From: Frankiaceae bacterium
Lineage (GTDB): Bacteria > Actinomycetota > Actinomycetes > JAFAQI01
Direction of reading: 5' to 3'
Assembly (NCBI GenBank): GCA_019239875.1
Contig: JAFAZI010000006.1
Span: forward strand, 1 to 33,768
DNA length: 33,768 nt
The notes under the pieces were generated by a model. It saw nothing but the letters and a program-made list of their open reading frames with translations. It ran no database searches and was not told the origin of the DNA. Below are positions 1-33,768 of this stretch, in pieces; the first letter of the stretch is position 1; each line of letters starts with the position of its first letter. Both the position numbers and the translations under genes were made by a program.

Positions 1-28
1 GGTCGCCGACGCGCGAGGGATCGACTTC

Positions 29-415
29 TTGCGCTCGACCACGACCACGCGCGCCGACCGCACCGCCTCCGGCGAGGTCAGCATCAGCGTGGAGCACACC
101 GCGCGGTTTGCCATCGAGCCGGGCACCCTGCCCGACATGACCCACCAGTACGGCTCCCAGACCTTCCGCCCTCAGTTCGTGACGGTGGAGTGGCACGACG
201 GCAAGCTCCGCCGGATCGCCGTTCGTGGCCAGCGCGTGCTGAAGTCGGGCAAGGTCCAGGACAACGGCGACCCGGCGAGCCGCAATTTCGACTGGACCGG
301 CGCGGACGTCGAGCGCGGGCGCGGGTACAAGGACACGCCGATCCCCGAGGCGCTGCTGGCGCGGATCAAGACCTACGAGACCGAGGTGGCCATCACCGCC
401 GCCGAGGCTCACTGA
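29..415 (+). CDS. Hypothetical phage protein (start uncertain)
   Basis: I do not recognise a characterised function. The protein is about 128 residues, soluble, with no signal peptide or membrane segment. The first ~20 residues are rich in Thr/Arg; the rest alternates short hydrophobic and polar stretches, consistent with a small mixed fold. The frame is open to the left edge of the window, so the gene could begin further upstream; I chose the TTG at 29 because a GAGGGA purine run (15-20) sits 8 bases before it. The stop overlaps the ATG of the next gene (TGATG), implying translational coupling and membership of the early/replication operon. The position just upstream of the DNA polymerase is the only functional hint. 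Confidence 0.6.
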   Translation: MRSTTTTRADRTASGEVSISVEHTARFAIEPGTLPDMTHQYGSQTFRPQFVTVEWHDGKLRRIAVRGQRVLKSGKVQDNGDPASRNFDWTGADVERGRGYKDTPIPEALLARIKTYETEVAITAAEAH

Positions 416-1113
416 TGGCGGGCGTCCCCGGCGGTGTCATTCGTGACGCCGCCCACCTCCGCACCCTGCCCGACGGCTCGATCATCAGCTGGCAGCGCAT
501 CCCGCAGGACCCGACCAGCGAGGCGGTGGCCTTCGTCCGGCGCGAGATTGAGACCCAGGAGGACGCCGACGGTCGCCAGATTCACAAGGGCGTCGTGGTC
601 TGGATTAGCCCAGGCGGCTGGGACCCGCAGACGATCGAGAGCGCGGGCGTCACCTTCCCGGCCAAGGTGGTCCGGTTCGGGGAGTTCAATCCCGACGACT
701 ACCTCCCCAGCGAGCTGCCGGTCCTGGGCGAGACCCTGGACGAGGTGATCGGCGGCGAGGCGCTGAGCTTCACGGGCGGGACCTATCCGCGCGACGAGGC
801 GCTGAGGGCGGCGGGGATGCTGTTCATGGGGACCGCGCGCGGCATCGGTGACGCCCGCTCGGTCCTGGAGGCTGCCGAGGAGTTTGCTCGCTGGCTCGAC
901 CCCGACGCGCCGGAGACCCCGCCCGCGCCGCTGAGCCAGCGGCTCCTGGCCGCGTGCGACGTCATAGACGAAGCGCGCGAGCTGGTCGGCCCGACCTTTG
1001 AGGTTGGCCTGAGCGTGGAGGGTATCCGCCGGTTCGCCGTTGTCTACGCTGATCCGATGGTCGAGCAGCGCGCCCGCCAGACGATGGCCGGGGTAGCGAT
1101 GGAGGGCGAGTGA
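415..1113 (+). CDS. Hypothetical phage protein upstream of DNA polymerase
   Basis: A 232-residue protein of unknown function. It is acidic and soluble, with no Cys cluster, Walker motif, HTH or membrane segment that I can see. The N-terminal half looks beta-rich (residues ~15-75, including VVVWISPGGW) and the C-terminal half (from ~125) mostly helical, with a Pro-rich break near 165-170. The ATG at 415 overlaps the preceding stop by one base, and the end overlaps the polymerase GTG by four bases (GTGA), so all three are probably translated as a coupled unit. A longer reading from an upstream start in the same frame would overlap the previous gene extensively and is rejected. It may be a polymerase accessory protein, but only from position. 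Confidence 0.75.
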   Translation: MAGVPGGVIRDAAHLRTLPDGSIISWQRIPQDPTSEAVAFVRREIETQEDADGRQIHKGVVVWISPGGWDPQTIESAGVTFPAKVVRFGEFNPDDYLPSELPVLGETLDEVIGGEALSFTGGTYPRDEALRAAGMLFMGTARGIGDARSVLEAAEEFARWLDPDAPETPPAPLSQRLLAACDVIDEARELVGPTFEVGLSVEGIRRFAVVYADPMVEQRARQTMAGVAMEGE

Positions 1114-2948
1114 CCACAACCGAGGCAGCGCCGCGCGTACCGTCGCGGTCCTGGTTCGATCCCGTGCTGGGTGCCACACTGTCCACGGGTGAGGAGGCGC
1201 TGGTCGCCGTCCGGCGGTTCTTGACCACCAGGCGGCGATCGGTCACCCTCGCGGCAGACATCGAGACCCCAGGGCTGGACCGGGCGTTCACGATCAATTG
1301 CGTGACCGCCGCCTGGCGGTGGCCGGACTCCGGCAACGTCCAGGCGATCCTGCTCGACCCGGCGCGCAAGTCCGCCGACTACGAGGCCGGGGAGGCGCTG
1401 TTCGATCACGCCGACGGGCTGATCTTCCACAATGCCGCCTTTGACATTCCGCCGCTGTTTCACTCCGGCCTGTTCGGCACCGACGAGATTGCCCGCGTGA
1501 TCGACACGCTGCTCCTGGCCCGTATCGGCATCCCCGACGTGATGATCCCCAAGAAGCTGGAGGCGCTGGCCGTCCGGTTCCTGGGCCTGACCGACTCAAA
1601 GGGCGGGATGGAGCGCGCGTTCAAGGCTGCCGGGTACAAGACCCAGACGGCGGGCTATGAGGGGATGGACATCGGCAGCCCGATCTATCGGTTCGGCGCG
1701 ATGGCCGACACGATCGCCACGCTGGCGCTGGAACCGATCCTCCGCGACGGTGCTCGGGCCTGGCTGACTGACCATCCGTTCGTGAACACGTACTCCGCCG
1801 CCCAGACCGCCGCCGAGGCGGACGCGCTGATCGAGACCCAGGAGACCGTTCACCACGTCATGCTCCGGCGCTCGGCGCTCGGCCTGGCGGTGGACCGGGC
1901 CTACCTCGATCGCTACGCCGAGGAGGTGGACATCGAGCGCAACCTGGCGGTTGCCGAGCTGGCCGTCCACGGGCTGGAGGGCGGGACCGGCAAGGGTGCC
2001 AAGCTGGTGGAGTACCTGGCCGAGCGCGGCGAGCTGCCCGAGCCGTGGCCCAGGACGCCGACCCGCAAGCTCCGCGCGACCAAGGCGGACCTGGAGTTCC
2101 TGGCCACCGTGAACCCGCTCGCCGCCGCCCAGCGCAAGCTCGCGGTGATCGAGAAGGTGATGGGCTACCTGGAGAAGGTGGACCGCCAGGCCAGCGTCAC
2201 GGGGCGGTGCCATCCCCAGGTCGGCGTCCTCGGCGCGAGCGCCACGGGGCGCATGTCCTACAGCTCGCCGGAGCTTCAGCAGTTCCCCGCCGAGGCGCGC
2301 CCGGTTCTATGCGACGACGGGCAAGGGCTGACCTCGATCGACTGGTCCCAGATCGAGCCGGTGACAATGGCGCTGATGGCCAAGGACCACGCATTCCTGG
2401 CACCCTTTGAGGCCGGAGCCGACCTCTACGAGCCGATCATGCGCGCCGCTGGCATCGACCGCCCGACGGCGAAGATCGTCCTCCTGGCCACGATGTACGG
2501 CCAGGGCACGCCCAAGCTGGCGGCGACGATCGGCCACACCGAGGAGAGCGCCGCCCAGATCAAACGGCAGATGTTCCTGGCCATGAAGCGATGCGAGCGC
2601 TGGATGGCCAAGGTCCAGGAGGTCGCGTGGGCCTCGGGCCGGACGATCACCGTCGGCGGGCGCATCCTGCCGGTGGACGAGGGTGGCGTGTTCAAGGCAG
2701 TGAACTACACCGTCCAGGGGTCGGCCTACGACGTGCTGGCCCACACGATCGTCACGATGGAGCGCGAGGGCCTGGGCGCTCACCTCCAGCTGGCGATGCA
2801 TGACGAGGTGGTCGTGGACACCGCCGTGGCCGAGGAGGTCCAGCGGATCATGGTCACACCGCCTCCCTTCTTGACGGCGTGGGCGGAGCGCGAACCAGTG
2901 CTCCGCACCGACCGCGCCGACATGGGTCACGCCTGGGCGAAGGTCTGA
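1110..2948 (+). CDS. polA: DNA polymerase I (family A) with 3'-5' exonuclease domain
   Basis: Replicative phage polymerase of 612 residues without a 5'-3' exonuclease domain, the usual size for actinophage Pol I. The proofreading domain shows Exo I D50-I-E52, Exo II N108..D112, and a probable Exo III Asp at D200. The Tyr expected four residues before that Asp is not obvious (Gly196), so proofreading chemistry may be altered. The polymerase domain has the TGRMS motif (379-383), motif A D411-W-S-Q-I-E416, motif B R451-xxx-K455-x7-Y463-G, and motif C H564-D565-E566. The residue aligned with E. coli Phe762 (four after the motif B Lys) is Leu459. The GTG start overlaps the previous stop by four bases and has a GGAGGG ribosome site at 1101-1106. 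It heads the replication genes and is followed by a regulatory gap. Confidence 0.97.
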   Translation: MTTTEAAPRVPSRSWFDPVLGATLSTGEEALVAVRRFLTTRRRSVTLAADIETPGLDRAFTINCVTAAWRWPDSGNVQAILLDPARKSADYEAGEALFDHADGLIFHNAAFDIPPLFHSGLFGTDEIARVIDTLLLARIGIPDVMIPKKLEALAVRFLGLTDSKGGMERAFKAAGYKTQTAGYEGMDIGSPIYRFGAMADTIATLALEPILRDGARAWLTDHPFVNTYSAAQTAAEADALIETQETVHHVMLRRSALGLAVDRAYLDRYAEEVDIERNLAVAELAVHGLEGGTGKGAKLVEYLAERGELPEPWPRTPTRKLRATKADLEFLATVNPLAAAQRKLAVIEKVMGYLEKVDRQASVTGRCHPQVGVLGASATGRMSYSSPELQQFPAEARPVLCDDGQGLTSIDWSQIEPVTMALMAKDHAFLAPFEAGADLYEPIMRAAGIDRPTAKIVLLATMYGQGTPKLAATIGHTEESAAQIKRQMFLAMKRCERWMAKVQEVAWASGRTITVGGRILPVDEGGVFKAVNYTVQGSAYDVLAHTIVTMEREGLGAHLQLAMHDEVVVDTAVAEEVQRIMVTPPPFLTAWAEREPVLRTDRADMGHAWAKV

Positions 2949-2985
2949 TCTAGTGGCCGACGCGCCAGGACACCACAACATCTAG

Positions 2986-3021
2986 GGGCGGTTATTCCGT
3001 TGCCGCCCAAGGGTTTAGGCT
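2986..3021 (+). promoter_or_regulatory. Candidate promoter/operator upstream of the MazG-like gene
   Basis: The 111-base gap after the polymerase holds the element CCGCCCAAG (3003-3011), then four bases and a -10-like TAGGCT (3016-3021). The same CCCAAG-N4-TAnnnT arrangement occurs at three other + strand gene starts in this window. A perfect inverted repeat GGGCGG-N11-CCGCCC (2986-2991/3003-3008) overlaps the likely spacer and could be an operator. The -35 region (TTATTC, 2992-2997) is weak. Promoter activity is inferred from the shared layout only. Confidence 0.45.
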
Positions 3022-3037
3022 CACCAGTCTGGACTCC

Positions 3038-3059
3038 CACAACCACCAGAAGGACACCG
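3038..3059 (+). repeat. Start-associated sequence, copy 1
   Basis: CCCACAACC followed by AGAAGGA and then the ATG at 3060. This is the most divergent of four copies of a leader of the form CACAACCGACRAGGA placed just before start codons in this strand. It includes the ribosome binding site (AAGGA, 3050-3054). The unusual feature is the conserved CACAACC part, which is not needed for ribosome binding. Confidence 0.5.
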
Positions 3060-3797
3060 ATGTCAGACACGTTCCAGGGGTTCTCGTTCCCCAAGCCCGA
3101 TGCCACCACGCCCGCCGCCGCCGAGGTCCCCGAGGACGTTGCCGACGGGCCGGTCCGCCATGACGACCCGCGCCCCGGCGCTGCCCAGGGCCGGGCGATC
3201 GCCGAGGCCGAGGAGCGCCGCGTCCGCGCCGAGGCCATCGAGGAGGGCTGGCCCGGCGCGCCGCTCGGCGATGCCGCCGGGGACTGCCTTTGCCCTGACA
3301 TGGCCACGCTGAACCCCGACTGCCCGCAGCACGGGACCAAGCCGCTGCCCGGCGTCGGCCCGCTGGAGGAGGCCCTTCGCGCCGCCGAGGGCTGGACCGG
3401 CGAGAACCCGCAGCTCTACGCCGACCCGCCGCCGATCGGGCGCGTGGAGTCGTTCGGCAACGTGCCGATCGTGGCCGATCACCCGAACGCCGACACGCCC
3501 ACGAACGTGTTCGCCGCCACCGTCGCGCGCGAGGCGGTGGACCTGTTCACCGGGCCTCGGGTCAACGACTACGGGGACGCCACCGACAACTTCCAGGACA
3601 TCGCCGACCTGTGGAGCGTCGTGCTCCGCCCGCTGCTGAAGCCCGGCGCGCGGATCACCGCCGAGCAGGCGGCGCTCTGCCAGGCCCAGATCAAGATTGC
3701 CCGGCTGAACAACACGCCGGACCACGACGACAGCTGGGTGGACGCCACCGCCTACCTGGCTCTCGGCGGCGGTATCAACCGACGACGCCGCGCCTAA
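3060..3797 (+). CDS. MazG-like/DUF6378-type protein with N-terminal Cys/His motif
   Basis: A 245-residue protein. The C-terminal ~85 residues (DYGDATDNF...IKIARL...DSWVDATAYLAL) match the helical pattern of phage DUF6378-type proteins, related to MazG-like all-alpha NTP pyrophosphohydrolases. If active it would hydrolyse nucleoside triphosphates and adjust the nucleotide pool during phage replication. The N-terminal ~60 residues are low-complexity, Ala/Pro/acid-rich and probably disordered. Between them lies C-x-C-x10-C-x2-H, which could bind zinc; a possible addition to the domain. The start at ATG 3060 is preferred because AAGGA lies 5 bases upstream and the region before it is a promoter-like leader. 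It sits between polymerase and primase, fitting a nucleotide-metabolism role. The fold assignment is from pattern recognition; catalysis is not shown. Confidence 0.65.
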   Translation: MSDTFQGFSFPKPDATTPAAAEVPEDVADGPVRHDDPRPGAAQGRAIAEAEERRVRAEAIEEGWPGAPLGDAAGDCLCPDMATLNPDCPQHGTKPLPGVGPLEEALRAAEGWTGENPQLYADPPPIGRVESFGNVPIVADHPNADTPTNVFAATVAREAVDLFTGPRVNDYGDATDNFQDIADLWSVVLRPLLKPGARITAEQAALCQAQIKIARLNNTPDHDDSWVDATAYLALGGGINRRRRA

Positions 3798-3810
3798 CCG
3801 ACCCACGACC

Positions 3811-3830
3811 CCACAACCGACAGGACACCC
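3811..3830 (+). repeat. Start-associated sequence, copy 2
   Basis: CCACAACCGACAGGACACCC directly abuts the ATG of the primase gene at 3831. It carries the AGGA ribosome site (3822-3825) plus the conserved CACAACCGAC block shared with the leaders at 6619 and 9593. Confidence 0.6.
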
Positions 3831-6614
3831 ATGCTTGGCTCCGCCCCGCTGGAAGCCGTTCTAGGCTCCGGCATCGACAACACCGACCACGAAGCTGTCC
3901 GCGCGTTCATCCGCCAGGCTGCCGACCTCGGTCTGAACCTGCTGTTCATCTATCCCGGCTCCAAGGTGCCCGCCGACATGCGGACGGTCCGCCAGAAGAA
4001 GGCCGAGGACAAGGCCACCCAGGAGGCGGCGCGCGAGGCCGGTCGCCGCGACTGGGCCTCGCTGAAGTCGCCCGCCGGGCTGGCGCTGGCCACCTCGGAG
4101 AAGCCGGTCCTGGAGCGGTACCTGAAGCGCTACATCGAGGTCTACTCGACCTGGCACGACGCCGAGGGTAACGAGGTCGGCTGGACCAAGAAGGCAGCCG
4201 ACGAGGGCACCATCACGATGGTCACGCCCGCGCCCGTGAACCTCGCGGTGGAGGTCGGCGGCTCCGGCGTCGTGGTGATCGACTGCGATACCAAGGCCCA
4301 GATGGAGCGCTGGTTCGACGCCGCCGACCTGGACGATCCCGAGGACTGGCCCGCCCCGACGGTCGTCACGCCCGGCCACATGGGCGAGGGCGCGGACCCC
4401 GAGGACCCGAGCACCTGGAGCCACGCCGACGGCGGTCACTTCTGGTTCACCGTCCCCGATGAACTGATGCCCGTGCTGCCGCGCCACGTCGGCGCGATGA
4501 CCTGGGGCGGGGACAACGGGTTCGCCGTGCTCTGGGATCGCCGCTATGTGCTGATCCCGCCCTCGACCAGGCCGGAGGGTAGCTACGAGCAGCTGGGCCA
4601 CGTCTACGAGCTGCCCGACTGGCTGGCCGAGAAGATCATCGAGGCGGGCACCGCCCGCGCCCGGCGCGCCTTCGCCAACGACGGGAAAGCCGAGACCGAG
4701 AACAAGGAGCTGGCCGACCAGGTGGACGCCTGGGCGGCGAACGTCACCTGGGCCTCGCTGCTGGAGCCGCTGGGCTGGACCCAGCACCCGAGGACCGACA
4801 ACTGTGGTTGCACCGTCTGGACCGCGCCCGGCGATCACGCCTCGCCCAAGTCGGCCACCGCCCACGACACGGGTTGCTCCTCGGGGCGCTACACCGAGGT
4901 GAACGCGCCGCTGCATCTGTGGACCGACCACGACGCGCCGCCCTTCACCGACGGCATGGACGCCGAGACCTGGAGGCCGACGTTCTCCAAGCTCCAGGCG
5001 GTCGCGCTGATCAGCTACGGCGGCAACATCGCCAAGGCGATGGACGACATGGGCCTGATGCCGGACCTGGCCGTCGAGCCGGGCCTGGACCCCAAGGGTC
5101 CCGACGCCGATCTGGACAAGACCGGGGATGGTGACTTCCAGCTCCCGACCGACGTCCAGGTGACGATTACCGACGGGGAGCAGGACTTCTGCCAGGTCTG
5201 TGGCACCTCGGAGGGCGTGTTCGCCACCGACGACGACGGCTCGCTCTGGCACGCCAAGGACGAGGACGACGCCGCCGACACGGGCGGGCACCTGGCCAGC
5301 TCGGGCCTCGTCGTCGCGGGCAAGTCCGACCCCGACCCCGTGGAGGAGCGCGCCGCCGAGACCGAGGTGGACCTGAGCCTCGACGCGCTCCCCGCCGACT
5401 ACGGCAAGAAGCCCAAGGCCGAGAAGCCCGCCGCCTCGCCGTACCCCGACGCGGTGGAGGACCCAGACCCCGACGTGTTCGACTCCAAGCACACTGGCGT
5501 CCCGACGATCGCGCCGTTCTCGCACTGGCGCGACATGCCGCCGCCGGAGTTCATCATCGACGGGCTGCTGGAGCACGGCGGTTTGTCGTGCATCATCGGC
5601 CCGCCGGGGATCGGGAAGTCGAGCGTGGCCCTGGACATGGCCTGCCACATTGCCACCGGCAAGCGCTGGCAGGGTCGCCGGACACTCAAGACCCGCGTTC
5701 TGTACCTCCCCGGCGAGGGCCTGAGCGGTGCCGTTCAGCGCATCCGCGCCTGGGAGGCGGCGCACGACGTCCAGCTGGACAACGACCTGCTCCTGGGCAA
5801 CGGCATCATCCTGGTGAACGCTCAGAACGAGGCGTGGGGCGAGATTGCCGCCTACATCGCCCGGCAGAACATCGGCCTGGTCATCTTTGACACGTTCGCC
5901 CGCATGTCCGCCGGGCTGGAGGAGAACAGCGCCACCGACGTGGGGCGCGCCGTCCGCCGGTTCGACAAGCTCAAGGAGCTGACGAACGCGGGCGTGGCGG
6001 TGGTCCATCACACCGCCAAGCACGACCCCTCGACGGGGCGCGGCAGCTCGGCGCTGAACGGGGCGCTCGACTCCGAGCTGGTCGTTCGGGACGCGACCTG
6101 GGACGTGACCCAGATCGCCGACAGCGACGGGCGCGTGGCCGGGAAGCCGATCGAGGTCTGGACCTCCAAGCAGAAGAACGCCGAGCAGCTGGACAACGCC
6201 ATCCCGCTGCTGATGATCAACAGCCCGGCGGAGGGCGTGAAGGCTCCGCTGATCACCGGCCCGAACGGGGACGTGGACCCGATGCAGGGCGAGGTGGTCC
6301 TGGCCCGCGCGCTGCCCGAGCCGATCGTGGAGACCGCGATCAGGGTCGCGGAGTTCATCGCCACCCGGCCCGAGCAGGGCGCGACACGCGCCGAGGTCGC
6401 CGCCGCGATCGTGCCGGACGCCTACGCGCGCAGCCGCAACGACACGACCGCCTACTGGAAGCAGCGCATCGGCGAGGCGGTGGACCGTGGCCTCCGCTAC
6501 TCGCTGCTCCAGACGCTCACCGGGACGCCCTCGGGCGCTCGGTATATCCCCGGCGTCGGCACGCCGGAGGACGCGCGCACCGCTGCCGCCGCCGAGGTCA
6601 TCGACGGCGACTGA
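3831..6614 (+). CDS. Bifunctional primase-polymerase/AAA+ helicase fusion
   Basis: A 927-residue replication protein that probably makes primers and unwinds or loads at the fork. Residues ~25-260 form a prim-pol domain: GLNLLFIYPGSK (34-45), NLAVEVG followed by the metal-binding D151-C-D153, GGH203FWF, and the late RYVLIPPS strand (239-245). A Cys/His-containing segment follows (C325-x-C327, WTAPGDHASPKSATAH, C349), as seen in phage primase-helicases, then a second C454-x2-C457 with H474. An acidic disordered linker (~495-550) leads to a RepA/RecA-like ATPase: Walker A G590-PPGIGKSS598, Walker B VIFDTF (684-689, D687), and HHTAKHDPSTGRGSSAL (726-742) typical of RepA-type hexameric helicases. 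The C-terminus (~830-927) may be a winged helix. The ATG at 3831 follows the conserved leader. The stop overlaps an ATG at 6614. Confidence 0.93.
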   Translation: MLGSAPLEAVLGSGIDNTDHEAVRAFIRQAADLGLNLLFIYPGSKVPADMRTVRQKKAEDKATQEAAREAGRRDWASLKSPAGLALATSEKPVLERYLKRYIEVYSTWHDAEGNEVGWTKKAADEGTITMVTPAPVNLAVEVGGSGVVVIDCDTKAQMERWFDAADLDDPEDWPAPTVVTPGHMGEGADPEDPSTWSHADGGHFWFTVPDELMPVLPRHVGAMTWGGDNGFAVLWDRRYVLIPPSTRPEGSYEQLGHVYELPDWLAEKIIEAGTARARRAFANDGKAETENKELADQVDAWAANVTWASLLEPLGWTQHPRTDNCGCTVWTAPGDHASPKSATAHDTGCSSGRYTEVNAPLHLWTDHDAPPFTDGMDAETWRPTFSKLQAVALISYGGNIAKAMDDMGLMPDLAVEPGLDPKGPDADLDKTGDGDFQLPTDVQVTITDGEQDFCQVCGTSEGVFATDDDGSLWHAKDEDDAADTGGHLASSGLVVAGKSDPDPVEERAAETEVDLSLDALPADYGKKPKAEKPAASPYPDAVEDPDPDVFDSKHTGVPTIAPFSHWRDMPPPEFIIDGLLEHGGLSCIIGPPGIGKSSVALDMACHIATGKRWQGRRTLKTRVLYLPGEGLSGAVQRIRAWEAAHDVQLDNDLLLGNGIILVNAQNEAWGEIAAYIARQNIGLVIFDTFARMSAGLEENSATDVGRAVRRFDKLKELTNAGVAVVHHTAKHDPSTGRGSSALNGALDSELVVRDATWDVTQIADSDGRVAGKPIEVWTSKQKNAEQLDNAIPLLMINSPAEGVKAPLITGPNGDVDPMQGEVVLARALPEPIVETAIRVAEFIATRPEQGATRAEVAAAIVPDAYARSRNDTTAYWKQRIGEAVDRGLRYSLLQTLTGTPSGARYIPGVGTPEDARTAAAAEVIDGD

Positions 6615-6618
6615 TGGA

Positions 6619-6640
6619 CACAACCGACAAGGAGAACCGC
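6619..6640 (+). repeat. Start-associated sequence, copy 3
   Basis: CACAACCGACAAGGAGAACCGC lies directly before the ATG at 6641. The AAGGAG ribosome site is 6629-6634. This copy decides the start of the downstream gene, because an in-frame ATG at 6614 lies upstream of it and would make the leader coding. Confidence 0.6.
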
Positions 6641-7309
6641 ATGGACCTGACCGACCTCGACACCGCCCGCGAGCTGATGGGCGACGGCATTCCCAGCAAG
6701 GGCGGTCTCCCCGCCGCCTGGTGGCTAAGCGCCGACGCCGACATGATCGCGGCGTTCGACCGCTGGCTGGCCGACTACAAGGCCCACGTCGAGAAGATCG
6801 GCGAGCTGGCGGCGACCATCGGCCTGACCGCCGAGGATGGCTATATCTCGACCTGGGGGAAGCGCACCGACCTGATGGGCTTCCGCGTGCCGACCATCGC
6901 GCTGGGCATCGGCTCGCCGCCGCCTCCGGCGGGCTGGCGGATTGATCGCCAGTCGAGCACGCCCCGGCTGGTCCCCTCGCGCAAGACCAAGGCCGACCGC
7001 GAGGGTCCGGTGGCGGTGGCCTTCCGCAAGGTCTCCCGGCTGCCCAACGTGCGAAACTACGTCACCGGCCTGCCGGACAGCCTCTACCTGGACGACCGTG
7101 GCTGGGGCGGGACTGAGTACCCCGTCCACTACCGGCGCGGCGAGGCGTGCGTCTGGGCCTACTGTGGCGGCGATCCCGACCGACAGAGCGAGGACCAGAA
7201 GAAGCGCCGGGAGTTCTCCCACGACGCCGATCTCTGGACGCGGATGCCGCTGTCGGTGCTGGCCAAGCTCCAGGAGGAGAAGGCCGAGCGGATCGAGGCC
7301 AGCGCGTGA
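6641..7309 (+). CDS. Hypothetical conserved-looking phage protein
   Basis: A 222-residue soluble protein that I do not recognise. It has no signal peptide, membrane segment or Cys pair typical of zinc binding (a single Cys pair CVWAYC is separated by four residues). The N-terminus (ARELMGDGIPSKGGLPAAWWLSADADM) and the C-terminal helical end (VLAKLQEEKAERIEASA) look well structured. The middle contains a GSPPPPAGW turn. The ATG at 6641 was chosen over the ATG at 6614 (which overlaps the previous stop) because AAGGAG sits 6 bases upstream and the whole leader matches those of other genes. Its end overlaps the next GTG by four bases. Its location among replication genes suggests an accessory role, nothing firmer. 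Confidence 0.75.
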   Translation: MDLTDLDTARELMGDGIPSKGGLPAAWWLSADADMIAAFDRWLADYKAHVEKIGELAATIGLTAEDGYISTWGKRTDLMGFRVPTIALGIGSPPPPAGWRIDRQSSTPRLVPSRKTKADREGPVAVAFRKVSRLPNVRNYVTGLPDSLYLDDRGWGGTEYPVHYRRGEACVWAYCGGDPDRQSEDQKKRREFSHDADLWTRMPLSVLAKLQEEKAERIEASA

Positions 7310-7470
7310 GCCGCCGCGCTCGCTGGCGCGTGGAGGGCACCGACGACACGCCGGACGGCTACCACGATCAGCTGCTCTACGAGGGCAGCTCGGTCTGGCA
7401 GGTCTGGCGCGCCTACCGGGACGCCCGCGCCAACCAGATGACGGTCAGAATCACCAGGCAATGGCCCTAG
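7306..7470 (+). CDS. Small hypothetical protein (54 aa)
   Basis: A short, basic, Trp/Arg/Tyr-rich protein starting at a GTG that overlaps the previous stop (GTGA). It has several aromatic residues (W6, W30, W33, Y36, W53) spaced as in a small beta-rich or nucleic-acid-contacting peptide. No family is recognised. The four-base overlap and absence of any gap make translation coupled to the upstream gene likely. A promoter-like element begins only two or three bases before its stop codon, so it is probably the last gene of its transcription unit. Confidence 0.6.
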   Translation: MSRRARWRVEGTDDTPDGYHDQLLYEGSSVWQVWRAYRDARANQMTVRITRQWP

Positions 7471-7496
7471 ACATTCCCGCCCAAGTCGGGTAACGT
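7468..7496 (+). promoter_or_regulatory. Candidate promoter for the helicase-nuclease genes
   Basis: A -35 TAGACA (7468-7473, five of six to TTGACA), a 17-base spacer, and a -10-like TAACGT (7491-7496). The spacer ends in CGCCCAAGTCGGG, the same block found before the -10 boxes at 3016, 14655 and 15991. The predicted transcription start is near 7503, just before a strong hairpin. Spacing and repetition support a promoter or a promoter with an embedded regulator site. Confidence 0.55.
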
Positions 7497-7506
7497 CGCC
7501 GTTGTT

Positions 7507-7542
7507 GGTCACGCGGGTCTGGCACTCGCCGCCCGCGTGACC
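7507..7542 (+). other. 5' leader hairpin of the helicase transcript
   Basis: Perfect 11-base inverted repeat GGTCACGCGGG (7507-7517) and CCCGCGTGACC (7532-7542) with a 14-base loop. It begins a few bases after the predicted transcription start. The remaining leader up to 7596 is almost free of G and very rich in A and C, so it should be unstructured. No U-run follows, so it is not a classical terminator; a transcript-protecting or regulatory 5' hairpin fits better. An alternative partner for GTTGTTGGTC lies at the GACCACAAC block just downstream. Confidence 0.6.
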
Positions 7543-7596
7543 GACCACAACACATACACACTCACCAGCACAGACACACTCATAGGCATAGGAACA

Positions 7597-9315
7597 ATGA
7601 CCACCATGACGCTTCCGGCAGCAGCGCCCCGTGAACTCCGCGACTACCAGCGTGACGCGGCGGACGCCGTAGAGCGGGACTGGGCCGACGGCAAGCGCCG
7701 CGTGGGCGTCGTTCTCCCGACCGGCTCGGGCAAGTCCACCGTGATCGCCGAGCTGATCCACCGCGCCTACACCGACGGCGAGCCGGTCCTGGCCTTCGCC
7801 CATCGCGGCGAACTGCTCGACCAGATGCGCAAGGACTTCCACCTCCTCCACCCGTCGGTCCCGATGACCGAGACCGGGATCGTGCGCGCCGAGCAGGACG
7901 ATCACCACTGCCCGATCGTGTTCGCCACCCTCCAGACGCTCGCCACCGCCCACCGCCGCCAGGCGCTCGGTCGCCGGACGCGGCTGTTCTGGGACGAGGT
8001 TCACCACGCCGGAGCCGAGGGCTTCCACACCACGTTCTCCGAGCTGGGTGGATACGAGGACGCCCTGATGGCCGGGTTCACCGCCACGATGTACCGCAAC
8101 GAACGCGGCGTGATCGGCCTCGGCGACGTGATCGAGAAGGTCAGCTACGAGAAGGACATCAAGTGGGCGATCCGCAAGGGGTTCCTGGTCCAGCCTCGCG
8201 GGCTGACCGTGCGGATCAAGGGCCTGGACGCCCTGAACGACGTCCGCAACGTGGCCGGGGACTTCCACCAGGGCGAGCTGGCCGAGGTCATGGAGGCGGC
8301 GACCGAATACGTCGTGGACGCCATCAAGGAGCACGCCGCCGACCGCCGCCCGATCATCTTCGCCGCCTCGGTGGACGCCGCCCACCACATCGCTGAAGCG
8401 CTCACTGAGGCCGACTTCCCCGCCGTCGCCGTCACCGGCTCGATGGCCTACGCCGATCGGCTGCCGGTTTACGACGCCTTCCGCTCCGGCGAGGCTCGCG
8501 CGCTGGTGACCGTCCAGGTGCTCACCGAGGGCGCGGACTTCCCGATGTGCGACACCGTGGTCCTGGGTCGCCCGACCCGCAGCAAGAACCTCTACAGCCA
8601 GATGGTGGGCCGGGCGCTCCGCCTGTTCCCCGGCAAGACCGACGCGCTGGTCCTCGACCTCGCCGGGTCGGCCCGCCAGATGAAGCTGGTCAATCTCACG
8701 CAGCTGATCGAGGGCGTGGACGCCAAGGAGGTGGCCGAGGACGGCTCGCTGATCGAGCTGACCGAGGAGCCGCTGGAGCCGGTCGAGCCGATCGAGAAGC
8801 TGGTCCGCATGGGTCCGGTGGACATGGTGACCATCGACCTGTTGGCCAACGACGACACGCTCTGGCTGGAGACTCCCAAGGGCGTGCCGTTCGTCAACCT
8901 GATGGGTGATAACCAGGTCGTGTTCGTGTGGCCGGAGGACGGCTACGCGCCCGGTCGGCCCGACGCCGAGGGCAACGTCATCGAGACGACCAAGTGGGCG
9001 GTTGGCCAGATCAACACGCGCAACGGCAAAGGTGGCTGGGTCACCAGCTCGGGGCGCTACGTCAGCCAGGAGCCTGACTACACCGACCTCCCCGCCGCCC
9101 TGGAGGCTGCCGAGGTCTGGATCGTGGAGAGCGACCAGCAGCTCCCGGCGCGGACCGCCTCATGGCGGCGCAACCAGCCGCCCAGCGAGGCCCAGAAGCG
9201 ATTCGCGCGGACGCTGCACATCGTTGACGCCGACAACATGACCAAGGCCCGCCTGAGCGACGAGATAAGCATCAAGCTCGCCGCCAAGGTGCTGGACCGG
9301 GGGATCGAGAACTGA
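7597..9315 (+). CDS. SF2 DNA helicase (DEAD/DEAH, ResIII-like)
   Basis: A 572-residue ATP-dependent helicase for phage DNA unwinding or recombination. Motifs in order: LRDYQRDA Q-like start (14-21), motif I PTGSGKST (41-48), motif Ia AFAHRGELLDQ (66-76), motif II DEVHH (133-137), motif III FTATMYR (161-167), then in the second RecA fold motif V VLTEGADFP and motif VI QMVGRALRLFPGK. The last ~200 residues are a family-specific extension with an unknown role. An in-frame GTG at 7537 falls inside the leader hairpin and is unlikely to be the start; the ATG at 7597 has AGGA at 7590-7593 (only 3 bases away), and the ATG at 7606 is an alternative. The stop overlaps the nuclease ATG by one base, so the two proteins are made together and probably act together. 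Confidence 0.93.
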   Translation: MTTMTLPAAAPRELRDYQRDAADAVERDWADGKRRVGVVLPTGSGKSTVIAELIHRAYTDGEPVLAFAHRGELLDQMRKDFHLLHPSVPMTETGIVRAEQDDHHCPIVFATLQTLATAHRRQALGRRTRLFWDEVHHAGAEGFHTTFSELGGYEDALMAGFTATMYRNERGVIGLGDVIEKVSYEKDIKWAIRKGFLVQPRGLTVRIKGLDALNDVRNVAGDFHQGELAEVMEAATEYVVDAIKEHAADRRPIIFAASVDAAHHIAEALTEADFPAVAVTGSMAYADRLPVYDAFRSGEARALVTVQVLTEGADFPMCDTVVLGRPTRSKNLYSQMVGRALRLFPGKTDALVLDLAGSARQMKLVNLTQLIEGVDAKEVAEDGSLIELTEEPLEPVEPIEKLVRMGPVDMVTIDLLANDDTLWLETPKGVPFVNLMGDNQVVFVWPEDGYAPGRPDAEGNVIETTKWAVGQINTRNGKGGWVTSSGRYVSQEPDYTDLPAALEAAEVWIVESDQQLPARTASWRRNQPPSEAQKRFARTLHIVDADNMTKARLSDEISIKLAAKVLDRGIEN

Positions 9316-10739
9316 TGCCCACCGTGGCCGAGGAGTACCCGGCGCGCCGCCAGCCAGACGGGACGGTCTGGCGGCGGTCGGGTCGCGGTGCCCAGGAGGG
9401 CTGGACCGCACTGGAGAAGTACGCGGACCCGAGCTACTTCGCCGACGACGCGCCGCCCGTGATCGAGATAGGCGAGGACCCCTGGCCCAGCGATTCCGAG
9501 CTGGACCACCTCGCCGGAAAAGCCGCGCCCATGCCGCCCAGCGCCCCGCTGGCGGACGAACAGCCCTCCGGCGGTGTCAGTGCCGCCGAACCCACAACCG
9601 ACGAGGAGCCAGAGCCAATGACAGCCATCACCGAGGACTTCCAGTTCGCACCGCCGGAGCCGCGCTTCACGCAATGGGAACACCTCCCACTGCCCGCCGA
9701 CCCCGACCGGCCCAAGTCGGAGCACAACGGCTGGGGATGGTACAAGCTGCCCGCCCCTGAGACCGGCCTGCCGTCGGCCTTCCCGCGCGCGACGACGATC
9801 GCGGACACGCTCGATGATCAATACGGGCTGAACCGCTGGAAGCGCCGCGAGACCTCGGTCCGCCTGGTCCAGCTGCTCCGCATGGACCCCGCCGAGGTGA
9901 TCTGGCGCGAGCGCACGGGCGAGCCGGTGACCGTCAAGGACGCGCTGGACGCCCTCGACCAAGCGATGGCCGGGGACAAGGTGACCGCGATCGACAACAC
10001 GCTGGACGTGATCGACAACATGATGGGCGGCAGCCTGGCCCGCGAGCTGGGCGAGTGTGCTCACGCCTGGCTCGGCGCGATCAACGCGGGCACCGCGCTG
10101 CTCCGCGACGTCCCCGAGGTCGTCCAGCCGCACGTCCGCCACGGGCTGAGGGTGCTCGCCCACCGGGGGATCGTCGTGCTGCCGGAGTACACCGAGCGCA
10201 CGATCCTGAACGACCAGGGCGAGGAGACCGTGGCCGGGAAGATCGACGGCATAGGTCGGCTGCTCACGACCGGGGAGCTGGTCCTGCTCGACGTCAAGAC
10301 GAACAAGGATCTCAAATACAGCTGGCTGAGCTACGGCGTCCAGGTCGGCGGGGTCTACGGCTGGGCCACGAAGGTGCTCAGCGCCGACGGCAAGAGCTGG
10401 GAGCCGTTCCCCGAGATTCGCCAGGACTTCGCCGTCCTGCTCCACCTCCCCAGCGACCAGCCCGAGCGCGCCCAGGCGATCACGATCGACCGCTGGTGGG
10501 GCGGTGAGGTGATGATCTCCAGCCTGGAGGCCCGCCGCCGCCGCAAGGAGGCCAAGGTGGAGGTCCCCAAGCACGCCATCCCCGTGCCGTCCGCCGAGGC
10601 GGTCCGCTACTGCGAGGCGCGCAACGCGCTGAGCGCCATCACGACCGCCGACGAGGGTCAGGCGGTCTACGAGAGCTTTCAGGACGTCTGGGACGACGAC
10701 CTGAATCAGTTCGCCGAGGCCATCGCCGAGCTGCTGTAA
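9315..10739 (+). CDS. RecB/Cas4-like PD-(D/E)XK exonuclease
   Basis: A 474-residue protein with the RecB-family nuclease pattern: a helix with H250 (GECAHAWLG), D311 in GKIDGIG, D326-V-K328 in LLDVKT, and Q343 on the following helix (YGVQVGG). These would bind two metal ions and cut DNA. Actinophage relatives are usually named Cas4-family exonucleases; the four-Cys iron-sulphur cluster of true Cas4 is not evident. Residues 1-101 are a separate, Pro/acid-rich, low-complexity region. At 9591-9620 a copy of the start-associated leader ends in an in-frame ATG (Met102, base 9618), so a shorter 373-residue product may also, or only, be made. The ATG at 9315 overlaps the helicase stop, suggesting a helicase-nuclease pair for recombination or end processing. 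Confidence 0.88.
   Translation: MPTVAEEYPARRQPDGTVWRRSGRGAQEGWTALEKYADPSYFADDAPPVIEIGEDPWPSDSELDHLAGKAAPMPPSAPLADEQPSGGVSAAEPTTDEEPEPMTAITEDFQFAPPEPRFTQWEHLPLPADPDRPKSEHNGWGWYKLPAPETGLPSAFPRATTIADTLDDQYGLNRWKRRETSVRLVQLLRMDPAEVIWRERTGEPVTVKDALDALDQAMAGDKVTAIDNTLDVIDNMMGGSLARELGECAHAWLGAINAGTALLRDVPEVVQPHVRHGLRVLAHRGIVVLPEYTERTILNDQGEETVAGKIDGIGRLLTTGELVLLDVKTNKDLKYSWLSYGVQVGGVYGWATKVLSADGKSWEPFPEIRQDFAVLLHLPSDQPERAQAITIDRWWGGEVMISSLEARRRRKEAKVEVPKHAIPVPSAEAVRYCEARNALSAITTADEGQAVYESFQDVWDDDLNQFAEAIAELL
9593..9617 (+). repeat. Start-associated sequence, copy 4, inside the nuclease gene
   Basis: CACAACCGACGAGGAG followed by nine bases and ATG at 9618. It matches the leaders at 3811 and 6619 base for base across CACAACCGAC. 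Here it is read in frame as coding sequence, about 100 codons into the nuclease gene. This indicates either an internal translation start or a past fusion of an upstream reading frame to the nuclease. Confidence 0.55.
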
Positions 10740-10845
10740 CACCGTCCCTCGGGCTGGCGGCTCCCTCGGGAGCGCGGCATCACGCCCGACCACATGAAAA
10801 CGCGCAGACATAGACACAAGCGCACTCACAGAAGGAGCCGCCAAC
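10740..10845 (+). promoter_or_regulatory. Leader region of the SSB-like gene
   Basis: A 106-base non-coding stretch. It holds a small hairpin GCTCC-CTCG-GGAGC (10760-10773) without a following T-run, then an A/C-rich, G-poor stretch like the leader before 7597, then AAGGAG at 10832-10837, 8 bases before the ATG. I see no convincing -35/-10 pair, so the downstream gene may be expressed by read-through. Confidence 0.4.
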
Positions 10846-11487
10846 ATGGCCGGTCCGTTCGACAAGAAGAAGGGTGGCACCGCCACCGCTCCCGCCGCTG
10901 CCGCCTCCAAGGCCGACAACGACGACCCGACCAAGGCCGAGGTGACCAACCTCGGGGAGGACAAGCCGGTCCCCAAGGGTGACCCGTTCGGCAACGTCAG
11001 CGATCCCTCGGGCGTGTCCGGCTACAAGCCCGGCGCGTTCATGGGCCAGCTGGTCCTGATGCATCCGACCGAGACCGGCAAGATGCGGACCTCGGCGAAC
11101 ACCGCCGAGAACCCAGAGAGCGAGTTCGTCCGCTACGACATCATCCCGCTGACGGTGCCCGAGGAGGGCGCGCCGACGCGGAACCCGGCCACGCTCGGCC
11201 AGGATGACGACGGCGAGACCGTGGTCACCGTGCTGAACAAGGACGGGGAGGTCGAGAGTTTCGAGGCTTACGAGGTCGGCGAGCGGATTGACGACGTGCT
11301 GATCTTCAATAAGCCGCTGGTCCGCGAGGGCAAGAAGGCCCTGGAGAAGGGCACCTCCTGGCTCCTGGGCCGGATCACCCTCGGCACGAAGAAGCCGGGC
11401 CAGTCGGCTCCGGTGATCCTCGTCGCGGGTGACGAGGAGGACAAGGCGATCTACCAGGAGTGGCGCGCCCAGGCGGCGAAGAAGTAG
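10846..11487 (+). CDS. Possible ssDNA-binding/replication accessory protein
   Basis: A 213-residue acidic protein. Residues 1-55 are low complexity (Lys-rich, then Ala/Pro/Asp), the rest a compact beta-rich domain: GAFMGQLVLMHP, FVRYDIIPLTVP, ETVVTVLNKDGEVESFEAYEVG, IDDVLIFNKPLVR, SWLLGRITLGTKKPGQSAPVILV. This order of strands with a short helix and a Lys/Ala-rich tail resembles OB-fold-like proteins annotated as ssDNA-binding in several actinophages. The resemblance is from memory of pattern, not alignment. Position at the end of the polymerase-primase-helicase-nuclease series supports a DNA-binding role. It has its own leader with AAGGAG and is followed by a strong terminator. It may be highly expressed. 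Alternatively it is a structural or unknown protein. Confidence 0.6.
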   Translation: MAGPFDKKKGGTATAPAAAASKADNDDPTKAEVTNLGEDKPVPKGDPFGNVSDPSGVSGYKPGAFMGQLVLMHPTETGKMRTSANTAENPESEFVRYDIIPLTVPEEGAPTRNPATLGQDDDGETVVTVLNKDGEVESFEAYEVGERIDDVLIFNKPLVREGKKALEKGTSWLLGRITLGTKKPGQSAPVILVAGDEEDKAIYQEWRAQAAKK

Positions 11488-11500
11488 CTCCGCCAACGAC

Positions 11501-11538
11501 AACGCCCGGTCTCCCACCGACAAGGGAGGCCGGGCGTT
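11501..11538. terminator. Bidirectional hairpin terminator between convergent modules
   Basis: A 15-base-pair stem (11501-11515 with 11524-11538, one G-U pair) and an 8-base loop. It lies in the 100-base gap between the end of the + strand replication module and the end of the - strand lysis cassette. There is no T-run on either side, as is common for hairpin terminators in high-GC actinobacteria. No other feature is visible in the gap. Confidence 0.75.
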
Positions 11539-11587
11539 GCTCGCTGGACCCACAACCAAGAAGGTCGCGCCAAGGGTACCGCCCCGG

Positions 11588-12997
11588 TCACGCCCCGATC
11601 AACGGACGCACCGCGTTGAGAGCCACCTGGACGCCCGTCAGCCCACCGAACTCCGGCTGAGGCTGCTCATAGAGGCCATGCGTCTGGATGCCGGGCAGCG
11701 CCATCAGCAGGCCGATCAGCTCGGGGATCGAGGTCAGGATGCCGGTCGGCGTCAGAATCTTGGCGATCTCCGCCGACACCGCCTCGGCGCTGTCGTCGTT
11801 GGTCTGGGCGTAGCCGACCAGCGGCGTCAGGGCACTGCCCGACATGCCGGTGACCGAGGCCAGGAGCGGGATCGCCCCGGCCATGCCCGCCAGCCCGCCG
11901 AGGCCACCGAGCAGACCACCGCCACCGCCGCCCAGGAACCCGCCGGTCAGCAGGCCGAGCAGCGCCGGGATGACCAGCTTCGCCAGGTAGACGATGAACG
12001 GCAGCTCAGTCTCCGCGTTGATCACGACCTGGTAGGCAATGTGAGCAATCCGCGACGTATTGCAGGCATAGAAGTCCGGCGCGGTCGGGGTCTCGGTCAC
12101 CACGTCGATGATCAGCGCGGCGAGCCACGGCGGCGCGACCCACTCGCTGATCCCCTTGCCCTTGGGATTGCGCCCGTAGCGCGTCGGGCCACCCTGGCGA
12201 GCCGGGTTGCCGAACGCCACGATCGCCTTCAGGAACCGCCGGAGCAGAGCGAACACGCCGCCGTCCCCGAACAGGCGCGCGGCGGCGCGAATGATGCCGT
12301 CAGCGCTCTGGCTGTAGCCCACCAGGATGATCTGGAAGGCGCGCGGCAGCTGGGACACCTGGGCCTCGGTGATCGCCTGGCCAGGAGCCAGGTGGACGCC
12401 GTAGATGGTCAGAATGTCCTCACGTAGGCGGCGCTCGACTTCGTGGTCCTCCAGGGCGATGGTGTCCAGGTAGCTCTGGGCGCTGTCGCCGCCCATCAGC
12501 CCGAGGTAACCGCCCTTGGGGTAGCCCGCCGGGAAGTGCCGGACGCCCGCGTTCTCCTTCAGCCACTCGCACGTATTGAACGGCGGGCCGACCCACCAGT
12601 CCACACCGCTGCCCGGCGCGCTGATGGCGAAGGTGTCGGTAATGACATGCGCCGGAGGCGGGTTCGCGCCAGCGCCGGGGCGCGGCTCGATGTCCAGCTG
12701 GACCTTCGTGTTGTAGTCGAGCCAGCCGCGCCGGTCCATCCTCGGGCCGAGCTTCACGCCGCGCGCGATCTCGTCGTTTCGCCGGTCCTGGAAGGTGCCC
12801 AGGGCCTTGCCGAACGCCTCGGTGTAGATCGGCGTCCCGTCGTTGGCGGGCTTGCCGTAGCTGAAGCGACCCAGGTAGACCTTGGCCTTGACGATGTTCG
12901 GGTCGGAGTCGCCGACGGTGTTCGGCGGATGCCAGCCGCCGCGCGGGACCTGGACCTCGACGCCCTGGACGGTGATCGTTTGGACGGGCGCGGTCAC
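11588..12997 (-). CDS. lysB: Lysin B (mycolyl-arabinogalactan esterase)
   Basis: A 469-residue alpha/beta-hydrolase that releases mycolic acids from arabinogalactan and completes lysis of mycolate-bearing hosts. The N-terminal ~100 residues resemble a peptidoglycan-binding region (FGKALGTFQDRR..., 62-73). The cutinase-like core has the nucleophile elbow G227-Y-S229-Q-S231, a probable acid D308 (TAPDFYAC) and base H440 (QTHGLYEQ). Between acid and base lies an unusually long, very Gly-rich hydrophobic stretch (~340-400, including GGFLGGGGGG). Mycobacteriophage D29 LysB is about 254 residues, so this one is much larger. It has a GTG start overlapping the lysin A stop by four bases. No signal peptide is seen, so export relies on a holin or other route. 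Confidence 0.92.
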   Translation of the reverse strand: MTAPVQTITVQGVEVQVPRGGWHPPNTVGDSDPNIVKAKVYLGRFSYGKPANDGTPIYTEAFGKALGTFQDRRNDEIARGVKLGPRMDRRGWLDYNTKVQLDIEPRPGAGANPPPAHVITDTFAISAPGSGVDWWVGPPFNTCEWLKENAGVRHFPAGYPKGGYLGLMGGDSAQSYLDTIALEDHEVERRLREDILTIYGVHLAPGQAITEAQVSQLPRAFQIILVGYSQSADGIIRAAARLFGDGGVFALLRRFLKAIVAFGNPARQGGPTRYGRNPKGKGISEWVAPPWLAALIIDVVTETPTAPDFYACNTSRIAHIAYQVVINAETELPFIVYLAKLVIPALLGLLTGGFLGGGGGGLLGGLGGLAGMAGAIPLLASVTGMSGSALTPLVGYAQTNDDSAEAVSAEIAKILTPTGILTSIPELIGLLMALPGIQTHGLYEQPQPEFGGLTGVQVALNAVRPLIGA

Positions 12998-14589
12998 TTC
13001 TTGGCCGACTTCTTGGGCGGGTCAGTGAGCGAGCCGGTCGGGCCGAGGATGGCCTGGAGCGCGGCGGGCGCGGAGCCGATCAGCGGGACGAACGCCTGAG
13101 CCAGCGCCTTGGCGTTCTCGGGGTAGTGCTCGGCGGCGAAGGTGCCCTCCGCCGGACCCTCCTCGGCCACGCGGCGAACGTCGTCGGCGTAGGGTTCAAA
13201 CCCGGCGATCGCGCCCAGGATCACCCAGGCGTTGAATGCGTTCGCGTCGATGAACAGCTCCATCCCCACGGTGTCGTCCACGCCGCCGGGGCGGGCGAAG
13301 ATCGAACGGCTGTCCCACTTCTCGGGCATCGTGCCGCCGCCCAGAATCTTGTCCACCGCCTTGTTCAGTCGATCGGCGTTGACGTTGCTCATCCAGTCCT
13401 CCTCGGTTGCGGGGTCGTTCGTCGGGCCAGCGGCGGCGACCTTCGCCACCTCGCCTCGGAACCAGTCCATGTCCAGGTTCGCCGGGTCGGGCTTGCCCTG
13501 GTAGTTGTGAATGGGGTTATCCGCCCCGGCCCACTCCTTGTGTGCCAGCTGGTGATCGACGGGCAGCGTCCCCTGGAGGTACCAGGAGATAGCGCCGCCG
13601 ACGCGGATCATCGCGTTCAGCTGGGCCTCGGGCCAAGGGTTATGCAGCTCCTCGGGACCCCAGGAGTAGGCGCACTCAAAGCCGACTGACCGCTGGTTCA
13701 TCGAGCCGCGCGGGACGCCGGGCCAGATGCCGTCGCCCGCGTGCCAGGCGATGCCTGAGCCGGTCAGGGTGACATGGCCATCTGGGTGGATCAGGCCGGT
13801 GGCGGCGAGACCGAGGGCCGGATGGTGAGCAATGCCCTCGTCGGTCTCGTTCACGCTGCCCGTGTGATGCCAGATCACGTAGTCGATCACGCCGAAGTCG
13901 CCATGACCGCGCTGGTCCCAGGGGACGCCCTCGGCGTCGGTGTAGGTCGAGACCGACACGCCGAACGCGCGAAGAAGCTCGGGCAGGTAGAGCGGATCGC
14001 CTCGGTGGCCGGGGTTCGGCTGGATGACCGGCGCGGGCGGAACCGTCGGCGCGGGCTTGACCGGCGAGGGGACGACCGGGGTCAGCGGCGTGGGCGAGGT
14101 GGCCAGGGCGCGGCGGAGGAGGCTCCAGCAGTAGTCCCAGTGCTTGGCGTAGGCGTCGGGGACGCCGCTGCCCTGGATGCGCTGGACGATCCCGTTCGCC
14201 GCCCACGCATCGCGGACGCTCTGGTAGTCCTCGCTCATCCGGTCCTGGAAGGTGTCTACCGCGCACTCCAGCGTCATGCGGCAGACCATCGGACCCCACC
14301 AGTTGTCCGGCGAGTCGCCCAGGTCCTCGCCGGGCGCGCCGTTCTGCTGCTGGAGGTAGCCGACCGAGCGCCCGTCGTTGCTCTCGGAGTCGTGGTCGTA
14401 GCGCTCCGAGCTGGGGTCCTTGCGGTTCCACGGGTTCCAGAAGTCGGACTCCTGGCGGATACCCATCAGGGTGATGACCGAGCACAGCTCGGGGTTCTTC
14501 TGGCCGCGCTTCAGGCTGACACTGTGGACCCGCCGGGCGATGTTCTCCTCGGTGTCCAAAGGCGTCGGGTTCTTCTGGACAAAGCTCAC
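12994..14589 (-). CDS. lysA: Lysin A (endolysin: transglycosylase-like + amidase)
   Basis: A 531-residue modular endolysin that degrades peptidoglycan. Residues ~30-165 look like a lysozyme/transglycosylase domain: IRQE47S with the candidate catalytic Glu, then GRSVGY78LQQQ. A Pro-rich linker (165-195) follows. Residues ~230-385 form an amidase_2 (N-acetylmuramoyl-L-alanine amidase) domain with zinc-ligand candidates H241/H242 (IWHHTG), H350 (LAHKEW) and D368 (KPDP). The final ~130 residues (397-531) are unassigned and may bind the cell wall. I chose the GTG at 14589 because further extension would run through the divergent promoter and into the opposite-strand gene. There is no clear ribosome site; a TACGCT box seven bases upstream suggests a leaderless message. 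Overlaps lysin B by four bases. Confidence 0.92.
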   Translation of the reverse strand: MSFVQKNPTPLDTEENIARRVHSVSLKRGQKNPELCSVITLMGIRQESDFWNPWNRKDPSSERYDHDSESNDGRSVGYLQQQNGAPGEDLGDSPDNWWGPMVCRMTLECAVDTFQDRMSEDYQSVRDAWAANGIVQRIQGSGVPDAYAKHWDYCWSLLRRALATSPTPLTPVVPSPVKPAPTVPPAPVIQPNPGHRGDPLYLPELLRAFGVSVSTYTDAEGVPWDQRGHGDFGVIDYVIWHHTGSVNETDEGIAHHPALGLAATGLIHPDGHVTLTGSGIAWHAGDGIWPGVPRGSMNQRSVGFECAYSWGPEELHNPWPEAQLNAMIRVGGAISWYLQGTLPVDHQLAHKEWAGADNPIHNYQGKPDPANLDMDWFRGEVAKVAAAGPTNDPATEEDWMSNVNADRLNKAVDKILGGGTMPEKWDSRSIFARPGGVDDTVGMELFIDANAFNAWVILGAIAGFEPYADDVRRVAEEGPAEGTFAAEHYPENAKALAQAFVPLIGSAPAALQAILGPTGSLTDPPKKSAKK

Positions 14590-14608
14590 CCGGCCCAGCG
14601 TAGGCCGG
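14590..14608 (-). promoter_or_regulatory. Candidate lysin A promoter box inside an inverted repeat
   Basis: On the - strand a -10-like TACGCT ends seven bases before the lysin A GTG. It is framed by the inverted repeat CCGGCC-N7-GGCCGG (14590-14595/14603-14608), which could be an operator. A -35 box is not convincing. If this is the promoter, the message starts at or next to the start codon. The lysis genes would then be controlled separately from the tail operon. Confidence 0.35.
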
Positions 14609-14632
14609 TCTGGTGAATATCTCGGTAACGGG

Positions 14633-14660
14633 TTGACTTCTCCTCCCAAGTCGGGATAGT
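14633..14660 (+). promoter_or_regulatory. Strong sigma70-like promoter of the regulatory island
   Basis: TTGACT (14633-14638), 16-base spacer, GATAGT (14655-14660). This is the best promoter match in the window. The spacer carries CCCAAGTCGG directly before the -10, the element shared with three other sites. GACTT (14635-14639) and AAGTC (14648-14652) form a further inverted pair across the spacer. It is divergent from the lysin A gene, whose start is about 45 bases away. Confidence 0.75.
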
Positions 14661-14672
14661 CTGATCGTGTTC

Positions 14673-14689
14673 GGCGGGAATGGCCCGCC
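14673..14689 (+). other. 5' leader hairpin of the island transcript
   Basis: GGCGGG-AATGG-CCCGCC, a perfect 6-base-pair stem beginning about six bases after the predicted transcription start near 14667. It parallels the longer hairpin at 7507-7542, which also sits at the 5' end of a predicted transcript. AGGA (14699-14702) lies between it and the start codon at 14710. Confidence 0.5.
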
Positions 14690-14709
14690 CTCACAGATAG
14701 GAACCGACA

Positions 14710-15498
14710 ATGGGAACTCCCTTCGCCTCCACCTCCACCGCCCCCGCCTCGATCGTTCGCCCGGCCACCGACGCCCAGATCGTCCGCGCGCTGGTCCCGA
14801 TGCTGGAGGACCGCGACTGGGCCTCCTCCGATCAGACCGCCTACGTCGAGCGCGCCGCCGTGCTGAAGCTGGTCATCCGCTGGGCGACCAACGTCATGGA
14901 CGACGCCACGCCGCCCGCGATCAGCCGCGTGGTCCACAACACGGTCGGTCGGCTGGCCAGCCACGGCGAGAAGGTGAACGCCATCCTGGCCCACCTCGCC
15001 GAGCAGCCCGAGCAGTCCCGCCACCAGGGCGCGCTCGACGCCGCCAAGCTCTACGCGCCGCTGTCCAAGGAGGGCGCGTCGAAGCTGATCGGCTGGCTGG
15101 ACGCCCAGGGCGGCAAGAAGGTCACCGCCACCGCCCCGGCCACCGACGACCAGGGCTGGGTGGACGCCGAGACCGTCCCGGCGGGCAGCTACGCGCTGAC
15201 CATCGAGGACTCCTCGGTCGGCAATGACCTGGCGTTCTACCGGGTGGACCGCCCGACTGAGGGCAAGTGGGCCGGGTTCGTGTTCGTCAAGCTGGAGCTG
15301 GGACCCGAGACCCAGCGCCTGTCCATCCCGGCTCAGAAGTCGGTCCTCCGCCGGATCGCCGAGGTCGGCGCGCGCGAGGCGTCGATCCTCTACGGCCAGA
15401 AGATCGAGAAGTGCGGCGTTTGCCACACGAAGCTCACGAACAAGGAGAGCCGGGAGGCCGGGATCGGGCCGGACTGCCGGAAGAAATTCGGCTGGTGA
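14710..15498 (+). CDS. Zinc-finger protein, DUF6011-like C-terminus
   Basis: A 262-residue protein. The C-terminal ~32 residues hold C-G-V-C-H...GIGPDC, a Cys cluster of the DUF6011 type likely to bind zinc and possibly nucleic acid. The N-terminal ~100 residues are helical (DAQIVRALVPMLEDRDW, AAVLKLVIRWATNVMDD). A central beta-rich domain (~155-215) runs GSYALTIEDS, LAFYRVDRP, WAGFVFVKLELG. The start has AGGA seven bases upstream. It is the first gene behind the strongest promoter, directly divergent from lysin A, so it could be an early, abundant protein. Function unknown; a DNA-binding or nucleic-acid-handling role is an inference from the Cys motif. Confidence 0.8.
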   Translation: MGTPFASTSTAPASIVRPATDAQIVRALVPMLEDRDWASSDQTAYVERAAVLKLVIRWATNVMDDATPPAISRVVHNTVGRLASHGEKVNAILAHLAEQPEQSRHQGALDAAKLYAPLSKEGASKLIGWLDAQGGKKVTATAPATDDQGWVDAETVPAGSYALTIEDSSVGNDLAFYRVDRPTEGKWAGFVFVKLELGPETQRLSIPAQKSVLRRIAEVGAREASILYGQKIEKCGVCHTKLTNKESREAGIGPDCRKKFGW

Positions 15499-15515
15499 CC
15501 TCCAGCCTCCACCTC

Positions 15516-15544
15516 GCCCGGCCCGCCACCTCGGCGGGTCGGGC
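15516..15544 (+). terminator. Intercistronic hairpin
   Basis: GCCCGGCCCGCC (15516-15527) pairs with GGCGGGTCGGGC (15533-15544), 12 base pairs with one G-U pair and a 5-base loop. It lies in the 76-base gap between the Zn-finger gene and the XRE gene. No T-run follows. It could partly terminate transcription, lowering expression of the repressor-like gene, or protect the 3' end of the upstream message. Confidence 0.5.
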
Positions 15545-15574
15545 ACTACCAACCGAGCAACTGAGGAGACCGAC

Positions 15575-15985
15575 ATGACCACGAAGAACCCCGAGACCTA
15601 CACCGAGGGCCTGGGCGAGATTATCCGCGCCCACCGCCTGTTCATCGGCCTGAGCCAGCGCGACATGGCGGCGAGGGTCGGCAAGGACCGCCGCGACTAC
15701 CAGCGCATAGAGTCCGGCAAGGACGCCTGCCCGCCAGGGCTGCTCGGGCAGGTCGAGACCCTGAGCGATGCGTTCGCCTACCAGGTCGAGACCGTCCTGG
15801 ACCTCGCCGAGAAGCACGCCCAGGAGCACGACGGCGAGGCGCTGGAGCTGGCGGTGATCACCGACGGCACGCCCGGCCAGGAGTGGGAGCGCCTGGTCGC
15901 CGGGCGCGCGGCGGTGGAGACCTCGGAGTCCGCGCCGGTCCGGCTGGTCGTGGTCGAGCAGACCACTAGCCAGAAGCCCGCCTAA
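15575..15985 (+). CDS. XRE-type helix-turn-helix protein (repressor-like)
   Basis: A 136-residue DNA-binding protein. Residues ~10-70 form a lambda-repressor-like HTH: LGEIIRAHR, then LSQRDMAARVG and the recognition segment DRRDYQRIESGK. The rest is helical and acidic (VLDLAEKHAQEHDGEALELAVI), possibly a dimerisation or ligand region. There is no RecA-type autocleavage domain. GAGGAG lies six bases before the ATG. Its setting, between divergent lysis and early promoters and followed by an excisionase-like gene, fits a switch regulator. The shared CCCAAGTCGG promoter element is a natural candidate target. Whether it is a true immunity repressor cannot be decided, as no integrase or partition genes are in view. 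Confidence 0.85.
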   Translation: MTTKNPETYTEGLGEIIRAHRLFIGLSQRDMAARVGKDRRDYQRIESGKDACPPGLLGQVETLSDAFAYQVETVLDLAEKHAQEHDGEALELAVITDGTPGQEWERLVAGRAAVETSESAPVRLVVVEQTTSQKPA

Positions 15986-15996
15986 GTCGGTATAGT
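15979..15996 (+). promoter_or_regulatory. Promoter of the excisionase-like gene (leaderless)
   Basis: CGCCTAAGTCGG followed at once by TATAGT (15991-15996), a five-of-six match to the -10 consensus. The ATG at 16004 lies seven bases after the -10, exactly where transcription would begin, and no ribosome site exists. The -35 region is poor, so an activator may be needed. The box overlaps the end of the upstream gene. Confidence 0.6.
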
Positions 15997-16003
15997 CTGC
16001 CGC

Positions 16004-16210
16004 ATGACCGCAACCAAGACCACGCCACGGGTCTACCTGTCCCGCCAGGACGTGGCCCAGCGGCTCGGGATGAAGAACGCCCGGTCCCTGAGCGGGATCG
16101 AGCTGCCGCCGCCTGACGTCCAGGTCGGTATCCATCCCGGCTGGCTCGCCGAGACCATCGACGCCTGGCACGCCGAGCGCCCAGGGCGCGGCTGGCACGG
16201 CGGGCGATGA
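16004..16210 (+). CDS. Excisionase/MerR-like helix-turn-helix protein
   Basis: A 68-residue protein with a small winged-helix of the excisionase/AlpA kind: YLSRQDVAQRLGM (helix-turn-helix), then the ELPPPDVQVG wing and GWLAETIDAWHAERPGRGW C-terminal helix. These proteins bend DNA, acting as directionality factors or local transcription regulators. The ATG is where the predicted transcript starts, so translation is likely leaderless, a mode common in actinobacteria. Its stop overlaps the next ATG (ATGA). Follows the XRE gene by 18 bases. Without an integrase in view, a regulator is as likely as an excisionase. Confidence 0.8.
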   Translation: MTATKTTPRVYLSRQDVAQRLGMKNARSLSGIELPPPDVQVGIHPGWLAETIDAWHAERPGRGWHGGR

Positions 16211-16434
16211 TCGCCGTCAATACCCGGCTGTTCCTGGCCGGGGCGCTGGTCCTGATCGCTGGGCTGGCGTCGGACACCGACGGCTCCTGGGTCGTCTGGG
16301 CGTTCGGGCTGGCGATGATCGTCGCCTCGCTGCTGCCGCGCGTGTTCATCGCCGCCTACCACCGCGAGGAGCAGGCCCGACACCGCGCCCAGCAGGCGGG
16401 CTACTGGCCGTTTACGCCGCCTCCACGCAACTGA
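16207..16434 (+). CDS. Small two-helix membrane protein
   Basis: A 75-residue protein with two hydrophobic segments (about residues 7-22, LFLAGALVLIAGLA, and 28-47, WVVWAFGLAMIVASLLPRVF), separated by a short DTDGS turn, and a basic/aromatic tail. The short loop suggests a helical hairpin in the inner membrane. It is coupled to the excisionase-like gene by a four-base overlap. Its last 23 bases overlap the end of the convergent minor tail gene. No holin sits beside the lysins, so this is a candidate holin or antiholin, but size and topology alone cannot prove it. It could equally be a superinfection-exclusion or membrane-anchored regulator. Confidence 0.65.
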   Translation: MIAVNTRLFLAGALVLIAGLASDTDGSWVVWAFGLAMIVASLLPRVFIAAYHREEQARHRAQQAGYWPFTPPPRN

Positions 16435-17563
16435 ACGCCGTCGAGAGCAGGCGCGAGCCTCCGAACTGCTGAGCGCCCTGCATCAGCATGGCCACCGAGC
16501 GGTTCGCCGCGCCCTTCAGGGCGGTGGCGGTGTTGTCCGGCCAGCTGCCGACCGGCTCGCCGTTCAGAAACAGCGAGTGGACGTCACCGGCCTGGACCAG
16601 GCGAACCTTGTCGCCGCCCGTGAAGCGCGCCGCGTTCGGCAGGACCAGCGTGTCGGCGCTGCCGACGCGCCGCACGATCGAGACCATGCTGTCGCGGAAG
16701 TCCATCCCGACGCCCGCCGCGCCGGTCCCGTTGTTGCTGTAGCGGCGGAATGCCTGACTGACCACGCCCGAGGACCCGGCCTCGGCGATCTCCACCTCCA
16801 GGTAGCCGTCGTCAAACGGGAGGACCGTATCGTGGCGGACCCGGCTGGTCTGGAGGTCCAGGTTCATCAGCCCGTCGGGGATGACCAGGCGCGCCGCGCC
16901 GCCGGACGCGCCGATCAAGAAGCACAACGGCTCCAGCACGCCGCCGAGGTCGGAGTAGCGTCCGCACGTAATCGTGCCGATGACCTGGCCGGTGGAGTCG
17001 ATGACGAAGTTCAGCGGGTCGGCGAGCCGCCCGAGGCTGTCGGGGATCAGGCCGATGGTCTGGGCCAGCTGGCCGACCACGGGAATCTTGCCGACAATGC
17101 TCTGGACGTCGAGCGTGCCGCCGAACCAGTCCTCCAGCATCTTGATCAGCGGAGCCAGCGGGCCATTGGCTACCAGCGGGAGACCGTTCAGCAGGCCGAT
17201 AAGCCCGTTCGGCGCGGAGCCGCCCCACATACCGCAGTAGACGTCCACGGCGCTGTTCGCGGTGTTGCCGACCAGCATCCCGGTCTGGTTCACCGCGTCC
17301 TCGGTGTATTGCACGACCGTGCCGATCGTGTTGTCCAGGCCATCGGTCAGCGCGCCGAACAGGTCGGGGATCAGCTGGCCGGGGTCGTCGCAGAGTTCGT
17401 CAATCCAGTGCTGGAGCCAGCCGTCGAAGTCGAAACAGTCGCGGATGGGAGCGCCCGACCAGACCAAGGCGTTGCCCTGGTAGATACGGCTGATGACGGT
17501 GTTGCCGCGCCGTATCTGGGTCACGCTGTTGGCGGACGCGCCGCGCCTGATCGTCGGTGCCAT
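16412..17563 (-). CDS. Minor tail protein, lectin-like C-terminus
   Basis: A 383-residue virion protein, last gene of the tail operon. The N-terminus carries the IRRG...ITQIRRGNTVISRIYQGNALVW-type short repeat common at the start of actinophage minor tail proteins (two IRRG units, residues 5-8 and 18-21). Residues ~60-200 are amphipathic helices and Gly-rich turns. The C-terminal ~150 residues form a beta-sandwich of concanavalin/DUF7257 style (FDDGYLEVEIAEAG, VRLVQAGDVHSLFLNGEPVGSW), suited to carbohydrate binding. It starts four bases after the previous stop with no clear ribosome site, so translation is probably coupled. Its 3' end overlaps the opposite-strand membrane protein gene. Confidence 0.8.
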   Translation of the reverse strand: MAPTIRRGASANSVTQIRRGNTVISRIYQGNALVWSGAPIRDCFDFDGWLQHWIDELCDDPGQLIPDLFGALTDGLDNTIGTVVQYTEDAVNQTGMLVGNTANSAVDVYCGMWGGSAPNGLIGLLNGLPLVANGPLAPLIKMLEDWFGGTLDVQSIVGKIPVVGQLAQTIGLIPDSLGRLADPLNFVIDSTGQVIGTITCGRYSDLGGVLEPLCFLIGASGGAARLVIPDGLMNLDLQTSRVRHDTVLPFDDGYLEVEIAEAGSSGVVSQAFRRYSNNGTGAAGVGMDFRDSMVSIVRRVGSADTLVLPNAARFTGGDKVRLVQAGDVHSLFLNGEPVGSWPDNTATALKGAANRSVAMLMQGAQQFGGSRLLSTAFSCVEAA

Positions 17564-17567
17564 GCGG

Positions 17568-17975
17568 TCAGCTGATGTAGTAGGTCGTGTTCGGGTCCTT
17601 GACGGCGAGGGCGGAGAACTGGGCGCTGGTCAGGTAGACCTTCTTGTCCTCGACCGGGTTCCCGGCGACGTCGTAGGCGGTGGATACTCCCAGGCCCGCC
17701 TTGGCAGCGGTCACGCTGTCGTCGGCCAGCTCGGGCGTGCCGACGGCTCCGGCCTTGATGTTCGCCGCCTCCACGCCATCGGTGGCGATCTCGACGGTGC
17801 CCACCGCGCCCGCGTGAATCTTCTCGCGCGTCACGCTGTCGTCGGCCAGTTCGGCGGTGTCCACCTCACCGACCTCCAGGCCGGGCGCTAGCTTCTCGAT
17901 CTCCGCGCGGAGGGCCGGGTCGAGCTTGGACCCCGGCGGCGCGGCGGTGTCCATCAGGACCGCGACAATGGCCAT
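17568..17975 (-). CDS. Small tail-fibre-like protein with repeat
   Basis: A 135-residue protein. The middle has a repeat typical of phage fibre shafts: ELADDSVTREKIHAGAVGT, then EIATDGVEAANIKAGAVGT, then ELADDSVTAAKAG, about 20 residues each. The C-terminus (YLTSAQFSALAVKDPNTTYYIS) matches the common end of fibre proteins, where Thr-Tyr pairs pack at the trimer tip. It probably forms a short trimeric fibre or adaptor for the following minor tail protein. The ATG at 17975 has no obvious ribosome site; on the - strand TACCCT lies seven bases upstream. An internal Met at residue 8 is an alternative start. Confidence 0.7.
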   Translation of the reverse strand: MAIVAVLMDTAAPPGSKLDPALRAEIEKLAPGLEVGEVDTAELADDSVTREKIHAGAVGTVEIATDGVEAANIKAGAVGTPELADDSVTAAKAGLGVSTAYDVAGNPVEDKKVYLTSAQFSALAVKDPNTTYYIS

Positions 17976-18012
17976 GCTGATCAGGGTAACGGGTCGGGAG
18001 GCATCCGCCGGG

Positions 18013-18327
18013 CTAGCCGCTACGTTGGGCGTTCAGGAATGCGTCGAACGACGCCTCCACCTCCTCGTCGGAGAACCCAGGCGGCGGTGGCTCGACCCCG
18101 CCGTTGATCTTCACCGTGATGGCGTCGGGCTTGTAGAGCTTGTCAAAGTAACTGGTGAGCTTCGCGCGGGCCTCGGCCTCGGTCTTGGCACCGTGGACGG
18201 CGCTCTCGGTGCCCAGCTGCTCGATCTCGTCCAGGACGATATGCATCGAGGGGACGTCGCGCATGATGCTGACGACGCCGTGGGAGGCGAACCGGACGCG
18301 CAGCGCCCGCCAGTTGTGAGCCGCCAT
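18013..18327 (-). CDS. Tail assembly chaperone, frameshifted C-terminal part (gpT-like)
   Basis: A 104-residue reading frame (ATG at 18327) most likely expressed as the tail of a longer chaperone after a -1 frameshift. The sequence fits the second frame of actinophage tail assembly chaperones: NWRALRVRF..HGVVSIMRDVPSMHIVLDEIE, and near the end GFSDEEVEASFDAFLNAQ. In the -1 frame upstream of the ATG the codons read PYSAVINLAL, which continues naturally from SARP in the first frame. Like lambda gpT it would recruit tail tube subunits to the gpG-tape measure complex. Stop of the first frame and this ATG overlap by one base, so separate translation is possible too. Confidence 0.8.
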   Translation of the reverse strand: MAAHNWRALRVRFASHGVVSIMRDVPSMHIVLDEIEQLGTESAVHGAKTEAEARAKLTSYFDKLYKPDAITVKINGGVEPPPPGFSDEEVEASFDAFLNAQRSG

Positions 18328-18695
18328 CAACGCGAGATTGATGACGGCACTGTAGGGCGCGCACTGCCCGCCGTTGCGATCGCCCGGCTGACGCGGAGAA
18401 CCGCGTCCTCGGGTAGGTCGGTCTCGGGGTCTAGCATCTTGGCCAGCAGGACCTCGTATTCGCCGGGCGCGAGGTGGTTCTGGATGAAGATGTTCAGGTA
18501 GTCGATCCGGCTCTGGCCGGAGACCTTGGAGTTCGCCGCCCCGGCCAGCGCCGGGATCGCGTTTGGCAGCGGTTTGCGGGCGTGGAGCACGCCGACGCCC
18601 TCCACCTCCAGCTCGCGGTAGTGGCGATCCTCGGGCGTGGGGAAGTCCTCAGCGTCCGATTCACAGTCGGGATAGCCAGGCGGTGGATCGTACAA
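18327..18695 (-). CDS. Tail assembly chaperone, N-terminal product (gpG-like)
   Basis: A 122-residue protein starting at a TTG with GGAGGG just upstream. Features shared with actinophage chaperones: ARKPLPNAIPALAGAANSK, then IDYLNIFIQNHLAPGEYEVLLAKMLDP and the end RVSRAIATAGSARP. Chaperones of this type coat the tape measure during tail assembly and are absent from the mature virion. Here the gene lies about 11.6 kb downstream of the tape measure on the same strand, with three paralogous structural genes before it; the usual position is immediately upstream of the tape measure. The final 9 residues (TVPSSISR region) are replaced in the frameshift product. Confidence 0.85.
   Translation of the reverse strand: MYDPPPGYPDCESDAEDFPTPEDRHYRELEVEGVGVLHARKPLPNAIPALAGAANSKVSGQSRIDYLNIFIQNHLAPGEYEVLLAKMLDPETDLPEDAVLRVSRAIATAGSARPTVPSSISR
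18354..18357 (-). other. Probable -1 programmed frameshift site
   Basis: In the first frame the message reads CGC CCT ACA. Slipping back one base at CCC-U (18357-18354) lets Pro re-pair with CCC and continues as TAC AGT GCC, giving SARP-YSAV, the junction expected for this family. It is not a classical XXXYYYZ heptamer; only the A-site Pro codon re-pairs well. The exact site is inferred from the protein join, not proven. Confidence 0.6.
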
Positions 18696-18723
18696 ATTGC
18701 CCTCCGAGGTCGGGAAACTGACC

Positions 18724-19482
18724 TCAGATTACCGGCACGGCGAACAGATCGAGGCGTAGCCCGCCGGTCTCGTAGCTGCTCTCAGTGCCCGAGGTGCCGC
18801 CGTCGATCTGGGTCGCCTCCCAGAACTCGCTCACGAAACGCAGCTCCGCGCGGGCGGTGATCGTGTCGCCGGGCGCGAGCTTGGCCCAGCCGGTCCGCTC
18901 CGGCGCGAGCGGGATCGTGCCGGACGGCTGGCGCTCCTCGATGATGCCGAACGAGGTATTCACTGCCAGCGTGCCCGAGCGGGCCATGTCCGCGCCGACG
19001 CCGAGCATCGAGGCGATCTCCAGGGGACCAGCGTTGCCGGGCGTGTTCAGCGAGTAGCCCGAGCGCAGCGTCAGCCCGCCGCGCGAGCGCGCCTGGAGGG
19101 TGACACGCTGCCCGCCGTGAGTGATCTTGCCGTAGACCCACTGAGGGATCGGGGAGCCGTTGGTCCACTCCAGCTGGAGCGAGTGGAGGAGGTCGTTCTT
19201 GTTCCCCTGGGCGCTGCCGTTGGGGTCGGCCTGGGCCAGGATGGACATCGCGCCGAACATGGTCGGCAGGCTCGACAGCATCCCTGAGAACAGGCTGCCG
19301 ATCGTGCCGAACACGTCGATCCCGCCGCCCAGCGGACCCGTGCTACCCGCGCGGTTGACCGCGTAGCTGCCCGAGCGCGAGGCCACCTCCGAGGACCGGA
19401 CCTGCCGCCACTGCATCCAGGGCTGAGGCCGGATCACGCCGTCCAGCTCCTCCAGATGGAGTTCGTCCACGCAATCGCTCAT
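18724..19482 (-). CDS. Virion protein, third tandem DUF7172-like paralogue
   Basis: A 252-residue probable minor tail/virion protein. It shares with its two upstream neighbours a strand pattern around LLHSLQLEWTNGSPIPQWVYGKIT and a C-terminal section PGDTITARAELRF..., LRLDLFAVPVI. It differs by an N-terminal extension with a hydrophobic stretch (~55-85, IDVFGTIGSLFSGMLSSLPTMFGAMSIL), which could be a membrane or oligomer contact. The ATG at 19482 overlaps the previous stop (ATGA). Related proteins occur beside minor tail genes in phages of Corynebacteriales; no function is known. Confidence 0.7.
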   Translation of the reverse strand: MSDCVDELHLEELDGVIRPQPWMQWRQVRSSEVASRSGSYAVNRAGSTGPLGGGIDVFGTIGSLFSGMLSSLPTMFGAMSILAQADPNGSAQGNKNDLLHSLQLEWTNGSPIPQWVYGKITHGGQRVTLQARSRGGLTLRSGYSLNTPGNAGPLEIASMLGVGADMARSGTLAVNTSFGIIEERQPSGTIPLAPERTGWAKLAPGDTITARAELRFVSEFWEATQIDGGTSGTESSYETGGLRLDLFAVPVI

Positions 19483-20087
19483 AGCGCGCCCACCGGCCCT
19501 CCCACCGCCACCAGGCGGGTCCATCGAGCGTAAGCCTCCCAGCGCGGCGTGATGTCAGAGTCCTTGCCGGGGATGATCCAGGTCCCCGGCGTCTGGACGG
19601 CGGCGAGGTAGCGGAAGTGAAACGACTGCATCGGCGGGACGACGCCGAGGTCCACCCAGGTCTGCTGGTCGTCGCCGTCCAAGAAGAAACGCCCGAACAG
19701 AAGGTCATCCGCCGCCGCGCTCGCGCGGTCGAGCTGGAGCCGCCCGCCGAACGTGTTCTGGATGACCGAGGGGAAGTCGGCGCTGGGCGACTTGCCGACG
19801 CGGTGGCTCCAGGCGTCGTGGATCACCACGGTGGCCGGTGACTGGGCGATGATCGAGCGCGGCGCGATGTGGACCAGCACCCAGACCCGAACGCGGTCCT
19901 TGCTGTTGTTGAACCAGGTCAGGTCGCCGTCGATCATGGTCACCGGGTCCGGCGACAGCTTCAGCTCGCCGTCCTTCTTGGACTCCAGGAATTGCTCGGC
20001 GACCACGCGCGGCAGCCAGTTGCGGCTGAGGCCGACGCCGTTGCTGTCGCTGATCATGTATTCAGCGGTGCAGATTTTGAGGCTCAT
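19479..20087 (-). CDS. Virion protein, second tandem DUF7172-like paralogue
   Basis: A 202-residue protein, the most diverged in length of the three. Core motif: MIDGDLTWFNNSKDRVRVWVLVHIAP, matching LIDRQVKWTNDSPVDHMIRAEIT of the first copy. A C-terminal part with aromatic-rich strands (FHFRYLAAVQTPGTW..., WTRLVAV) follows. The ATG at 20087 overlaps the previous stop by four bases; a longer reading to 20123 would overlap the neighbour needlessly. No signal peptide or membrane segment. Structural role inferred from the position in the tail operon and from its paralogues. Confidence 0.7.
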   Translation of the reverse strand: MSLKICTAEYMISDSNGVGLSRNWLPRVVAEQFLESKKDGELKLSPDPVTMIDGDLTWFNNSKDRVRVWVLVHIAPRSIIAQSPATVVIHDAWSHRVGKSPSADFPSVIQNTFGGRLQLDRASAAADDLLFGRFFLDGDDQQTWVDLGVVPPMQSFHFRYLAAVQTPGTWIIPGKDSDITPRWEAYARWTRLVAVGGPVGAL

Positions 20088-20728
20088 CCGGTCACCAGCT
20101 TGCCCTGAGCGGGGAAGGCCCACAACGCAATTCGGGCGTAACCGGCCTCAGCTTCGTGGGCGGGCGCGTTCTTGTTCGCGTTGTCGGAGAAGGGCGGCGG
20201 CGTCCAGACGTATTGCCGATACCAGAGCCGGATGGTCTCGCCCGGCGCGACCGGACCCAGCCACTCCTCGGTCGTGTTGGTTCCCCACCAATGCCAGAAC
20301 TTGCCCGGCTCCGGCTCGGCCACGCTGTTGGTCCCGATGTCTCCGGCGCTGCCGGTCTGGCCGTTCAGAATGCCCGAGGTGATCGGCTCCGCCGCCTCCA
20401 CGGGGTCGGTGTCCACGGGCGTGATCGCGCTCGACCAGCGATCGCGGAACTGGACGGCGTTCGGGTTCGACGTGACCCACCGCCGCCAGCGCCGGGTGAT
20501 CTCGGCGCGGATCATGTGGTCCACCGGGCTGTCGTTCGTCCACTTGACCTGCCGGTCTATCAGCAGAATGCCGGGCAGGGTGATGGTCTCGGTCAGCTTC
20601 GTGGTGTCGGCGCTGGAGCGCGCCACGACGTCCACGACGTTGCGCGGGACCGACCACGGCGCAAGCCGGAGCTTGCCGTCGCTGCCGATCTCCAGGTTCT
20701 CGGCAACGCATACGCTCGGGCTGGTCAC
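20084..20728 (-). CDS. Virion protein, first tandem DUF7172-like paralogue
   Basis: A 214-residue protein, closest of the three to the family type. It begins CVAENLEIGSDGKLRLAPWSVPR, then TLPGILLIDRQVKWTNDSPVDHM and RRWRRWVTSNPNAVQFRDRW, typical of DUF7172-type proteins in Gordonia, Rhodococcus and related phages. The C-terminus has PGETIRLWYRQYVW and a final beta strand. The opening AENLEIGSDGKL resembles the start of many beta-structured fibre proteins. GTG start at 20728; ribosome site weak. Likely on the tail tip or fibres, since it follows the fibre genes. Confidence 0.75.
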   Translation of the reverse strand: MTSPSVCVAENLEIGSDGKLRLAPWSVPRNVVDVVARSSADTTKLTETITLPGILLIDRQVKWTNDSPVDHMIRAEITRRWRRWVTSNPNAVQFRDRWSSAITPVDTDPVEAAEPITSGILNGQTGSAGDIGTNSVAEPEPGKFWHWWGTNTTEEWLGPVAPGETIRLWYRQYVWTPPPFSDNANKNAPAHEAEAGYARIALWAFPAQGKLVTG

Positions 20729-20737
20729 GCCCCGAGC

Positions 20738-21076
20738 TTACTTCTTGGGCGGGTCGTCGTTCGTGACCGTGACGCCGACCGGCTGAGGATGGGCGGCGAC
20801 CACCAGCGGCTCGGCCTCCACGACCTGGCCCTGGCCCGGCAGAAGCTCGGGCTGGCCGGAGAACTCCGGCTCCGGCTCAAACGTCTGATCGAGCGGGGTC
20901 ACCGAGGAGACCACCTTGCGGACCTGGACGTTCAGGAGGCCCTGGTTTGCGAAGTTCTGGGCCTCGGCCAGCGCCTCGTCCTCGTTAAAGAGGTTCGCGT
21001 AGCGGTCGTGACCGGCGAGGTCGGTGTAGTGGACCTCGTAGACGGTGCTCTCGTCGGGTGCTGCCTTCTTGGCCAT
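20738..21076 (-). CDS. Hypothetical protein (112 aa)
   Basis: Not recognised. The first ~60 residues look folded (STVYEVHYTDLAGHDRYANLFNEDEALAEAQNFANQG, VQVRKVVSSV), an alpha/beta pattern like a small single-domain protein. The rest is Pro/Glu/Gln-rich and probably disordered, ending in DDPPKK. The ATG has GAGGAG five bases upstream, overlapping the previous stop. The Lys-rich start and end and acidic middle suggest a binding or adaptor role, not an enzyme. Confidence 0.7.
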   Translation of the reverse strand: MAKKAAPDESTVYEVHYTDLAGHDRYANLFNEDEALAEAQNFANQGLLNVQVRKVVSSVTPLDQTFEPEPEFSGQPELLPGQGQVVEAEPLVVAAHPQPVGVTVTNDDPPKK

Positions 21077-21084
21077 GTCGCTCC

Positions 21085-21453
21085 TCAGTTCGTCGTCGGT
21101 ACGGTCTTGCGGGCCGGGGTCTTGCGCGGTGGCTTCTTCGCTTCAGCCGCCAGGCGAGCCTCCAGCTCCGCCACGCGGGCCTCGGCAGCGACCCGGCGCT
21201 CCCATTCTGCCCGCAGCTCGCGGCGAAGTTCCACAATCCGCGCGCATCGGTCGGCGGCGAAGGTCGCCAGCCGGTCCACGCGCTGCTTCAGGGTGACCAG
21301 CTGGACCAGTAGCTCCTGGAGGCCACGCTGGGCCTCGCTCTTGGTCTGCTCGGCGGTGACCTTCTCGGTCCGCGCCGCCAGCTGGGCCTCGGCCTGCTCG
21401 CGGAGCCAGCTCGGACCCTTGCGGACGGTCTTGCCGTTGCGCTTGCCGGTCAC
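21085..21453 (-). CDS. Coiled-coil protein (122 aa)
   Basis: A highly charged protein dominated by one long helix. Residues ~15-108 show heptad-like Leu/Ala spacing (GLQELLVQLVTLKQRVDRLATFA, IVELRRELRAEWERRVAAEARVAELEARLAAE), flanked by Lys/Arg-rich ends (KRNGKTVRKG and KKPPRKTPARKT). A trimeric or dimeric coiled coil is expected. Basic tails might contact DNA or the acidic tail of the next protein. GTG start overlaps the previous stop by four bases. Placement between virion genes suggests a structural linker or scaffold. Confidence 0.7.
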   Translation of the reverse strand: MTGKRNGKTVRKGPSWLREQAEAQLAARTEKVTAEQTKSEAQRGLQELLVQLVTLKQRVDRLATFAADRCARIVELRRELRAEWERRVAAEARVAELEARLAAEAKKPPRKTPARKTVPTTN

Positions 21454-22175
21454 GCGACGGTGACCACCACGATGCCCGTCGGGTCCCAGGTGACCGAGAG
21501 CGTGCCGTTCGTCGGGGACTGATCAGTCACGAAGTCCACAATCCCGAGGATCGGGTTCGTTGCCGCCGAGCCGGGCGTGGTGTCCACGATGACGCCATAG
21601 CGCGCGGCGTTCGGGGCGATGAACGTGGAGTTCGGCCAGCTGACGTTGCCGCCCGTGATGTAGAACGTCCCGACGCCGGGCGTCGTGTTGGCGACCGGAC
21701 CCGTGCCGGTGGCCATGACCATGAGCGTGATGGCCTGAGCGCCCAGCGTGCCGCCGAATGTGACGGTGTAGGGACCCGCGCCGGTCACGGTCACGTTGCC
21801 GACGCCGACGTGGCCCAGGGCGGCGATGGCGTTCTGGACGGTCGTGTTCGACGCGCCCGCCGCGATGCTCGCGGTGGTCAGTGCCACGCCGCCGATGGAG
21901 ACCGTGATCGAGAAGGGAGCCGCCTGGGCGGGGATCGTCTGGACCGCGTTCGTGTTGATCATGTTCACGGCCATGCCGCTGATCACGTTGCCGCCGACGG
22001 TGTACCCGTTGCCAGCGGGAAGCTCGTTCGTCAGGTCGGACTGGAAGCGATGGGTCCCCTTGTTCGGCGTATATGCCGACGTGTGAAGCTGGAGCTTGAA
22101 CGTGTCAACAGGGACGCTGATCTGCTTGGAGAACGCCGACGTAAACGCCGCGTTGAACGGGTGGGCCTGTGCCAT
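21450..22175 (-). CDS. Virion/tail protein of the HTSAYTPN type with inserted Ig-like domain
   Basis: A 241-residue beta-rich protein. The frame is the widespread phage virion family with VDTFKLQLHTSAYTPN (23-38), SDLTNELPAGNGYTVGG (46-62), then NVSWPNSTF, RYGVIVDTT, GIVDFVTDQSPTNGTLSVTWDPTG at the C-terminus. Residues ~76-168 are extra: a module like the phage tail Ig-type unit (TTVQNAIAALGHVGVGNVTVTG, YTVTFGGTLGAQAITLM), inserted between the halves. Such proteins usually lie beside minor tail genes and their role is not well defined. The ATG has GGAAGGA 8 bases upstream, a good ribosome site. Confidence 0.75.
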   Translation of the reverse strand: MAQAHPFNAAFTSAFSKQISVPVDTFKLQLHTSAYTPNKGTHRFQSDLTNELPAGNGYTVGGNVISGMAVNMINTNAVQTIPAQAAPFSITVSIGGVALTTASIAAGASNTTVQNAIAALGHVGVGNVTVTGAGPYTVTFGGTLGAQAITLMVMATGTGPVANTTPGVGTFYITGGNVSWPNSTFIAPNAARYGVIVDTTPGSAATNPILGIVDFVTDQSPTNGTLSVTWDPTGIVVVTVA

Positions 22176-22222
22176 GAGGCTGATCCTTCCAGTTGAGGGT
22201 GATGGTACTTGCTACGGGTGCG

Positions 22223-24850
22223 TCAGGCGTTGAGGCTGACTCCCACCGCGCCGGGCGAGGTAGCGGTGCCGCCGAACGCGATCGTGGTCCCCGCCGCCAC
22301 GCCCACCTTGTCCAGCGACCACATATAGTCGCCGACGCCCGTCACGCTCGCGCCCGCGTAGAACCGCTGAATATCGTGGCTTGCGCCCTCCGCCGCGCCG
22401 TTGACGCAACCAGCGCTGACCAGGCTGTTATCCGACGTCGGCACCGTGATGCTGTTGGCCAGCGCCGAGGTGAACGCCCCGATCGAGCCGACGCCTCGGT
22501 AGAGCGTCGTCTGGACGATGGTGGAGGTCCGCGTCCCGCCGCTGGTCGTGACCGCGACCGTGTTCGTCCCCACGGGCGGCTGCCAGAGCGCATAAATGCC
22601 GATTGCGCCTCGGGAGGTCGTCGCGCCGGTCTGAAGAATGCCGAGCTGGGTACAAGCCTGCCCGCCGATTGTGACCGAGGCAGCGCCGTCCACGTTCGTG
22701 CTGATCGACATGGAGACAAAGACCAGGGCCACCACGTCGGGAGTGGTGAACCCTGCCGGGACCCTCAGCGTCGTGTTCAGCACGGTGCCGCCCGCCAGGC
22801 GGAGGCCAGTCGATCGCCCGCCCTCGACTGCCGCCGGAGCCACGCCCTTGGCGATCAGGACGATGGAGACCAGCTCGCCGTAGAAGCTCGGCGACGTCGC
22901 GCCCTGGGTCTGGGTGTTGACGCCCGCGCCGTTGAAATAGTTCTCAAAGATCAGCAGGCCACCGCTGTTATAGCGGGTGGTCGAGCCAGCGGTGACACCG
23001 CTCCAGGTGGAGCTGCCGGAGCCGATCGAGCCGACGCTGAGCACGGTCGAGCCGATCGGGCCGGACATGGACTGGCTGATCGCGCCGCTGGTGGCGTAGG
23101 AGTAATCAATATCGCCGATGCCCTGGACGTTGTAGTAGCCCAGGGAGACCATCTTCGCCTGGCTGGCAAAGGTGCCCGGCGTCACGCTGACGGTGTTCGC
23201 GCCCGCCGTCGGGTTCCAGAGCAGGTAGACGTAGACCATGCCGTTGCTGTCGTCGCCGTTGTGGTTCGACCAGATCAGCGTCATGGCGGTGCCGCCAAAC
23301 GTCACCGAGGTGGGCTGGTAGTTCGTGCCCTGGCCGTTCACGCCGACGTAAACCAGGACCAGGCGGTCGTTCTGGCTGGCGACGGTGTGGGTCCACGTCG
23401 TCGCCGAGCCGCCGGACGCCGAGGTCGAGCCGACCACGCCCGCGTCGAACGAGACCGCCGTGGTCACCCAGCCGACCGTTGGCGCTGGGCTGTAGGCGTT
23501 CGCGCTCAGCGGCGGCGCGGCGTTGATCGAGCCAGTGAGCACCTGGGGCGCTGGCGCGTAAGCCTGCCCGCTCATCGGCGGGATGACCTCCAGGAGCGCG
23601 ACGTTCGGCACGGGCGAGGAGCCGCGCGCGAACGCTGCCGGAACCGTGGGCGCGGTGTTGGACACGATCCCCGGCGCTGGCGCGCTCGCCGCCGCGATCG
23701 CGGGCGGTGTCGGCACGCCCCAGACGATCGCCGGGGTCGGCATGGACGCGCCCGCGCGCATCGGCGGCGGCAGCTCGGTCAGCTGAGGGATCGGAGCCGG
23801 AGCGCTCGCCGCCGCCTGGGCAGCCGACGCGCCGGAGCTGAGGGCGGCGTTCGTCGGCCTCGGGGAGTAAGCCGCCGCGCTGGCCGCTGGCGGGGTCTGG
23901 CCCGCGCCGACGTTCGGCGAGGGCATCGCGGCGTAGCCGATCTCATTCGGAATCGGGACGGTCTGGTTCGCAATGATCGAGGGCGCGAGCATCTGGGCGA
24001 CCGCCGCCATGATCGTGGACATTTGTCCCGCGCCGACGTTGGGAGCCGGAGCGAACGCCGCCGCCGTGGCCTTCGTGATCGGCAGCGTCAGTCCCATGCC
24101 GGGAGCCGGGGCGAACGCCGCCGCGCTGGCCGGGTTCGTGCCGACGCCGGTCCCCATGCCGGGACGCGGTGAGAACGCCGCCGCCAGCATCGCCGGGCTG
24201 ACCTCGATCAGGCCGATGGTCGGCTGAGGCATCGAGGCCACGCCGACGCCAGCAGGAACCGCCAGGACCGTGATGGTGTATGTCACGCCCATGAACGCCG
24301 CCGCGCGCATCGCCGTGGCGACCTGGCCCGCGCCGACGTCGGGCAGCGGCATCCGCGCCGCCGCGAACGCCGTCGGGACATTTGACCCGAGCAGCATCCC
24401 AGGCCGAGGCGCGAGCGCTGCCGCCGCCATCGCCGGGCTGACGACGCCCAGCAGGATGGCCGGAGCCGGGGCGCTCGCCGCTGCCTTCTCGGCGGGGACG
24501 AGGTAGACCAGCACCATGCCGGGCGCTGGGGCGCTCGCTGCCGCGCGCTCCGGCGGGACGTTGGCCGACACCGCCAGGCCCGGCTGAGGGGCGCTGGCGG
24601 CAGCTGAGAGGGCCGGAGCGGGTACCAGGAGGCCGGAGCCGGGGCGCGGGGAGTACGCCGCCGCCCGCATGGCCAGCTGGCCGTCGGCGGTGACACCGCC
24701 GGACTGGATGGCGACGTGGACGAAGATCAGTCCGACCTGGCCGCGAGCCGCCGCCCTCAGCGCCGGGATCGCCACGCCCGCCCACCAGCCGGGGAGGTAG
24801 ACCGGCGGGGCGGTGGCGGTGGCAGCGGAGTTCCATCCAGCGATGGGCAT
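22223..24850 (-). CDS. Giant tail fibre/minor tail protein with 20-residue repeats
   Basis: An 875-residue virion protein. Residues ~60-460 hold about twenty degenerate repeats of the type AAASAPAPGMxLxxxVPxxx, each 20 residues with very little slippage, likely a fibrous stalk. Residues ~465-665 and ~680-875 are two related beta-sandwich modules: both have SVTFGGTAMTL/SVTIGGQACTQL, a YxLWxPxxGxNTVxVT strand pair and a Y(N/R)xVxxIG turn. They may bind host surface glycans. The ATG overlaps the previous stop by one base (TAATG). Lies among minor tail genes, supporting a tail tip or fibre role. Similar AP-rich repeat proteins occur in other actinophages as unassigned minor tail proteins. Confidence 0.8.
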   Translation of the reverse strand: MPIAGWNSAATATAPPVYLPGWWAGVAIPALRAAARGQVGLIFVHVAIQSGGVTADGQLAMRAAAYSPRPGSGLLVPAPALSAAASAPQPGLAVSANVPPERAAASAPAPGMVLVYLVPAEKAAASAPAPAILLGVVSPAMAAAALAPRPGMLLGSNVPTAFAAARMPLPDVGAGQVATAMRAAAFMGVTYTITVLAVPAGVGVASMPQPTIGLIEVSPAMLAAAFSPRPGMGTGVGTNPASAAAFAPAPGMGLTLPITKATAAAFAPAPNVGAGQMSTIMAAVAQMLAPSIIANQTVPIPNEIGYAAMPSPNVGAGQTPPAASAAAYSPRPTNAALSSGASAAQAAASAPAPIPQLTELPPPMRAGASMPTPAIVWGVPTPPAIAAASAPAPGIVSNTAPTVPAAFARGSSPVPNVALLEVIPPMSGQAYAPAPQVLTGSINAAPPLSANAYSPAPTVGWVTTAVSFDAGVVGSTSASGGSATTWTHTVASQNDRLVLVYVGVNGQGTNYQPTSVTFGGTAMTLIWSNHNGDDSNGMVYVYLLWNPTAGANTVSVTPGTFASQAKMVSLGYYNVQGIGDIDYSYATSGAISQSMSGPIGSTVLSVGSIGSGSSTWSGVTAGSTTRYNSGGLLIFENYFNGAGVNTQTQGATSPSFYGELVSIVLIAKGVAPAAVEGGRSTGLRLAGGTVLNTTLRVPAGFTTPDVVALVFVSMSISTNVDGAASVTIGGQACTQLGILQTGATTSRGAIGIYALWQPPVGTNTVAVTTSGGTRTSTIVQTTLYRGVGSIGAFTSALANSITVPTSDNSLVSAGCVNGAAEGASHDIQRFYAGASVTGVGDYMWSLDKVGVAAGTTIAFGGTATSPGAVGVSLNA
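23471..24673 (-). repeat. 60-base periodic coding repeat (stalk region)
   Basis: About twenty degenerate 60-base units, each encoding the AAxxPxPG-type repeat. The Pro that ends each PxP keeps register at residues 70, 90, 110, 130, 150, 170, 210, 230, 250, 270, with one shift of about two residues near 300. The unit carrying residue 190 lacks the motif. Indels are therefore nearly always multiples of 60 bases. Confidence 0.8.
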
Positions 24851-27732
24851 TAGCCGACCTTCACGACTTCCCAGTAGCTCTGGGAGCCGTCCACCAGCTT
24901 GGCGTCCCCGGTATCGCCCATCGAGCTGGTGAAGTCGAACGCGGGCCTCAGCACGTCGCCAGCCTGACAGAGCACGTCAAACGACCCATAGGTGGCGTCC
25001 TGCTTGGACACGATGACCGCGAAGCCCGCCGAGAACTGGGTGTCCGCCCAGGGACCGCGCGACTGGATCACGCCGTTGCGGGTGACCATCGCCATGCCGC
25101 CGCTGCCGGAGCCGTAAAGCCCGTGGTAGGCGCGGTGCGTGCAGCGGTAGGTACCGCCGTCGGTGACCGTGACCGCGCAGCTGTCGGCGGGGTTATAGCT
25201 CAGATCGTCGCTGATGTAGTCCACGGTCTCGTAGAAGTTGTTAGGGACGTGCGCGCCGCCGCTGGCGATCGTGACATCGGAGGTCACGCGGCGGCTGGCG
25301 CGGAAGGTCGTCCCGACGACGGCGGGCTGGGCGTTGTCGCGCACCGATGCGCCCGCGATCGCGCCGGGCGTCTGCTGACCGTTCGTGTCGGCGCGTGAAC
25401 CCCAGTAGCGGTGATTGCTGTCCAGGAGGGAGTTATCCACGAACCCGCCCTGGCCGTTGATAATGTCCACGACCGGCGTCGTGCCGCTGATGACCTGGTA
25501 GCGGCGTGCGTTGTTGCCGACGCCCGCGACCAGGTACATATCCAGCGACCAGGTGAGCGACACGCCGGAGCGCCAGACGGTCTCCACGCCGTTGATCGTG
25601 CAACCGATGTCGCCCTTATAGCTGAGCCAGCCCGTGCAGTAGCCGCGCGCCCAGACGTAATCGGTGCCGGTCGCGTTCATGCGGGCGGTGGCCCAGATGC
25701 GGACGTTGCTGCCCTGCTCGGGCGCGCTGGCCATCGTGCCGCGAACAACCTGGAAGTCTGTCGCCGTCGGGTCCACGTAGCGCCCAAGCCAGGAGCGGTT
25801 GCCGTTGTTGACCAGGTTCCAGATCGCGTTGCCGTCCTTGACCGCGACCGTGGAGCCGCCCGGCCCGCTGTAGTTCTGGAGCGGGAACAAGCTGGTCGGG
25901 ATCGGCCCGTTCGGGTAGTCGGAAAAGTCGATATTGAATCGCTTGCCGCCGATCGCTGCCGCCTGGGCCTCGGTCTCCAAGCCCTGGACACGCCGCGTCA
26001 GGCCGGTGACCTGCTCGTAAAGGTTGGCCATCACGGTCTTGGCATCGGGCAGGAGGTTGCCGACCACCTCGGTGCCGGTCACCGTATTGCCGGACAGCGC
26101 GTTCGCCACGTCATCGACGTGAGCCGCGAGGTCGGGAGCCTTGGTCAGTAGGTTGGGGATCGTCGGGATGCCGCCGAGGTTCTTCAGCCAGGAGGCGTCC
26201 AGCTTGCCGGTGGTATCGAGGCCGAGGAGGCGCTGGGCGATCTGGGTCAGCCCGCCGCCCGGCGTGCCTGCCAGCGTGTCGTAGAGGTTGTTCAGCTTGG
26301 GGAAGCTGGTCAGCGCGGTCTTGAGGTCGGCGGGCAGGAACCCGGTCCCGGCGATGCCGAGGAGCGCCTGGACGCTGTTGTCGATGATCGCCTGGGCCTG
26401 GTTCGCCAGGTTGGCCAGGTCGGTGGGCAGCCCGTTGACGAGGTTCTGGGGCAGGAGGCCGGTCTTGCTGATCACGCCGTCGTCCCACTCGACCTCGCCG
26501 CCGTAGACGGTCGGCGCGATCGCCAGCTGGAGCGCGATGTAGTCCACGCCAGCGGGGACCGGGAAGCTCCCGGCCAGCTCGATGTATCCGGCGTGGCCGG
26601 GGTTCACGCTAGTGCCGTTGGGCGTGGCGATCGAGGCGACGGTGGTCGTGCTGACGATCTCGGGGTTACCGGCGGCGTTGCGCTTGTAGGCCCTCACGTT
26701 CAGCATGACGCCGTTAGTCCCGGCGGCGCTGGTCGTGCCGATGTGGTGGACCCAGATGCCAACGGGGATAACCTGATTCACCGCCACCGGGACGATGTTG
26801 GACTCCAGGGTCTCCCACCGCCCCGCCACGGGAGCGATGACCGCACAGCCGAGGTTGCCGTGGCCGGAGGTGCCGCGCCAGAACCAGCCCTGGTTGCCCT
26901 GATCGACCACCGACTCCCTGGTGTCGAACCCGCCGTTCTCCAGGTAGTTGGGCGAGGCATCGCCGACCGAGGCGACGTTAACCAGCGGGATCAGCGCCGG
27001 GTTGATCGCGTTGAACAGCTGGGCGGCGTCCAGCGGCGAGCGCGGGCCAAGCAGGAGGCTGGTCGGATCGGAGCCGATCCACGGGCTGATCGCGTTCTGA
27101 ATGAAGGACTTACCGATGTCCGCGAGGTCGAGCGGGTTCAGCGGGCCGGACAGGTCGGGATTGCCGAACAGCGAGAAGAAGCGGTGAGCGACCGCCGCGA
27201 ACTGGTCGGCGTCCAGGCCCGGCAGCCCGAACAGCTTCAGCCCGAGGTTGGCGAAGTCAATCCCGGCGTTGATCGCCGCCTCGGCCAGCGCCTCGGCCAG
27301 ACCCTCGATATTGTCCATCGGGATATGGCCGAGAAGGGCCTGGATCGCCTCCGGCGTGAAGCTCAGCCCAGTGCCGCCCAGGCCCAGCCCGAGGGCCTTC
27401 AGCAGCGCCGTGAGCGGCGAGCCGTCCGCGCCTAGTAGCTGAGTGATCAGGTCGGGTAGCTCGGCCTGGGACGCCAGGCCCTCCAGGTCGCTGAGCCGGG
27501 CGTAGCCAGCCAGCGCCTCGGTCAAGTCCGGCAGCTCCGCGCCGTCGCCGCCGAGGATCATCGAGGTGCCCGGCTTGAACGCTTTCAGGACCCCGCCGTC
27601 GTCGGCAATCACCCAGCTGCCCACGCGCGTGGTCGGCGCGGTCTCCAGGGCGCGGATGCGCCCGAGCATCTGGCCGATGACCTCGACGTCGTTCGCCGGA
27701 GTCTTGCCGGGCGCGGTCAGGGAGGCGGTCAT
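24850..27732 (-). CDS. Large minor tail protein with lectin-like and C1q-like domains
   Basis: A 960-residue tail protein. The N-terminal VIGQMLGRIRALETAPTTRVGSWVI is typical of actinophage minor tail starts. Residues ~70-250 and ~430-590 are helical, Leu/Gly-rich linker regions. Residues ~262-425 look like a carbohydrate-binding beta-sandwich (NGGFD...WEWDDGVI region). Residues ~605-820 resemble a concanavalin-like/DUF7257 domain (FNIDFSDYPNGP, VRIWATARM). The last ~140 residues resemble a C1q/TNF-like jelly roll (CAVTVTDGGTYRCTHRAYHGLYG, YWEVVKV). The start is the ATG at 27732, which overlaps the previous stop; a far longer reading would run antisense to nothing and through the neighbouring gene in another frame. 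Probably a receptor-binding fibre. Confidence 0.85.
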   Translation of the reverse strand: MTASLTAPGKTPANDVEVIGQMLGRIRALETAPTTRVGSWVIADDGGVLKAFKPGTSMILGGDGAELPDLTEALAGYARLSDLEGLASQAELPDLITQLLGADGSPLTALLKALGLGLGGTGLSFTPEAIQALLGHIPMDNIEGLAEALAEAAINAGIDFANLGLKLFGLPGLDADQFAAVAHRFFSLFGNPDLSGPLNPLDLADIGKSFIQNAISPWIGSDPTSLLLGPRSPLDAAQLFNAINPALIPLVNVASVGDASPNYLENGGFDTRESVVDQGNQGWFWRGTSGHGNLGCAVIAPVAGRWETLESNIVPVAVNQVIPVGIWVHHIGTTSAAGTNGVMLNVRAYKRNAAGNPEIVSTTTVASIATPNGTSVNPGHAGYIELAGSFPVPAGVDYIALQLAIAPTVYGGEVEWDDGVISKTGLLPQNLVNGLPTDLANLANQAQAIIDNSVQALLGIAGTGFLPADLKTALTSFPKLNNLYDTLAGTPGGGLTQIAQRLLGLDTTGKLDASWLKNLGGIPTIPNLLTKAPDLAAHVDDVANALSGNTVTGTEVVGNLLPDAKTVMANLYEQVTGLTRRVQGLETEAQAAAIGGKRFNIDFSDYPNGPIPTSLFPLQNYSGPGGSTVAVKDGNAIWNLVNNGNRSWLGRYVDPTATDFQVVRGTMASAPEQGSNVRIWATARMNATGTDYVWARGYCTGWLSYKGDIGCTINGVETVWRSGVSLTWSLDMYLVAGVGNNARRYQVISGTTPVVDIINGQGGFVDNSLLDSNHRYWGSRADTNGQQTPGAIAGASVRDNAQPAVVGTTFRASRRVTSDVTIASGGAHVPNNFYETVDYISDDLSYNPADSCAVTVTDGGTYRCTHRAYHGLYGSGSGGMAMVTRNGVIQSRGPWADTQFSAGFAVIVSKQDATYGSFDVLCQAGDVLRPAFDFTSSMGDTGDAKLVDGSQSYWEVVKVG

Positions 27733-28823
27733 CGGCTGTTCGCCTGCCCGCCGAGGGTCACCACGGGCTGCTTCTGGGCGCTCAGCTCGGCCAGCTCGAT
27801 CAGGTTGCCCTCGCTGTCGCGGTCCGGCAGCGCCTCCATCGAGACCTTGACCTCGGTCGTCCCCTGGCGGCGGGTCACGTCCACGGCGGTCAGCTCCATC
27901 AGCTCGCGGATGCCCTGGGCCTCGATCACGAACCGCGCCGAGGGCATCAGCTCCTCGATCGAGACCGGCGCGTCCGGTCGTAGCACCGTACCGCTGGGGA
28001 GCTGGAGCTTCGTGGTCACGCTGCCCGTGTTGCGGACGTACTGCTTGGCGGCGCGCTGGACGTTGCCGACGCCGAACATATTGTCCATGTTGACGAGGGC
28101 CTGGAGGTTCATCCCGAAGTAGTCCACCTGAGCGCGGGCGAGGTTGTCCGGCCCGCGCACCAGCACGTCGTTGTAGACCGCCGAGGCGTCCCGAACGAAG
28201 TCGATCCCGTCGCCCTGGAAGTCGTTCTCCCCGAGGGTCGCCACCGCCTCCAGCGGCAGCGGGCCGACGATCGGCGCGCCGGAGACCACGGTCCACTTCA
28301 GCCCGAGGTTGACCAGATCGCTGACGGTCTGGTCTAGGTGCTTGTCGTCGGTGATCACCTGGAAGTCGTAGCGGTCGCCCTCGGGGTCGGTGCGGATGAT
28401 CGGCGCGACGTTCAGCCCTTGGGCCTCGATCAGGTAGCGCCATAGCTCGCCCGCGATCCAGGCCGGGTCGGCGGCGTCCCAGCGCTTCGTGATCGGGTTA
28501 CGGGTCCTGGCCAGCAGCGCGGAGTGGTCCTTCGCGTTGATCGTCAGCCCGCCCCGGTTGCCGACCGCCTTGTAGATCGGGCCGGTCCACATCAGCTGAT
28601 CGGTGTCGCCGTCCCAGACGCTCAGCCAGTGATACCAGCCCACGATGTCCGGCAGCCGGTCCAGGTCGGTATCGGACGCGCCGACGGTGAGGTCACAGGT
28701 GGAGGGGTCCCGCAGCTTGCGACCCCAGTCCACCTCGGTGTACTGGCTCGGGGCGAACTGATAGAGCTGGACCCCTCGCCAGGTGTGAAGGCTGACGTAC
28801 TGGTTCGCGGTGCATACCGGCAC
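27729..28823 (-). CDS. Tail-tip protein, ReqiPepy6 Gp37-like
   Basis: A 364-residue minor tail protein of the siphovirus ReqiPepy6 Gp37-like family, the baseplate hub/Tal-type protein of actinophages. Matching features: QLYQFAPSQYTEVDWGRKLRDPSTCDLTV near the start, then GPIYKAVGNRGGLTINAKDHSALLARTRN, a middle LDQTVSDLVNLGLKWTVVSG, and the C-terminal LPDRDSEGNLIELAELSAQK. It forms the ring at the tail end and links to fibres. GTG start three bases after the previous stop. Located directly after the Dit-like gene, the conserved order for such tails. Confidence 0.9.
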   Translation of the reverse strand: MPVCTANQYVSLHTWRGVQLYQFAPSQYTEVDWGRKLRDPSTCDLTVGASDTDLDRLPDIVGWYHWLSVWDGDTDQLMWTGPIYKAVGNRGGLTINAKDHSALLARTRNPITKRWDAADPAWIAGELWRYLIEAQGLNVAPIIRTDPEGDRYDFQVITDDKHLDQTVSDLVNLGLKWTVVSGAPIVGPLPLEAVATLGENDFQGDGIDFVRDASAVYNDVLVRGPDNLARAQVDYFGMNLQALVNMDNMFGVGNVQRAAKQYVRNTGSVTTKLQLPSGTVLRPDAPVSIEELMPSARFVIEAQGIRELMELTAVDVTRRQGTTEVKVSMEALPDRDSEGNLIELAELSAQKQPVVTLGGQANSR

Positions 28824-28826
28824 GGC

Positions 28827-30263
28827 TCACGCCTCCCGGTCGGCCAGGCTCAGACTCACGTCGAACGAGGCGTCCCCGTCGGTCTGGGCGACGAATTGCC
28901 AGCAGAGCGCGCGGTCGAGCACCGCCGGACGCCACGGCGACCCCTTGGGCGTGCCGACGATCCCGAACGGTCGCCGACGCCGCCCCGCGTAGTTGACCCA
29001 GTAGCGCCCGCTCACGCCGTCCAGGACCAGCTCGGCGGTCGGCGGCAGGCCGGAGACCTGGATCGGCCAGCGCTCGATGAACTGGCCGTTCTTGTCGGCG
29101 GAGCACCGTTGCCAGTGAGCCTGGAGGGTCAGCCCTTGAGTGCCCGTGTTCGTGATCCGCACGGTGGCCACGGTCTCCGAGCAGCGGACCGGGTAGTCCA
29201 TCGTGGGCAGCTCATAGGTGTGAGTGACGATCGCGCAAACCGGGAGGCAGCCGCCGCAGACCGGCGGCGGTGAGGTCACCACGGTGATGGTCTCGGGCGG
29301 GCATTCTGTCGAGAACAGGCGCGGCTCATCGGGGCGCGGCTCGGTCTCGTCACAGTCGGTCGCGTGGACCCATCGGATCGGCTGGGTGGCGATCGTGTCC
29401 CACTCGACCGGCAGCTCCACGGGCGGGCTGTAGGCGTGCGGCAGCGTGGCCGTCAGCTCCCAGCTGACGCGGTACATCGTGGCCTGGCGGTTGCCGTGGT
29501 GGCCGGGGTTCACCGCGTCGTTGATCTGTGGCTCCTGGGTCATCACGACGCCGTGAACCTCGCGCACCAGCGAGGCGGGGTCGGCAGCCGAGGAGGCCGG
29601 GTGGGCGGCGAGGTAGCGGAGCGTGGAGTCGGTGCGGTCATTGGTCGCCCGCAGCTGGCAGGCGAGCCACTGGAGGCCATAGGTCAGCCCGGCATTGGAG
29701 CAGGCGATCAGGATCGCGTCGAACGTGATTTTGCGGCTGGCGTCACGGTGCGGACCGGCCACGCCGCCGTCGCCCGCGTTCTCGGTGATCTGGCGCTCGC
29801 TGGGCGCGGTGTCCAGGCCCTTGACCTCCATCACCCAGATGCCGCCGAACTCCGCGCTCTCGGGGACGCGGGTGGAGTACCAGGGCGACAGCTCGGGGCG
29901 GTAGATGTGGTCCGCCAGGAACTCCGCCAGCCCGTCCCAGCTGTCGTCGTAGCCGATCCACTGGCGGCAGCCGAAACAGAGGTTATCCGGCGTCCAGCAC
30001 TCGCCGACCTCGGCCAGGCCCGGCCCGTAGAGCCGCGAGCCGTCCGGCACGGTGGCCAGCAGCCGCCCGGCGGCGATCGGTACCGACGAGGGCGGAACGG
30101 TCGCCAGGAGCGAGCCTGGGGCGGTGGGAACCATCGAGCAGTCGCCGCCCGCCCGCATGATCCCGACGTCGGTCGTCGGAATGTCCGCGCCGACGTGAGC
30201 GACCACGCGCGAGCTGTTGGCGATCTCGACCCCGTTCAGGGCGAAGTAGCCTCGGAACGCCAC
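28827..30263 (-). CDS. Dit-like minor tail protein
   Basis: A 478-residue protein first after the tape measure, the expected place for the distal tail protein that caps the tube and anchors the hub. The start MAFRGYFALNGVEIANSSR and the central part (RKITFDAILIACSNAGLTYGLQWL, YRVSWELTATLPHAYSPP) fit actinophage minor tail/Dit-like proteins. A Cys-rich segment (CPPETITVV..., C336-GG-C339-LPV-C343) may be a metal site or disulphide cluster. A short internal duplication occurs at residues 50-76 (GSLLATVPPSS / GRLLATVPDGS). Translation starts at a GTG with a very strong AAGGAGG site that overlaps the tape measure stop codon. Confidence 0.85.
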   Translation of the reverse strand: MAFRGYFALNGVEIANSSRVVAHVGADIPTTDVGIMRAGGDCSMVPTAPGSLLATVPPSSVPIAAGRLLATVPDGSRLYGPGLAEVGECWTPDNLCFGCRQWIGYDDSWDGLAEFLADHIYRPELSPWYSTRVPESAEFGGIWVMEVKGLDTAPSERQITENAGDGGVAGPHRDASRKITFDAILIACSNAGLTYGLQWLACQLRATNDRTDSTLRYLAAHPASSAADPASLVREVHGVVMTQEPQINDAVNPGHHGNRQATMYRVSWELTATLPHAYSPPVELPVEWDTIATQPIRWVHATDCDETEPRPDEPRLFSTECPPETITVVTSPPPVCGGCLPVCAIVTHTYELPTMDYPVRCSETVATVRITNTGTQGLTLQAHWQRCSADKNGQFIERWPIQVSGLPPTAELVLDGVSGRYWVNYAGRRRRPFGIVGTPKGSPWRPAVLDRALCWQFVAQTDGDASFDVSLSLADREA

Positions 30264-30272
30264 CGGGCCTCC

Positions 30273-33200
30273 TTACGGCATCAGCTTGAGCAGTCGGTCC
30301 TGGACCTGGTTGGCAGTTTCCCGCCCACCGATCACTGTAATGGGAGCGTTGACCGTTTTGCTGCCACCGCTGCCGAACCCGCCGCGCTCCAGCGCCGACA
30401 CGAAGCGCGAGAACAGGTCGGTCTCGACCGGCGACAAGACCAGCTCATCGCCCATGCTGGCCTTGGGCAGGAACCCCTGACCCTCGGCCATGCCGCCGTC
30501 GTCAAACAGGGAGCCGCCGGTCAGCCCGCCGAACAGCGCGTCCCCTGGGATCATCGTCGCCGCGCCGCCGAACGTGCCGCCGAGCAGCCCGGCGAAGATC
30601 GCCATAATGCCGCCGATCAGCGCGCCCATGAAGCCGCCCGCCGGATCGAACAGGTTCGCCAGAATGCCACCGCCGAACACCGCCGTCATCTGGTCGCCGA
30701 ACTGGGACATCAGGCCCTCGCCCACCATATTGATGATGGTCTCCGACATGGCCAGCGCGAAGTCGGTCCCGACCTCGGCGGCGATGTCCACGCCTGCCGA
30801 ACCGGCGGAGCTGATGACCGAGGACACGATGCCGCCAGCCGGGCCACCGCCCGCGCCCGCGATCGACGCGCCAGCAGCGCTCGCGCCCGCCTGGATCAGG
30901 GAGTTTGCCACCGCCTTGGCGATCGGGACGATGACCTTCTCGATCAGATACTTGATGATCGCCTGGATGACGATCTTCAGGATGCGAATGCGCTCGGCGG
31001 CGGCGGTCTCGGTACTGGTGGAGGAGCGCTCGATCAGGCCGGACGTGTCGTTCAGCAGTCGGCCCTGGGCGTCGAACGCCTTAAAGGCGTCACCTCGGAA
31101 CGATCGGAAGTCGTCCGACATTTCCACCATCGTGTCGCGGGCCTCGATGTCCACGCCGATCATCTTCAGCAGCACGCGGATCAGCAGGTTGACGATCGTG
31201 CCGATGATCGGGACCTCGGAGACCCCGAAGAACTCCGCGCCCACGACGTCGTTCACGTTCACGCCGCCGCCCGTGGCCATGTGGCGGATGCCGCCGCGCT
31301 TCTCCAGGGCGCGCCGGAAGTGCTCCACGCCGCTGATCCCGCCCATGCGGCTCACGTCGCCCTTGTCCAGGACAAACTCGCCCTGCTGGGCCAGGATCGG
31401 AACGCTGTCCTTACCGGGGATGCCGCCCCAGATCGCGCCGCCGGAGGCGAACAGCCCGCCCGCGATGGTGCTCGCCGGAGCCGCCATCTGGCTGCCAAGC
31501 GTGCCGCCCGTGGACGCCGCGCCCGAGGAGTTCACCGGCAGCTGGGCCACCGCGCTGCTCACCGCGTCGGCGATCGGCGGCGCGGCGGCGGTGCCAAGGC
31601 CCTGACCGATCGACTGGGTAACGCTGTCCTTCAGGCCCTCCAGGGCGTTCTGGACGCCCGCCTTCAGCGTCGGCTCCAGCGCCTCCTTGTTCAGCTTGTC
31701 GGACATCTGGGTGATGACGTCCACGATCTGATCGCGCATCGCCATCAGCTGGGCGTTGAGGCTGGTCATGGTGCGATCCATCAGCCCGGCGGTGTCGGAG
31801 AACAGCCGCCCGGTGGCGTCGAACCCGCCCGCCTGCTGAATGTTGGGCGCGCCGATGCCGCCCTCCCGCGTGAAGTCCTCGACGTGGAACCCGAGCGCGG
31901 CGGCGAGCGCCATCGGGTTCTGCTCGCCCACCAGGTCGCCGAGCGTGGCGTCAGGACGACGCTGGCCGTCGGGCGTGGTGAACGCGCCCGTCATCGCGCC
32001 GCCCAGATCGCCGATCACGTTCTGGGCAGCCTCGGAGCCGCCGGAGGCCAGCCCGTCCAGGAGTGGCTTGGCCAGCGGGCTGAGACCGCCGCCGCCCATG
32101 TTCACGACGTAGACCGGCGTTGCGCCGCCGTACTGGGCCGAGCTGCCGCCCAGCCCGCCGGTCATCCCAGGCGAGGCCAGGCCCGCGTTCGTGAACTGTT
32201 GGACGCCATCGAGGAGCTGGGCGTGAATGTGGTTGTAGTGGTCCTTCTGCTGCCAGAGCGTGCCGCTGGTGTCGATCCCGAGCTGGCTCGCGTTCGCCAT
32301 CAGGAACGAGTAAATCTGGTCGCCGAGGACCTTCGCGTCCGGCGGCGTCGGGTCATTCCCACCAGCCGCGCCGGGGATCATAATGTCGAGCGCCCGCCCG
32401 CTCGGGTGGTACGGCAGCGAGTCGGGCCGGACCCCGCCAATGTTCTTGATCTGGGGGAACGTGGACTCGATGACCTGGAGGAGGTTCTGGGCGGCGGGCT
32501 GGAGACCCTGCTGGCCGGTGACCGTGGTCCCGCCGGGCGTGGCCAGCGGGTAGGTCGTGGCGGTCGGAATCTGGCCGGAGCCGAGGAGCGCCTGGGCCTG
32601 GGCGGCGAACTGGTTGTAGTTCGACCCTGGGTAGCCGCCGCGCTCGATCCGGTCGGCGAAGAAGTTCAGCGGGTCGGCGTTCGCCGCCGCCGGGCCACCC
32701 TGGCGCGCCATCTCACCGAGGAGCCACTGAATCTGGGAAGCCGGATCGGAGCCGACGCCCTTGTCCGCCGAGGTCTGGAACAGGCTGTTATGCCCGGCGT
32801 TCATCGCCGAGGTGGACAGGCCCGACTCCAGCAGCGCCGCCTGGACCGCCGCCTGGCCGACCGCCGGGGAATAGCCCTGGCTGGTCACGGCGGCGTAGAT
32901 CGCGCGAGCGATGCTGCCCTGGTCGGTGCCCATCGCCACGCCGCCGACCGGCGTACCGGGCGCGGTGCCGGGGATAGCGCCCTTCTTCATCGAGGAGTCG
33001 CGGAAGCTCTGAAGCGACTTGATCAGCGAGGAGTTCTGCTCATCCAGGACGCCCGTGTAGCCGCCCGTGACGACCTGGGTCACCAGGTCGCTGATCGCCT
33101 GGTCGTCCAGCCCGCCCTTCTTCTTGTTCCGAGCCGACGTGATCGCGGTGATGACGGGGGAGTTCGCGTTCAGCCCGAGGCCCGCGACGTCGGCGAGGTT

Positions 33201-33767
33201 GCCGCTCAGCGCGAACTTGCTCAGCGAGGCGGCGATGGCGGCGAAGTCCACGCCCGCGCCGGGCAGAGCGGTGCCGCCCGCCGCCCCAGGAGCGCCGGAG
33301 GCGAACGAAGTCTGAGGCTTGTACGTCGTGGGGTCGGAGCCGATGATGGTCTCCGCGTCGAACCCCAGGGCCTCCAGCGCGCCCTTGGCGGCGTCATAGG
33401 CGCGGTTCTTCTTCTTGAGCGGGGTCCCGAACGGGCCGATCTCCTGCCCGGCGTCGGCGGCGTTGCTGACCGCCGTGGACATGGAGGCGGTGTTCGTCGC
33501 CGTCGCGTTCAGCGGCGCGGAGGTCCCGCCCTTGCCCGCGAGCAGGTCCCGAATCTGCTTCAGGACGTCCAGCTCGGACTCCGGCCCTGGCGGCAGGCCG
33601 GGGAGGATCGGGGTCCCGTCAGGGTTCACGCCGCCGTCGGCGTAGAACCGGGTGGACAGGTTGCGGCGGAACCGGGAGTTCAGCGCGTAGACGCCCGGCG
33701 CGCCGCCCAGCCCACGCACCGCCTCGGGGATCAGCACGCCCTCGCCGGGAGCCAGGACGGCGTTCAC
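30273..33767 (-). CDS. Tape measure protein, C-terminal part (gene continues past window)
   Basis: At least 1164 residues; the frame is open to the right edge, so the start and N-terminal part lie outside. It sets tail length and enters the host with the DNA. Near the visible start LAPGEGVLIPEAVRGLG (5-21) is a typical tape measure segment. Residues ~280-395 resemble a lytic transglycosylase/lysozyme-like domain (YSPAVGQAAVQAALLE314SG, FFADRIERGGYPGS). Residues ~425-520 resemble an M15-type metallopeptidase: H454-PSGRALD461, then H513-I-H515. The rest is Gly/Ala-rich helix, with hydrophobic segments (~930-1090, IRILKIVIQAIIKYLIEKVIVPIAK and GFMGALIGGIMAIFAGLLGG) that may form a membrane channel. 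Ends in TVIGGRETANQVQDRLLKLMP. Confidence 0.93.
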   Translation of the reverse strand: MNAVLAPGEGVLIPEAVRGLGGAPGVYALNSRFRRNLSTRFYADGGVNPDGTPILPGLPPGPESELDVLKQIRDLLAGKGGTSAPLNATATNTASMSTAVSNAADAGQEIGPFGTPLKKKNRAYDAAKGALEALGFDAETIIGSDPTTYKPQTSFASGAPGAAGGTALPGAGVDFAAIAASLSKFALSGNLADVAGLGLNANSPVITAITSARNKKKGGLDDQAISDLVTQVVTGGYTGVLDEQNSSLIKSLQSFRDSSMKKGAIPGTAPGTPVGGVAMGTDQGSIARAIYAAVTSQGYSPAVGQAAVQAALLESGLSTSAMNAGHNSLFQTSADKGVGSDPASQIQWLLGEMARQGGPAAANADPLNFFADRIERGGYPGSNYNQFAAQAQALLGSGQIPTATTYPLATPGGTTVTGQQGLQPAAQNLLQVIESTFPQIKNIGGVRPDSLPYHPSGRALDIMIPGAAGGNDPTPPDAKVLGDQIYSFLMANASQLGIDTSGTLWQQKDHYNHIHAQLLDGVQQFTNAGLASPGMTGGLGGSSAQYGGATPVYVVNMGGGGLSPLAKPLLDGLASGGSEAAQNVIGDLGGAMTGAFTTPDGQRRPDATLGDLVGEQNPMALAAALGFHVEDFTREGGIGAPNIQQAGGFDATGRLFSDTAGLMDRTMTSLNAQLMAMRDQIVDVITQMSDKLNKEALEPTLKAGVQNALEGLKDSVTQSIGQGLGTAAAPPIADAVSSAVAQLPVNSSGAASTGGTLGSQMAAPASTIAGGLFASGGAIWGGIPGKDSVPILAQQGEFVLDKGDVSRMGGISGVEHFRRALEKRGGIRHMATGGGVNVNDVVGAEFFGVSEVPIIGTIVNLLIRVLLKMIGVDIEARDTMVEMSDDFRSFRGDAFKAFDAQGRLLNDTSGLIERSSTSTETAAAERIRILKIVIQAIIKYLIEKVIVPIAKAVANSLIQAGASAAGASIAGAGGGPAGGIVSSVISSAGSAGVDIAAEVGTDFALAMSETIINMVGEGLMSQFGDQMTAVFGGGILANLFDPAGGFMGALIGGIMAIFAGLLGGTFGGAATMIPGDALFGGLTGGSLFDDGGMAEGQGFLPKASMGDELVLSPVETDLFSRFVSALERGGFGSGGSKTVNAPITVIGGRETANQVQDRLLKLMP

Positions 33768-33768
33768 G

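Follow-up and report, generated by a model that had tools for sequence, protein, structure and literature searches.

A probable lambda G/GT-type tail assembly chaperone locus with a -1 frameshift, located away from the tape measure gene in a group of actinophages

The slip sequence of the phage lambda tail assembly chaperone (TAC) locus is GGGAAAG. The short product of this locus, gpG, coats the tape measure protein, and the T domain of the frameshifted product gpGT recruits the major tail protein (PMC5009743). Programmed-frameshift TACs are also known in other mycobacteriophage clusters, for example cluster A (First gp24/gp25; PMC3585329) and F1 (Karhdo; PMC10793310), and TACs of T4-like phages are made without frameshifting (Vladimirov 2022, as cited in PMC12859696). 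Cluster B phages have repeatedly been described as devoid of the frameshift: a B1 phage was reported without it (PMC10793310), it was not found in three other B1 phages (PMC12352053), nor in the B2 phage Holeinone (PMC6544185), nor in the tail chaperone gp23 of B4 members (PMC8248883). In Gordonia phages of cluster DJ the authors found no TAC and raised the possibility of an atypical location (PMC12859696).

The window, that is, the whole stretch of 33,768 nucleotides analysed here, contains two overlapping frames (18327-18695 and 18013-18327) with the peptides APGEYEVLL, RAIATAGSARP, NWRALRVRF and EASFDAF, on which the initial annotation had based its proposal of a displaced tail chaperone pair. 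The elements of the pair are as follows.

18700..18705, minus strand: ribosome-binding site GGAGGG of ORF1, 4 nt 5' of the TTG start (direct sequence reading)
18327..18695, minus strand: ORF1, G-type TAC (Pfam PF23781 Phage_TAC_16; phrog_915; BFVD fold match)
18354..18359, minus strand: slip site CGC CCT, followed by ACA, kept in frame in all two-ORF rows of the alignment
18320..18348, minus strand: candidate stimulatory stem-loop of 12 bp beginning 5 nt 3' of the CCU codon (fold z -2.6; covariation)
18013..18354, minus strand: ORF2, T extension of 113 aa, read in the -1 frame from TAC (YSAVINLALMAAHNW...; PF23888; phrog_941)
18325..18327, minus strand: ATG in the -1 frame overlapping the ORF1 stop codon (TGATG), the start implied by most public annotations

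The pair has in common with lambda gpG/gpGT the overlapping ORFs, the predicted -1 frameshift near the end of G and an expected low-abundance GT with a C-terminal T, the likeness to gpG/gpT being one of layout and not of direct sequence comparison. It differs from lambda in that it lies away from the tape measure gene, where a second G paralogue occupies the usual place, and in that the slip site is CCCUACN, followed by a covarying hairpin. The TACs of First and Karhdo are likewise G/GT pairs produced through a programmed frameshift; unlike the displaced pair, they occupy the canonical position on the 5' side of the tape measure gene.

The ORF1 product has 122 aa, starts from TTG (M/L-YDPPPGYPD...) and ends in frame 0 with ...GSARPTVPSSISR. 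It matches Pfam PF23781 over profile positions 1-114 of 114 with 144 bits and E 2.2e-42, the curated cut-off being 27 bits. Among PHROG profiles it matches phrog_915 and, more weakly, phrog_1118 ("tail assembly chaperone"). The AlphaFold model of ORF1 (mean pLDDT 70) retrieved named TACs from the viral structure library BFVD at probability 1.00 and E 0.004-0.008, ranked behind close relatives (E 1e-7). In a fold search of the PDB, the HK97 TAC 2ob9 ranked first with a non-significant E of 0.8, and sequence-profile searches of the PDB with G and with T gave no match. The displaced G matches TACs by profile and, in BFVD, by predicted fold. PHROG 915 and 941, the families of the displaced copy, have no assigned function, PHROG 1118 is by profile score the family of the canonical copy, and PF23781 lumps both paralogues.

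The open frame of ORF2 spans positions 18013-18330 of the minus strand. Its product matches PF23888 (DUF7240, which Pfam does not label as T) with 141.6 bits and E 1.3e-41, far above the curated cut-off of 27 bits, which is also passed by the T sequences of NTR1, SPI1, Mao1 and StAugustine. The T domains of Nocardia NTR1 (L036:20219-20509) and Skermania SPI1 (L046:20423-20713), both associated with the slip sequence CCCTTTT, are shorter. ORF1 matches the first half of the 233-position profile phrog_941 and ORF2 aligns to its positions 118-227, so this family probably already holds fused G-T proteins. The T model is mostly helical (pLDDT 78), and a fold search with it found no significant structural relative. 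Joining of ORF1 and ORF2 by a -1 shift at the CCT codon (18354-18356) gives a product of 227 aa with the predicted junction ...TAGSARP/YSAVINLALMAAHNW... and the predicted peptide SARPYSAVINLALM across it. A free ORF2 protein started at the overlapping ATG would begin with MAAHNW..., a start codon that is not needed under the frameshift reading.

The slip site was analysed in 41 two-ORF rows from 39 distinct sources (28 non-redundant at 93%). ORF2 overlaps the end of ORF1 in the -1 frame, and the overlap carries a conserved slippery sequence, CGCCCT[AT][CT], in frame at the junction in 41 of 41 rows. The slip is predicted from the ability of tRNA-Pro paired with CCU to move back by one base and pair with CCC. 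The canonical X_XXY_YYZ heptamer, in the form CCCTTTT, is found only in NTR1 and SPI1; the remaining rows carry CCCTAC, where good re-pairing is limited to the proline tRNA, so that no full X_XXY_YYZ is formed (CCCUACN). The fixed CCT codon was not counted by itself as proof of slippage, since its third base is also set by the first base of the -1 codon. In pairwise counts, whose events are not independent, the ratio of synonymous to non-synonymous changes in frame 0 is 1717/477 upstream of the slip site; downstream of it, counts of the same non-independent kind are 593/266 for frame -1, 572/628 for frame 0 and 53/1166 for frame +1. Protein-level selection thus passes to the ORF2 frame exactly at the slip site. 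The frame-0 tail beyond this point is variable and ends at differing positions, in some phages right after ARPT. In Taptic, TPA2, NTR1 and SPI1 the -1 frame has no ATG, GTG or TTG among its first 14 codons.

The 26 rows with CCCTAC share a hairpin that begins 5 nt past CCT and has at most 12 bp. In these rows 94.6% of the cells are paired, and 8 of the 12 pairs have changes on both sides. The covariation score is 0.369 as compared with 0.136 in shuffled alignments (0 of 500 shuffles reach the observed value), and does not exceed 0.102 when the partner strand is slid. Synonymous recoding of ORF2 in the CCCTAC rows usually yields weaker folds (z from -1.3 to -2.9, single sequences not always being significant). 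At the junction of the two phages with the canonical CCCUUUU the hairpin is absent (NTR1) or replaced by a different fold (SPI1).

Two Mycobacterium phages, Mao1 and StAugustine, and the uncultivated virus L007 encode the pair as one uninterrupted reading frame (222-232 aa), with PF23781 followed in line by PF23888. The fusion thus occurs in at least three genomes, two of them cultured isolates and one a UViG; an assembly error could account for the latter taken by itself, but is improbable for the isolates as a set. A single gene of 232 aa occupies this place in Sejanus. The fusion junction in Mao1, StAugustine and L007 is ARP-Y, encoded by CGC CCC TAC, CGC CCA TAC and AGG CCC TAC, respectively. 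The fusions show that the joined product is one functional form, and they pin its junction. Fused loci should yield GT only, G then coming from the canonical copy unless a reverse slip takes place. The hairpin is retained in the fused genes of Mao1 and L007, and no perfect hairpin is present in StAugustine. In Mao1 (L034:20001-20699) and L007 (10001-10666) a +1 slip from CCC to CCU would hit an early stop, as if a reverse shift made G. StAugustine, a 101-kb phage (L051:3961-4653, L052:112-804), also has the two-TAC layout with the displaced copy fused. As in T4-like phages, the short and the long TAC in Mao1 and StAugustine need not share one frameshifting gene; T4-like phages are myoviruses, and the relation is by analogy only.

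The genes surrounding the pair in the window are the following.

17568..17975, minus strand: tail-fibre or tail-tip domain protein directly 3' of the pair (phrog_892 tail fibre; Pfam Phage_tail_C)
18724..20728, minus strand: three tandem overlapping paralogues directly 5' of the pair (phrog_282 / DUF7172)
30273..33767, minus strand: 3' part of the tape measure gene (phrog_934, 1237 bits)

As the initial annotation had stated, the tape measure gene is upstream on the same strand, its 3' part being about 11.6 kb from the pair; the pair thus lies about 12 kb 3' of the tape measure and not at the canonical TAC position immediately 5' of it. By tblastn, 496 phage records encode the pair: 468 from Mycobacterium, 20 from Gordonia and small numbers from Mycolicibacterium, Tsukamurella, Rhodococcus, Nocardia and Skermania. 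The carriers, about 495 Bclasvirinae and related actinophages, have it at the same relative place; in the isolates that were opened it comes after the minor tail genes, adjoins the tail-fibre genes and precedes lysin A. The gene order of the window, being that of the isolates, is therefore normal for the group and not a rearrangement private to this contig. All records with annotation listed for this locus label the pair "hypothetical protein"; in Lego3393 there is no joined annotation, and ORF2 is simply unannotated. GU580941, taken at first for a relative, turned out to be ReqiPepy6, and its gene order does not resemble that of the group. A DUF7240 search of 395 genomes of the same bacterial class found only the window's own contig and hence gave no prophage context; the phage contigs may represent an infecting virus binned with the genome and not a prophage of the lineage. 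A plasmid search gave no match. Very long frames antisense to the tape measure gene (29364-33767, plus strand) and to another long gene (3861-6623, minus strand) are expected from high G+C codon bias rather than as genes.

The right end of the window falls inside the tape measure gene, and the 5' side of this gene lies on another contig (C26, L038), found in the same assembly by a search with the canonical TAC of phage Giraffe. The right end of C26 repeats the window's final 147 bases without a mismatch, and the reading frame of the tape measure stays open across this overlap; in this assembly of 206 contigs, the join rests on the exact 147-base overlap and synteny. C26 encodes a TAC directly 5' of the tape measure, ending at position 6482 (PF23781, 136 bits). 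No T extension was found for this gene, the other frames ending 32 and 19 nt past its stop codon, nor for the canonical TACs of 12 relatives, where the frames end within 101 nt past the stop and contain no conserved sequence. The canonical position is therefore occupied by a paralogous TAC in the virus of the window and in these 12 relatives, which speaks against a simple rearrangement of the tail operon, one of the two explanations initially offered, and bears out the second chaperone of the other, whose suggested role in fibre assembly may or may not apply. What lies upstream of the tape measure is a single TAC gene: it is neither part of a pair nor followed by T. In the same region, the label "tail assembly chaperone" is attached to genes that stand two positions 5' of the tape measure gene (L002:20711-21127, Saguaro gp26; L003:18384-18806, Giraffe gp25; and equivalents) but belong by profile to PHROG 5 (tail completion / Neck1) and not to TAC. 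The gene after them, in many cases annotated as hypothetical, is the real canonical TAC, and the label on the PHROG 5 genes is likely a propagated mis-annotation.

Alignment of the displaced G profile (23 sequences) with that of the canonical gene (13 sequences) by hhalign gave a probability of 98.8 and E 6.7e-17. Maximum-likelihood analysis of 13 phages that have both copies placed these on either side of one branch with 98/96 support; this branch was recovered in 99% of bootstraps and in 0 of 500 shuffles. The two-clade topology indicates that the duplication is ancestral, older than the divergence of the group's Mycobacterium, Gordonia, Tsukamurella, Nocardia and Skermania phages. The copies also co-occur: at E 0.001 the canonical one was found in 493 records and the displaced one in 494 (494-496 over the searches), with nearly equal counts by genus.

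Starting from the observed homology, frameshift signal, conservation, paralogy and co-occurrence, we consider it probable that the displaced pair is a lambda G/GT-type TAC locus with a -1 frameshift, a diverged copy from an ancient duplication, and that both copies act in tube building. On the best reading, the TAC system is split: one copy, at the tape measure, gives G only, and the other, past the tail-tip genes, gives G and, by frameshifting, GT. Most ribosomes would produce the short G protein from the displaced locus, and some would slip by -1 at CGC-CCU-AC, aided by the hairpin 5 nt downstream, to make the 227-aa GT. The canonical copy would stay 5' of the tape measure and make G only, its T having been lost or never present. 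Most likely, by analogy with lambda, the canonical G together with the displaced G would coat the tape measure, and the displaced GT would contribute the T domain, through which the major tail protein is recruited. We infer that slippage proceeds at a useful rate and that labour on the tape measure is divided in this way.

The main competing explanation accepts the second frameshifting TAC as real and assigns it another client, the adjacent tail-tip and fibre proteins (the phrog_282 trio, the Phage_tail_C protein and a phrog_1304 minor tail protein). Such a client is possible because the pair adjoins tail-tip genes and not those of the tape measure or major tail protein; it always occurs at the tail-tip end of the operon, between phrog_282 and the fibre genes or, in Taptic, just past them, and the tape measure already has a complete G copy. 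However, the canonical copy has no T, so that without the displaced GT there would be no domain of the kind that binds the tube protein in lambda, and the two copies co-occur almost one to one. We regard this possibility as less likely than the tube role, with a minor but real chance of being right.

The remaining explanations fare considerably worse. Independent translation of ORF1 and ORF2, with ORF2 started by coupling, could draw on the TGATG or TAATG overlap and its ATG, kept in the window and in most cluster B members, but four lineages have no start codon there, the -1 frame is already conserved 5' of the ATG, the ATG has no Shine-Dalgarno sequence, and the first helix of the T model is predicted to start ahead of it. 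Together with the in-frame fusions and the covarying hairpin after an invariant slip motif, the missing start codons led us to reject this scheme as very improbable. Still less credible is a functionless relic: a duplicate in an unusual place might suggest one, but about 495 records retain the copy, both of its frames are under strong purifying selection, and its RNA element covaries. Since the window is a fragment, one of the 206 contigs of its assembly, displacement might reflect misassembly of a metagenome; this was rejected with near certainty, as the same order is found in the finished isolates Saguaro, Giraffe, Rhinoforte, Bernardo, MossRose, TPA2 and others. Of the claims made initially, the chaperone nature of both frames is borne out by their profile matches, and the displacement of about 12 kb recurs across the group; a full pair upstream of the tape measure, which together with the lack of a structural match would have spoken against the proposal, was not encountered, the upstream gene being single and the displaced G resembling known TACs.

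The position of the frameshifting copy, about 12 kb from the expected place, and its label "hypothetical" explain the reports of no frameshift in cluster B. A literature search found no paper naming the pair; subscription journals were mostly outside this search, and earlier recognition is possible. The frameshift predictor PRFect gave 79 joined "hypothetical" genes and many unjoined predictions (PMC10274946), among which the cluster B pair may be present. Few phages have been sampled as heavily as the cluster B mycobacteriophages, and these have a predicted frameshift after all, in an unexpected place and with a sequence-supported RNA element. Two "hypothetical" genes can thereby be named in about 500 genomes, and the usual annotation rule, to search just 5' of the tape measure, is corrected; Gordonia cluster DJ is an obvious group in which a displaced TAC may be sought. 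The natural in-frame fusions make the role of the G:GT ratio directly testable. It seems somewhat more probable than the contrary that tail length in these phages is controlled with two ancient paralogous chaperones, a G-only protein encoded at the tape measure and a separate frameshifted GT (in some lineages GT only) encoded late in the operon; gene position together with frameshift efficiency would then determine how much G and GT is made, or the paralogues would chaperone different parts of the tail.
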